Positions 1-64,000 of a DNA stretch of 64,000 nucleotides are shown in pieces (positions within the stretch are counted from its first letter, which is position 1; each line of letters opens with the position of its first letter). This DNA comes from Klebsiella pneumoniae (GTDB taxonomy: Bacteria; Pseudomonadota; Gammaproteobacteria; Burkholderiales; UBA3065). The notes beneath the pieces were generated by a model. That model saw only the letters and a list, made by a program, of their open reading frames with translations. It was not told where the DNA came from and made no database searches. The stretch lies in contig CAMDGF010000001.1 of assembly GCA_945897555.1 (NCBI GenBank), positions 180,866 to 244,865 of the forward strand. Direction: 5' to 3'. The translations under genes and the position numbers were made by a program.

Positions 1-2
1 CC

Positions 3-227
3 GGTGACTACAAGCTTGCGGGTGAGTGGCGTCCGCTGCGGCCCGGCATGGTGCTGACCCTCGAGCCGGGTTGTTACATCCGGCCAGCTGAAGACATCGA
101 TGCGCGCTTCCACAACATCGGCATCCGCATCGAGGACGACGCGCTGGTGACCGCTGATGGTCACGACAACCTGACCGCTGCCGCGCCCAAGAGTGTGGCC
201 GACATCGAGGCGCTGATGCGGCGCTGA
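3..227 (+). CDS. pepP: Xaa-Pro aminopeptidase (PepP), C-terminal part, truncated by window edge
   Basis: Open frame from the window start (GDYKLAGEWRPLRPGMVLTLEPGCYI...FHNIGIRIEDDALVT...) ending at TGA 225-227; M24 aminopeptidase C-terminal motifs; followed by a UbiH-like gene as is common. Confidence 0.8.
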   Translation, partial: GDYKLAGEWRPLRPGMVLTLEPGCYIRPAEDIDARFHNIGIRIEDDALVTADGHDNLTAAAPKSVADIEALMRR

Positions 228-279
228 GCCGGCTGCAAGCTGCCGCTCTGCTCCACCTCTGCCCCACCCCCGGCCCCAT

Positions 280-1473
280 ATGACGCACTCCGCCACCGCA
301 AGCCCAAGGCCGGACCCACTGCCCCTCGAAGCCACGGTGGTGGTGGTCGGAGGTGGCCCGGTGGGCTGTGTCTGCGCGGCCTTGCTCCAGCGCGCCGGCA
401 CTGATGTCTGTGTCCTCGAAGCCTCGACGGTCGATGCGCCCGACCCGCGCGCGCTGGCGGTGGCGTGGTCGAGCCGGCAGACGCTCGATGACCTCGGCGT
501 CTGGGCGGGCCTTGAGGCCACGCCGATGCATCACGTGCATGTGTCGGAGGCGGGGCGGCCCGGCAGCGCCACGCTCGACGCCGCTGCTGCCGGCTTGCCG
601 GCACTGGGCTTCACGGTGCGCTACGGCGATCTCGCGGCTGCACTTCGGGACACTGTTGGCGCTGCCTTGCGACGGGGTGTCCGCGTGACCGGCGTGGTAG
701 GTCCAGACAACGCTGTGGCACCCGACCGTGTCCACGTCGAGACTGCAGGGGGCGAGCGTATCGCCACCCGGCTGGTGGTAGTGGCTGATGGTCAGGGCGA
801 TTGGCCGGGTATCCGCCGCGTTGCGCGCGAGTATCCGCACGAGGCCTTGCTGGTGGACCTGCACTTCGAAGCGGCGGCCCCGGCTTGGGCTTGGGAGCGA
901 TTCACGCCGCAGGGGCCACTCGCCATCCTGCCGCGCCAGACGCCGTCCGGCTTGCGCCACACCTTGGTGTGGAGCCTGCCGCCGCAGCGTGCCACCGAAC
1001 TCATGGCGCTCGACGACGCCGGGCTGGCGGCGGCCATCGGTGCCGCGATGGGGCCGCGTCTGGGCCGTGTGTTGGCCATCGAGGCACGCGCCACGCGCCG
1101 CACCCGTCTTGCCGTGGCGCGGCCGCGCGTCGGGCCGCGGCTGGTGGTGATCGGCAATGCTGCGCAGACCCTGCACCCGATCGCTGGGCAGGGCTTCAAC
1201 CTCGGGTTGCGCGATGCGGTCACGCTGGCGGCACAGGCCGCCGATCTACCGCCTGAACAACTGGGGTCGGTCGCCGCGCTGGACGCCTTTGCGCGACGTC
1301 GTCGCAGCGACCAGTGGGGGGGCATCGCATACACCGATGGCTTGATCCGCATCGCATCGCTGGGCGCTGGCCCGGTGCGCAGCCTGCGGGGGCTCGGGCT
1401 CGCTGCGCTCGACCTGGTGCCCGGCATGCGTCGGGCGCTGTTGGCGCGCAGCGTCTTTGGTCTGCACCTCTGA
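280..1473 (+). CDS. FAD-dependent UbiH/UbiF/VisC-family ubiquinone biosynthesis hydroxylase
   Basis: N-terminal GGGPVGCVCAALL dinucleotide fold; C-terminal GNAAQTLHPIAGQGFNLGLRDA motif typical of the family; adjacent to pepP. Confidence 0.88.
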   Translation: MTHSATASPRPDPLPLEATVVVVGGGPVGCVCAALLQRAGTDVCVLEASTVDAPDPRALAVAWSSRQTLDDLGVWAGLEATPMHHVHVSEAGRPGSATLDAAAAGLPALGFTVRYGDLAAALRDTVGAALRRGVRVTGVVGPDNAVAPDRVHVETAGGERIATRLVVVADGQGDWPGIRRVAREYPHEALLVDLHFEAAAPAWAWERFTPQGPLAILPRQTPSGLRHTLVWSLPPQRATELMALDDAGLAAAIGAAMGPRLGRVLAIEARATRRTRLAVARPRVGPRLVVIGNAAQTLHPIAGQGFNLGLRDAVTLAAQAADLPPEQLGSVAALDAFARRRRSDQWGGIAYTDGLIRIASLGAGPVRSLRGLGLAALDLVPGMRRALLARSVFGLHL

Positions 1474-1662
1474 CCATTTGCAACTGCGTTGGGCCTGTTT
1501 TGCGGTGTCCACCGCCGCCGCGCTGACAAGCAGGTAAACTCATTAGAATCGTGTATGCATGAGACAGAGAGATGACACTTTCAGGTGCCGGCGCGCGGAC
1601 TTAGAATCGCGCCTCTTCGTCGGCAGCCTCATAGTCACGGATCCTCGCCAGCAACGGACGCC

Positions 1663-2697
1663 ATGCAGATCGGCAAACACATCCTTCGCAACAATCTGTT
1701 CGTCGCACCCATGGCGGGTGTGACCGATCGGCCGTTCCGGCAGTTGTGCAAGACATTGGGCGCAGGGGTGGCGGTGAGCGAGATGGTGACCTCCAATTCG
1801 CTGCTGTATGGCTCGGAGAAGACGCGCCGCCGCGCCGACCACACCGGCGAGGTCGACCCGATCTCGGTGCAGATCGCCGGCGCCGACCCGGCCATGCTGG
1901 CTGAGGCAGCACGCTTCAACGTCGACCAGGGCGCGCAGATCATCGACATCAACATGGGCTGCCCGGCCAAGAAGGTCTGCAATGTGATGGCTGGCAGCGC
2001 GCTCATGCAGGACGAGCCGCTGGTCGGCCGCATCCTCGAGGCGGTGGTGAATGCCGTGCCGGAGGCGCCGGTCACGCTCAAATTCCGCACCGGCTGGAAC
2101 CGCGAGAACAAGAATGCGCCTGTGATCGCGCGCATCGCCGAGGAGTCGGGCATCCAGCTCATCGCCATCCACGGCCGCACCCGCGCCGACCAGTACATGG
2201 GCGACGCCGAGTACGACACCATCAGGCTGGTCAAGAGCCAGCGCGGCATCCCGGTGATCGCCAATGGCGACATCACCAGCCCGCAGAAGGCCAAGGCGGT
2301 GCTCGACCACACCGGCGCGGACGGCGTGATGATCGGCCGCGCGGCCCAAGGCCGGCCGTGGATCTTCCGCGAGATCGAGCACTTCCTGAAGACCGGCGAG
2401 GTGCTGCCGCCGCCGCGCGTCGACGAGATCCATCGCGTCATGATCGCCCACATCGAGGACCTCTACGGCTTCTACGGCATCGAGCGTGGCCTGCGCGTGG
2501 CGCGCAAGCACATCAGCTGGTACACCAAGGGCCTGGTGGGCTCGGCGAGTTTCCGCCACGCCATGAACCAGCTCGAGACGGTGGCCGAGCAACGCAACGC
2601 CATCGACGCGTTCTTTGCCGGCCTCGGGCACGTGGCTGAGCGGCTGGTGTATGACGACAGCGAGGGCCAGGGCGCCCCAGCGGAGCTCGCCGCATGA
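1663..2697 (+). CDS. dusB: tRNA-dihydrouridine synthase DusB
   Basis: MQIGKHILRNNLFVAPMAGVTDRPFRQLC; NMGCPAKKVCN; dusB-fis gene order. Start ATG 1663 chosen inside the longer ORF. Confidence 0.93.
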   Translation: MQIGKHILRNNLFVAPMAGVTDRPFRQLCKTLGAGVAVSEMVTSNSLLYGSEKTRRRADHTGEVDPISVQIAGADPAMLAEAARFNVDQGAQIIDINMGCPAKKVCNVMAGSALMQDEPLVGRILEAVVNAVPEAPVTLKFRTGWNRENKNAPVIARIAEESGIQLIAIHGRTRADQYMGDAEYDTIRLVKSQRGIPVIANGDITSPQKAKAVLDHTGADGVMIGRAAQGRPWIFREIEHFLKTGEVLPPPRVDEIHRVMIAHIEDLYGFYGIERGLRVARKHISWYTKGLVGSASFRHAMNQLETVAEQRNAIDAFFAGLGHVAERLVYDDSEGQGAPAELAA

Positions 2698-2945
2698 GCG
2701 CTTCCGGCATGAACGACTCGAGCCTGAGCCGCTGCGTACGGCAGTCGCTCGAGGAGTATTTCCAGCACCTCGATGGCGAGGCGCCGCACGAGGTGCAGAG
2801 GATGGTGATGGACGCCGTAGAGAGGCCGATGCTGGAGGTGGTGATGCGCCACGCCCGGGGCAACCAGACCGTGGCCGCGCAGGTCCTTGGCATCAGCCGC
2901 AATACCCTGCACAAGAAGCTGGTGCATTACGGCCTCGACGGCTGA
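2694..2945 (+). CDS. fis: Fis family DNA-binding protein
   Basis: C-terminal [36 protein letters not shown]; directly downstream of dusB. Confidence 0.92.
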
Positions 2946-2952
2946 CCGGCAA

Positions 2953-4560
2953 GTGACGGCAGCGTCAGCCCGCGGGCGTTACGCCCTCCTCAGCGTGTCC
3001 GATAAGCGGGGTGTGGTCGACCTGGGTCGCGCGCTCGCTGCGCTCGGTTTCGGCTTGCTTTCCACGGGTGGCACCGCCGCCGCGCTTCGCGATGCCGGCC
3101 TTGCCGTGACCGACGTGGCCGAACACACCGGCTCGCCCGAGATGCTCGACGGCCGCGTCAAGACGCTGCACCCGCGCGTGCACGGCGGCATCCTGGCGCG
3201 GCGTGACCTGCCCGAGCACATGGCCACGTTGGCGCAGCACGACATCCCGGCGATCGACGTCGTTGTCGTCAACCTCTACCCCTTCGCGCAGACGGTGGCG
3301 CGGCCTGGCTGCGACATGATCGAGGCGATCGAGAACATCGACATCGGTGGCCCGGCGATGGTCCGCGCAGCCGCCAAGAATCATGGCGGCGAGGCCGGCG
3401 GTGTCGGCATCGTCACCGATCCGGACGACTACGCGGGGGTGCTGGACGAACTGCGTAGCGCCGGCGCGCTGAGTGCTGCGACGCGCTACCGGCTGGCAGT
3501 CAAGGCCTTTACCCACACCGCGCGCTATGACGGTATGGTCGCCAACTGGCTGTCCAGCCGCGCTCCGGGCGCTGCGCCCGCCGCAGAGTTCCCTGAGCGT
3601 CTGCAACTCGGCTTCGACCGTCTGCAGACCCTGCGCTACGGCGAGAACCCGCATCAGGCGGCGGCGTTCTACCGCGACCCGGCCGCCGCTGCGGGTGGCA
3701 TCGCCGGCGCGGTGCAGTTGCAGGGCAAGGAGCTCAGCTACAACAACATCGCCGACGCCGACGCTGCGTGGGAGTGCGTCAAGGCCTTTGCCACCGGTGC
3801 GTGCGTCATCGTCAAGCACGCCAACCCCTGTGGTGTGGCGCTGGGCGAGACCGCGCTGCACGCCTATCAGCGCGCCTTCGCCACCGATCCGAGTTCGGCC
3901 TTCGGCGGCATCATCGCCTTTAACTGCGAGGTCGATGCCGCCACAGTCGAGGGCGTGAGCAAGCAGTTCATGGAGGTGTTGGTCGCGCCGTCCTACACCG
4001 CTGAGGCATTGCAACGGTTGGGCGCCAAGGCCAACGTAAGGGTGCTGCAGTGTGCCTTGCCTGGCCCAGCTGCCGGATGTGATGCCGGAGCCGCTGCGTG
4101 GGACCTCAAGCGCATCGGTGGCGGGCTGCTGGTGCAGACGCGCGACACGCACACCGCGGCCGATGACGCGCTGCGAGTGGTCACCGAGCGTCAGCCCACC
4201 CGTGCCGAGATGGCCGATCTGCGCTTTGCCTGGACGGTGGCGCGCTTCGTCAAGAGCAATGCCATCGTCTATTGCAAGGATGGCCAGACGGTGGGTGTGG
4301 GCGCCGGCCAGATGAGTCGCGTCGACTCCACCCGCATCGCCCGTATCAAAGCGGAGCACGCCGGCCTCACCGTGGCTGGGTCGGTGGTGGCCTCCGATGC
4401 CTTCTTCCCGTTCCGCGACGGCCTCGATGTGCTGGCCGAGGCGGGTGCCACCGCGGTGATCCAGCCGGGTGGCTCGCAGCGCGACGCCGAGGTCATCGCC
4501 GCCGCCGACGAGCACGGCCTCGCCATGGTCTTTACCGGCTTTCGGCACTTCCGGCACTGA
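2953..4560 (+). CDS. purH: Bifunctional AICAR formyltransferase / IMP cyclohydrolase PurH
   Basis: [43 protein letters not shown] start 2953 chosen inside ORF 2887-4560. Confidence 0.95.
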
Positions 4561-4561
4561 C

Positions 4562-5836
4562 ATGAAGGTCCTCGTCATCGGCAGCGGCGCGCGCGAACAT
4601 GCCTTGGCCTGGAAGCTCGCGCAGTCGGAGCAGGTGGACGAGGTGGTGGTGAGCCCCGGCAATGGCGGCACTGCCCGCGAGCCGGGTTGCCGCAATGCGC
4701 CAGGCGGCAGCGTGCCGGATTGGCTGGCATTGGCGCAGCGCGAAGACGTCGACCTCACCGTGGTCGGCCCGGAGAACCCGCTCGCCGCAGGGTTGGTCGA
4801 CAGCTTCCGCACGGCCGGATACGCAGTCGTGGGGCCGACCCGTGCCGCGGCGCAACTGGAGAGCTCCAAGGACTTCGCCAAGGCCTTCATGACGCGCCAC
4901 GGCATCCCCACCGCCCCATACGCCACCTTCACCGATGCGGCGGCCGCCCACGCCTACGTCGACGCGCAGGGCGCGCCGATCGTGGTCAAGGCCGATGGGC
5001 TTGCCGCTGGCAAGGGCGTGGTGGTGGCGCAGACCGCCGCCGAGGCGCACGCCGCCATCGACGCCATGCTCGAGGGCAACAGCCTCGGCAGCGCCGGTGC
5101 GCGGGTGGTGATCGAGGGCTTTCTGAGCGGCGAGGAGGCGAGCTTCATTGTCGTCGCCCACGGCGAGCAGGCGGTGGCTTTTGCCTCCAGCCAGGACCAC
5201 AAGCGGCTGAAGGATGGCGACGAGGGGCCCAACACCGGCGGCATGGGTGCCTACTCACCGGCTCCTGTGGTCACCATGGAGATGCACCAGCGGGTGATGG
5301 ACGAGGTGATCCGCCCGGCCTTGCGCGGAATGATTGCGGAGGGCACGCCGTTCACCGGCTTCCTCTACGCGGGCCTGATGATCGGCGAGGATGGCCGCAT
5401 CGGCGTGCTCGAGTTCAACTGCCGCATGGGCGACCCCGAGACGCAACCCATCCTGATGCGCTACGCCGGCGACTTTGCCCTGCTGATGCTGCACGCCGCG
5501 CACGGCACGCTGCATCTGGCCGACCCGGACTGGGACCCGCGCCCGGCGCTGGGCGTGGTGCTGGCCGCGGCGGGTTATCCGGAAGCCCCGCGCAAGGATG
5601 ATGCGATCAGCGGCCTGCCTGCCGACAACGACGATCTACACGTCTTCCATGCCGGGACCGTGCTGGATGAAAACGGTGACTTGCGCACCCATGGCGGCCG
5701 CGTTCTGACCGTCACCGCGCTCGGCAACGATCTGCGCGACGCTGCCCAGCGTGCCTATGCAGCTGCCGATGCCATCAGCTTTGAGGGTCGCCAGATGCGG
5801 CGGGACATCGGTCACCGCGCGCTCGGCAAGGGGTAA
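4562..5836 (+). CDS. purD: Phosphoribosylamine-glycine ligase PurD
   Basis: [47 protein letters not shown]. Confidence 0.95.
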
Positions 5837-5845
5837 GATCGCCTC

Positions 5846-6790
5846 ATGGATACCGGCGCTGTCTACGACTATCTCACGGGCTTGCAGAGCCGCATCATCG
5901 ACCACATGCAGGCAGTGGACGGCAAGCCGTTCCGCACCGACAGCTGGCAGCGCCCTGAGGGCGGTGGTGGCATCAGCCGGTTGGTCGAGGAGGGCAACGT
6001 GCTGGAGCGCGGCGGCGTGAACTTCTCGCACGTGCTCGGCGCCAAGCTACCGCCTTCGGCCAGCGCGCACCGGCCGGAACTCGCCGGCCGGCCATGGGAG
6101 GCGATGGGCGTGTCGCTGGTGCTGCACCCGCGCAACCCCTACGCCCCCACCGTGCACATGAACGTGCGCTTCTTCGTCGCCAAGCCGACCAGCGAGGGCG
6201 CAGCCCGTGCAGATCAGCCGATCTGGTGGTTCGGTGGCGGGATGGACCTCACGCCTTACTACGGTTTTGATGAGGACGCCGCGCATTTTCATCGTGAATG
6301 TAAAGCCGCGCTCGAACCGTTCGGCGCCGACTATCACCCGCGCTTCAAGGCCTGGTGTGACGATTATTTCTTTCTGAAGCACCGTGGCGAGCCGCGCGGT
6401 GTCGGCGGCGTGTTCTTCGACGACCTTGGCGCGCAGGGCGAGATCGACTTCGAGCAGGCCTTCGCGCTCATGCGCAGCGTCGGGGATCACTTCCTCACCG
6501 CCTACGCGCCCATCCTCGAGCGGCGCAAAGATCTTGCATACGGCGAGCACGAGCGCGATTTCCAAGCCTATCGCCGTGGCCGCTACGTCGAGTTCAATCT
6601 GGTCTTCGACCGCGGCACCTTGTTCGGCCTGCAGTCGGGCGGACGCACCGAGTCGATCCTGATGTCGATGCCACCGATCGTGAAGTGGCGCTACGACTGG
6701 GCGCCCGCGGTGGGCTCGCCAGAGGCGCGCTTATACGAGCACTATCTGGTGCCGCGCGACTGGGCCGGGATGGCGCTCACCACTGCCTGA
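5846..6790 (+). CDS. hemF: Oxygen-dependent coproporphyrinogen III oxidase
   Basis: [65 protein letters not shown]. Confidence 0.95.
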
Positions 6791-6809
6791 GCCAGCATGG
6801 CCGGGCAGC

Positions 6810-7313
6810 TTACTTTTTGATGGTTGGCTGGATCATCACTTCCTTGGTGAAGAAGGTGTCCTGTTTGCCTGCGCAGGTCATGAAGGCGAGGGCGTCGCCG
6901 ACCCGCATGAACTGACCTTCCATGCCGAGGTAGACGTTCTGCACGCGGTAGGCCTCCGTCTCGGTCTTCATGGTGGTCGGGCAATCGGCAAAGATGCTGT
7001 CACCTCCCGCCTTGTATTGCAGCACGTGCACCAGTTCGTGCAGCAGAAAGCTGTTGTCGGACGGGTTCTCGAGGTCGAGGCTGTCGCGGATGAGGATCTG
7101 GTAGCGATCGGTGTCAAAGATCGCAACCATCCCCTCGCAGCCCTTGGCGTCGTCTGGGCAGATCTCGCGACTGATCTCGGCGACCGGCAGTTGCCGGATG
7201 GGTGGCAGGTCTTGCGCGGGGATGACCGGATAGCCTGACAGCTTGGCGGCCAGCGGCAGCAAGTATGCGATGAGGTCGGCAGGGACCATAGTGCTGCGCC
7301 TGAGCCAGATCAC
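6810..7313 (-). CDS. Hypothetical protein with HExxH metalloprotease-like motif
   Basis: Complete ORF convergent with hemF; contains FLLHELVHVLQYKAGG, a zinc-peptidase-like HExxH. Confidence 0.6.
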   Translation of the reverse strand: MIWLRRSTMVPADLIAYLLPLAAKLSGYPVIPAQDLPPIRQLPVAEISREICPDDAKGCEGMVAIFDTDRYQILIRDSLDLENPSDNSFLLHELVHVLQYKAGGDSIFADCPTTMKTETEAYRVQNVYLGMEGQFMRVGDALAFMTCAGKQDTFFTKEVMIQPTIKK

Positions 7314-7455
7314 GGCCTCCTGAGACTGCTGCCCCTGCGCCTCGTTCCCGCCGCAGCGAAATCCGGAGCGCGTCCAGATCGACCCCGGGTCGACGTGTGT
7401 CTGGGGCCAGTGCCGGCCCCGAGCGCTGCATGGGTGGCTCGGCGTCAGCTCGCGG

Positions 7456-9582
7456 TCAGCGCACCTTCATACCCGGCTGCGCGCCACTGTCTGGCGACAG
7501 GATGAACAGACCGGCCGTTCCGCCGGTCTCGTCCGAGGCCGCCAGCACCATGCCCTCGGAGATGCCGAACTTCATCTTGCGCGGCGCGAGATTGGCCACT
7601 ACCACCGTGAGTCGGCCCTCCAGCGCCTCGGGCGCGTAAGCGCTCTTGATACCGGCAAAGACCTGCCGCATGCCCAGGGCCCCGAGGTCTAGCTGCAGGC
7701 GCAACAGCTTGTCGGCGCCCTCGACGTGTTCGGCCTTGGCGATGCGCGCGATGCGCAGATCGACCTTGGCGAAGTCGTCGATGCTGATGTGCGGGTCGGT
7801 GGCGGGGGCGGTCTCGCTCATGGCGGCTCCGGTTCGGCTGTCTTGGGCGGCGGGGGGTGTGGCATTGCCGGCGGCTTGGGCTTTGGCCGGCTTTCCGGCA
7901 GGTGCAGGCTCGAGCGTCTGCCGGTTCGCCTCGACCAGGGCATCGATCCGCTGGGTGTCGACGCGCTGCATCAGGTGCTGGTAGGCCTTGACCGGGCGAG
8001 CGGCGTCGAGCCCGTGAGCCACGTCGGCCCACGCCAGCGGCGGCACGTCGAGGAAAGCCTCGACCTTGCCTGCCACCACCGGCAGCACCGGCTTGAGGTA
8101 CAGCGTGAGGATGCGGAAGCACTCCAGCGCCACCGAGCAGACACGATGCAGATCGGCATCGCGGCCCTCGAGCCGGGCCAGCTCCCAAGGCTTCTCGGCG
8201 TCGACGAACACGTTCACCGTGTCCGCCAGTTCCATGACACGGCGCATCGCCTTGGCGAACTCACGCGCCTCGTAAAGTGCGGCGACCTCGTCCGCGGCGC
8301 TGCGCAGTTCGCCCACCAGTGGGTGCATCAGCGCGGCAGCGTCGACCCGGCCGTCGAAGCGCTTGGCCAAAAAACCCGCGCAGCGGCTGGCGATGTTCAC
8401 GTACTTGCCGACCAGGTCGCTGTTGACGCGGGCGACGAAGTCTTCGAGCTTGAGGTCGATGTCCTCGAGGCTGGCGTTGAGCTTGGCGGCGAAGTAGTAG
8501 CGCAGCCACTCCGCATCGAGGCCCTGCTTAAGGTAGCTCGCGGCGGTGATGAAAGTCCCGCGCGATTTGCTCATCTTCTCGCCATCGACGGTGAGGAAGC
8601 CGTGGGCAAACACATTGGTCGGCGTGCGGTAGCCAGCAAAGTGCAGCATCGCCGGCCAGAACAGCGTGTGGAAGTAGAGGATGTCCTTGCCGATGAAGTG
8701 GTACTGCTCGGTGGCGCTGCCCGGCTGCGTCCACTCGGCAAAATCAAGCCCCTCGCGCGCGCAGATCTGCTGGAAGCTGGCGTAGTAGCCGACCGGCGCG
8801 TCAAGCCACACGTAGAAGTATTTGCCCGGCGCGTCGGGGATCTCGAAGCCGAAGTAGGGCGCGTCGCGCGAGATGTCCCAGTCGCCGAGCTTCGATTCCT
8901 CGCCGGTCTCCCCCACCCACTCGCGCATCTTGTTGCGGGCCTCGGGTTGCAGACGTCCGGTGGCCTGCGTCCACTCGCGCAGGAATGCCTCGCATCGCGG
9001 GTCGGAGAGCTTGAAGAAGTGGTGCTCGGAGGCCTTGCGCACGGGCTTTGAACCGCTCACCGCCGAGTAGGGGTTCTTGAGGTCGGTCGGGCTGTAGGTG
9101 GCGCCGCACTTCTCGCAGCTGTCGCCGTACTGGTCGGCAGCGTTGCACTTGGGGCACTCGCCTTTCACGAAGCGGTCGGGCAGGAACATCTGCTTGACCG
9201 GGTCATAGAACTGCTCGACGTCGCGTGTCTCGATCAGGCCGGCGGCGCGCAGCCGGCGGTAGATGCCCTGCGCCAGTTCACGGTTCTCCTCGCAATCGGT
9301 GCTGCCGAAGTGGTCAAAACTCACCCTGAAGCCGTCGAAGTCGGCCTTGTGTTCGTGCCAGACGCGGTCGATCAGCTGCTTGGGCGTGATGCCCTCCGAC
9401 TCGGCGCGCAGCATGATCGGTGTGCCGTGCGTGTCGTCGGCGCAGGCGTACCAGACCTCGTGGCCACGCATGCGCTGGAAGCGCACCCAGATGTCGGTCT
9501 GGATGTACTCCACCAGGTGGCCGATGTGGATCTGGCCGTTGGCGTAGGGCAAGGCGGAGGTGACGAGCAGGCGACGGGTCAT
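7456..9582 (-). CDS. metG: Methionyl-tRNA synthetase with C-terminal tRNA-binding domain
   Basis: [42 protein letters not shown]-terminal EMAP/Trbp111-like domain. Start at 9582; the longer 1109 aa ORF reads antisense to apbC. Confidence 0.95.
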
Positions 9583-9813
9583 GGTGATGTTGGCAGCGGC
9601 TCCGGGCCGGCGGGCGGAGCCGCTGCGGCGAATCGCGGATGTTACCGGAACTGACCCGCGACCCCGGCCCTCTGAGGCAGGGTCGTGAGCTTGCTGATCC
9701 ATCGCCTGAACACCCAGGCTTTGTGGAGCCGCACCCGTGAGAGAATCGCCGTCCGATGGCGTGCCACGCGGCGGCGCCCTCTGCAAACCTACAGAAACCA
9801 CCCGGAGTCCGCA

Positions 9814-10899
9814 GTGGCAGACCACAACCAGATCCTCGACGCCTGCAAGGCGCTCATCGACCCGAACACCGGCAAGGACTTCGTGGCGCAGAAGTCGATC
9901 CGCAACGTCAAGGTGGAGGGCGACAAGGTCTCGCTGGAACTCGTCCTCGGCTATCCGGCGCAAAGCCAGCACGACGGCTTTCGCGAGCAGATCATCGGTG
10001 CGCTGCGCGCATTGCCCGGCGTCGGCAACGTCAGCGTGATGATCCACACCGACATCACGGCGCATGGTGTGCAGCGCGGTGTCCAGCTGATCCCCGGGGT
10101 CAAGAACATCATTGCTGTCGCATCGGGCAAGGGCGGGGTGGGCAAGAGCACCACCGCGGTCAACCTTGCCTTGGCATTGGCGGCCGAGGGTGCGCGTGTC
10201 GGCATGCTCGACGCCGACATCTATGGCCCTTCGCAGCCGACCATGCTCGGCATCTCCGGCAAGCCGGACACCGCCGACGGCCAGATGCTCGAGCCGATGT
10301 GGCACTACGGTGTTCAGGCGATGAGCGTGGGCTTCCTCATCGACCCTGACACGCCCATGGTGTGGCGCGGCCCCATGGTCACCTCGGCGCTTGAACAGCT
10401 GCTCAACCAGACGCGCTGGCAGGAGCTCGACTACCTGGTGGTCGACCTGCCGCCCGGTACCGGCGACATCCAGCTCACCCTGGCGCAGAAGGTGCCCGTC
10501 ACCGGCGCGGTGATCGTCACCACGCCGCAGGATATCGCCCTGCTGGATGCACGCAAGGGCCTCAAAATGTTCGAGAAGGTGGGCATCCCCATCCTCGGCA
10601 TCGTCGAGAACATGAGCATCCACATCTGCAGCAATTGCGGCCACCAGGAGCACATCTTTGGCAGCGGTGGCGGCGCGAAGATGTGCGCCGACTACGGCAC
10701 CGAGTTGCTCGGCAGCCTGCCGCTCGATATCCGCATCCGCGAGCAGGCTGACAGTGGCTCGCCCACCGTGGTGGCCGACCCGCAAGGCGCCATCAGCGAG
10801 ATCTACAAGGCCATCGCGCGCAAGGTCGCCGTGAAGGTGGCGGAAAAGGCGGCCGACATGTCGGCCAAGTTCCCCAAGATCGTGGTGCAGAACACCTAG
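9814..10899 (+). CDS. apbC: Mrp/ApbC (NBP35 family) iron-sulfur cluster carrier ATPase
   Basis: [38 protein letters not shown]-terminal MIP18-like domain; divergent from metG. Confidence 0.92.
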
Positions 10900-10965
10900 A
10901 CTCGGCGCGGAAGGCTTGGCCCCAGAACGGCCGGGGCACGAACGTCTAGCCCGAGAACGACCGGG

Positions 10966-11259
10966 TCAGTTCATGTCCGGCAGGCTGCGCGTCTGTGCGT
11001 CGAGTACCTCGGCGATGATCTGCTCGGCCACTGCGTCTTCCTTGCCGCCGGCCTGACGCTGCTCCATGTACCAGGTGATGATGAAGCCGCCGACGGCGTT
11101 CTCGAGGGTCATCTCGTCGAGGTCGAGGTTGTTGGCCTCGAGCACCTTGAGCAGCACCGCATCGTCGTAGCGGATGTGCTTGCGCTCCGGGTCGCGGCGC
11201 AGGTTCAGGTTCTCGAACTTGACGTCGTCGGGGATGACGATGAGGCGGGGGTCTGACAT
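10966..11259 (-). CDS. Small hypothetical protein (97 aa)
   Basis: Complete ORF MSDPRLIVIPDDVKFENLNLRRDPERKHIRYDDAVLLKVLEANNLDLDEMTLENAVGGFIITWYMEQRQ...; fills the gap between apbC and thrC. Confidence 0.6.
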   Translation of the reverse strand: MSDPRLIVIPDDVKFENLNLRRDPERKHIRYDDAVLLKVLEANNLDLDEMTLENAVGGFIITWYMEQRQAGGKEDAVAEQIIAEVLDAQTRSLPDMN

Positions 11260-11460
11260 GGTGTGCAGGTCCTGTGTGCAATGTCCCGGGGCCCTCTTCC
11301 AACCCGGCTTCGGGTGGGGTCAGGCCGGTCGGATCGGATGCGGCGGGTTGGCCGGGCGGGCCTCGCGCTGCCCTCGACCGGCCGCCATTCTAGTCGCCTG
11401 CCCTACAATACGCGCCCGGTTTCCCTACGCGCCGCTCGCGGCCGGCTCTCAGGCACGTCC

Positions 11461-12900
11461 ATGCAATACGTCTCCACCCGCGGCCAGTCGCCCGCGCTCT
11501 CCTTTACCGACACCCTGCTCGGCGGCCTGATGACCGACGGCGGCTTGGCCATGCCGACCCGCTACCCGTGCTTCTCGGTGCAAGAGCTGGAGGCGATGCG
11601 CGGCCTCGACTACGCCGGTCTTGCATACGAAGTGCTGTCGCGCTTCATCACCGACATCCCGGGCGACGACCTGCGCAGCATCCTGCGCCGCACCTACACC
11701 CCGGCGGTGTACTGCAACTCGGTCACCGGCTCCGACACCGCGCAGATCACGCCGCTCTACACGCTGGAACCTGGCCTGCACCTGCTCGAACTTTCCAACG
11801 GGCCGACACTCGCCTTCAAGGACATGGCGATGCAGTTGCTCGGCAACCTGTTCGAGTACGCGCTGGCCAAGACCAGCGAGTCACTCAATATTCTCGGCGC
11901 CACCAGTGGCGACACCGGTTCCAGCGCCGAGTACGCTATGCGCGGCAAGCGTGGCGTGCGCGTGTTCATGTTGAGCCCGCACGGCAAGATGAGCCGTTTC
12001 CAGACCGCGCAGATGTTCAGCCTGCAGGATCCGAACATCATCAACATCGCGGTGAAGGGCGTGTTCGACGATTGCCAGGACATCGTCAAGGCGGTCAGCA
12101 ACGACCTCGCCTTCAAGGCGCGTCACCGCATCGGCACGGTCAATTCGATCAACTGGGCGCGGGTCTCGGCGCAGGTGGTGTATTACTTCAAGGGCTACTT
12201 CGCCGCGACCACGTCGAGCCATCAAAAAGTCTCGTTCTGCGTGCCTTCGGGCAACTTCGGCAACGTCTGCGCGGGCCACATCGCCCGGCAGATGGGCCTG
12301 CCCATCGACAAACTGGTGGTGGCCACCAACGAGAACGACGTGCTCGATGAGTTCTTCCGCACCGGCCTCTACCGCCCGCGCAAGACCGCCGAGACGCGAC
12401 AGACCTCGAGCCCGTCGATGGACATCTCCAAGGCAAGCAACTTCGAGCGCTTCATCTACGACCTCACCGGGCAGGACGGTGACCGCGTGCGCGGCCTGTG
12501 GCGCGAGGTGGACGCGGGAGGCTCGTTCAGCCTGGCCGGCACCGACCTGTTCCGCGAAGTGAGTGCCCGCTACGGCTTTCTGAGCGGGCGCAGCACGCAT
12601 GCCGACCGGCTCAAGACCATCCGCGCCTGCAAAGAGCGCCACCAGCGGCTGGTCGACACCCACACCGCCGACGGGCTCAAGGTGGCATGGGAGCTGCGCG
12701 ACCCGGCGGTGCCCATGATCGTTCTGGAGACGGCGCTGCCGACCAAGTTCGAGGAGACGATGGTGGAGGCACTGGGCGAACGTCCGCCGCGTCCAGCCGG
12801 GCTGGAGAACCTCGAGTCGCTGCCGCAGCGCTCGCAGGTGATGGACGTCGATGTCGATTCAGTGAAGGCATTGATCGCGGTGGCGGACACCGCATCCTGA
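11461..12900 (+). CDS. thrC: Threonine synthase
   Basis: MQYVSTRGQSPALSFTDTLLGGLMTDGGLAMP; LGATSGDTGSSAEYAMRGK; VPSGNFGNVCAGHIARQMGLPI. Confidence 0.95.
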   Translation: MQYVSTRGQSPALSFTDTLLGGLMTDGGLAMPTRYPCFSVQELEAMRGLDYAGLAYEVLSRFITDIPGDDLRSILRRTYTPAVYCNSVTGSDTAQITPLYTLEPGLHLLELSNGPTLAFKDMAMQLLGNLFEYALAKTSESLNILGATSGDTGSSAEYAMRGKRGVRVFMLSPHGKMSRFQTAQMFSLQDPNIINIAVKGVFDDCQDIVKAVSNDLAFKARHRIGTVNSINWARVSAQVVYYFKGYFAATTSSHQKVSFCVPSGNFGNVCAGHIARQMGLPIDKLVVATNENDVLDEFFRTGLYRPRKTAETRQTSSPSMDISKASNFERFIYDLTGQDGDRVRGLWREVDAGGSFSLAGTDLFREVSARYGFLSGRSTHADRLKTIRACKERHQRLVDTHTADGLKVAWELRDPAVPMIVLETALPTKFEETMVEALGERPPRPAGLENLESLPQRSQVMDVDVDSVKALIAVADTAS

Positions 12901-13142
12901 AGGGGGCGTCAGTCGACGCCTCGAAGCCGCCCACTGCGCGTTCGGGTGTTCTTCCTGTCAAGCCTCGGGAATATTGCCGGGCGGTGGTCGGGAAAAGAGC
13001 AGGCCCTTGATCAATCTAGACCGGTTGCAAGCCCATCATCGACTATGATTGCCGATGCAGTCCAAGCGTGGCGGCGCAATCGCCAAAGCCTTGTTTTTGT
13101 TACAAAAATTAGAATTTTTCCAAAACCAGCAGGGGGAGCACA

Positions 13143-14429
13143 ATGAACTCATTCTTTTCCAGGTTTTCCGCCGCTTCAGCCGCGGTCGTGATGTCTGCTG
13201 CAGGTCTGGCGTACGCCGGTTCGGCTTCGGCTGTCACAGTCAAGGCAGAGGATTTCCAGCAGGCCGAGTCGCCTTGGGACATGGCATTCCTCGCCAACGG
13301 CACCATGTTCTTTACCGAAAAGTGCAAAGGCCTGTCGGTCCGCTTGCCGTCGGGTAGCGTCAACCGTCTGGTTGGCGTCGGTGGTTCCAGCGGATACGCA
13401 ACGGTTCGGGACGACCTGTTCTGCGACGGACAGGCTGGCGTGCAAGGGGTCGCGGTCGATCCCGACTTCGCCTCGAATCGCTACATCTACCTGTATTCCA
13501 GCTCGCGCGGGCCTAATCGCAGCTACGAGGGCTACAACAATGTCGTGATGCGCATGAAGGTCGATGCCTCTTTGTCGGGCGTTTCCAACGTTGTCGAGAT
13601 CATCAATGACATCGGCTACAAGCCGAAGAAGACGGCCCACCCGTTCGGCGGCCCGGGCGCACACAACGGCGGCCGACTCCGCTTCAACCCGGCTGATGGC
13701 TTCCTCTATGTCACTGTGGGCGACAACCACAACGGCGAGGGCCCGATGCACCCGACCCAGTTGCGCGGCAAGGTCCTGCGCGTCGACCGTGATGGCAAGG
13801 CAGCACCCGGCAACAAGGCGCCCGCAGGCTTTGACAAGCGTGTTTTCACCTACGGCCATCGTAACCCGCAAGGCATCTCTTTCCGCCCTGGCACCAACGA
13901 GCCTTACGTCTCGGAGAACGGGCCGTGGCATTCCGACGAGGTCACCAAGCTGGTGAACGGCGGCAATGGCGGCTGGGATCCGCGCGACAAGCGCAATGGT
14001 CGCGGTGAGTGCCCGGACAACTACTGCGGCTATTCACCGAATCAGATGGGGCCCATGCCCGTGGCTGAGCGGGCAGCGTTCATGCCGATGACCGACCTCA
14101 AGACCTACCCCGATGCAATGAAGCCAGCCTGGAACAACAACGGCTTGTCGCAAGGCATGTGTGGCAGCGTCTGGCTGGTCGGCAAGCAGTGGAAGGAATG
14201 GGAGGGTCGGCTGGCGGTGGGTTACGCCGGCATCGGCATCCATGGCACGCCTACCGGTAACCGCATCGATATCCTCGACATCTCCAAGGACGGCATGTCG
14301 GCAACGCGCGAGGAGGTGCTGTGGCCGACCTTCGCGGGTCGCTTCCGCCATCTGTCGGCGGGTCCGGACGGCGCGCTGTACGTGGCCGACGAGGCCAGCG
14401 GCATGATCTACCGGGTCACGCCCGACTGA
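13143..14429 (+). CDS. PQQ-dependent sugar dehydrogenase (soluble GDH/YliI-like), secreted
   Basis: N-terminal signal-peptide-like segment; ESPWDMAFLANGTMFFTEK; GGRLRFNPADGFLYVTVGDNH; YGHRNPQGI. Confidence 0.82.
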   Translation: MNSFFSRFSAASAAVVMSAAGLAYAGSASAVTVKAEDFQQAESPWDMAFLANGTMFFTEKCKGLSVRLPSGSVNRLVGVGGSSGYATVRDDLFCDGQAGVQGVAVDPDFASNRYIYLYSSSRGPNRSYEGYNNVVMRMKVDASLSGVSNVVEIINDIGYKPKKTAHPFGGPGAHNGGRLRFNPADGFLYVTVGDNHNGEGPMHPTQLRGKVLRVDRDGKAAPGNKAPAGFDKRVFTYGHRNPQGISFRPGTNEPYVSENGPWHSDEVTKLVNGGNGGWDPRDKRNGRGECPDNYCGYSPNQMGPMPVAERAAFMPMTDLKTYPDAMKPAWNNNGLSQGMCGSVWLVGKQWKEWEGRLAVGYAGIGIHGTPTGNRIDILDISKDGMSATREEVLWPTFAGRFRHLSAGPDGALYVADEASGMIYRVTPD

Positions 14430-14445
14430 GTCAGCGGTCGCTGAG

Positions 14446-14476
14446 AACGCGCTTCCAGTGGAAGCGCGTTTTTTTT
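14446..14476 (+). terminator. Rho-independent terminator after the PQQ sugar dehydrogenase
   Basis: Perfect 11-bp inverted repeat aacgcgcttcc-agt-ggaagcgcgtt followed by a T run. Confidence 0.92.
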
Positions 14477-14574
14477 GCGCAGCGTCCGGAATCGAGCGAG
14501 GATCGCACGAGTTCCTCGCGATGCTGGATATCGAGGGGCGGCACGGTCGGCCGCGGACAGCCGGCCAGCGTGCC

Positions 14575-15714
14575 TCACCCAGACGATGTCGGCAGCCACT
14601 CCGCCAACGCCGTCACCACATCGGCGCCGAGCGCCCTGCTGCGCGCGCCGTTCCAGCCGGTCTCAGCTTGCGGATCGTCGTCATGGTCCTTGAACGGCAT
14701 CTCCAGCGTCATCGAGACACAGCGGTAGGTGTGTGCGACCCACTTGGAGGCAAGCGAGAGCATCTCCTCGTCAAAGCGGTCGGCACGGTAGCCGTGCACT
14801 TGCTGGAAGCGCGGGCCGAGCCGCTCCAGCGTGTCGCAGAACTGCCTCTCACGGCAGATGTTGGTGTCGCCGTAGCCAGGCACCATGCTCGCGCCATCGA
14901 TGAACACGTGCGGGATGGTCTCGTCGCCGTGCACGTCAAGGAACAAGTCGACACCCGAGGCGCGCATGGCCTGCTGCACGCACAGCACCTCGGGGCTGCG
15001 CGCAGTCGAGGGCGCGCGCCACTCGCGGTTGAGGTTGGCGCCGCTGGCGTTGCAGCGCAGGTGGCCGCGCACGCTGCCGTCCGGGTTCATGTTGGGCACC
15101 ACATGGACGGTGGCGCGCTCACGCACCGTTCGGGCCGTTGCCGAATCACCCAGGAGGGCATCGAGCAGCCCTTCGGCCAGCCATTCAGCCATCGACTCGC
15201 CAGGGTGCTGGCGAGCGATGACCCACACTTGCAGAGGGCCATTGCCCACCCCCACGCGGTCGATGTCGCGGCCCTCGATGCTGGCCCCCAGCCGGTCGAC
15301 GCGCGCCAGCATGGAGAGGGCGCAGCGGCCGATCAGTTGCAGATGGCGCTCCCATGAGTAGGGCTCGAAGTAGGCCAGCCAAAGGGTGTCGGTGGCCGGC
15401 GTGAGGCGGATGGTGAGCCCGCTGCCATCGTAGTGGGTGTCGGCCACACGCCACCATTGCACATGGTCGGCGCTGGCGCAGGCACGGTAGTCGGGCCAGC
15501 CGCCGGGGTAGCTGCACTGTGCGGCGTTCTCGATGTGCAGCGTCAGTGGCACGCCTCTCACGCCGTGCAAGCGGAAGTGGAACCACTGCCGGTGCTCGCC
15601 ACCGCAGTCCTCGCGGATGCGCAGCCGGATGTCGTCGGCGCGCGACGCGTCCACCACCTCGATGTTGCCGCTGTCGAAGGCGGCACTGACGGCGATCGGC
15701 GAACTCGGACTCAA
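14575..15714 (-). CDS. M14-type zinc carboxypeptidase
   Basis: WVIARQHPGESMAEWLAEGLL (HxxE zinc motif), NPDGSVRGHLRCNASGANLNREW, LDVHGDE; starts at an ATGA overlap with the preceding mltB stop. Confidence 0.82.
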   Translation of the reverse strand: MSPSSPIAVSAAFDSGNIEVVDASRADDIRLRIREDCGGEHRQWFHFRLHGVRGVPLTLHIENAAQCSYPGGWPDYRACASADHVQWWRVADTHYDGSGLTIRLTPATDTLWLAYFEPYSWERHLQLIGRCALSMLARVDRLGASIEGRDIDRVGVGNGPLQVWVIARQHPGESMAEWLAEGLLDALLGDSATARTVRERATVHVVPNMNPDGSVRGHLRCNASGANLNREWRAPSTARSPEVLCVQQAMRASGVDLFLDVHGDETIPHVFIDGASMVPGYGDTNICRERQFCDTLERLGPRFQQVHGYRADRFDEEMLSLASKWVAHTYRCVSMTLEMPFKDHDDDPQAETGWNGARSRALGADVVTALAEWLPTSSG

Positions 15715-16832
15715 GGCTGCCTTGCGAGCACCGGGCGCGCAGCGTTCTCAAGCGCCTCGGCCAGTTGCACCACCGACATGGCGTAGAAGCTGGAGCGGTT
15801 GTAGCGGGTGATGACGTAGAAGTTCTGCAAGCCGACCCAGTACTCGGCCACATCGCCATCGCCATACCGCAGTAGCACGCCGGCTTGGGTGTCGGCCGTC
15901 TCGCCGAGGGTGCGCACACCCTGACGACGCAAGTCACCCAGTGGCGTATCGGGCTTGATACCGCCACCCACCTCGGGCGCACCCTCTACGCTCGCCTTGA
16001 GCGCGGTTGGCTGGCCGGGTTGCCAGCCGTGGCGCACCAGAAAGTTGGCGACGCTGGCCACTACGTCGGCCGGATTGCGCCAGAGGTCGATGTGCGTGTC
16101 GCCGTCACCGTCCACCGCGAACTTGCGCCAGCTGCTCGGCATGAACTGCGGCATGCCCAAGGCGCCGGCGTAGCTGCTGCGGATGTCGGCCACCGGGATG
16201 CCCTGCTCATGCGCCAGCACCAACAGCGATTCCAGCTCGTTGCGGAAGAAGCTTGCGCGCGGCGGGTACTCGAAGGCGAGCGTGGCCAGCGTATCAAAAG
16301 CCTTGTGGCGGCCGATGTTGCCGCCGTAGGTGGTCTCGATGCCGATCAGCGCGACGATGATCGCCGGTGGCACACCGGTGGCACGCGACACGCTGTCGAT
16401 ACTGACGCGGTGGCTTTGCCAGAACTCGACGCCGAGACGGACGCGCTTGTCATTGACGAAGCTGCTGCGGTAGCGGCTCCAGTCGGGGGGGCGCGAGGAA
16501 GGCGCCGGGGTGATGAGGCGCAAGACGTCGGGGCGCACAGTGGCCTCGCCAAAGAGGTCGCACACGGCGCTACGGTCAAGGCCGTGACGCTCGACCATCT
16601 CGCGCGCAAAGTCGGCCACCTCAGGACGTTCGCAGCTCAGGCCGGCGGCTTGCAGGCGGCTGCCGCCCTGGAGCAGCAGTGGCAGTGCGACCACCGCCAC
16701 CCAGTGCCGGCGGCTCACTGCCGAGCCCCGGGCCAGGCCCCTGGCCAAGCCGCTGCAAAGGTCGATCGCTGGGTCGCGTCCATAGCGCCGATTCTTCCAG
16801 AAAACGGCAGCGTGAGCCCTTGCCGGGCGCAA
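15711..16832 (-). CDS. mltB: Lytic murein transglycosylase B
   Basis: IGIETTYGGNIGRHKAFDTLATLAFEYPPRASFFRNEL; SYAGALGMPQFMPSSWRKFAVDGDGDTHIDLW; true start probably further in, ahead of a signal-like segment. Confidence 0.88.
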   Translation of the reverse strand: MRPARAHAAVFWKNRRYGRDPAIDLCSGLARGLARGSAVSRRHWVAVVALPLLLQGGSRLQAAGLSCERPEVADFAREMVERHGLDRSAVCDLFGEATVRPDVLRLITPAPSSRPPDWSRYRSSFVNDKRVRLGVEFWQSHRVSIDSVSRATGVPPAIIVALIGIETTYGGNIGRHKAFDTLATLAFEYPPRASFFRNELESLLVLAHEQGIPVADIRSSYAGALGMPQFMPSSWRKFAVDGDGDTHIDLWRNPADVVASVANFLVRHGWQPGQPTALKASVEGAPEVGGGIKPDTPLGDLRRQGVRTLGETADTQAGVLLRYGDGDVAEYWVGLQNFYVITRYNRSSFYAMSVVQLAEALENAARPVLARQP

Positions 16833-16855
16833 AAAAGCCCGCCAAAGGGCGGGCT
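16831..16855 (-). terminator. Rho-independent terminator downstream of efp
   Basis: agcccgcc-aaag-ggcgggct hairpin (16836-16855) with an A tract on its left, i.e. a U tract on the minus strand. Confidence 0.8.
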
Positions 16856-16890
16856 CTCGGGGCTGCTGCAGGCGGCAGCTGCCGCTGCGA

Positions 16891-17454
16891 TCAGGCCTTG
16901 ACGCGGTTGCGGTATTCGCCGGTGCGCGTGTCGATCTCGATCTTGTCGCCGATCTCGACGAAGGCCGGCACCTGGATCACGAAGCCGGTCGGCTTGATGC
17001 GGGCGGGCTTGAGCACCTTGCCCGAGGTGTCACCCTTGACGGCGGGCTCGGTGTATTCCACCTCACGCACCACGCTGGTGGGGAGCTCCACGGAGATGGC
17101 GCGGCCTTCGTAGAAGGTGACCTCGCAGGGCAGACCATCGTCGAGGTAGTTGAGCGCGTCGCCCATGTTGTCGGCTTCGACCTCGAACTGGTTGTATTCG
17201 GCGTCCATGAAAACGTACATCGGATCGGCGAAGTACGAGTAGGTGGCCTCCTTGCGCTCCAGCATGATGAGGTCGAACTTGTCGTCGGCCTTGAACACGG
17301 TCTCGGTGCCGGAGCCGGAGAGCAGGCTCTTGAGCTTGACCTTCATCACGGCCGAACTGCGGCCTGACTTGTTGTACTCGGCCTTCTGCACGACCATGGG
17401 CTGGCCATCCAGCATGATGACGTTGCCGCTGCGCAGTTCCTGTGCGGTTTTCAT
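16891..17454 (-). CDS. efp: Elongation factor P, Arg32 type (EarP substrate)
   Basis: [42 protein letters not shown]; counting from Met1 the loop residue after KSG is Arg32. Confidence 0.95.
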
Positions 17455-18635
17455 AGTTGGGTTCCGGGGTGGGAGAGTAAAACCCGCGATTCTAGCGGTG
17501 AAGCATGACGCAGCGCGAATGTGGCGAGCGACTGTTCGACCCGCGGCAGCGTCAGCAGTCGCTCGCGCCAGTCGCTGGCCCAGAGTCGGGCGGCGTCGAG
17601 CTGTGCCACAGCGTCATGCCAGATCGTGGTCGGGGGCTGGCTGTTGCTGTCGAGGCCGCCGTTGAGCCAGCCGTGCAGCGAAGCCCATGCCGGTGGCATG
17701 GCGCACAGGTCGAGCCAGGCCGACAGTTTGTCCAGATGAGCCTCCTTGTCTTGCGGGTAGGCGGCCCACAGGAGGGGTCGCGCCGCCCACTGCGCGCGCA
17801 CGAAACTGTCTTCGCCGCGTACCAGATTGAAGTCGCAGGCAGCGAGCACGCCGTCATACAGCCCCTGGTCGACAAACGGGATGCGCAGCAGGGTCAGACG
17901 ATCGCCTTGCCAGACCGAGCCGGGCTGATCGCCCAGCGCGCGGCCACCGAGTCGGCCGGGCATGCCAGTGGGGATCAGCAGGCGCACTGCGCGCGGGCCG
18001 TGCTGCATCGCCTCGAGCAGCGCTGGCAAGGGAGATTCGCGGTAGCAGAACACCGAGCCGGTGACGGTGCGCGCGCCGTCACCGGCCGTGTGGGCAGTGT
18101 CAGCGATCAGCGCAGCGAGCGCGGCCGGCAGCGCTGGCGGCGGGGTCTGCGGCCCTGGCAGGCCTGCCGTATCGGCAGTGAAGCCGGGGAACAGGAACCA
18201 CCGGGTCAGTCCGCCACTCTGCGGCGAGGGCAGGCCGTGGCAGCCTGCGACCCACGCTTCGGCGCTCAGGTGCTCGAGGTTGATCCACACCGGTGTGGCA
18301 AGGCCGGCGTCGTGGTCTGCACGTAAGGCAGCGAGTAGCGCCGGTGGCAGATGGCCACCGAAGGTCTCAAGCACCACGTCGACGCGCCGTGGTGCCACTT
18401 CCCAGCCGCAGATCAGTACGCCGCTGCGGTCGCGCCAGCCGTTCACGGCATCACCGGGTGGGGGCGGCTGGATCAGATCGAGGACGACTTGCGGCTGGTC
18501 AGCGATGAGCCGGACCTCGCGGCCAGCGTCGCTCGCGAGGCTGCGTGCCAAGCGCAGGCTCACGCCGGCGTCACCGTAATGATCGACCACCCGGCAGATC
18601 AGGTCCCAACATGGGAGGCTTCGCGGGTCGGACAT
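17451..18635 (-). CDS. earP: EF-P arginine rhamnosyltransferase EarP (DUF2331)
   Basis: [62 protein letters not shown]; 4-nt overlap with efp. Confidence 0.93.
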
Positions 18636-18737
18636 GGGTTCCGGGAGGGGGCTGAAAGCGTCGCGTTGACGTTGCGTAAGTGCGCGCGCCCTTGGCCGAC
18701 TTAGAATGTCGGCTTGTGACGACCGCAGGATTCTTGC

Positions 18738-19910
18738 ATGAAACGTTCTCCCTTCAACCGGCGCCCGCGCGTGGCGCGTGAAGCCGATCAGTTGGTCTGG
18801 CTCGCAGAAGGGCTGGCGCGTTCGTCCAGCCGCGTCGAAGACGCATTCTGGGAGTCTCGGCTGCTGGCTGAGGTCGCTGCATTGATCGATGCTGAGGACG
18901 AGACTGCGCTCACGGCGGCGCTGGACCGGCTCTCGCAATCGGGTGAGCGTGGCTTCGAGGAACTGGCCGATGTGGTCGAGTCGCGTTGCGAATCCGCACA
19001 GTTGGGCGACGGCGAAGATGCTGGCTCGATGTTGCTGCTGGCCATCCCGGTGCTGGCTTGGTCGCGGCTGCGCATCCCCGCCGGCAACCTGCCCGATGCC
19101 CTCCTCACCGAGTTGCGAGGCCACCTGCAGGCGCACGTGCTCGACAAGGCCGCGCGCGTGGTGCTCGGCGATTTCCTGTTCAGTCCCGATCAGCTGCCGC
19201 AAGGCTATGTCGCCACCGCCACCTTGGCGCGGCGGTTCTTTGCTGCACTCGAAGCGCGACGGCCACTGCGCCTCGACCCCGCCGATCTGGCCGAGACGGG
19301 CCAGTTCCTCTCGGATGTGCGCTACGTGCTGGCGGCGGTCGCCGTCGAGCCGGGCGCGCCCCTGTTCCGCTGGCAGGCCGAGGACGTGCAACGCGAGGCC
19401 CAGTGGGCTGCGTGGGCGGCAGCAGCGCAGTCGACGCTGTCAGGGGCTTTCCCAGCCTGTGCGTTCGAGGTGCTCTCGCCGCAAGCCTTCTTTGCGGCCT
19501 GCCGCGAATCCGACCGCCAGTTGCGGCCGTATTCACTCAATGCGGGCATCGAGTTCCTGCGCGCGACCTTAGGCATCGAGCCGGGCGATCTGCGCGCCTT
19601 CATCGGCGGCTTCCATGGGCATCGCCTGGAGGAGTACCGCATCGGGCTCTGCCTGCCTGAAGGCGAGGTGGTGGTGCATGGCCTGGTCTGGCCGCTGCTC
19701 GATGCCGAGGACGAGAACAGCGAGCTCGCTGCCGAGATCGAGCAGCGCCTGCGCGACGCCGGACTGGTCGACATCCATGTCTTCGAGCAACGCTTCCCGC
19801 TGGAGTTCTGCGACGACTGCGGCGCGCCCCTCTACCCCAACGAGGACGGTGAGCCGGTGCATCCGGAGATGCCAGAGCAGCCGACCAGCCCATCGGCTCA
19901 TCTTCATTGA
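18738..19910 (+). CDS. DUF2863-like protein (betaproteobacterial conserved hypothetical)
   Basis: 390 aa ORF MKRSPFNRRPRVAREADQLVWLAEGLARSSSR...; C-terminal CDDCGAPLYPNEDGE; family assignment from memory. Confidence 0.6.
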   Translation: MKRSPFNRRPRVAREADQLVWLAEGLARSSSRVEDAFWESRLLAEVAALIDAEDETALTAALDRLSQSGERGFEELADVVESRCESAQLGDGEDAGSMLLLAIPVLAWSRLRIPAGNLPDALLTELRGHLQAHVLDKAARVVLGDFLFSPDQLPQGYVATATLARRFFAALEARRPLRLDPADLAETGQFLSDVRYVLAAVAVEPGAPLFRWQAEDVQREAQWAAWAAAAQSTLSGAFPACAFEVLSPQAFFAACRESDRQLRPYSLNAGIEFLRATLGIEPGDLRAFIGGFHGHRLEEYRIGLCLPEGEVVVHGLVWPLLDAEDENSELAAEIEQRLRDAGLVDIHVFEQRFPLEFCDDCGAPLYPNEDGEPVHPEMPEQPTSPSAHLH

Positions 19911-19927
19911 TAGTAGTAAGCTATCAA
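19907..19927 (+). promoter_or_regulatory. Palindrome TTGATAG-N7-CTATCAA containing an OxyR-type ATAG-N7-CTAT element, upstream of the Prx-Grx gene
   Basis: Read directly: ttgatag tagtaag ctatcaa; about 100 bp upstream of the peroxiredoxin start. Confidence 0.5.
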
Positions 19928-20026
19928 AATAAGCGGAACAATCGTTTGGACTGATCGCCAATGACTCCCTAGGATGCCTCGGGTCGCATCGATCCCCGGT
20001 GCACAGCCCATCCAAAGGAGCCAGAC

Positions 20027-20773
20027 ATGTTCCCCAGCCACGAAGGCAAGCCAGTCCCCAGCGTCACCTTTCGCATCCGCAAGGACCACGACTGGGCCAG
20101 CGTCAGCAGCGATGAGATCTTCAAGGGCCGCACGGTCGTCGTCTTCTCGCTGCCCGGTGCGTTCACTCCGACCTGCTCGTCCACCCATCTGCCGCGATTC
20201 AACGAACTGGCCGATACGTTCTTCGCCAACGGCGTGGACGGGATCGTCTGCATCTCGGTCAATGATCCGTTCGTCATGGCCGAGTGGGGCGCTGATCAGG
20301 AGGCGGACAAGATCACCCTGATACCCGATGGCAACGGCGAATTCACCGAGGGCATGGGCCTGCTGGTCGACAAGAGCGACCTTGGCTTTGGCAAGCGCTC
20401 GTGGCGCTACTCCATGCTGGTCAAGGACGGCGTGGTGGTGAAGCAGTTCATCGAGCCGGACAAGGCCGGTGACCCGTTCGAGGTCTCGGACGCCGACACT
20501 ATGCTCGACTTCATCAACCCCAAGGCGAAGAAGCCCGATCAGGTCGCACTGCTCACCCGCGAGGGCTGCCAGTTCTGCGCCAAGGCCAAAGCATTGCTGA
20601 AGGATCTCGGCATCGCCTACAACGAGATCCCGCTGAGCAACACCCACCGCAGCCAGGTCGTGCGCGCCATCACGGGCGAGGGCACGGTGCCGCAGGTGTT
20701 CATCAATGGCCAGCGTATTGGTGGCTGGGAAGCGCTTGAAGCGTGGGCCGGTCGCAGCGCCAAGGCAGCCTAA
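20027..20773 (+). CDS. Peroxiredoxin-glutaredoxin fusion (Prx5-Grx hybrid)
   Basis: Prx motif LPGAFTPTCSSTHLPRF; C-terminal glutaredoxin domain REGCQFCAKAKALLKDLGIAYNEI...TVPQVFINGQRIGG. Confidence 0.93.
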   Translation: MFPSHEGKPVPSVTFRIRKDHDWASVSSDEIFKGRTVVVFSLPGAFTPTCSSTHLPRFNELADTFFANGVDGIVCISVNDPFVMAEWGADQEADKITLIPDGNGEFTEGMGLLVDKSDLGFGKRSWRYSMLVKDGVVVKQFIEPDKAGDPFEVSDADTMLDFINPKAKKPDQVALLTREGCQFCAKAKALLKDLGIAYNEIPLSNTHRSQVVRAITGEGTVPQVFINGQRIGGWEALEAWAGRSAKAA

Positions 20774-20830
20774 GGGAGCGCCGGGCCCGGGGCTACCCGG
20801 GCCACCCCCGACTTGAACCCGGAGAGGATC

Positions 20831-22288
20831 ATGCAACACCACACCGTCGATGTCGCCGTGATCGGCGCCGGCACCGCCGGGCTTGCCGCCTACCGCGCCG
20901 CCACAGCTGCCGGCAAGCGCGCCCTCATCATCGAGGGCGGCCCCTTTGGCACCACCTGCGCCCGCGTCGGTTGCATGCCGAGCAAGCTGCTCATCGCCGC
21001 TGCCGAGGCCGCACATGGCATCGACCGGTGGCCAGCCTTCGGTCTGCGACTCGAGGGCGAGTTGCGCATCGATGGCCGTGCAGTGATGGCGCGCGTGCGG
21101 CGCGAGCGTGACCGCTTCGTCGGCTTCGTGCTCGAGGGTGTCGAAAACATCCCGGTGGCGAACAAGCTCATCGGCTACGCCCGTTTCGTCGGCTCGCATG
21201 CACTTGAGGTGGCCGACGCAGGCAGCACGGCTCGCCATCGGATCGAGTTCGGCAGCGCAGTGATCGCCACCGGCTCCTCACCCGACGTGCCTGTGCCGTT
21301 GCGGGCCGCAGGTGACCGTCTGGTCGTCAATGATGATCTCTTCGACTGGCAGGACCTTCCCGCATCGGTCGCCGTGTTCGGTCCCGGCGTCATCGGCCTC
21401 GAGCTGGGTCAATCCTTGCATCGGCTCGGTGTCCGCGTGGAGGTGTTCGGTCGCGGGGGGCGGGTCGGCCCCTTCGCCGATCCAGCCCTGCAAAGTTACG
21501 CGCAGCGTGCCATGGCCGCCGAGTTCCGTCTCCATGCCGACGCCCAGGGTGTCGAGATAGCCTGCACCGCTGATGGCGTGATGGTGAGCCATGGGCTGGA
21601 TGGCGAGCGCCGCTCCAGCTGCTTCGACCGTGTCCTGGCGGCGACAGGGCGTTCACCCAATGTTCGTGGGCTCGGCCTTGAGCACACCGGGATCGGATTG
21701 GATGCGCGCGGCATCCCCTTGTTCGACCGCCACACGCTGCAGTGCGGCGACTCGCACATCTTCATCGCCGGTGACGCCAATGCCGACCTGCCCTTGTTGC
21801 ACGAAGCCGCTGACGAGGGGCGTATCGCCGGTGACAACGCCGCGCGGTGGCCTGCTGTGACGCCGGGCCAGCGGCGCACGCCGCTGGCCGTGGTGTTCTC
21901 CGACCCGCAGATGGCGGTGGTGGGTACGCCTTACACCAGCCTCGATCCAGCGCGTACCGTCACCGGGGCGGTGAGCTTCGAGGACCAGGGGCGCGCGCGC
22001 GTGATGCTGCGCAATAAGGGCCTGCTGCACGTCTATGTCGATGCGGAAAGCGGCCTGTTGCGCGGTGCCGAGATGATCGGCCCGGACGCAGAGCACATGG
22101 CGCACCTCTTGGCTTGGGTGATCCAACTCGAGCAGACGGTCGACAACGTACTCGCGCTGCCGTTCTACCACCCGGTGGTGGAGGAGGGCTTGCGCACCGC
22201 TCTGCGCAACGCCCAGGCCGAGCGCGACCGGAGACAGGCGGCTCCGGCCTCGCTCGGGCGTGGGCGGGCGACGGCGCGGCCCGGCTAG
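20831..22288 (+). CDS. Dihydrolipoyl dehydrogenase-like pyridine nucleotide-disulfide oxidoreductase
   Basis: DVAVIGAGTAGLAAYRAA; redox-active CARVGCMPSK; IFIAGDANADLPLLHEAADEGRIAGDNA. Confidence 0.88.
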   Translation: MQHHTVDVAVIGAGTAGLAAYRAATAAGKRALIIEGGPFGTTCARVGCMPSKLLIAAAEAAHGIDRWPAFGLRLEGELRIDGRAVMARVRRERDRFVGFVLEGVENIPVANKLIGYARFVGSHALEVADAGSTARHRIEFGSAVIATGSSPDVPVPLRAAGDRLVVNDDLFDWQDLPASVAVFGPGVIGLELGQSLHRLGVRVEVFGRGGRVGPFADPALQSYAQRAMAAEFRLHADAQGVEIACTADGVMVSHGLDGERRSSCFDRVLAATGRSPNVRGLGLEHTGIGLDARGIPLFDRHTLQCGDSHIFIAGDANADLPLLHEAADEGRIAGDNAARWPAVTPGQRRTPLAVVFSDPQMAVVGTPYTSLDPARTVTGAVSFEDQGRARVMLRNKGLLHVYVDAESGLLRGAEMIGPDAEHMAHLLAWVIQLEQTVDNVLALPFYHPVVEEGLRTALRNAQAERDRRQAAPASLGRGRATARPG

Positions 22289-23220
22289 GCCTGCTGCTGG
22301 CCGGCTGCCTTGCGGCGGTGCGGATCGGCCGGTGCGGGGCCACCGAGGGGCGCCACCACCACGTCGGCCACATCGGCGCCCAAGGCTTCGCAGGTCTCAT
22401 CAGCGGCGAGCGGAACCAGGCTGTAGATCCGGTCGACAGCCAGATCACGCAGTTGATGGGGCACACCGTGGCCGTGACGGATGTGCCCGGAACCCATGAT
22501 GCCAACCACCTGCCGTGTTGCTGCATGTCGCGCGATCCCGGCCGCCATGGCTCGATCCCAGAGCAGTTGGGCGTCGACGAAGCGTTCGAAATCGCCGGCC
22601 TTGGCTTGATGCCCCTCGGGCATGTGGCCCATGTGGGCCTCGAACACCTCGCGCAGATTGTCGCGGTATTCCGCCACCGGCGCAGCCGGTGTGCCCAGTT
22701 CGGCAGCCAGCGCCGGATCGAGCGCCTGCCAGCCCCCAGCAGACACCTTGCGCACCTCGCTTCGATCGACGTTGAGCGCGTGCAGAGGGATGCGGTGGTC
22801 ACGTACGAAACGGAAGATCGGCATGTAGAGCTCTGGTTCGAAGCCCCATGTCTTTTGCCACTCGGTCTGTTCGAGAAAGGCGGTTTCGTCCAGCTCGCCG
22901 CGGCTCCAGGCATCGAGTACTGGTTGCAGCCGGCGCGGGAACATCTCCACGCCCACGCTCAAGCCCGGTGCAGCGCGATACAGGGCAGAGAGCGTCTCCA
23001 ATTGCCAGCGATGGTGGGCGGCGTCGTCGTGGTTCTCGCCGAGCAAGATGACCTGCGCGCGCAGCGCTCGCTCGATCACTGTGGTGCGTGGCAGCACCTC
23101 GCCGCCGGGGACCTGCCAATGACCGGGAACGACACAAGCCGACGGGAGCGGCGCAGCCATGGCAGCGTGGGCGGTGCCGAGCAAGAGGGCCGCCAGAAGA
23201 CCGAAAGAGAATGAGTTCAT
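22285..23220 (-). CDS. ChaN-family lipoprotein-like protein (DUF399)
   Basis: Signal-like N-terminus MNSFSFGLLAALLLGTAHAAMA; RAQVILLGENHDDAAHHRWQLETL; GSGHIRHGHGVPHQL; stops overlap convergently with the upstream dehydrogenase at CTAG. Confidence 0.78.
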   Translation of the reverse strand: MNSFSFGLLAALLLGTAHAAMAAPLPSACVVPGHWQVPGGEVLPRTTVIERALRAQVILLGENHDDAAHHRWQLETLSALYRAAPGLSVGVEMFPRRLQPVLDAWSRGELDETAFLEQTEWQKTWGFEPELYMPIFRFVRDHRIPLHALNVDRSEVRKVSAGGWQALDPALAAELGTPAAPVAEYRDNLREVFEAHMGHMPEGHQAKAGDFERFVDAQLLWDRAMAAGIARHAATRQVVGIMGSGHIRHGHGVPHQLRDLAVDRIYSLVPLAADETCEALGADVADVVVAPLGGPAPADPHRRKAAGQQQA

Positions 23221-23356
23221 GGGTGTTGGATGTCCGGTAACGGCAGAGTTCCGCGCCGCGCATCCCACTGTGCGCGAATGTCGTGCGGGTGTCATCCACC
23301 TTGGCACTCCGGCGCCTGGTGTCGACGCATTCGCTACGGGTCTTGCTGGGCTTCTG

Positions 23357-23371
23357 ATAGATTGGATGTAT
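23357..23371 (+). promoter_or_regulatory. OxyR-type operator-like sequence ATAGATTGGATGTAT upstream of oxyR
   Basis: Matches ATAGntnnnanCTAT with one mismatch (GTAT); 20 bp between the site and the oxyR ATG. Confidence 0.5.
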
Positions 23372-23391
23372 CGACCACAGCCGATGCCAGC

Positions 23392-24303
23392 ATGACTCTC
23401 AGCGAACTCCGCTATATCGTCGCCGTAGCCCGCGAGCGTCACTTTCGCCGTGCCGCCGAGCGCTGTTTTGTGAGCCAGCCGGCGCTTTCGGCGGCCGTGG
23501 CCAAGCTCGAAGACGAGCTCGGCATCAAGCTGTTTGAGCGCAGCAAGAGCGAGGTCAGCGTCACGCCGGTGGGTGCGCTGGTGGTCGAGCAGGCGCAGCG
23601 CGTGCTCGACGAGGCCGAGCGCATCCGCGAGATCGCTGGCAGTGGCCGCGACCCACTGGTCGGCGCGCTCAAGCTCGGTGCCATCTTCACCGTGGGCCCC
23701 TATCTGTTCCCCTCGCTCATCCCGGCGGTCAAGGCCGCGGCGCCGCAGATGCCCTTGCAGGTCGAGGAGAACCTCACCAGTAATCTGACGAATCTGCTGC
23801 GCGAGGGCAACCTCGATGCCATCCTCGTCGCCGAGCCCTTCGATGTGCCGGGCATCGCCACCGAGCCGCTCTACGAGGAGGACTTTGTGGGCGTGGTCGC
23901 GGCCGAGCATCCGCTCGCGACCCAAAGTCGCATCTGTCCCGAGCAGCTGGCGAACGAGCGCATCCTGCGGCTCGGCGAGGGTCACTGCTTCTCCAGTCAG
24001 GTCTCCCTGCTCTGCCCCGAGCTCGAGCCCAACTCGGAGGTGCAGCACGGCAACTCCTTGGAGACGCTGCGTAATATGGTGGCTTCGGGCCTCGGCGTCA
24101 CGCTGCTGCCGGCCAGCGCGGCCTGCGGCGGCTACATCAACCCTATGGTGCGCTGCATCCCTTTTGAGGCGCCGGCGCCGTCGCGCCGCATCGTGCTGGC
24201 CTGGCGCAAGCGCGGCGTGCGCGAGCAGGCCATTGCCACCGTCGCCGCTGCGGTGCGCTCGATCGCTGCGCCGTGGATGCGGGTGCTGGGCACGTCCGTA
24301 TAA
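23392..24303 (+). CDS. oxyR: LysR-family hydrogen peroxide-sensing regulator OxyR
   Basis: [52 protein letters not shown]; redox-Cys context [19 protein letters not shown]. Confidence 0.92.
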
Positions 24304-24361
24304 TCCGCGCTCCCGCCATCACGCCAAACCGAGCGCCGGCGTGCAACAGAGCCCAGCCCAC

Positions 24362-25933
<1,572 letters not shown>

Positions 25934-26001
25934 CGGCTCGCCGGGTGACTCCGGCTGTTGTCCTGCCCGAGGGCGCTCCCCCGATCCCGAACAGCTCGGG
26001 G

Positions 26002-27120
26002 TCAGAACAGTTCGATGCGGTCGCCGTGCAGCACGCCGATGTCGTTCTTGCCAGTCAGTGCGGCACTGTGATCGACGTGTTGGTGGACCATCACGTATTC
26101 CTTCTGCAGGCGTGCCAGACGGGTCGCGAACGAATCGCGCTCGCCGGGCTCCGGTGCGCCACCGTCGATCAGCTGCGTGCGCCAGGCTTCGATGTGAGCG
26201 CACAGCTCGTCGAGCCCCTTGCCGATGGTCTCGAGCTGCTGTCGCGTGATGTCCTGGAACTGCATCTCGCCCAGCGCTTCGGAGATCTCCATCGACATGA
26301 TCTCGTTGCGGCTGTGCAGTGAGGCCTCCAGCACCGTGAGAAAGCCGATCACCTCGTGCAGTTCACGGCTCAGGTCGTCCATATTGCTCACGGTCTCTTC
26401 GACGTTGAGCATGTTCTTGAGCTGCCCGAGATCGTCGGCCATGTGCTTGATGTCATGCTCGACCTGACGGCTGAAGCCGGCGATGCCATCCTCCACGCGC
26501 TTCGCGGCGTGCTCGGTCTCCTGCGCCAGTTTGCGCACCTCGTCGGCCACCACCGCAAAGCCGCGCCCGGCCTCGCCGGCGCGCGCTGCTTCGATGGCTG
26601 CGTTGAGTGCGAGCAGGTTGGTCTGTTTGGCGATATTGCTGATCATCTGGATCAAGGGCGCAAGTTCGCGCACCCCCTTGAGGAAGTTGTCGATCCGTGT
26701 CTTTTCGCGCTCGGCGCTCTCGGTGGCCGTGGTCTGATAGCGCCACAGGTTCTCGAGCGTCTGTCGGCTCTTGGCAATGTGTGCCTCGGCGCGGCCAGAG
26801 AATGCTTGCGATTTGAGATGCGTCTCCTCGACCTGCCCGGCGAGCTCGCGGTTGCAGCGGTAGAGCGAATTGAGCCGCTCCATCAGGCTGATGGATGCCT
26901 GCTCGGTGCTGCGACTGATGGTGCTGATGTGCCGGCGCAACACCGCGTCGAACAGTCCGAACTCGGCCATGTCGCCGGCGAGCAGGGTGCCCATGTCGGG
27001 CGTGGGCGGCGGCGCCTCTGTGGCCTCGATGCGGCGCACATGGCGCGTACCCAACCACCAACCGGCGCCAAGCCCGACCAGCAGTACGGCCGGCAGTAGT
27101 ATCCAGAATGCAGTCGTCAT
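26002..27120 (-). CDS. Membrane-anchored MCP-signalling-domain protein with a C-terminal CheZ-like motif
   Basis: N-terminal TM ([20 protein letters not shown]), MCP tip [38 protein letters not shown], then [28 protein letters not shown]. Confidence 0.85.
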
Positions 27121-27485
27121 CACGCTCCCGGGACCACCTGTTTGATGACTTTGATCAGATCGGGCCCGCCCACTGGCTTGACCAGCCAACCTGTGGCGCC
27201 GCTCTGTTTGGCCTCGTCGCGCTTGGATTGCTGGGATTCGGTGGTGAGTGCGAGGATGGGGGTGAAGCGCAGCACGGTGCGCGCCTTCTTGATGAACTCG
27301 ATGCCGCCCATGTTCGGCATATTGATGTCGGTGATGATGAGGTCGGGCTTAAGCCCGCTTTGCAACTTGGCCAAGGCGATGGCGCCGTCGCTGGCGGTCT
27401 CGGTCTTGAACCCGGCCATGTCCAGCGTCTGGCGCAGGCTCATGAGCATGGTCGCTGAATCATCGACGAGCAGGATGGTCTTCAT
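27120..27485 (-). CDS. CheY-like receiver-only response regulator
   Basis: [40 protein letters not shown]; phospho-Asp and K motifs present. Confidence 0.93.
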
Positions 27486-27490
27486 GGCTT

Positions 27491-27736
27491 TTAGGCCTCT
27501 TCGGCCGTCATCAGGGCTTGCAGGACCTGTCGCAGCCGTTCGTTGGCTGGCAGGGTGGCGATCGGCGGGCGTCGGGCCATCAACACCTGCAGCACGGCGC
27601 TGTGCAGATGTTCGCAGCCGCTGGCGTCGACGGGTGCATCGGGGTGCTGCAGCACCCAAGACAGCAGGCCCTCGGCCTCCTCGACGCTGCACACGCCACT
27701 CAGCACAGCGCGGTCATCACTCAGTTGGATCGGCAT
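27491..27736 (-). CDS. STAS-domain protein (anti-sigma factor antagonist-like)
   Basis: 81 aa, DRAVLSGVCSVEEAEGLLSWVLQHPDAPVDASGCEHLHSAVLQVLMA; within the che operon. Confidence 0.75.
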   Translation of the reverse strand: MPIQLSDDRAVLSGVCSVEEAEGLLSWVLQHPDAPVDASGCEHLHSAVLQVLMARRPPIATLPANERLRQVLQALMTAEEA

Positions 27737-30567
27737 CAGAGCAGTTCCTTGAGGTTGAGGACCATCAGCACCGAGCCGTCGCCGAGCAGTGCGGTGCCTG
27801 AATAACCTCCCAGTTCGCCCAACACGCCGTCGAGGGGCTTGAGGATGAGGTCGAGGGTGGCATCGAAGTCGTCGACGATGACGCCGACGTCCTGGTCGCC
27901 GAGGCGGATCACCAGCACCGCCACTTCGCCGTCCTCGTTGGGCACCGGTGGCTCGGGGATGCGCAGCAGGTCGTTGAGGGCGTAGAGCGGCACGATGCGG
28001 CCGCGCAGCACGGTGGTGCGTTGCTGCTTGATCTCGTGGATCGCCTTGGCCGGCACGCGCACCGTCTCCACCACCATGTCCATCTGCACGCCGAACATCT
28101 GTTCGGCGGAGCGGATGATCATGACGTTGGTCACCGCCATCGACAATGGCAATGCGATGCGGATGCGGGTGCCACGGCCGAGCTCACTGGAGAGCTGCAC
28201 GCTGCCATGCGCCTTCTCGATGGCGCTGCGCACCACGTCCATGCCGACGCCGCGGCCGGACAGGTCGCTGATCTGCTCAGCGGTGGAGAAGCCGGCGGCG
28301 AACACCAGCTGCACCGCCTCATGGTCGGTCAGGGTGCTGGCGCGCGCCTCGTCGATCAGGCCCTTCTCGAGGGCCTTGGCCTTGATGCGCGCCGGGTCGA
28401 TGCCACGGCCGTCGTCACTGATCTCGATGATGACGCGGTCGGCCTCCTGGAAGGCGGTGATGCGGATGATGCCGGTCTCGGGCTTGCCCGCGGCGCGGCG
28501 TTCCTCAGGCGGCTCGAGGCCGTGGTCGAGGCTGTTGCGGACGATGTGGATGAGCGGGTCGGCCAGCGACTCGACGATGTTCTTGTCGGCCTCGGCGTCC
28601 TCGCCCTCCATGTACAGCTCGACCTGCTTGCCGAGCTTGCGCGAGATGTCACGGACCAGGCGCGGGAAGCGCTGGAAGATGTTGCCGACCGGCAGCATCC
28701 GCACCTGCATGATGGCGTCCTGCATCTCTTCGGCGATGCGGTTGATGACGCCGTACTGGTTCTTGATCTCGCGTGCGATCTCGCGCGGGTTGGTGCTCAC
28801 TTCGGCGCGCGCGGCCAGGTAGGGCAGGGCGTTCTTGGCCACCACCATCTCGCCGATCAGGTCCATCAGGCGGTCGATCTTCTCCTGCGACACCTTGAGC
28901 ACACGGTTGGCGCTGTGGTCGATCGCGGCTTCTGCCAGCTCGCTGCGGATCGCCTCAAGCCCACCTCCGGCGGCGGCGCTGGCCGCTGCCGGGCGCTCGG
29001 CCACGGTGGCGCTGGTGGTTGCGGCATGGCGCCGACCTGCGGTCGTGGTGGCTGCGGTGGCTGCCGCGATCGTCTTTTGCACCGCAGCCGCCGCAGTCGG
29101 TGTGCGTGGTGGCTGCACGGCCTGTGTGCTTGACGCAGGACCCGCTGCCACCGGCGGGCGCTCGGGCGCCACCGCGGCGGCTGCGTCGGTCGCGTGCCAA
29201 CTGGCGACGGCGTGGCGCAAGCCAGCCACATCGGCCGCGGCACCCAGTGCCTCGAGGGCTGCCGCCGCATCGGCACGGCCCTCATAGCGCCGCATCCCGG
29301 CGAGCGCTGTTGCCGCCGCCAGCAGCACCGCCGCGCTCGGGCTGCCTTCCAGCATGCGTGTGTGTCCAGCGAGGATGCGGTCGACGCAATCGGCCTCGCT
29401 GTCGTTCAGCACGCGACCGCGCACTGCAGCGTGGGCTCGCGTAGGCGACGGCGCCGGAGTCTCGCCAGGGCGTGTGCCGGCCGCCATGCGGTCGAGCACG
29501 CGCGCCAGCGGGTCGCCGCTGTCGGTCTTGAGGCAAGCCGCCAGTGCCTCGTCGATGGGCTCATGGCCGATGCCATGGGCGTTGGCGAGGCCACGCAGCA
29601 CGAAAGCCACCGATCGCCAGACCCCCTCGCTGTTCTCCGGGTTGGTGCGCGCAAGCACTTCATATTGGCAGCGCAGGATGCGCCCAGCCGCGGCTTCTTC
29701 CTCCTCGCTCAGTCCGCGTCCGGCCAGCGTGCCGACCTGCTCAGGATCCGGCTCGCAAACCCCCTCTGGCGGCAAAGCCTCGCCGGAGTTGGACGCCACT
29801 GTGGCCAGTTCGACCTGGTCCGGCACGTAACGAAAGTGCGTCTCAAGCGCTTCGCGAGTGGTCTCGCAGACCCCCTCGAGCAGCAGGTTGCATTCATAGG
29901 GATCGAAGTCGTCGCTGTCAGCCCAAGGTTGCAGCGGTGTCACCGTGAGGCCGATGAGGCCCGGGGCATTGATGGCCGTGAACAACGGGTCATCGCCTTT
30001 GAAGAAGCAGCTGCGCTCCGGTGCGTAGCGGAACCGCATCGAGCCGCCTGCCGGCAGCGATGTCGTCATCCCGCCGGCGACGTCGCCGGACTGCCCGGTG
30101 GGCTCAACGGCGCCGGCGTCGGTCGTCGGGTCTTGCGGCTCGACTGTAGGGTCCGCCGCAGCCGCGGCGACAGCGAGCGGCCCCTCGCGCAGCGCGCGCA
30201 ATGCCACTGCCAGCTCCTTGCCGGCCTCGCACAAGGTGGGGGCGAGGTCCTTGCCGCTTTCGATGCAGTCGAGCATGGCCGAGACGATGTCCATGCACTC
30301 GAGCAGGTGGTCGGCGATCTCGCCATCGAACCCGCGTCGGCCATCACGCACCGCGTCGAGCAGATCCTCGCCGGCGTGCACCAGGTGGGTGAAGGCGGCG
30401 TACTCAGGGAACAACCCGCTGTTGCCCTTGAGCGTGTGCACGCCGCGGAACAGTTCGTCGATGGCCTCGCTATTGGCGGGCTCACGCTCGAGCGTGAGCA
30501 GGCCATTGGCGATCGACTCGAGGAAGTCCCGCGACTCGATGACGAACTGCTCGAGCAGCGGATTCAT
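27736..30567 (-). CDS. cheA: Chemotaxis-type hybrid histidine kinase CheA
   Basis: Hpt box HTLKGNSGLF; kinase HIVRNSLDHGLEPPEERRAAGK; GRGVGMDVV; C-terminal CheW-like domain. Confidence 0.95.
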   Translation of the reverse strand: MNPLLEQFVIESRDFLESIANGLLTLEREPANSEAIDELFRGVHTLKGNSGLFPEYAAFTHLVHAGEDLLDAVRDGRRGFDGEIADHLLECMDIVSAMLDCIESGKDLAPTLCEAGKELAVALRALREGPLAVAAAAADPTVEPQDPTTDAGAVEPTGQSGDVAGGMTTSLPAGGSMRFRYAPERSCFFKGDDPLFTAINAPGLIGLTVTPLQPWADSDDFDPYECNLLLEGVCETTREALETHFRYVPDQVELATVASNSGEALPPEGVCEPDPEQVGTLAGRGLSEEEEAAAGRILRCQYEVLARTNPENSEGVWRSVAFVLRGLANAHGIGHEPIDEALAACLKTDSGDPLARVLDRMAAGTRPGETPAPSPTRAHAAVRGRVLNDSEADCVDRILAGHTRMLEGSPSAAVLLAAATALAGMRRYEGRADAAAALEALGAAADVAGLRHAVASWHATDAAAAVAPERPPVAAGPASSTQAVQPPRTPTAAAAVQKTIAAATAATTTAGRRHAATTSATVAERPAAASAAAGGGLEAIRSELAEAAIDHSANRVLKVSQEKIDRLMDLIGEMVVAKNALPYLAARAEVSTNPREIAREIKNQYGVINRIAEEMQDAIMQVRMLPVGNIFQRFPRLVRDISRKLGKQVELYMEGEDAEADKNIVESLADPLIHIVRNSLDHGLEPPEERRAAGKPETGIIRITAFQEADRVIIEISDDGRGIDPARIKAKALEKGLIDEARASTLTDHEAVQLVFAAGFSTAEQISDLSGRGVGMDVVRSAIEKAHGSVQLSSELGRGTRIRIALPLSMAVTNVMIIRSAEQMFGVQMDMVVETVRVPAKAIHEIKQQRTTVLRGRIVPLYALNDLLRIPEPPVPNEDGEVAVLVIRLGDQDVGVIVDDFDATLDLILKPLDGVLGELGGYSGTALLGDGSVLMVLNLKELL

Positions 30568-30569
30568 GA

Positions 30570-30941
30570 TCAGGCCGGCTCTCCCAGCATCAGCCGGACG
30601 CTGGTGGTGAGTTCGACCGGTCGTGCCGGCTTGATCAGATAGAAGTTTGCGCCAGCGGCAAAGGCCCGGTCGCTGTCCTTGGTCTCCGATTCGGTGCTGA
30701 CCATGATCGCCGGCACCTGCGACAGTTCTTCGCGAGCCCGCAGTTCGGCAATGAAGCGGTAGCCATCCATCTTCGGCATGTTGATGTCGACGATGAAGAG
30801 GTCGTAGGGGGTGGTGAACGCCTTCTCGAGCGCTTCCAGGCCGTTGACCGCCTCGTCGACTTCGAAGCCGCAGTCTTCGAGGATCTTGCGGTGGTACATG
30901 CGCACCGTGGCCGCATCGTCGATGATCAATACGCGTTTCAT
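30570..30941 (-). CDS. CheY-like receiver-only response regulator (second copy)
   Basis: MKRVLIIDDAATVRMYHRKILEDCGFEVDEAVNGLEALEKA; FIVDINMPKMDGY. Confidence 0.93.
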   Translation of the reverse strand: MKRVLIIDDAATVRMYHRKILEDCGFEVDEAVNGLEALEKAFTTPYDLFIVDINMPKMDGYRFIAELRAREELSQVPAIMVSTESETKDSDRAFAAGANFYLIKPARPVELTTSVRLMLGEPA

Positions 30942-30952
30942 GGTGGCTCCTG

Positions 30953-31843
30953 TCAGGGTTTCTGGTAGACGATCGCGTCCGCGAATTTGCGGATGCGGAA
31001 CACGCTGGAGATGCGGCTCATCGACTCGGAATGGCCAAGGCAGATGAAGCCGCCCGGGTTGAGGGCGTTGTAGAACACGTCGGCTGCCGCCCGCCGCGAC
31101 TGGTCGTCAAAGTAGATCAGCAGGTTGCGGCAGAAGATCACATCAAAATGGTGGTAAGCCCGCGCACTCAGGGGGTCGGACAGGTTGCACTGCGTGAATT
31201 CGACGGCGTCGCGCAGGTCTTTGCTGATCTGCCAATCGCCGGTGCGCGTCTTCTTGAAGTACTTCTGCAGCAACGCCGCCGGCAGGTTATGCACCGAGCG
31301 CTGGCTGTAGATGCCCTCACGCGCGCTTGCCAGGATGTCGGTGTCGATGTCGGAGGCGACGATCTCGACGTCGTAGCGAGCGATGTCGGGCCAGTGCTCG
31401 AGCAGGTAGAGGCAGATCGAGTAGGGTTCCTCGCCCGATGAGCTGGGGATCGACCAGATGCGGATCGGATCGCCGGCTCGCTTGTTGCGGATGATCTCGG
31501 GCAACAGCGAGCTGACAAGGCACTTGAACTGGTACTCCTCGCGAAAGAAGTAGGTCTCGTTCACGGTCATCACGTTGACCAGCTGCTGCAGCTCCGACCC
31601 GCGAGTGTCAAAACGCAGGTTGACGAAGTATTCGCGGAAGCTGGGCGTGTGAGTGGCCTCGAGGCGTTCGACCAGGCGCTTGTCGACAAAATACCGCTTG
31701 CTACCCTCGAAATAGATGCCGGTCTTGCGATAGAAGAATTCGCGGAACTTGAGGAAATCGTCCTCGCTGATCGTCTCTCCTGCCAGCGCAGGCGCAGCAG
31801 TAGGGGTGCGGCGAGCAGGCGCCGCTGCCGTGGGTGCAAGCAT
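30953..31843 (-). CDS. cheR: Chemotaxis protein methyltransferase CheR
   Basis: FREEYQFKCLVSSLLPEI; IWSIPSSSGEEPYSICLYLLE; DVIFCRNLLIYFDDQSRR; GHSES. Confidence 0.94.
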   Translation of the reverse strand: MLAPTAAAPARRTPTAAPALAGETISEDDFLKFREFFYRKTGIYFEGSKRYFVDKRLVERLEATHTPSFREYFVNLRFDTRGSELQQLVNVMTVNETYFFREEYQFKCLVSSLLPEIIRNKRAGDPIRIWSIPSSSGEEPYSICLYLLEHWPDIARYDVEIVASDIDTDILASAREGIYSQRSVHNLPAALLQKYFKKTRTGDWQISKDLRDAVEFTQCNLSDPLSARAYHHFDVIFCRNLLIYFDDQSRRAAADVFYNALNPGGFICLGHSESMSRISSVFRIRKFADAIVYQKP

Positions 31844-31845
31844 CG

Positions 31846-32466
31846 TCAGGCCGCGATCTTGTCGAGCGCCGAAGCGACGGCGAAGGTGATGAACGGCTCG
31901 TCGGCGAAGCGCTCTTCGAGCCGCGCCAAGGGCACTCGCGCGCGGGCATCGCCCACCTCGCCGATCAGATCGACCGCGGTGGCGCAGACGTTGATGTGGC
32001 GATCGGTCTCGATCACCGCGATCAGCCAGTCCACCACCTTGGGGTGCTTGAGCGATTCAAGGATGTTGACAGCGAAGATGCGCACGTCGGGGTCGGGGTC
32101 GGCCAGCAGGCTGGGCATGTGCGGGGCGATGGCGTCCGGCTGATCCTTGAGCAGGTCGATGACGTCGTTACGCAGGCTGGCGTCGTCGCTGCGCAGATAG
32201 CCGAGCACACCCTCGACCACCGACGATCCGCCGATGGCCGCCAGGCTGCTGACGATGGCTTGGCGCACCGGATAGTTCTCCTCGTCGGCGAGCTGCGCCA
32301 GCAGCTCAGACACCGCCTCGATGTCGCCGGCCAGTTCCATTGCCGCGGTGCGGCGCAGATCCGGGTCGCTGCCGCTCAACTGCAAGAAAAGCACCGCGCG
32401 ACCTGCGCGCGCACTGCCCTCCTGGATCTGCTCCAGTGCTGTCTGATTACTTTTGACCAGTGCCAT
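31846..32466 (-). CDS. HEAT-repeat protein
   Basis: 206 aa; repeated helical units LAGDIEAVSELLAQLADEENYPVRQAIVSSLAAIGGSSVVEGVLGYLRSDDASLRNDVIDLL..DPDPDVRIFAVNILESLKHPKVVDWL. Confidence 0.85.
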   Translation of the reverse strand: MALVKSNQTALEQIQEGSARAGRAVLFLQLSGSDPDLRRTAAMELAGDIEAVSELLAQLADEENYPVRQAIVSSLAAIGGSSVVEGVLGYLRSDDASLRNDVIDLLKDQPDAIAPHMPSLLADPDPDVRIFAVNILESLKHPKVVDWLIAVIETDRHINVCATAVDLIGEVGDARARVPLARLEERFADEPFITFAVASALDKIAA

Positions 32467-32499
32467 AACGCCTCCCGCAGTCTTGTAAGGCTATTGCCA

Positions 32500-33636
32500 T
32501 CAGTGCAGTGTCCACTGCACGAGCTGATCGGCGATCTGTGCCGAGTCGAGGGTCAACGTGGCGCCACCGCGTTTCACCAGTTCGCCCGGCATGCCGAACA
32601 CCACCGCCGAGCGCTCCGATTCGGCGATGGTGCGACCGCCTTGTCGGAACACCTCGACCATGGCATCGGCGCCGTCGTCGCCCATCCCGGTCAGCATCAC
32701 CGTGATGAGTTGTTTGGGAGCGCAGATGCGCAGCGCGCTCTCCACCAGAGCCTCGACCGAGGGGTGCCATGCGTAACGCGGGTCGGCGGGCTTCACCACT
32801 GCGTAGAGGCGGCCGCCACGGTCGCTTACCAGCATGTCTGAGCCACCTTGGGCGATGTGGACCTTGCCCGCCTGGAGAGCGGTCGGCTGGTTCACCTCCG
32901 CCACTTGCAGCGCGCAATGCGCGTCAAGACGGTTGGCGAAGGGGCCGGTGAAGGCCGCTGGCATGTGCTGCGCCACCAGGATCGGCCACGGAAAGTGCGC
33001 GGGGAGGCTCGGCAGGATCTCCTCGAGTGTGCGAGGCCCGCCGGTGGAGACGCCGATCACAACCAAGCCGAAGGGGTACTTGCCACTCACCGGCGCAGCA
33101 CGTGTCGGCACCAGGGGGGCGCGTCGCGCCACGGTATCGGAAGCAGCAGGCGTGACGGGCCGCGTCGGCATCTCACGGCGTGGCACCAGCGGCTCCTTGC
33201 GGGTGGCAGCGGCTGGCGTGGCCGGCCGCACACCCTTGAGCAGGCGTGCGCCGGCTGCAGCACGCACCTTGCTAAGCAATTCGCTGCGCACCTGATCGAT
33301 GGAGAGCGAGATGGTGCCATCCGGCTTGGGCAGGTAGTCCACCGCGCCCAGTGCCATCGCCTCCAGCGTTGCCATCGCGCCCTTCTCGGTGAGCGAGCTG
33401 AGCATCACCACGGGCGTGGGGCGTTGCACCATGATGTGGGAGAGCGCAGTGAGCCCATCCATCTCCGGCATGTTGATGTCCAGCGTGATCACGTCCGGGC
33501 CGAAGCGGTCGAGTTGCTGCAGCGCTTCGCGGCCGTTGCGCGCAGTCTCCACCTCGAAGCCGGGCTCGCCCTGCAACATCGAGACGAGCTGCTTGCGCAT
33601 CAGCGCAGAGTCATCGACTACCAGAACGCGCGTCAT
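32500..33636 (-). CDS. cheB: Protein-glutamate methylesterase CheB
   Basis: Receiver MTRVLVVDDSALMRKQLVSML; GVSTGGPRTLEEILPSLPAHFPWPILVAQHMPAAFTGPFANRLD; MLTGMGDDGADAM. Confidence 0.95.
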   Translation of the reverse strand: MTRVLVVDDSALMRKQLVSMLQGEPGFEVETARNGREALQQLDRFGPDVITLDINMPEMDGLTALSHIMVQRPTPVVMLSSLTEKGAMATLEAMALGAVDYLPKPDGTISLSIDQVRSELLSKVRAAAGARLLKGVRPATPAAATRKEPLVPRREMPTRPVTPAASDTVARRAPLVPTRAAPVSGKYPFGLVVIGVSTGGPRTLEEILPSLPAHFPWPILVAQHMPAAFTGPFANRLDAHCALQVAEVNQPTALQAGKVHIAQGGSDMLVSDRGGRLYAVVKPADPRYAWHPSVEALVESALRICAPKQLITVMLTGMGDDGADAMVEVFRQGGRTIAESERSAVVFGMPGELVKRGGATLTLDSAQIADQLVQWTLH

Positions 33637-33645
33637 GCCGCCGGC

Positions 33646-35184
33646 CTACGCAGCCATCTCCTGAAGCGCGTCGAGTTCGTCCGCCTCCAGAAGTTGTTCG
33701 GGTTCGATCATCATCACCAGCCGCTTGCTCTGCTGCAGGTTGGCGACACGGCGGATCAGCTTGGCCTGCTCGGCGGAGAGGCGCGGGCTCTCCTCGATGG
33801 CATCGTGCGGGATCTTCATCACCTCAGCCACCGAATCGACGATGAAGCCGGTGCGGGTGCCGTTGAGCAGGTAGACCATGATGCGCTGGCGGTCGCTGCG
33901 CTCGGTGCTCTCCAGCCCGAAACGGCGGCGCTGGTCGATCACGGCGAGCACCGATCCGCGCAGGTTGATCACGCCCTCGACGAATTCGGGCGACTTGGGC
34001 ACGCGCGTGAGCGCCTCCGGCACTCGCACGATCTCCTGCACCGATTCGATCGGTACGCCAAACTCGGCTGCGCCGAGACGGAACACCACCACCTGCGATT
34101 CGTCGGCGTTGCCAGCGTCAGCCTCGTCGCGTCCTGCCATGTCCTGATCCCCTTCGTCGTCCTGTGGTTTGCTGATGCTGTCGAGGATGGCGGCCGAGAA
34201 CAGTCGCTCGGGTGCGATCACCGACACCAGTCGGGCGCCCTCGCCCAGACGGCAGATGGCGGTGATGTCGCTCTCTCCGCCGCGCGCCATGATCGGGGGC
34301 ATCTCGTCGACCAGCTCCTTGGGCACGCGCAGCACTTCGCTGACGCGGTCCATCACCAGGCCCACCGACACTTCATTGAGGTTCACCACCACCACGCGAT
34401 CGGTGGGGGAGAGTTCGCGCTGCGGCAGCGCGAACAGATGACGCAGGCTCACCAGCGGCAGCAGGCGGTTGCGCAGGGTCATGATGCCGACCAGCGCCGC
34501 CGGGCCGTCCGGCACCTGGATCACGTGTTCGGGTGCTTGCACGATCTCTTGCACCGAGGCGATCGGGATGGCGTATTCCTGATTCTCGACGACAAAGCTC
34601 ACCAGCTGGATCTCGTCGCTGAGTGCGTCATCGTCGCCATCGCCGTCGCCATGCCGGGTGTTCTCGCCCAGCGCTGAGCCGCTGGTGCGGTGGATCTCGG
34701 CGAACGAGCGTTCGATCAGGCGGGCGAAGTCGACCAACATGATCATCTCTTCGCCGGCACCCTTGATGACGCCGCTGATGAGGTCGCTGCGGCCTGCCTC
34801 GCTGAGCTTGTCGGCGGGCTCGAGCTGGTCCGGCTCGATCGAGATGACGCTGGTCACGCAATCGACCACGAAGCCCATCGGTGCGCCCAGGTCGATGACC
34901 ACGGCGCGGGTCAGTTCATCGCTGGCGATGTCAGGCAGGCTGAAGATCTGCCGCAGGCTGACGATCGGCAGCACATGGCCGCGCAGGTTAGCCAAGCCCA
35001 GCAGGTGCGCCGGCGCCAGCGGCACGCGCACGGCGTCGGGCACGCGGATGATCTCCTGGACCGGCGCCATCGGCGCGGCAAAGATCTCTCCGCCCACTTT
35101 AAAGGTGACGTACTGGTGCAGGTCGTCGGCAGGCGGTTCGCCAACGCCGGCCAGATCTGCGGCGTCCGCACTCAGGTCGCTCAT
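33646..35184 (-). CDS. Protein with three tandem CheW domains
   Basis: Three copies of the CheW signature in 512 aa: APMAPVQEIIRVPDAVRVP, IPIASVQEIVQAPEHVIQVP, VPIESVQEIVRVPEALTRVP, each followed by NLRG/TLRN motifs. Confidence 0.93.
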   Translation of the reverse strand: MSDLSADAADLAGVGEPPADDLHQYVTFKVGGEIFAAPMAPVQEIIRVPDAVRVPLAPAHLLGLANLRGHVLPIVSLRQIFSLPDIASDELTRAVVIDLGAPMGFVVDCVTSVISIEPDQLEPADKLSEAGRSDLISGVIKGAGEEMIMLVDFARLIERSFAEIHRTSGSALGENTRHGDGDGDDDALSDEIQLVSFVVENQEYAIPIASVQEIVQAPEHVIQVPDGPAALVGIMTLRNRLLPLVSLRHLFALPQRELSPTDRVVVVNLNEVSVGLVMDRVSEVLRVPKELVDEMPPIMARGGESDITAICRLGEGARLVSVIAPERLFSAAILDSISKPQDDEGDQDMAGRDEADAGNADESQVVVFRLGAAEFGVPIESVQEIVRVPEALTRVPKSPEFVEGVINLRGSVLAVIDQRRRFGLESTERSDRQRIMVYLLNGTRTGFIVDSVAEVMKIPHDAIEESPRLSAEQAKLIRRVANLQQSKRLVMMIEPEQLLEADELDALQEMAA

Positions 35185-35203
35185 CTCAGGGCCCTCGAGC
35201 GGC

Positions 35204-37147
35204 TCAGGCGCTCTGCAGCTCGTCGGCCAGAGAGGCGATCTCCTCGATCGCTGCCGACAGTTCCTCGGCGCCTTGTGACTGCTGACGGGCAGCCGTGGAG
35301 GCCTCGCCGGCGGCCTGCTCGGCCTCGGCAGCGGCGGCGCTGATCTGCTCCACGCCGGCCTTGATCTGCGTCACCTGTGCGGCGACCTCCTCGGCCAATC
35401 TGAGCGCCTGCTGGTTGCCCCCGGCCACCTCCAGCACGTCGTTCTCCATCTGCACGAGCGCGCTGGTGATGCCCTTCGACTTCTCTACCTCGACCAGCGC
35501 GGCCGAAGCGATCTCCTCGAGGTCACGGCGCACGGCGGCGATCTGGTCCTGCACGCTTTTGACCATGTCCTTGATGCGGTCGGCGTTCTCGGCCGAGTCG
35601 TGTGCCAGATTGCGGATGTCGGTGGCGACCACCACGAAGCCCTTGCCGAACTCGCCGGCGCGCGCGGCTTCGATGGCGCCATTCACTGCCAGCATGTTGG
35701 TCTGGATCGAGACCGAGGTGATGGCATCGACGATCTTGTCGATGCGGCGGCTCACCAGTTCGAGCTCCTTGATCTGGACGAGGCTGTTGCGCGTGGTCTC
35801 GACCGAACTCTTGATACCAGCAACCAGCGCATCGACGTTGGTCTTGTTGTCGGCGAGCAGCTTCTGGATCGCCTTGACGCGGTCCAAGGCGGACTCGGCG
35901 CGCTCGCGCGTCAGCCGCGAGCTGCTCTCGATCTGCGTCACCGCCGAGGACGACTCCTCGCAAGCGGCAGCTTGGCTCTGCGCGCCTTTGCGGATCTCGT
36001 CGATGGCGACCATGATCTGTGTCGAGGCGCGGTTGATCTCCTGCACGGCCGACGACAGTTCCTCGGCAGCGGAGGCCACGTCTTCGGCACTCTTTGCGAT
36101 GTTGGTGCTGTTCTTCAGGTCTTCGGCGATCTCGGCCAGATTGGCTGCGGTGGCCTCGCACTCGGCGAGCGCCTGCGCCTGCTCCGACACGGTCTTGGCC
36201 GATTCTTCGCAGGCAGACGACTGCTGCTCGGCGGCGGCGGCGATGGATTCAGCGCCGCGCATGGCCTGTGTCGCTCCGGCGGCAGCTTGTTGGGCGGCAG
36301 TGGCGATCTCGTCGGCACCGACCACGATCTGCGCCGAGTCGCCTTCGATCTGCTTGAGTTGCGCGGTGATGACCTTACCCTTTTCGGCTTCTTCCTGGAC
36401 CAGCGTGGCCGACTGGTTGATACCGTCGGAGATGGTCTTGACCTCGCCCTGAATCTGCGAGACCAGCTTCTGGATCTCGCCTGCGCTCTTCTCCGAGGTC
36501 TCGGCCAGTGTCCGCACCTCGTCGGCGACCACGGCGAAGCCCTTGCCATGCTTGCCGGCGCGGGCCGCCTCGATGGCAGCGTTGAGCGCCAGCAGATTGG
36601 TCTGGTCAGCGATGCGTGCAACCGCCTTGACGATATCGCCGATGTTGGCAGCCTGCCGCTCGAGTTCTCCGACCATCTCCACCGAGGCGATCTGACGCTG
36701 CGCGGCCACGCTCACATTGCTCACCGAGACGGTGACGTCGGTCTCGATGGTGCCGGCCAGCGTCTGCATGCTGGCTGCGCGCGTCTGCGACAGTTTGGCG
36801 CCTTGCATCTGCTGGGTGATGGCGGAGGTGATGGCGGTCACGGCTTGCAACGATTGCTGCGCAGCACTCGAGGCCTGCTGGGCGCCAGCCGAGATGGTGT
36901 CGGAGGCGCGGCGAAGTTCTTCGGATGCGCTCGCTGCCTCGTTGATGCCGGAGGCGAGCTCGGCCGACGCGGCGGCGATGCGCTCGGCGGCCTGCTGCTG
37001 CTTGGCCAAGGTGCGCGCCTTGCGGCGCAGCGCATCGGCATCCCGACTCGAGACCGGGGCTTGTTCCGGGGTGCGCGGCGGCGCGTCGTTGTGGGATTCG
37101 GCGGCAACCCGCGCTTTCTTCACCAGAGCCATCTGCTGAGTCTCCAA
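35204..37147 (-). CDS. Soluble chemoreceptor with two MCP signalling tips (DosM-like)
   Basis: 647 aa with no TM segment; tip 1 [35 protein letters not shown] and tip 2 [35 protein letters not shown]. Confidence 0.9.
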
Positions 37148-37240
37148 GATCTCGTTGCTTGTCTTTGCCGTGCTGGACCTGCCAGTCGGCCGGTCAGCGC
37201 CCGCGGCACCTGGCCAGACTCTAAAACGCTTATGTTTAAG

Positions 37241-37255
37241 TTATAAGTCTTATAA
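37241..37255. repeat. 15-bp palindrome TTATAAGTCTTATAA in the AT-rich promoter region of the chemosensory operon
   Basis: 7-bp arms ttataag/cttataa around a single T; about 95 bp upstream of the receptor start codon. Confidence 0.6.
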
Positions 37256-37315
37256 AGCTGAGTTACTAAGCTAATCCAAGGCAGGTGGAAAAGCAAATCA
37301 TCTCGTGCGACAAGT

Positions 37316-37345
37316 AAAAAGCCCCTGACGCATCAGGGGCTTTTG
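37316..37345 (-). terminator. Terminator downstream of rho (potentially bidirectional)
   Basis: agcccctga-cgca-tcaggggct hairpin flanked by AAAAA on the left and TTTT on the right. Confidence 0.88.
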
Positions 37346-37403
37346 GGACGGCTGGCGGCCGGTGGCAGGCCGCCCTTGTGGCGCAGGCGCGTGTCGGCGC
37401 CGC

Positions 37404-38663
<1,260 letters not shown>

Positions 38664-38810
38664 GCGGAGGTGGCCCTTGTGCGGGCAGAGGTTGATGTGG
38701 GCAGGTGCTGCGGCGAGGGGTGCGGCGAGGGAGGGAGCAGGCCGGCGGGGAACCCGCGGCGGGGTTCGCTGCAGCAAGAATGCCGTCAGCGGACCCTCAA
38801 AGTACGGCGG

Positions 38811-39137
38811 TTACAGGTTGCTGTCAATAAAAGCGGTGAGTTGCGACTTGCTCAACGCGCCGACCTTGGTGGCGGCGACGTTGCCGTCCTTGAACAGCAT
38901 CAGCGTCGGGATGCCGCGGATACCGAACCGTGTCGGCGTGTCGGGGTTCTGGTCGATGTTGACCTTGGCGATGCTGACGCGCCCCGCGTATTCGCGGGCC
39001 ACCTCGTCGAGGATCGGCGCGATCATCTTGCAGGGGCCGCACCATTCGGCCCAGTAATCAACAAGAACCGGCTGGGGGGCCTTGAGGACATCGCTCTCGA
39101 AGGATGCGTCGGTGACATGCAATATGGAATCGCTCAT
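38811..39137 (-). CDS. trxA: Thioredoxin
   Basis: [43 protein letters not shown]; upstream of rho. Confidence 0.96.
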
Positions 39138-39431
39138 GGGTCGTTGCTTGATGGGTGGGTAGGAGACGGGTGAGGGTCGCGAGGTGCCCCGGCGGGTGGC
39201 CGATGCGGCTTGCGGCCCAGTGGCAGGCCGTGGCGAGGGCTCGGGTGCTATGAGCCACTAGCGTTCACGTCTGCCCCCCGGATAGTAGCGGCATGTGGGG
39301 TGTGCTGTCACGGAGTGATGGCGCAGCTCTGGTAGAATGTAACGTTAAATTGTCATATCCGCTTCGCGATTTCGGGCCGCAGGGCCCGGCGCCATACCGA
39401 CTGGCTGTTTTACCGACGGAGACGTTCCGCC

Positions 39432-39755
39432 ATGACCTATGTAGTGACCGAAGGCTGTATCAAGTGCAAGTTCACCGACTGCGTCGACGTCTGCCCGGTG
39501 GATTGTTTCCGTGAGGGTCCCAACTTTTTGGTGATCGACCCCGACGAGTGCATCGATTGCACACTGTGCGTGGCCGAGTGCCCGGCCGACGCCATCTTCG
39601 CCGAGGATGACGTGCCCGCAGACCAGCAGGACTTCATCGAACTCAACGCCGAACTCGCACGCCTCTGGAAGCCCATCATCGAGAGCAAGGAGGCGATGCC
39701 TGAGGCTGACGACTGGGTCAAGGTGAAAGACAAGCGCGGCCTGCTGGAGCGCTGA
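39432..39755 (+). CDS. fdxA: Seven-iron ferredoxin FdxA
   Basis: [60 protein letters not shown]. Confidence 0.95.
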
Positions 39756-39768
39756 GCCAGGCCGCATC

Positions 39769-42504
39769 ATGCACCGCGGAGCGTGCACGACGGGCGGGAC
39801 GCCCGCCCGCCTCGCGCTGCCGCCCAAAGATCCGTTCGCTGCGCTGGCAGGCGCCCTGTTGGCGACAGCGGGCACAGCGTCGGCCATCGCGGGCCATACC
39901 GTGTTGTTGCCGCATATGGCATTGGCGCCGGCGCTGGTGCGGGCGATCTCTGCCGCTGCCGGTGGGGCCAGCCCGCTGCCACGCATCCTCACGCTGCAGG
40001 AGTGGCTGGCTCAGCAGCCGGTGCCACCCGTCAAGCTCACGCAGACGCAACGGGTGGTGGAGCTGCAGCGGCAACTCGCCGGGCGGTCGTGGCTGGTCGG
40101 CGCCGATCACTGGACGATGGCGGCAGAACTCGCCGACCTGTTCGAGGCGCTGGGGCGGGCCAGCAGCCGGCTTCCTGCTGATGTCGAACAGTTCACAGCC
40201 CTGCTCGAAGCAGCCTACCAGACCCGTGCCGGCGATCTGCTGCGCGCCGACGCGCGGCTTGTGCACGAGCTCTGGCATGCCTGCGAGGGCCGCCCCGAGT
40301 GGGGCCTGAGCCGCTGGCAGCGTGATGAGCTGGCCATGGCCCATCTGCTTGGCCGACCCGAAGGGCCGCTCTGGGTGTTCGACGCAGCTCGGCTCACGCC
40401 GCAGGCCGCAGGTTTTGTGGAGCGTTACGCGGGATCGGCGCCGGTTACGCTGGGTGTTCTCGATGTCGCCGCCAGCGCGCGTGCCGCTTGGGTGCACGAG
40501 GCTTGCGTCGCCGATGCCGATGCTCTGGGCCAGCGGGCGCGTGACTGGGTGGCCGATCATCCGCTGCCGCCGCAAGGCATCCACGTGCATGTGGCGCTGG
40601 GCCGTGAGGGGGAGGCGCGGCACGTCTGCGATACGGTGTGCGGGTGGCTCGCCGATGGCCTGCAGCGCATCGCTGTGGTCGCCACCGATCGTGCGCTCGC
40701 ACGCCGGCTGCGCGCCCTGCTCGAGCGACGCGGGGTGTTGGCCGAGGACGCCGCGGGTTGGTCGTTCGCCACCACCCGGGTCGGTGCGGCGGTGCGTGAC
40801 CTCGTCCGACTGCAAGCACGACCCACCGCGGCTCTGCTGCACGCCACCATCGATTCGCCGCTGGTGGCCGCCGACCAGCGTGATGCGCTGCTCGCAGCAC
40901 TCTGCCCGTCGCTTGACGCCTTGCCACCGCACGCGCTGTTGGCCTGGGAAGCACCGGTAGCGGCGGCGGCCGAATCGGCAGACGCCTCGGCCTGGCTCGA
41001 CACCTTGCGCGACTCGCTGCGCATGATGGGCGGTTCCGCCCGCCCCATGGCCGATCGCATCGGCTCGCTGCGGGCGGCCCTCGAGCAGCTCGCGCCACAC
41101 CTGGCGCTCGATGTGGCAGGCCGACAGTGGCTTGCCCATCTTCAAGAGTCACAGCAGGCACTTGCGCGCGATGCCGCCCATCGCAGCCGCCGCGACCTCG
41201 CCGGCTGGCTCGACTGGGCGCTTGAGAACACCTTGTTCCGTGACGACTCGGTGCAGAGCCCGGTGTTGCTCACGCACCCTTCGGCCTTGCGAGGGATGAC
41301 CTTCGATGCGCTGATCGTCGCCGGCGCCGATGCCGCGCATCTGCCCTCGATCGGGTCGAGGGCGCGCATCATCCGCGATGCTGCCCGTGCCGAGCTGGGT
41401 CTCCCCGATGCCGCCGCGCGCCGGGCCGCTGCGGTCGAAGACTGGTGTCTGCTGATGGGCTGTGCGCCGCGCATCGAGATCAGCTGGCAGACGCTCGACG
41501 ACCGCGGCGAGCCCAACGCGGCCTCGCCCTGGGTGCAGCTCATGCAAGGCTTCCATGCACTGGCTTGGGGGTTCTCACTGCCGGCTGCGGTGCCCTTTGC
41601 GGCAGCCGCCAGCGAGACCGCAGCGACGCTGCCTCCGGCCGAGTGGGCGGCGTTGTCAGCGCCGCCCGGGGCGCTCAGCCCGTCTGCCTATCAGGCCTTG
41701 CTGGAGTGCCCTTACCGATGGTTCGTGCGCACCGGTCTTGGCCTCAAGGCCCCTGATGAGGTGAGTGAGAGCGTCGCGGCGCGCGACTTCGGTGTCCTCG
41801 TGCATCAGATCCTCGGTGACTTTCATCGTGCCGTGCCTCAGATCGCGGCGCTCGGCCGCGAGGCGGCTCTGCAACGACTCGAGGACATCGCGTTGCGGTG
41901 CTTTGAGCCTATCGTCGCGCGTGATCACGCCGCCACTGCTTGGCTGGAACGCTGGCGCGACGTCGCTCCGGCCTACGTCGATTGGCAGCTCGTCCGTGAG
42001 GCCGAGGGATGGCGCATCGATCCTGCCGCCTGCGAGCAGCCGGTGCACCTGCCGCTGCGCTGGGGCGCCGATGCGGAGCTCATGCTCCACGGCCGGCCCG
42101 ACCGCGTCGATCGTTGCAATGGGTCTGCAGCCATCACCGATTACAAGACCGGTGCACGCAAGCCGCTGGAGTGTCTGGTGAGCGACCCGACCGAGGACGC
42201 ACAGTTGGTTCTGTATGCGGCTTTGATCGATGGGGTCAGCGAGGTGGCCTACCTGCCACTCGGCTCGGATGCCGTGGAAGAGGGCGGCTTGCGCGCCGTG
42301 GTGCTGGCGCAACCTCTGCTCGATCAGGCGGTGGCCGGGCATATCGAGCGGCTTCGCGACACCTTGCAGCGTGTCGGCAGCGGCGAGTCGTTGCGTGCCA
42401 TGGGAGACGCGGCCGCCTGCCGCCATTGCCATGCGCGCGGCATCTGCCGGCGTGACCACCGCGCCGAGGCGCTGTCGGGGGCGCTCGCCGCGTCCGCTGC
42501 CTAG
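39769..42504 (+). CDS. AddB-like PD-(D/E)XK nuclease / inactivated helicase-like protein
   Basis: Nuclease motif AAITDYKTGARK; four-Cys Fe-S pattern: CPYRWFVRTG plus C-terminal CRHCHARGIC (CxxC-x5-C). Confidence 0.85.
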   Translation: MHRGACTTGGTPARLALPPKDPFAALAGALLATAGTASAIAGHTVLLPHMALAPALVRAISAAAGGASPLPRILTLQEWLAQQPVPPVKLTQTQRVVELQRQLAGRSWLVGADHWTMAAELADLFEALGRASSRLPADVEQFTALLEAAYQTRAGDLLRADARLVHELWHACEGRPEWGLSRWQRDELAMAHLLGRPEGPLWVFDAARLTPQAAGFVERYAGSAPVTLGVLDVAASARAAWVHEACVADADALGQRARDWVADHPLPPQGIHVHVALGREGEARHVCDTVCGWLADGLQRIAVVATDRALARRLRALLERRGVLAEDAAGWSFATTRVGAAVRDLVRLQARPTAALLHATIDSPLVAADQRDALLAALCPSLDALPPHALLAWEAPVAAAAESADASAWLDTLRDSLRMMGGSARPMADRIGSLRAALEQLAPHLALDVAGRQWLAHLQESQQALARDAAHRSRRDLAGWLDWALENTLFRDDSVQSPVLLTHPSALRGMTFDALIVAGADAAHLPSIGSRARIIRDAARAELGLPDAAARRAAAVEDWCLLMGCAPRIEISWQTLDDRGEPNAASPWVQLMQGFHALAWGFSLPAAVPFAAAASETAATLPPAEWAALSAPPGALSPSAYQALLECPYRWFVRTGLGLKAPDEVSESVAARDFGVLVHQILGDFHRAVPQIAALGREAALQRLEDIALRCFEPIVARDHAATAWLERWRDVAPAYVDWQLVREAEGWRIDPAACEQPVHLPLRWGADAELMLHGRPDRVDRCNGSAAITDYKTGARKPLECLVSDPTEDAQLVLYAALIDGVSEVAYLPLGSDAVEEGGLRAVVLAQPLLDQAVAGHIERLRDTLQRVGSGESLRAMGDAAACRHCHARGICRRDHRAEALSGALAASAA

Positions 42505-42528
42505 CCCGGGGCGACGGGCTGCCCGGCT

Positions 42529-43632
42529 TCAGGCGGCGTGGAGCAGCGCTGCCAGCACCTCGAGGAAGCGCTGGTTCTCGTGCGGCAGGCCGATCGAGAC
42601 GCGCAGATGGCGCGGCATGCCATAGCTGGCGATGGGTCGTACGATCACGCCATGCCGTAGCAGGCCGGCGTTCACCGCCGCAGCATCGCCCACCTCAACG
42701 GCCAAGAAGTTGGCCGCCGACAGGATGTAGGGCACGCCCAGCGCGTCGAGGCCGGCGCGCATCTGCGCCATACCTGCGCGATTGGCCTGCGCGCTGCGCG
42801 CTACAAAGTCGTCATCGCCCAGCGCGGCCACGGCCGCCGCCAATGCGATGCTGTTGACGTTGAAAGGCTGCCGCACACGGTTGCAGAGGTCGATGAGCGC
42901 CGGGTCGGCCACGCCAAAGCCCACGCGCAGGCCAGCCAAGCCATAGATCTTGGCCAGCGTGCGCGTCACCAGCAGTCGCGGGTGTTCGCGCACCCAGGCC
43001 AGACTGTCGCAGCGCTGCGCAGGCTCGAGGTACTCGGTGTAAGCCTCGTCGAGCACCGCCACCACATGGGCTGGCAGGGCGAAGATGAACTCGCGCACCG
43101 CTTCAGGGGCCAGTAGCGTGCCGGTGGGGTTGTTGGGGTTGGCGATCCAGACCACCCGCGTGTCGGGCCGGATGGCAGCGCGCATGGCAGCGAGGTCGTG
43201 GCCGTAGTCGCGTGCGGGCACCTCGATGCGCTCGGCCCCTACGGTCTGGCAGACCAAGCCATACACCGCAAAGGCGTGTTGGCTGTAGACGGCGCTGGTG
43301 CCGGGGCCGAGGAACACGCGGCCGACCATGTCGAGCACGTCGTTCGAGCCATTGCCCAGCACGATCTGCTCCGGTTGCAGGCCGAACCGGGCCGACAACG
43401 CGGCCTTGAGGTCGAAGCCGGCGCCATCTGGATAGCGTGCCAGCTCGCCGAGCGCGCCGGCGGCTGCGGCAATCGCGGCCGGGCTCATGCCGAGCGGGTT
43501 CTCGTTGCTGGCGAGCTTGACGATGTCGGCCTCGGCGATGCCGGTCTCGCGCGACAACTCGGCGATCGGCTTGCCGGTCTGGTAGGCGGCGATGCCGCGT
43601 ACGCTCGGCAGCGCGAGCGCGTCGCAGCTCAC
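42529..43632 (-). CDS. hisC: Histidinol-phosphate aminotransferase
   Basis: KLASNENPLGMSPAAIAA; NPNNPTGT; LDEAYTEYL; RTLAKIYGLAGLRVGFG. Confidence 0.93.
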   Translation of the reverse strand: MSCDALALPSVRGIAAYQTGKPIAELSRETGIAEADIVKLASNENPLGMSPAAIAAAAGALGELARYPDGAGFDLKAALSARFGLQPEQIVLGNGSNDVLDMVGRVFLGPGTSAVYSQHAFAVYGLVCQTVGAERIEVPARDYGHDLAAMRAAIRPDTRVVWIANPNNPTGTLLAPEAVREFIFALPAHVVAVLDEAYTEYLEPAQRCDSLAWVREHPRLLVTRTLAKIYGLAGLRVGFGVADPALIDLCNRVRQPFNVNSIALAAAVAALGDDDFVARSAQANRAGMAQMRAGLDALGVPYILSAANFLAVEVGDAAAVNAGLLRHGVIVRPIASYGMPRHLRVSIGLPHENQRFLEVLAALLHAA

Positions 43633-44720
43633 AGCACCGCCACCGGGTAGGCGCCGAGCACGCGCACGAAGGCGGCGAGCTGTTCCAGCTCAGCCAGTGC
43701 CGAGGCCAGCCCGGGGTCGTCGCGGTGGCCCTCAAGGTCGACAAAGAACACGTATTCCCAGAGGCCGGTGCGCGCCGGGCGCGATTCCAGCCGTGTCATG
43801 CTCACGCCATGGCGCGCCAGAGGGCCGAGCAGTTCGTGCACCGCGCCGGGCCGGTTGCGCGCACCGACGATGAGTGAGGTCTTGTCCTGCCCCGAGCGTC
43901 CGGCCGCGTGGCGGCCGAGCACCCAGAAGCGGGTGGTGTTGTTGGGTTCGTCTTCGATGTTGCGATGGGCGATGGCGAGGCCGTAGCGCTCGGCGGCCAG
44001 TTCGCCGGCGATGGCGGCGCTGGCCGGATCGTCGGCCGCGCGCCGCGCAGCCTCGGCGTTGCTCGCCACTGGCACGCGCTGCGCGGCCGGCAGCTCGCGG
44101 TTGAGCCACTCGTGGCATTGCGCCAGCGACTGCGCGTGGCTGTAGACGCGCTCGACAGTGGGGCCGCCGTTGGCGTGGCGCATCAGATGCTGCTGCACGC
44201 GCAGCACCACCTCACCGCAGACCGACAGTGTGGTGCCGGTCATCAGGTCGAGCGTGCGCCCCACAGCGCCCTCGGTGGAGTTCTCCACCGGCACCACGCC
44301 GTAGTCGTCGGCGCCGGATTCCACTGCACGGAACACGTCGTCGATGGTGGCGTGCGGGCTCACTGCCGCGGCGTGGCCGAACTGCTTGATCGCTGCCGCC
44401 TCGCTGAACGTGCCATGCGGCCCGAGGCAGGCGATCGACAGCGGCTTCTCCAGCGCCAAACAGGCCGACATCACCTCGCGGAACAGTCGCGCCACCACTT
44501 CGCCGGACAATGGGCCGGGGTTGGCGGCCTTGAGCCGCCGCAGCACCTGCGCCTCGCGCTCCGGGCGGTAGATGGCGACCTTGGCCACATCGCCGCCGGC
44601 ATCGTCACTCTTGAGCTCTCCGATCTGCCGCGCCACCCGGGCGCGGGCGTTGAGCCGCTCGAGGATCTCGTTATCGAGCGCGTCGATCTGTCCGCGCAGA
44701 CGGGCGAGCGGGTCGGACAC
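43629..44720 (-). CDS. pheA: Chorismate mutase / prephenate dehydratase (P-protein)
   Basis: LARLRGQIDALDNEILERLNARARVARQIGELK; GPHGTFSEAAAIKQFG; VPVENSTEGAVGRTLDLM; ACT domain ESRPARTGLWEYVFFVD; GTG start 44720. Confidence 0.94.
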   Translation of the reverse strand: MSDPLARLRGQIDALDNEILERLNARARVARQIGELKSDDAGGDVAKVAIYRPEREAQVLRRLKAANPGPLSGEVVARLFREVMSACLALEKPLSIACLGPHGTFSEAAAIKQFGHAAAVSPHATIDDVFRAVESGADDYGVVPVENSTEGAVGRTLDLMTGTTLSVCGEVVLRVQQHLMRHANGGPTVERVYSHAQSLAQCHEWLNRELPAAQRVPVASNAEAARRAADDPASAAIAGELAAERYGLAIAHRNIEDEPNNTTRFWVLGRHAAGRSGQDKTSLIVGARNRPGAVHELLGPLARHGVSMTRLESRPARTGLWEYVFFVDLEGHRDDPGLASALAELEQLAAFVRVLGAYPVAVL

Positions 44721-44730
44721 CGTGGCGCTC

Positions 44731-47280
<2,550 letters not shown>

Positions 47281-47524
47281 CGTGGCAGGCTCTTTCGGTG
47301 TGGTCTGTCGGGTGCCGCCGTTGCGCGGCGGAGCGGGCAGCGGGCGACTTGACCAAAGTCACCAGTTTATCACGCGCCCCCCGTCCGCCCGGGTCAGGAG
47401 CCTTGAGGCAGCCTGTTGCACTGCGGTATATTCATACGGATGGGTGGTCGCACAAGTCCTCTAAAACGCGGCTTCTAGCGCATCGGCCTGCCCCCGAATC
47501 CAACAGAACGGAGTCCATACCCTC

Positions 47525-48229
47525 ATGACATCACGCCTTGTCGCTCTCTCCGCCATCGTCCTTGCCGTGCTCGCCGCACCGGCCACCGCCGAGGACCGGA
47601 GCGGCTACTGGTTGAACACCGAGGGCACCGTCTGGCGCAGCGGGTTCGATCTGTGCTGGCGCGCCGGTTACTGGACCCCGGCGCTGGCCATCGCCGAATG
47701 CGACCCCGACCTCGTACCCAAGCCGGTTGCCGCCCCAGCGCCCGAACCCGAGATGCCGGCTGTCGTGGCTCCGCCTCCGGCCCCTGAGCCTGAGCCGGTG
47801 CCGATGGGTCCGGAGAAGCCTGCCTTCGAGCGGTTCACCTTTGCTGCCGAGACGCTGTTCGCCTTCGACAAGGCAGACATCCGCCCTGAGGCCGCCGGCA
47901 TCCTCGACGACGTTGTCGACAAGATGCAGCGCTTCCCGGAGGTCGAGTTGATCGTTGTGACCGGTCACACCGACCGCATCGGCAGTGATGCCTACAACCA
48001 AAAGCTGTCTGATCGCCGCGCGGCCTCGGTGCGCAATTACCTCGTCGACAAGGGTGTCGACGCGGGCCGAGTGCAATCGGCCGGGCGCGGCGAAGCCGAG
48101 CCGGTGGTGGCTTGCGGCAAGGTCAAGGGCAAGGAGAATCGGTCCAACAAGGCGCTGGTGCAGTGCCTCCAGCCCAATCGCCGTGTGGTGATCGAGATCG
48201 CCGTGCAGCGCGAGACGGGTGCTGACTGA
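47525..48229 (+). CDS. OmpA-family protein (Pro-rich linker plus peptidoglycan-binding OmpA C-domain)
   Basis: Signal peptide MTSRLVALSAIVLAVLAAPATA; FAFDKADIRPEAAGILDDVVDKM; GHTDRIGSDAYNQKLSDRRAASVRNYL. Confidence 0.92.
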   Translation: MTSRLVALSAIVLAVLAAPATAEDRSGYWLNTEGTVWRSGFDLCWRAGYWTPALAIAECDPDLVPKPVAAPAPEPEMPAVVAPPPAPEPEPVPMGPEKPAFERFTFAAETLFAFDKADIRPEAAGILDDVVDKMQRFPEVELIVVTGHTDRIGSDAYNQKLSDRRAASVRNYLVDKGVDAGRVQSAGRGEAEPVVACGKVKGKENRSNKALVQCLQPNRRVVIEIAVQRETGAD

Positions 48230-48259
48230 GCGGTCCAGCACACGCGATCGACGCGTCCT

Positions 48260-48292
48260 GACGCCCCGCCGCGCGCGGGGCGTCGCGTTTTT
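48260..48292 (+). terminator. Terminator after the OmpA-family gene
   Basis: gacgccccgc-cgcgc-gcggggcgtc hairpin followed by gcgttttt. Confidence 0.8.
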
Positions 48293-48309
48293 GGGCTATG
48301 TTGCCGGCC

Positions 48310-49665
48310 ATGGATATCGTCGCCGATGAGCTGATCGAGGCGCGCTGGGTGTTGCCGGTGCAGCCTTGGGCCGTGATCGACCACGGCGCGGTGGCGATAC
48401 GCGATGGCGCCATCGTTGCCGTCGGTGCGGCCGCGCAACTGACGCCCCAGGTCGCTGCCGCCCGCGTCACGCGCCTGCCCGGGCACGTCTTGCTGCCGGG
48501 GCTGGTCAATGCTCACGCGCACGCTGGCATGACGCTGTTGCGCGGCTACGCCGACGACCTGCCGCTGATGCGCTGGCTGCAGGAGCGCGTGTGGCCGGCC
48601 GAGGCGCGCTGGGTGGCGCCGGACTTCGTCCGCGATGGCACGCGCCTGGCCTGCGCCGAGATGTTGCGCGGCGGCGTGACCACCTTCTCCGACATGTATT
48701 TCTTTCCCGATGCCGCCATCGGCGCGGCGCAGCGCGCCGGCATCCGCATGGTGGCGGGCTTGCCAGTGCTCGAATTCCCGACCGCCTACGCGCGCGACGC
48801 GGCCGCTTACTTGCACGCTGGCCTGGCCACGCGTGACCACTGGCTGGGTGCGCCCAACCTGCACTTCACCTTGGCGCCGCACGCGCCCTACACGGTGTCC
48901 GACGCCACCTTCGGGCAGGTCGCCACCTATGCCGCGCAGCTCGACCTGCACGTGCACATCCACATCCATGAGACGCAGGACGAGATCGCACAGGGCGTCG
49001 CGCAGACCGGTGAGCGACCGCTGGCACGGCTCAAGCGCCTCGGCCTGCTCGGTCCGGAGTTGATCGGTGTGCACGCGGTGCACCTCACCGACGCCGAGAT
49101 CGCCCTGCTGGCAGAGCATGGTGCCGCGCTGGTGCACTGCCCAGCCTCCAACCTCAAGCTCGGCAGCGGCATCGCACGCTTTGCCGATTGCTTGACGGCC
49201 GGTATCCGGGTCGGCCTTGGCAGCGACAGTGTGGCGAGCAACAACCGTCACGATCTGTTCGTCGAGATGCGTCTGGCTGCGCTGCTGGCCAAGGGCATCT
49301 CCGGCGATGCCGCGGCGGTGCCGGCGCGTCAGGCTCTGCATGCCGCGACCCTGGGCGGCGCGAGCGCGCTGGGCATCGACGCTGTCACTGGCTCGCTCGA
49401 GCCGGGCAAGGCGGCAGATCTGGTGGCGGTCGACCTGTCGGGTGCAGATCAGCAGCCGGTCTATGACCCGGTCTCGCAGCTGGTGTACTGCGCTGGCCGC
49501 GAGCAGGTGAGCGATGTCTGGGTGTCCGGGGAACGCCGGGTGGCTGCTCGTTGTCTGCAGAGCGACGACGACATCGGCTTGCGAGCGCTGGCGGCCGACT
49601 GGCAGTTGCGCATCGCGGCCGCGGATGTGTCGTCTGACCACCACGGAGGCCTCCTCAGCCCATGA
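48310..49665 (+). CDS. mtaD: TRZ/ATZ-family amidohydrolase, 5-methylthioadenosine/S-adenosylhomocysteine deaminase-like
   Basis: [66 protein letters not shown]; upstream of ubiG. Confidence 0.85.
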
Positions 49666-50369
49666 GTACTGTCAATGTCGACCCCGCCGAGATCGCCAAA
49701 TTCAGCGCACTGGCCAGCCGCTGGTGGGACCCCAACAGCGAGTTCGCGCCACTGCACACCATCAACCCTCTGCGTCTGGGCTGGATCGATCAGCGCGTGC
49801 CGCTGGCTGGTCGTGCGGTGCTCGATGTCGGTTGCGGTGGTGGCATCCTCACCGAAGCCATGGCCGACCTCGGCGCCACCGTGACCGGCATCGACCTCGC
49901 GGAGAAATCGCTCAAGGTGGCCAAACTGCATCTGCTCGAGTCCGGTCGCAGCGTCGAGTACCGCAATGTCTCGGCCGAGGACCTCGCCGCGGAAGCCCCT
50001 GGCAGTTTCGATGTGGTCACTTGCATGGAGACGCTGGAGCATGTGCCCGACCCGGCGTCTACGGTGGCCGCGTGTGCGCGCCTCGTCAGGCCGGGCGGCT
50101 CGGTGTTCCTCTCGACCATCAACCGCAACCCGAAGAGCTGGCTGTTTGCCATCGTCGGCGCCGAATACGTGCTGCGTCTGTTGCCCCGTGGCACCCACGA
50201 GTACGCCAAGTTCATCACGCCGGCCGAACTCGCCGGCCACGCTCGCGCTGCGGGCCTCGAGGTGAGTGCCATGAACGGCATGACCTACAACCCTTTCACC
50301 CGGGTGTATGCCCTCGACCCAAGCGACACCAGCGTCAACTACCTGATGCACACGGTGCGCCCGGCATGA
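49662..50369 (+). CDS. ubiG: 3-demethylubiquinol 3-O-methyltransferase UbiG
   Basis: [49 protein letters not shown]; 4-nt overlap with the preceding CDS. Confidence 0.95.
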
Positions 50370-51043
50370 CCCTGATGGCAGACGCCGAGGCGGTGTTCTT
50401 CGACCTCGACGGCACCTTTGCCGACACCGCGCCTGATCTCGCCGCGGCGGCAAACAGCCTGCGTGCGGAGCGTGGCCTCCAAGCCCTGCCACTCGAGCGC
50501 CTGCGGCCGATGGCCTCCCACGGCGCGCGCGGTATGCTCGGCGAGGCGCTGGGCCTTGCTCCGGGCGACGACGCCTATGCGGCCACCGTCGAGGTCTTTT
50601 TGCAGCGTTACGAGGCTGCCCTGTGCGTGCACACGGTGGTGTTCGATGGACTTTGGGCGGTGGTCGACGCCATCGAGGCGCGCGGAATGGCGTGGGGCAT
50701 CGTCACCAACAAGGCGATGCGCTTTGCTGCGCCGCTCTGCCGGGCATTGGGCATCGACGGCCGCGCTGCAGCGGTGGTGGGCGGCGACACCACACCGCAT
50801 GCCAAGCCGCACCCGGCGCCGCTCTTGCATGCTGCCGAGTTGGCGCGGGTCACCGCGGCTCGTTGCATCTACGTGGGCGATGACCTGCGCGACGTGCAGG
50901 CCGGCCGCGCCGCCGGCATGCGCACCGTGGCCGTGTCGTATGGCTACAACGGCAAGGCCGACCCTCCCGAGCAGTGGGGCGCCGACCACTGGGTGCGCAC
51001 GCCGCTGGAGTTGCACGGGGTGCTGGCGGGCATGACCGGTTGA
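50366..51043 (+). CDS. gph: Phosphoglycolate phosphatase, HAD family
   Basis: [56 protein letters not shown]; overlaps the ubiG stop. Confidence 0.93.
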
Positions 51044-51124
51044 CTGCGGCCGGCCGAGCCGATCGCTTGAACTTGCCGGAGCGCTCGTCCTCCAAGGCGT
51101 ATACTTGAAACTCTGCATCAAACC

Positions 51125-51485
51125 GGGGCCGACCTGGTTTCGACGTGGGTTGCGAAGCAAGCAGGGCATGCCGAGGATCGGTCCACCTCGTTAATCCATC
51201 CGAAAACTAGATAGTCGCCAACGACGAATCTTTCGCCCTGGCCGCTTAAGGCCAGGCGCTGCACCGATCGCTCTGCGGGTCGGGCCGGGTAACCGGTCGC
51301 AGCGTCATTAACAGCAGAAGTAAGGGTGTGTCTGGCCGCGCGGCTCACCTCGAAAATCCAGCGGATCGCTCTGCCTCAGCCTGCCCGTCGGCGGTTGCAG
51401 GGTTAGACCAAACGACTCGGCTACGCATGTAGAACTGTTTGTGGAGGGCTTGCGGACGCGGGTTCGATTCCCGCCGGCTCCACCA
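51125..51485 (+). ncRNA. ssrA: tmRNA (one-piece), tag ANDESFALAA
   Basis: 5' GGGGCCGACCTGGTTTCGACG; tag ORF gcc aac gac gaa tct ttc gcc ctg gcc gct taa (51217-51249); 3' tRNA-like end GGGTTCGATTCCCGCCGGCTCCACCA pairing with the 5' end. Confidence 0.97.
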
Positions 51486-51490
51486 TACAC

Positions 51491-51520
51491 AAGGGCTCGG
51501 ATGATCTCCGGGCCCTTTTT
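51491..51520 (+). terminator. Terminator directly after tmRNA
   Basis: aagggctcgg-atgatct-ccgggccctt hairpin (one G-T pair) followed by a T run. Confidence 0.85.
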
Positions 51521-51768
51521 CTTGCCTGAAATCCCCGCACCACGCGGGGTTCTGCCCGCCTGTGCTGCCGGTGGCCATCAGCCGAAACGCCCGAAATCGG
51601 CCACTTTCTCGGCCAGAGTCGTCTCTGTTCTCCGTTTGGCCTGCGGGTAGGCGCAGATGGCGGTCTCTCAAAATCAAACACTTGCGCGCGCCGGTTCACC
51701 GTCAACCAAGGCCACCGGTCAGGCATCGAACGCCGTCCATGCGGTAGCCAACCTTCCTATCTTGCTCT

Positions 51769-51796
51769 ATCATGAAGCGTCAAGATGCATCATGAT
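51769..51796. promoter_or_regulatory. Inverted repeat ATCATGA-N14-TCATGAT at the antitoxin start, candidate autoregulatory operator
   Basis: Read directly; overlaps the candidate start codons of the antitoxin ORF. Confidence 0.45.
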
Positions 51797-51806
51797 GGAG
51801 ATAGCC

Positions 51807-52037
51807 ATGGCAACTGTTGTCCGCGAAAAGTTTTCTTCCCAGGCCGCGCCCGATGTGCTGGCGGCGTTGCGCCAAATCGCAGAAAGCCAGGGCCGCCAGT
51901 TCCAGGCGGTGCTCGATGAAGCCCTGCGCGACTACATCGACCGGCAGCAGAAGGAGCGCCCCCGCCGCCACGTGATGGCTTCTTTCGCGTCCAGTTTGGA
52001 TGAGTTCGACGGCCTCTACCGCGAACTGGCCAAGTAA
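51807..52037 (+). CDS. Antitoxin of a Doc-type toxin-antitoxin pair (ribbon-helix-helix-like)
   Basis: Small ORF MATVVREKFSSQAAPDVLAALRQIAESQGRQFQAVLDEALRDYIDRQ immediately upstream of a Doc toxin; alternative starts at 51792 and 51795. Confidence 0.75.
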   Translation: MATVVREKFSSQAAPDVLAALRQIAESQGRQFQAVLDEALRDYIDRQQKERPRRHVMASFASSLDEFDGLYRELAK

Positions 52038-52040
52038 ACC

Positions 52041-52421
52041 GTGGCGCACGATTACCTGACCGTGGCCGATGTGCTCGGCATGCACACGGTGCTGATGCAG
52101 CGTTACGGCGGCGCGCCGGGCCTGCGTGACCCGGGGGCCCTGGAGGCCGCACTGTTCCGCCCGCAGACCGGCTACTACGATGACATCGTGGCCGAGGCAG
52201 CTGCCCTGCTGGAAAGCCTGGCGATCAACCACCCGTTCGTGGACGGCAACAAGCGCATCGCCTTTGCAGCGGCCGACGTGTTTTTGCGCATCAATGGCTG
52301 TTGCTTGCGGCGCGCCCCGATGCAGATCTATGCGGAAATGATGCAGATGTTCGAGTCGGGCACGTCCGACATCGCCCACCTCGATCCGTGGCTGCGGTCG
52401 TTTGCCGTCGCCGCAGAGTGA
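52041..52421 (+). CDS. Death-on-curing (Fic/Doc) family toxin
   Basis: Fic/Doc core NHPFVDGNKRIAFAAADVFLRING; N-terminal DYLTVADVLGMHTVLMQRYGGAPGLRDPGALEAALFRPQ. Confidence 0.9.
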   Translation: MAHDYLTVADVLGMHTVLMQRYGGAPGLRDPGALEAALFRPQTGYYDDIVAEAAALLESLAINHPFVDGNKRIAFAAADVFLRINGCCLRRAPMQIYAEMMQMFESGTSDIAHLDPWLRSFAVAAE

Positions 52422-52489
52422 TGCCATGAACGAGAAAACACCGAACCTGCAGACTCAGGCTGCGATGAAAGAAGCCAGGGCGATGGCGA

Positions 52490-52700
52490 TCAAGCGGGTG
52501 CCTGAACTGGCAGAGTCCACAGCAGGCTCATGCACTTGGGCTGCTGCCCGGCCAGAATGCTCTGGATGATGGCTGGCTCGAGCAGCGTCAGGCGCAGCAG
52601 TTCGTTGACCGTCGAGTGGTGCAGGCCTTCGCGCTAGGCGATCTCGCTCCCACCGCCGACCACACCATCGTCGAGCAGTTGCTGCCAGTAGTAGGCCCGC
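52490..52700 (-). pseudogene. Remnant of a serine site-specific recombinase C-terminus with an in-frame TAG
   Basis: Minus strand reads VALTRAYYWQQLLDDGVVGGGSEIA*REGLHHSTVNELLRLTLLEPAIIQSILAGQQP, resembling recombinase C-terminal regions; amber codon at 52634-52636; left limit approximate. Confidence 0.6.
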
Positions 52701-52723
52701 GTCAGGGCCACCATCACCAAGAA

Positions 52724-52754
52724 GCCCAACCGGTATCCGGTTGGGCCTTTTTTG
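52724..52754 (+). terminator. Strong terminator-like hairpin
   Basis: gcccaaccgg-tat-ccggttgggc perfect 10-bp stem followed by a T run. Confidence 0.8.
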
Positions 52755-53089
52755 TCCGGAGCCCTGTTTGCGAGGGTGCCGGGCTCGGTCTCTCGCGCTG
52801 GCAGGCGCGGATGGCAAGCACCTTGCCGGGATGCTCCCGACCGCATATCGATCCCCAACAAATGGCTCAGGCCCACCTCAGGCGGCCGCCATCCGCTGCA
52901 ACAGCATCTTCGGCTTGGGTCGCGTGCCGTGCGCTTGATCAGCACGGCAGTGGCCTTGGCGGTGGGTCACCGCGCGCCGCAGACCACGGCAGTGCTCTTG
53001 CCACCACCGGGCCGGCGTCAAGCCGGTATGGTCGACACGGGGCGGTGCTCTGTGCAAGAGTCTGCCGGACTCGAGTCATCGGAGAAGAC

Positions 53090-54364
53090 ATGAGCAAGCC
53101 AGCTGCCAGCGAATCTCGCACGACCAATCCGCACGCGCTCGCCATCATCCTGGAGGCCAGCGAGACGCGTTCGATCATTGCTGCAAGCGATATCTTTGAC
53201 ATCAAAGGCATCCTGCTGTGGGCGCGCAACCAGCCAGTGACTGCCGACCTGCAGCGCCGCCTCATGGATCGGCCGCTGCAGGCGCCGATCGAGAGCAGCC
53301 TGATGGCCGAGGATGGCATCCGCCCGGAGACACTCGGCGCTTCGGTGGCTGCGCTGGCTGGGGGCAGCGGCCCCCTGGCCGGCCTGCTGGCTCCGCGGGC
53401 GGCGCTTCTGCAGCATGCGGCCACGGGCATCCGGCTGCATCCGGTGGCCCAGTTGCTGCTGACTGCGGTGGAGACAGCGCGCCCGGTCCTGTTCGCGCAT
53501 GCGGTCGAGGCGATGGCGGTGGCTGGCGCCCTGATGGCTGCGCGGGAGTCTGTGAGCGAGCCCGAGGTCACGCTCGCCATGACGGCCGGGCTGCTGCACG
53601 ACATCGGCGAGATGTACGTGGCGCCGGAATTCGGCGAAGCCGACGCGGCCCGATCACTCGACGTCGAGACCTATCGGCAACTGGTGGTGCACCCACACGT
53701 CGGCCACCTGTTGCTCAAACAGCTCACCGACTACCCGGCAGAGGTGGTGCAGGCAGTGGCCGAGCATCACGAGCGGCTCGATGGGTCGGGCTACCCGCAC
53801 CGCCTGCGCGATGACGCTATCTCACCGCTGGGGCGGCTGCTGGCGGTGGTCGAAGAAGCGCTGGCCGCCCTGCGAGCGCCAGGCGCGACCCTGCACCATG
53901 CCAGTGTGGCACTGCGCGTGGTGCCGCACGAGTTCGACGTCCACCTCGCCGGACCCCTTGCCACGGCAGCCTGCGCGCTGCCGCCGATGGCGGCGCGCCG
54001 CAGCATCGATGACCTGCGGCAACGTTTGCAGCGCCTCGACAACGCGCTGCGCACGGCGCCGGAACGCATCGAGGCTGCTGTGCCGACGCCCTGCAGCGAG
54101 CCGCTGCGCCAGACCGTCGACCTTGTCCTTGGCCTGGTACAGCGTTTGCGCGAGGGCTGGAATGAAAGCGGGCTGTGGAGCGTCGAGACCCTCGACGGCG
54201 AACATCTTGCTGAGGCCGAGGCGGTGCAGGACGCACTGCGTGCACGCCTGCTGGAGATCGGTCGGGTGGCGCGTCTAGCCATGACCGCAGGAGCCGACGA
54301 CGACCGTGCATGCGTGGAGCGCCTCTGCGATATCCTCATCGAGGGGTTGGTCAGGCCGGTCTGA
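53090..54364 (+). CDS. HD-GYP-type (HDOD/HD domain) cyclic-di-GMP phosphodiesterase-like protein
   Basis: LLHDIGEMYVAPEF and HHERLDGSGYPHRL motifs; start ATG 53090. Confidence 0.82.
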   Translation: MSKPAASESRTTNPHALAIILEASETRSIIAASDIFDIKGILLWARNQPVTADLQRRLMDRPLQAPIESSLMAEDGIRPETLGASVAALAGGSGPLAGLLAPRAALLQHAATGIRLHPVAQLLLTAVETARPVLFAHAVEAMAVAGALMAARESVSEPEVTLAMTAGLLHDIGEMYVAPEFGEADAARSLDVETYRQLVVHPHVGHLLLKQLTDYPAEVVQAVAEHHERLDGSGYPHRLRDDAISPLGRLLAVVEEALAALRAPGATLHHASVALRVVPHEFDVHLAGPLATAACALPPMAARRSIDDLRQRLQRLDNALRTAPERIEAAVPTPCSEPLRQTVDLVLGLVQRLREGWNESGLWSVETLDGEHLAEAEAVQDALRARLLEIGRVARLAMTAGADDDRACVERLCDILIEGLVRPV

Positions 54365-54458
54365 GCGGCACCGTGGCCCGGCTTCGCGTGGGCGGGTGGC
54401 TCGTCCGTTGCGGGCGCGAGTCCTCGCGGCCGGCCGTCCGACTCGGCATACTTCGTTC

Positions 54459-55676
54459 ATGATCGCCCAAGCGCCTTTCCGAAATCTCTGCACCGACTGC
54501 GGCATCAGCCGCACCAGCGACCCCAAGCGCTGCGGCCGCGTCTGTCAGTTCATCGCGCCGGATTACCCGCGGTTGGAGCAGGCGGTGCACGGCCGCAGCC
54601 GCGACCCGGGGCCGGCAGCCGGTGGCGACGCGGCGCGCGCCGATGAGATGTTCTTCGGGCCGTATGTGGCCATGCACCGCGCGGCCCTGCGTCAGCCGCG
54701 CGACGGCGCGCAGTGGACCGGCATCACCACCCGGCTGGGCGAACGCCTGCTCGAACAAGGCCTTGTGAGCGCGGTACTCTGCATGACCGCCGACCCCGAT
54801 GATCGCTGGCGGCCCAAGCCAGTCCTCGTCACCCGCGCCGCCGACATGGCGGCCTGCCGTGGCATGCGCATGGGCTACGCGCCGCTGCTCGAGTTGCTGG
54901 AGCCGGCCATCGCCGCCGGGCACACGCGCATCGCCGTCATCGGCATCCCTTGTCAGGTGTATGCGCTGCGGGCCCTGCAGGCCGAGTTGGGTCTCGAGCA
55001 GCTCTACGTGGTCGGCACGCCGTGCTCCGACAACACGCCCACCGAGAACTTCCACGAGTTCCTTGCGCTCATCGACCCGGCGCCAAAGGCCATCACCTAC
55101 CTCGAGTTCCGCGCCGACTACCACGTCGAACTGCGCTACACCGACGGCCGCGTCCGCACCATTCCGTTCCTGCAGCTCCCCTTGTCGCAACTGCGGCCGG
55201 ACTTCTTTCCGCTGACCTGCCGCACCTGTGTGGATTACACCAACGTGCTCTCAGACATCACGGTCGGCTACATGGGCGGCGAGGGGCGGCAATGGCTGCT
55301 GGTGCGCAACGCGCGTGGCCAACAGATGCTCGACCTGCTGGGTGACGAGGTCGAGCTGGAAGCCCCGGGTGACGCCGGCAAGCGCAGCAGCGCGGTCAAG
55401 GGCTTCATCGGCAACGTCGAACGCGCCGCGGGTGGCTTGCCGCTGCGCCGCATGCCCGACTGGCTGCGCCCGGTCATGGGCTGGCTGATGCCGCGCGTCG
55501 GCCCGCGCGGGCTGGAGTTCGCCCGCACCCGGGTCGAGATGAAGGCTGCCGAGACGGTGATCCACCTCCGCCGTGAGGCGCCGGAACGGGTCAAGAGCAT
55601 GGTGCCGGCGCACGTCTGGCGCCTGGTCGAGCCCTACGGACTCAAGCCGCAGCCGGGCGAGACGCGCGAGCCCTGA
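54459..55676 (+). CDS. bciB: BciB-like ferredoxin-dependent 8-vinyl reductase (FrhB/FdhB-family coenzyme F420 hydrogenase beta-like)
   Basis: NLCTDCGISRTSDPKRCGRVCQFIAPDYP; IGIPCQVYALRALQ; FFPLTCRTCVDYTNVLSDITVGYMGG; position beside bchI/bchD supports BciB. Confidence 0.82.
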   Translation: MIAQAPFRNLCTDCGISRTSDPKRCGRVCQFIAPDYPRLEQAVHGRSRDPGPAAGGDAARADEMFFGPYVAMHRAALRQPRDGAQWTGITTRLGERLLEQGLVSAVLCMTADPDDRWRPKPVLVTRAADMAACRGMRMGYAPLLELLEPAIAAGHTRIAVIGIPCQVYALRALQAELGLEQLYVVGTPCSDNTPTENFHEFLALIDPAPKAITYLEFRADYHVELRYTDGRVRTIPFLQLPLSQLRPDFFPLTCRTCVDYTNVLSDITVGYMGGEGRQWLLVRNARGQQMLDLLGDEVELEAPGDAGKRSSAVKGFIGNVERAAGGLPLRRMPDWLRPVMGWLMPRVGPRGLEFARTRVEMKAAETVIHLRREAPERVKSMVPAHVWRLVEPYGLKPQPGETREP

Positions 55677-55691
55677 CGCCAGCTCGGCTCG

Positions 55692-56333
55692 CTACGGGGC
55701 CACCTCGATCAGGATCTCGTTGCGCCGGTTCCATGGCAGTGTGAAAGGGTCGTTGTAGCGCGCGACCTGAGGCCTGCCCGCCGCCACCAGCCCCTGCGCC
55801 GACATCCACGCCTGCAGGCGCGCGGTGTTCTCGGCGATGCTCGCGCGTGTGGTCCAGCCGCTGAAGGTCACCGCCGCCACGCGGTGCGCGCCCACCTCGC
55901 GCAGGGTCACGAGCGGATCGAGCGGCTTGGGCAGGTCGGCCAGCCGGTAGCTCGATGGCATCACAAAGTGCACACGCCAGTTCGGTGCATCACCCACCTC
56001 GGCGGGTTCCATGGTCACCGGCGCGGTCATGGCGATGCGTTCGCTGGCCGGCTCCATGGTCACCGGGGCGGTCATGGCGATCTTCTCCGTCTCGCCGCGG
56101 GCAGATGCGTTCTTGCCAAAGATGTAACCGGCGATACGACGGAAGCCGACACGGCCGGCGCTGTCGAAGTCGCCCTCCACAAATGTCTCGGCCACCACGA
56201 ACCCAGGGTATCGACGCAATTCGATGCCCGGCTCGCTGCGCTCCACGCTGTAGCGTGGCTGCTCAACCGCCATGGCTGCCCCGATGGATGTCGCTGCCAG
56301 CAGGCTGGCCAGTAGCAGAGTGATGAATCGCAT
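55692..56333 (-). CDS. SOUL family heme-binding protein
   Basis: Signal peptide MRFITLLLASLLAATSIGAAMA; GIELRRYPGFVVAETFVEGDFDSAGRVGFRRIAGYIFGKN; KIAMTAPVTMEP. Confidence 0.9.
   Translation of the reverse strand: MRFITLLLASLLAATSIGAAMAVEQPRYSVERSEPGIELRRYPGFVVAETFVEGDFDSAGRVGFRRIAGYIFGKNASARGETEKIAMTAPVTMEPASERIAMTAPVTMEPAEVGDAPNWRVHFVMPSSYRLADLPKPLDPLVTLREVGAHRVAAVTFSGWTTRASIAENTARLQAWMSAQGLVAAGRPQVARYNDPFTLPWNRRNEILIEVAP
56006..56095. repeat. In-frame tandem duplication, 45-bp period, inside the SOUL gene
   Basis: atggtcaccgg(c/g)gcggtcatggcgat occurs at 56011 and 56056; protein reads EKIAMTAPVTMEPASERIAMTAPVTMEPAE; outer limits approximate. Confidence 0.85.
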
Positions 56334-56379
56334 CTTGCCTCCTGCGGTCTCTCATGTAATCTGGACGGACATTCAAGGT

Positions 56380-56397
56380 TGTCAGAACGGTATGACA
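56380..56397. promoter_or_regulatory. CrtJ/PpsR-type palindrome TGTCAGAACGGTATGACA in the SOUL/bch divergent region
   Basis: Exact TGT-N12-ACA with extended TGTCA/TGACA arms, 44 bp upstream of the 56442 start. Confidence 0.8.
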
Positions 56398-56441
56398 CAT
56401 TCGGCGGTGACACTCGCGTCGGTGGAACAGGGGTCGGGACC

Positions 56442-56732
56442 ATGAACGACCCGGCCTTGCTGGTCTGGATGATCGGCGGCGTGCTCTGCCTCACCCTGCT
56501 CGAGGGCGTGGCGCTCTGGCTCTATGACCGCGTCACGCGGCGCGGGTTGCCCTCGCGCGTGTTCCTGCTCAACTGGGCCTCCGGGGTGTGCCTGCTGGCC
56601 GGCATGCTCAGCCTCGGACTCGGTGGTGGTGCGCCGGTGGTGATGCCCTGGCTGCTGGCTGCCGGGATGTTCCACGTCTGGGACCTCAAACGCAACTGGC
56701 GCCGTTCACGCCGGTTGATGCAAAGGAATTGA
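56442..56732 (+). CDS. Small membrane protein of unknown function, leading the bchID transcription unit
   Basis: 96 aa with three hydrophobic segments (LLVWMIGGVLCLTLLEGVALWLY; FLLNWASGVCLLAGMLSLGLG; VVMPWLLAAGMFHVW); stop 1 bp before bchI. Confidence 0.75.
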   Translation: MNDPALLVWMIGGVLCLTLLEGVALWLYDRVTRRGLPSRVFLLNWASGVCLLAGMLSLGLGGGAPVVMPWLLAAGMFHVWDLKRNWRRSRRLMQRN

Positions 56733-56733
56733 T

Positions 56734-57795
56734 ATGAGTCGCGCTTTTCCGTTCTCGGCCATCGTCGGCCAGAACGACATGAAACAGGCCCTCCTGCTGG
56801 CAGCCGTCGATCCGAGCATCGGCGGCGTGCTGGTGCTGGGTGATCGCGGCACCGGCAAGTCCACGGCGGTGCGCGCGCTGGCGGCCATCCTGCCACCCAT
56901 CCGCGTGGTCGAAGGCTGTGTCTACGGTTGCGACCCCGCCGTGCCCGGTGGCGCCTGTCCCTCTTGCACGGCGCTCGCTGTGCCGGGCGGCAAGATCAAG
57001 CCCGGTCACAAGCCGAGATCGGTGGAGAAGCCCGTCCCGGTGGTCGACCTGCCGCTCGGCGCCACCGAGGATCGCGTGGTCGGCGCACTCGACCTCGAGC
57101 GGGCGCTCACCGCTGGCGAGAAGGCCTTCGAGCCGGGTCTGCTGGCGCGTGCCAACCGCGGCTTTCTCTACGTGGACGAGGTGAACCTGCTCGAGGACCA
57201 TCTGGTCGACCTGCTCATCGACGTGGCCGCCTCCGGCCAGAACGTGGTCGAGCGTGAAGGGCTCTCGGTGCGCCATCCGGCGCGCTTTGTGCTGGTCGGC
57301 TCCGGCAATCCGGAGGAGGGCGAGCTGCGTCCGCAGCTGCTCGACCGCTTCGGCCTCTCGCTCGACGTGCGCACGCCCACCGACCTCGCCGAGCGCATCG
57401 AGGTCATCAAGCGTCGCGATGCCTACGAGCGTGACCCGGCGGCCTTTCTGGCGGCCTGGGATGCCGCCGATGCCGCCATCCGCGACGCCGTCCTCAAGGC
57501 GCGTAAGCGGCTCGACAAGCTCGAGGTGCCTGATACCGTGCTCGAGGCCGCCGCCCGGTTGTGCTCGCATCTTGGCACCGATGGTCTGCGCGGCGAACTC
57601 ACGCTCATGCGTGCCGCACGCGCCCGGGCTGCACTCGATGGCGCCCGCCACGTGCGCGTCGAGCACCTGTTGGCGATCGCGCCGATGGTGCTGCGCCACC
57701 GCCTGCGGCGCGACCCGCTCGATGAGACCGGCTCTGGTGTGCGCATCGAGCGCGCCCTCGGCGAGCTGTTCGGCGTCGAGACCGTGGCGGCTTGA
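56734..57795 (+). CDS. bchI: Magnesium chelatase ATPase subunit I
   Basis: FPFSAIVGQNDMKQALLLAAVDPSIGGVLVLGDRGTGKSTAVRALA; YVDEVNLLEDHLVDLLIDVAASGQNVVEREG. Confidence 0.97.
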   Translation: MSRAFPFSAIVGQNDMKQALLLAAVDPSIGGVLVLGDRGTGKSTAVRALAAILPPIRVVEGCVYGCDPAVPGGACPSCTALAVPGGKIKPGHKPRSVEKPVPVVDLPLGATEDRVVGALDLERALTAGEKAFEPGLLARANRGFLYVDEVNLLEDHLVDLLIDVAASGQNVVEREGLSVRHPARFVLVGSGNPEEGELRPQLLDRFGLSLDVRTPTDLAERIEVIKRRDAYERDPAAFLAAWDAADAAIRDAVLKARKRLDKLEVPDTVLEAAARLCSHLGTDGLRGELTLMRAARARAALDGARHVRVEHLLAIAPMVLRHRLRRDPLDETGSGVRIERALGELFGVETVAA

Positions 57796-59666
57796 ACACG
57801 CTGAGCGAGGCTGTGCAGCTCGAGCGTCAGCCAGCCCTTGCGCCAGACATGGACCCGGTGGTCCATGCCGCCGAGGTGTGGGGCCGTGCCCTGCACGCCG
57901 CTGCGCTGTTCGCCATCGAGCCGGCCGCGCTGGGTGGCGTCTGGCTCAAGGCTGGCGCCGGCCCGGTGCGTGAGCGCTGGCTGGCCCTGCTCGACGCGCT
58001 GCTGCCCGGCGATATGCCGCGCCGGCGCATCCCGCTCAACATCGTCGATGAGCGCTTGCTCGGCGGCCTCGACCTCGCCGCTACGCTCCAGGCGGGGCGT
58101 CCGGTGGCGCAGCGCGGCGTGCTGGCCGAGGCGCACGGCGGGGTGGTCACCCTGGCCATGGCGGAGCGGGTCTCTGCCGCCACCGCCACCCGTCTCGCGC
58201 AGGTGCTCGACAGCGGTGAGGCTCTAGTGGCCCGCGACGGCATCGACAGCCGCCTGCCGGCGCGCATCGGTGTCGTCGCGCTCGACGAGGCCGCTGCCGA
58301 CGACGAGCCGCCCGCCACCGTGCTCACCGAGCGCCTCGGTCTGGTCATTGCGCTCGATGGGCTGTTACCGAGCCTGTGCGAGATTCCGCCAGCTGCCGAA
58401 CTGCAGGTCTGGCAGCGCGACATTGCCGCAGCGCGCGGCGCGTGGCGAAGCGTGAGCGCTGGCGACGATGTGCTGCAGGCGCTGTGCAGCACGGCGCTGG
58501 CGCTCGGTGTCGACTCGCCGCGCTTCGGTCTCGCCGCGTACAACCTGGCGCGCATGGCGGCCGCTCTCGACGGCCGCGACGAGGTCGACGCGGACGACTG
58601 CACGCTGGCCGCGCGTCTGGTCTTCGCGCCGCGCGCCACCCGCCTGCCGCCACAGCCAAGCGAGGAGTCGCCCCCTGAGAAGGCGCCCGAGCCGCCCAGC
58701 GACCAGCAACCGCCACCCGAGCAGGACCCGCCTGCCGACGACCCCGACGACATCCCCGACAAGCCGCTCGAGGACACCGTACTCGAAGCCGCTGCAGCAG
58801 CCATCCCCTTGGGTCTGCTCGCCATGCTGCAGGCCTCGCTGCTGATGGGCCGCAGTCGCAGCAGCGGCAAGTCCGGCGCCACGCAGACCCACTACCGGCG
58901 CGGCCGGCCCACCGGCTCGCGACGTGGCAGCCTGCGCCCGGGCATCCGCCTCAACGTCATCGACACGCTGCGCAACGCCGCACCCTGGCAGCCGCTGCGC
59001 CGCCGCGAGCGGGAGACTGCCGGCCTGGCAGTGCACGGCCGCGTCCTCATCCGGCCCGACGATTTCCAAGTGACGCGCTACCAGCAGCGCAGCGAGACCA
59101 CCACCTTGTTTGTGGTGGACGCCAGCGGTTCCTCGGCGCTGCACCGGCTGGCCGAGGCCAAGGGCGCGGTCGAGCTGCTGCTCGCCGACTGCTACGTGCG
59201 ACGCGACCGCGTCGCGCTGATGGCTTTTCGCGGCAAGGGTTGCGACCTCATCCTCCCGCCGACCCGCTCGCTCACCCGTGCCAAGCGCAGCCTCGCTGGC
59301 CTGCCGGGGGGCGGTGGCACGCCGATGGCCACTGCCATCGAGGCGGCGCAGCAGTTGTACGAACAGTTGTCGCGGCGCGGTGACAGCGTCGTTGTGGTGC
59401 TGCTCACCGATGGCCGCGGCAACCTCGACCGCGCCGGCAAACCCGGCCGCGCCCAGGCCGAAGCCGATGCGATGGCCGCTGCGCGGCGCGCGCGACTCAG
59501 TGGCATGGCCAGCCTGCTGGTCGACACCTCGCCACAGCCGGCGCTTCATGGCCAGCGGCTCGCGGCTGAACTCGGCGCGCTCTACCAGCCCTTGCCCTAC
59601 GCCGATCCGCGTACGCTTGGTGCGCGCATCGGTGCCAGTGTCAGGGCCTTGAGCGGCGGCAACTGA
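57792..59666 (+). CDS. bchD: Magnesium chelatase subunit D
   Basis: AAA-like N-domain, Pro/Glu-rich linker (EESPPEKAPEPPSDQQPPPEQDPPADDPDD), vWA domain VVDASGSSALHRLAEAKGAVELLLADCYVRRDRVALMAFRG; TTG start overlapping the bchI stop or a later ATG. Confidence 0.96.
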   Translation: MNTLSEAVQLERQPALAPDMDPVVHAAEVWGRALHAAALFAIEPAALGGVWLKAGAGPVRERWLALLDALLPGDMPRRRIPLNIVDERLLGGLDLAATLQAGRPVAQRGVLAEAHGGVVTLAMAERVSAATATRLAQVLDSGEALVARDGIDSRLPARIGVVALDEAAADDEPPATVLTERLGLVIALDGLLPSLCEIPPAAELQVWQRDIAAARGAWRSVSAGDDVLQALCSTALALGVDSPRFGLAAYNLARMAAALDGRDEVDADDCTLAARLVFAPRATRLPPQPSEESPPEKAPEPPSDQQPPPEQDPPADDPDDIPDKPLEDTVLEAAAAAIPLGLLAMLQASLLMGRSRSSGKSGATQTHYRRGRPTGSRRGSLRPGIRLNVIDTLRNAAPWQPLRRRERETAGLAVHGRVLIRPDDFQVTRYQQRSETTTLFVVDASGSSALHRLAEAKGAVELLLADCYVRRDRVALMAFRGKGCDLILPPTRSLTRAKRSLAGLPGGGGTPMATAIEAAQQLYEQLSRRGDSVVVVLLTDGRGNLDRAGKPGRAQAEADAMAAARRARLSGMASLLVDTSPQPALHGQRLAAELGALYQPLPYADPRTLGARIGASVRALSGGN

Positions 59667-59678
59667 GCCGGCGCCGCC

Positions 59679-60551
59679 TCAGCCGCCGGCCAGCAGGTCG
59701 ATGACGACCTGCGCCGCGCGCTCAGGCCCGGTCTCGTGCATGAGATGGCCAGCGCTCCAGCGTTCCACCCGGGCGTGCGGCAGGTACCGTGCGATCACCT
59801 GCAGCAGCGGCTCGGGTGGCACCCAGGCGTCGAGGTCGCCCACCACCAGCCGCATCGGTGCGGCCAGCCGCGCGGCATCCTCAAGCAATACGGGCAGGTC
59901 GGCTGCGGCCATGAAGTTCATCGCTCCGCGGACATGCGCGCTGTCGGAGAACAGCGTGCGATAGCGGCGTCGCTGGCCCTCGTCGAGGATCGATGCAGTC
60001 GAGTCGAGCAGCCGGTCGACCATACCCGAGGGCCCGATGGTGGCCGCAAGCAAGGCGGCTACCGGGCTCGAGGTCGCCAGCGGGTTCACCAGCGGTCCGA
60101 GGAACAAGGCATAGGCGGGCGGCGGCGGCACCAGCGAGGGCGCGTAGCCCACCAGCGCGCCAGCGCGATGCCGCCCCAGCAACGACCAGCGCAGCGCCAG
60201 CGGGAAGCCTGCCGAATGTCCGGCCACCACGGCCGGCGACCCGAGCCCGAGCACTTCGAGCAGCCCATCGAGTTGCTGCGCGATGCTCGCCAGATCGAGG
60301 CGCTCGTAATCCGCGCCATGGGTGAAGCCGTGGCCCGGCAGATCCATCGCCAGCACCCGCGCATGCTTGGTGAGCAGTGGCCACATCGGTGCCCAGCTGT
60401 GCACCGAGGCGCCGGTGCCATGCAGCAGGACCACCAGTGGGCCCTCGCCCGCCATCTGCAGGTGCCAGTCGAGGCCGGCGGCCTGCACGCGACGGCTGTG
60501 TTCACGGTTGGGCCAGTCGGCCGGGATGTCATGGGCTGGGGTCGAGGTCAT
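59679..60551 (-). CDS. bchO: BchO-type alpha/beta hydrolase
   Basis: DWPNREHSRRVQAAGLDWHLQMAGEGPLVVLLHGTGASVHSWAPM; VAGHSAGFPLALRW; position between bchD and crtE. Confidence 0.9.
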   Translation of the reverse strand: MTSTPAHDIPADWPNREHSRRVQAAGLDWHLQMAGEGPLVVLLHGTGASVHSWAPMWPLLTKHARVLAMDLPGHGFTHGADYERLDLASIAQQLDGLLEVLGLGSPAVVAGHSAGFPLALRWSLLGRHRAGALVGYAPSLVPPPPAYALFLGPLVNPLATSSPVAALLAATIGPSGMVDRLLDSTASILDEGQRRRYRTLFSDSAHVRGAMNFMAAADLPVLLEDAARLAAPMRLVVGDLDAWVPPEPLLQVIARYLPHARVERWSAGHLMHETGPERAAQVVIDLLAGG

Positions 60552-60564
60552 CGGGATTCCGGGG

Positions 60565-60582
60565 TGTCGGTTGACGCGGACA
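60565..60582. promoter_or_regulatory. CrtJ/PpsR-type palindrome TGTCGGTTGACGCGGACA overlapping a crtE -35-like element
   Basis: Exact TGT-N12-ACA; contains TTGACG at 60571-60576. Confidence 0.8.
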
Positions 60583-60589
60583 GGGCGGG

Positions 60590-60607
60590 TGTCTATTGTG
60601 ACTGACA
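60590..60607. promoter_or_regulatory. CrtJ/PpsR-type palindrome TGTCTATTGTGACTGACA overlapping a crtE -10-like element
   Basis: Exact TGT-N12-ACA; contains TATTGT at 60594-60599, 17 bp from TTGACG. Confidence 0.8.
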
Positions 60608-60671
60608 GTCTGGTGGTCAGAACAAACTTACAGTCGGCGCAGAGGTTTCGCCGTCGACGGGGGAGGGCGGC

Positions 60672-61589
60672 ATGGATACACAACTGCGGATCGAGCAGGC
60701 GCTGGACGCCGCGTTGCGCCTTGGCGAGTCTAAGGCAGCGCCGCCGCGCCTGGTGGCCGCCACCCGGCATGCGGTGTTCCCCGGCGGCGCGCGCATCCGG
60801 CCGCGTCTCTGCCTCGCCGTGGCGTGGGCCTGCGGCGACGACCGTCCGCTGCTCGCCGACGCCGCCGCCGTCGCCATCGAGTTGATGCACTGCGCCTCGC
60901 TGGTCCACGACGACCTGCCGTGTTTTGACGATGCGGCCATGCGCCGTGGTCAGGCCTCCGTGCATGCAGCCTATGGCGAACGTCTGGCGGTGCTGGTGGG
61001 CGATGCGCTCATCGTCCTCGCCTTCCGCGCGCTGGCGGTGGCCGGCCGTGACTCGCCGGAGCGCCTCGGCCGTCTGGTCACCACCGTGGCCGATGGCGTC
61101 GGCGCGCCCGAGGGCATCGTGGCCGGGCAGGCCTGGGAGTGCGAACTCAAGGCCGACCTCGCCACCTATCAACGCACCAAGACCGGAGCTCTGTTTGCCG
61201 CGGCCACCGCCGCCGGGGCGCAAGCCGCCGGGCACGACCCTGATGCCTGGCGCAGCCTCGGCGACTGGCTGGGCGAGGCCTACCAGGTGGCCGACGACAT
61301 CCGCGACGTCATGGCCGACCCGGCATTGCTGGGCAAGCCGACCGGCCGCGACGAGGACCTCGACCGCATGAGTTCGGCGCGCGAGTTGGGTCTTGCGGGT
61401 GCCGTGGCGCACTTCGATGAGCTGCTCGATCAGGCCGCGCGCTCGATTCCCGACTGCCGCGGCGCGGCTGCGCTGCGCGCATTGGTGCAGTCGGAGTCGG
61501 AGCGCCTGGTGCCCAAATCGTGGGTCAGCCGCATCCGTTCGGGGCAGGCTGTGCCGGCACGGCCGCTTCCAGCCCGCGTCGGCAGCTGA
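60672..61589 (+). CDS. crtE: Geranylgeranyl pyrophosphate synthase CrtE
   Basis: GGARIRPRLCLAVAWACG; LMHCASLVHDDLPCFDDAAMRRGQASVH; QVADDIRDVMAD. Confidence 0.93.
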   Translation: MDTQLRIEQALDAALRLGESKAAPPRLVAATRHAVFPGGARIRPRLCLAVAWACGDDRPLLADAAAVAIELMHCASLVHDDLPCFDDAAMRRGQASVHAAYGERLAVLVGDALIVLAFRALAVAGRDSPERLGRLVTTVADGVGAPEGIVAGQAWECELKADLATYQRTKTGALFAAATAAGAQAAGHDPDAWRSLGDWLGEAYQVADDIRDVMADPALLGKPTGRDEDLDRMSSARELGLAGAVAHFDELLDQAARSIPDCRGAAALRALVQSESERLVPKSWVSRIRSGQAVPARPLPARVGS

Positions 61590-61625
61590 GCTGCAAGCGG
61601 CACCGACCCGTCGAGGAGACCCCCT

Positions 61626-62759
61626 ATGGCCGAGACGATGCACCTCTCCCTCATCGACCGTCTGTTCGCCTGGCGCGACCGCCTGGTGGCCAGCCCGACG
61701 TTCCAGCGCTGGGCTGCAGCCTTCCCGCTCACCCGCCCGATCGCGCGCCGGCAGGCGGCACAACTGTTCGACCTTGTCGCCGGCTTTGTCTACAGCCAGG
61801 TGCTGCTGGCCTGCGTCCGCCTCGGTGTGTTCGAGATGCTTGCCGAGGGTCCGCAGAGCGTCACCACCCTCGCGCATCGGCTGGGCCTCTCGGAGAACTC
61901 GGCGCAACGTCTGCTCGCCGCCGCTGCCTCGCTGGGGCTCCTCGCCCGCCGTGCCGATGGCCGTTACGCGCTCGGCCAGCTCGGTGCGGTGATGGTCGGC
62001 AACCGCGCGGTCGCGGCGATGGTCGAGCACCACGCCTCGGTCTACCTCGACCTCGCAGACCCGGTCGCGCTGTTGCGCCGCGACTCGCCCACCCGCCTCG
62101 CTGGCTATTGGGCCTATGCCGGCGACCAAGGCAGCGAGGTGGCGCGCCAGCTCACGGCCGAGCAGGTGGCTGAGTATTCGGCGCTGATGTCGGCCTCCCA
62201 GCCGCTGGTGGCCGATCAGATCATCGACGCCTACGACCTCGGCCGGCACCGCTGCCTGATGGACGTCGGCGGCGGCGAGGGCACCTTCCTTTGTCAGGTC
62301 GCGCGTCGCGTGCCCGGCCTCCGGCTGCGCCTGTTCGACCTGCCGGCGGTGGCCGAGCGTGGCCGCCAGCGCTTCGAGGCGCAGGGCATCGCCCACCGCG
62401 CCGAGGCCTGCGGCGGCAGCTTCTTCGACGACCCGCTGCCCACCGGCGCCGACATCGCCTCGCTGGTCCGCGTCATCTACGACCACGACGACGCGCATGC
62501 GCTGCGCATCCTGCGTGCCGTGCGTTGCGCCCTGCCGGAGGACGGCACGCTGATCCTCGCCGAGCCGATGGCGGGTACGCCGGGCGCCGAAGCCATGGGC
62601 GACGCCTATTTCGGTTTCTACCTGCTCGCCATGGGTAAAGGCGAGGCGCGCACACCCGACCAACTCGGCTCGCTGCTCAAGCAAGCGGGCTTCTCGCGGC
62701 TGCGCATCCTCGCCACCCACCTGCCGCTGCAGACCCGCGTCCTCATCGCAAGGCCTTGA
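61626..62759 (+). CDS. crtF: CrtF carotenoid hydroxyl O-methyltransferase (demethylspheroidene/hydroxyneurosporene type)
   Basis: CLMDVGGGEGTFLCQVARRVPGLRLRLFDLPAVAERG; ASLVRVIYDHDDAHALRILRAVRCALP; between crtE and bchC. Confidence 0.93.
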   Translation: MAETMHLSLIDRLFAWRDRLVASPTFQRWAAAFPLTRPIARRQAAQLFDLVAGFVYSQVLLACVRLGVFEMLAEGPQSVTTLAHRLGLSENSAQRLLAAAASLGLLARRADGRYALGQLGAVMVGNRAVAAMVEHHASVYLDLADPVALLRRDSPTRLAGYWAYAGDQGSEVARQLTAEQVAEYSALMSASQPLVADQIIDAYDLGRHRCLMDVGGGEGTFLCQVARRVPGLRLRLFDLPAVAERGRQRFEAQGIAHRAEACGGSFFDDPLPTGADIASLVRVIYDHDDAHALRILRAVRCALPEDGTLILAEPMAGTPGAEAMGDAYFGFYLLAMGKGEARTPDQLGSLLKQAGFSRLRILATHLPLQTRVLIARP

Positions 62760-62831
62760 TGGCCATGCAACCTTGAATCTGTCAAAAAGATTTTTCTTGA
62801 CTCGGTCCCACAGAGGCTTAGCATGCACACA

Positions 62832-62849
62832 TGTCAGGTTGCCCTGACA
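62832..62849. promoter_or_regulatory. CrtJ/PpsR-type palindrome TGTCAGGTTGCCCTGACA upstream of bchC
   Basis: Exact TGT-N12-ACA with 7-bp perfect arms TGTCAGG/CCTGACA. Confidence 0.82.
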
Positions 62850-62869
62850 TTTTGGCAGGTACATAAAAA

Positions 62870-63826
62870 ATGACATCTGAAGTCGCGATGAGCACCTTGG
62901 CGGTGGTACTGGAGGAGCCCGAAAGGGTGGCTCTGTGTCGCCTGCCGCTCACCCCCGCCACAGCGCGGGACGTGGTGGTGGACATCGCCTACAGCGGCAT
63001 CAGCACCGGCACCGAGAAGCTGCTCTGGAGCGGCCGCATGCCGCAGTTCCCAGGCATGGGCTATCCGCTGGTGCCAGGCTACGAGTCGGTCGGCACGGTG
63101 GTCGGCGCTGGCCGCGAGTCCGGCTTCGAGGTCGGGCAGAGCGTGTTCGTGCCCGGCGCCAAGTGCTACGGCGACGTGCGTGGCCTGTTCGGTGGCGCCG
63201 CCTCGCGCGTGGTCGTGCCCGGCGAGCGCATCCTCGCCATCGACGAGCACCTGGGTGAGCGCGGCGTGCTTTTCGCGCTCGCCGCCACCGCGCTGCACGT
63301 CACTCACGTGCCGGGCGCCCTGCAGCCCGACCTCATCGTCGGTCACGGTGTGCTCGGCCGCATGATCGCCCGCATCGCCGTCGCCCATGGCGCCACACCA
63401 GTGGTCTGGGAGACCAACGCCACGCGCCGCGATGGCGCGCAGGGTTACGCAGTGATCGACCCGGCCGATGACACCCGCCGCGACTATCGCTGCATCTGCG
63501 ACGTCAGCGGCGCCGCCGGTCTGCTCGACACCCTCATCTCGCACCTCGCTCCGGGCGGCGAGGTGGTGCTAGCCGGCTTCTACGACCAGCCCCTTGGCTT
63601 CACCTTCCCGCCGGCCTTCATGCGCGAAGCGCGCTTGCGCATCGCCGCACAGTGGCAGCCGGCCGATCTGCTCAAGGTCCGCGAGATGGTGGCCGACGGC
63701 CGTCTCTCGCTCGATGGCCTGATCTCCCACCGCAGCGCCCCACATCTCGCCGAAGACGCCTACAGCACGGCGTTCGGCGACCCTGACTGTCTGAAGATGG
63801 TCCTCGACTGGAGACACCTGCAATGA
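62870..63826 (+). CDS. bchC: 3-hydroxyethyl bacteriochlorophyllide a dehydrogenase BchC
   Basis: DIAYSGISTGTEKLLWSGRMPQFPGMGYPLVPGYESVGTVV; VWETNATRRDGAQGYAVIDP; 4-nt overlap with bchX. Confidence 0.95.
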   Translation: MTSEVAMSTLAVVLEEPERVALCRLPLTPATARDVVVDIAYSGISTGTEKLLWSGRMPQFPGMGYPLVPGYESVGTVVGAGRESGFEVGQSVFVPGAKCYGDVRGLFGGAASRVVVPGERILAIDEHLGERGVLFALAATALHVTHVPGALQPDLIVGHGVLGRMIARIAVAHGATPVVWETNATRRDGAQGYAVIDPADDTRRDYRCICDVSGAAGLLDTLISHLAPGGEVVLAGFYDQPLGFTFPPAFMREARLRIAAQWQPADLLKVREMVADGRLSLDGLISHRSAPHLAEDAYSTAFGDPDCLKMVLDWRHLQ

Positions 63827-64000
63827 GCCAATCCTGCGCCACCGGCACCGTATCGCCAGTGCAGTTCAACCAGCAGGCGCTGCGCGCCGAAGCGGCCCAC
63901 GAGCCGGATCCGGTGCACACCGGCGAGGTCAAGAGCGAGACGCAGATCATCGCCATCTACGGCAAGGGTGGCATCGGCAAGAGCTTCACGCTGGCCAACC
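63823..64000 (+). CDS. bchX: Chlorophyllide reductase iron protein subunit X (N-terminus, truncated by window edge)
   Basis: MSQSCATGTVSPVQFNQQALRAEAAHEPDPVHTGEVKSETQIIAIYGKGGIGKSFTLAN; P-loop of the NifH/BchX type. Confidence 0.93.
   Translation, partial: MSQSCATGTVSPVQFNQQALRAEAAHEPDPVHTGEVKSETQIIAIYGKGGIGKSFTLAN

Follow-up and report, generated by a model that had tools for sequence, protein, structure and literature searches.

A predicted PpsR/CrtJ operator pair at crtE in a little-known betaproteobacterial genus

Results and discussion

Two exact TGT-N12-ACA palindromes lie side by side upstream of crtE in the window (i.e., the whole stretch of 64,000 nucleotides that was analysed), one on each hexamer of a predicted sigma-70-like promoter, and we consider, with a probability of about 0.9, that they are a PpsR/CrtJ operator pair that represses this promoter, probably with tuning by an AerR/PpaA-like protein. 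If so, the switch is of a familiar, textbook type, and its spacing is a little out of the ordinary. Beyond an earlier, sequence-only reading of the same DNA, the analysis adds a 7-bp spacer that is kept throughout the genus, a candidate third site and evidence that the operator belongs to crtE, not to the divergent bchO.

Palindromes, promoter and pair statistics

The sequence-only reading had reported both palindromes and their distance of 7 bp, and its sequences and coordinates proved exact (the spacer is GGGCGGG, 60583-60589). It had also placed them on the -35 and -10 of a crtE promoter with 17 bp between the hexamers, in agreement with our promoter scan of 60400-60800, which returned one sigma-70-like site (9 of 12 matches; mean of 0.0 in shuffles) with one hexamer inside each palindrome. 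The position of this site places the crtE transcription start, by inference, near 60605-60608. The features at the promoter are as follows.

60565..60582, no strand assigned: operator A, PpsR-type (predicted), TGTCGGTTGACGCGGACA, exact TGT-N12-ACA, holds the -35 hexamer
60590..60607, no strand assigned: operator B, PpsR-type (predicted), TGTCTATTGTGACTGACA, exact TGT-N12-ACA, holds the -10 hexamer
60571..60599, plus strand: sigma-70-like crtE promoter, TTGACG-17-TATTGT, the sole promoter-like match in 60400-60800
60615..60632, no strand assigned: candidate degenerate operator C, GGTCAGAACAAACTTACA, 7 bp after B

One such site alone means little, as the window holds nine single TGT-N12-ACA matches against 6.55 expected, and single-site counts were therefore rejected as evidence. 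This lack of enrichment is what a chance origin of the two palindromes has in its favor, but the pair statistics and the conservation described below stand against it, the conservation being sufficient to refute it, and we regard chance matches as practically out of the question. For exact pairs 7 bp apart, base composition predicts about 0.012 occurrences in the 1.8-Mb genome, while a pattern search (the method of all our genome-wide scans) found two such pairs vs none for the reversed control pattern. The looser motif TGTC-N10-GACA is hardly above its control (26 vs 19), and the stricter TGTCA-N8-TGACA occurs five times vs zero, among others before bchI, bchC and pufC. Exact matches at 59368 inside bchD and inside ppsR (L023:9869) fall in coding sequence and were taken as chance.

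Conservation within the genus and a candidate third site

The exact pair, together with its 7-bp spacer, is found upstream of crtE in all five genomes of the genus, and both promoter hexamers are kept in them (TTGAC and TATTGT are invariant). When the five sequences are aligned, operator A has 13 invariant positions out of 18 (among them the half-sites and TTGAC) and operator B 16 out of 18 (among them TGTCTATTGTG and TGACA), while the spacer retains two of seven and the 7 bp after B none of seven. In one genome (L115) the ends of operator A have changed on both sides, from TGTC..GACA to TGTT..AACA, so that the palindrome is retained.

In each of the five genomes candidate C, which is in phase, matches five of six half-site positions; it lies 25 bp from B (26 bp in one genome) and just downstream of the inferred start site. 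Ten of its 18 positions are invariant vs none of the seven just before it and 10 of the 39 between C and crtE. On this pattern of conservation, crtE probably has a third, evenly spaced PpsR-type site in addition to the two exact ones.

Conservation across Betaproteobacteria and the question of bchO

The comparison covered crtE loci of Betaproteobacteria, 78 of them with 250 bp of sequence upstream; these loci are related, so that the counts given here are not independent. An exact TGT-N12-ACA lies within 250 bp upstream of crtE in 70 of the 78 loci, nearly always between -125 and -25; the other eight relatives are without an exact site there, and over the initial 600 bp of crtE itself the motif occurs in two of 78 loci. 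Among the other half-site spacings (TGT-Nn-ACA, n from 6 to 18), N14 comes next with 31 loci and the rest occur in 2 to 19. When the sequences are anchored on one site, further matches are most frequent at offsets of +26 and -26, with a weak second peak at +52. Near-exact pairs were found in 53 of 80 loci vs 0.3 in first-order shuffles, and in-phase triples numbered 12 (80 loci) vs 0.0. The best pair has an 8-bp spacer in 45 loci; nine loci, one of them the window, have 7 bp instead.

The gene order around the operator was established as follows, and it matches the classical crtEF-bchCXYZ-puf arrangement, as bchX, bchY, bchZ, pufL and pufM follow bchC on the same strand beyond the end of the window. 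The gene immediately downstream of the operator pair is crtE, which is present in all five genus genomes.

59679..60551, minus strand: bchO, TIGR03056 at 185.6 bits (cut-off 172.55), divergent from crtE
60672..61589, plus strand: crtE, GGPP synthase type, matches polyprenyl synthase models below the equivalog cut-off and is named by context
61626..62759, plus strand: crtF-like methyltransferase, weak TIGR02716 match below the cut-off, named by context
62870..63826, plus strand: bchC, TIGR01202 at 439.5 bits

The sequence-only reading had raised bchO as a possible further target, and a shared operator, at which bound PpsR would repress bchO on the other strand as well, has some arguments on its side: the bchO start codon lies ca. 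13-14 bp from operator A, close enough for the bound protein to overlap bchO initiation, and all 18 relatives (of 76) in which a divergent bchO adjoins crtE have an exact site. However, no minus-strand promoter-like site was found in the scan of 60400-60800, and the operator is retained nonetheless in 51 of the 58 loci where no divergent bchO adjoins crtE. The operator thus goes with crtE, which alone explains its conservation, and the case for bchO as a target is weak, although we would still give a shared operator an appreciable chance, somewhat short of even.

PpsR-type sites elsewhere in the genome

Further PpsR-type sites accompany other photosynthesis genes. The exact site of a pair before bchC is followed after 8 bp by a 5/6 site that overlaps the bchC start codon, a single site lies between a SOUL heme-binding gene and orf-bchI-bchD, and pufC, located apart from pufLM elsewhere on the contig, has a PpsR-type 8-bp pair upstream (L025:5058-5101).

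62832..62875, no strand assigned: PpsR-type pair before bchC, an exact site (62832-62849), 8 bp, then a 5/6 site (62858-62875)
56380..56397, no strand assigned: single site of PpsR type, TGTCAGAACGGTATGACA, flanked by the SOUL-family gene (minus strand) and orf-bchI-bchD (plus strand)

A site resembling the one at 56380-56397 was seen in another genome of the genus (L134) before a gene with a SOUL-like start, and two other genus genomes have 8-bp pairs near pufC (identified in L128, with the same layout in L129).

These additional sites before bchI, bchC and pufC also bear on whether the palindromes could be the property of another regulator with a similar half-site. A similar conserved pair in front of a Fur-family gene, away from the photosynthesis cluster, speaks for such a regulator; against it are, besides the photosynthesis sites, the N12 spacing, by far the commonest upstream of crtE, and the presence of a PpsR with an intact HTH, and we consider it very improbable.

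The Fur-family gene deserves a description of its own. The second exact TGTN12ACA-N7-TGTN12ACA pair of the genome (G000:C4:103222-103264; L024:8223-8265) lies ca. 24 bp upstream of it; four of the five genus genomes have the pair in exact form, and the fifth departs from it by a single base. The gene product is Irr/PerR-like, below curated cut-offs, and 25 of 26 more distant relatives in the order (ca. 40% identity) are without a site in front. The sequence is compatible with PpsR control or with autoregulation, either of which may apply; a literature search, with most subscription journals outside its reach, returned nothing specific on PpsR control of Fur-family genes. Another site outside the photosynthesis cluster, TGTCACAGGAAACTGACA at L027:4407-4424 (C29:13406), lies upstream of an FtsX/MacB permease gene and is nearly identical, core included, in four genus genomes.

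The regulator and a proposed mechanism

A search for ppsR/crtJ, the check suggested along with the first reading of the sites, which would have been refuted had no homologue turned up, located ppsR at C1:129864-131180 (TIGR02040, 468.1 bits vs a cut-off of 275.4), and the protein, with PAS and Fis-type HTH (HTH_8) domains, is encoded in all five genus genomes (458-475 bits). Upstream of ppsR lies a gene for a B12-binding AerR/PpaA-like protein, followed by a divergent bchF, an order (bchF, B12 protein, ppsR) common to annotated alphaproteobacterial clusters of Roseobacter and Novosphingobium. The HTH cysteine (C420 in CrtJ) corresponds to C428 of the aligned protein and is invariant in four diverse PpsR proteins and four genus members. 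A valine is aligned with the partner cysteine of R. sphaeroides PpsR (4hh2) and with the Roseobacter PpsR cysteine, a position equated with CrtJ C249 by residue count. With valine in place of the partner cysteine, this PpsR cannot make a CrtJ-type disulfide in the same manner.

By analogy with the characterized systems, we postulate that PpsR would bind A and B cooperatively, lie over both hexamers of the crtE promoter (-35 and -10) and so block RNA polymerase. Repression would target crtE-crtF, and also bchCXYZ-puf by possible read-through. The weaker C would probably add one more in-phase unit to the array, with 25 bp between centres, and the AerR/PpaA-like B12 protein encoded beside ppsR probably tunes the repression. 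With this neighbor and the three BLUF proteins encoded in the genome, a light input is plausible. Redox control appears less secure: in Rubrivivax gelatinosus the binding of PpsR is redox-dependent with a 9-bp spacer only, not with 8 bp (PMC4452267), and these data, together with the missing partner cysteine, speak against taking a strong redox switch for granted. Of the redox/light repression of crtE-crtF originally proposed, the PpsR/CrtJ operator pair thus holds, with PpsR present and the pair conserved, while the redox part is weakened.

PpsR might instead act here as an activator or dual regulator. The Rubrivivax gelatinosus protein is reported as both repressor and activator in work cited by two papers (PMC5362033, PMC4452267), and CrtJ with AerR extends its binding in a way modelled as activating (PMC5362033). 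Nevertheless, the coverage of both promoter hexamers is the geometry of occlusion, and deletion of ppsR in Rubrivivax led to aerobic de-repression (pucB ca. 190-fold, crtI ca. 25-fold; PMC4452267), so that we deem such a role unlikely and retain plain repression of crtE by the operator pair.

More speculatively, crtE may carry an array of three in-phase PpsR sites spaced by 7 bp (a period of 25 bp), unlike the 8-bp pairs of bchC and pufC, and spacing alone would then let one repressor respond differently from promoter to promoter (blind to redox, or dominated by light, at crtE), an idea we put forward tentatively and think more apt to fail than to hold. Since PpsR binding in Rubrivivax responds to redox or not according to whether the spacer is 9 or 8 bp, the genus, with natural 7-bp spacing beside 8-bp sites in one genome, offers a clean test of whether spacing sets promoter-specific responses. 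The results also bring a well-studied photosynthesis switch into a betaproteobacterial genus about which little is known.

Comparison with known systems

The 7-bp spacer is slightly shorter than those of published close pairs (8 or 9 bp), and our literature search, which most subscription journals lay beyond, gave nothing specific on published 7-bp PpsR pairs. The arrangement at crtE is most readily compared with Rhodobacter capsulatus bchC, where CrtJ footprints a pair of palindromes over -35 and -10, likewise two TGT-N12-ACA sites with one over each element, but with a spacer of 8 bp (-47 to -30 and -21 to -4) as opposed to 7 bp here (PMC5362033); moreover, bchC is described with two sites, whereas a candidate degenerate third follows the pair at crtE. 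ChIP-seq in R. capsulatus places CrtJ peaks upstream of crtED as well (PMC5362033). Closer in taxonomy, pucB and crtI of Rubrivivax gelatinosus share with our locus a betaproteobacterial PpsR and paired palindromes, which at pucB lie over -35/-10, but their half-sites are degenerate and their spacers 9 and 8 bp, while here both sites are exact and 7 bp apart (PMC4452267). Finally, the Burkholderiales phototrophs in our collection (L034-L112) likewise have an operator between -25 and -125 of crtE, often with TGTCTATNTT over the likely -10; their spacer is mostly 8 bp, however, and their strong sites often equal B and C, whereas in the window they are A and B.
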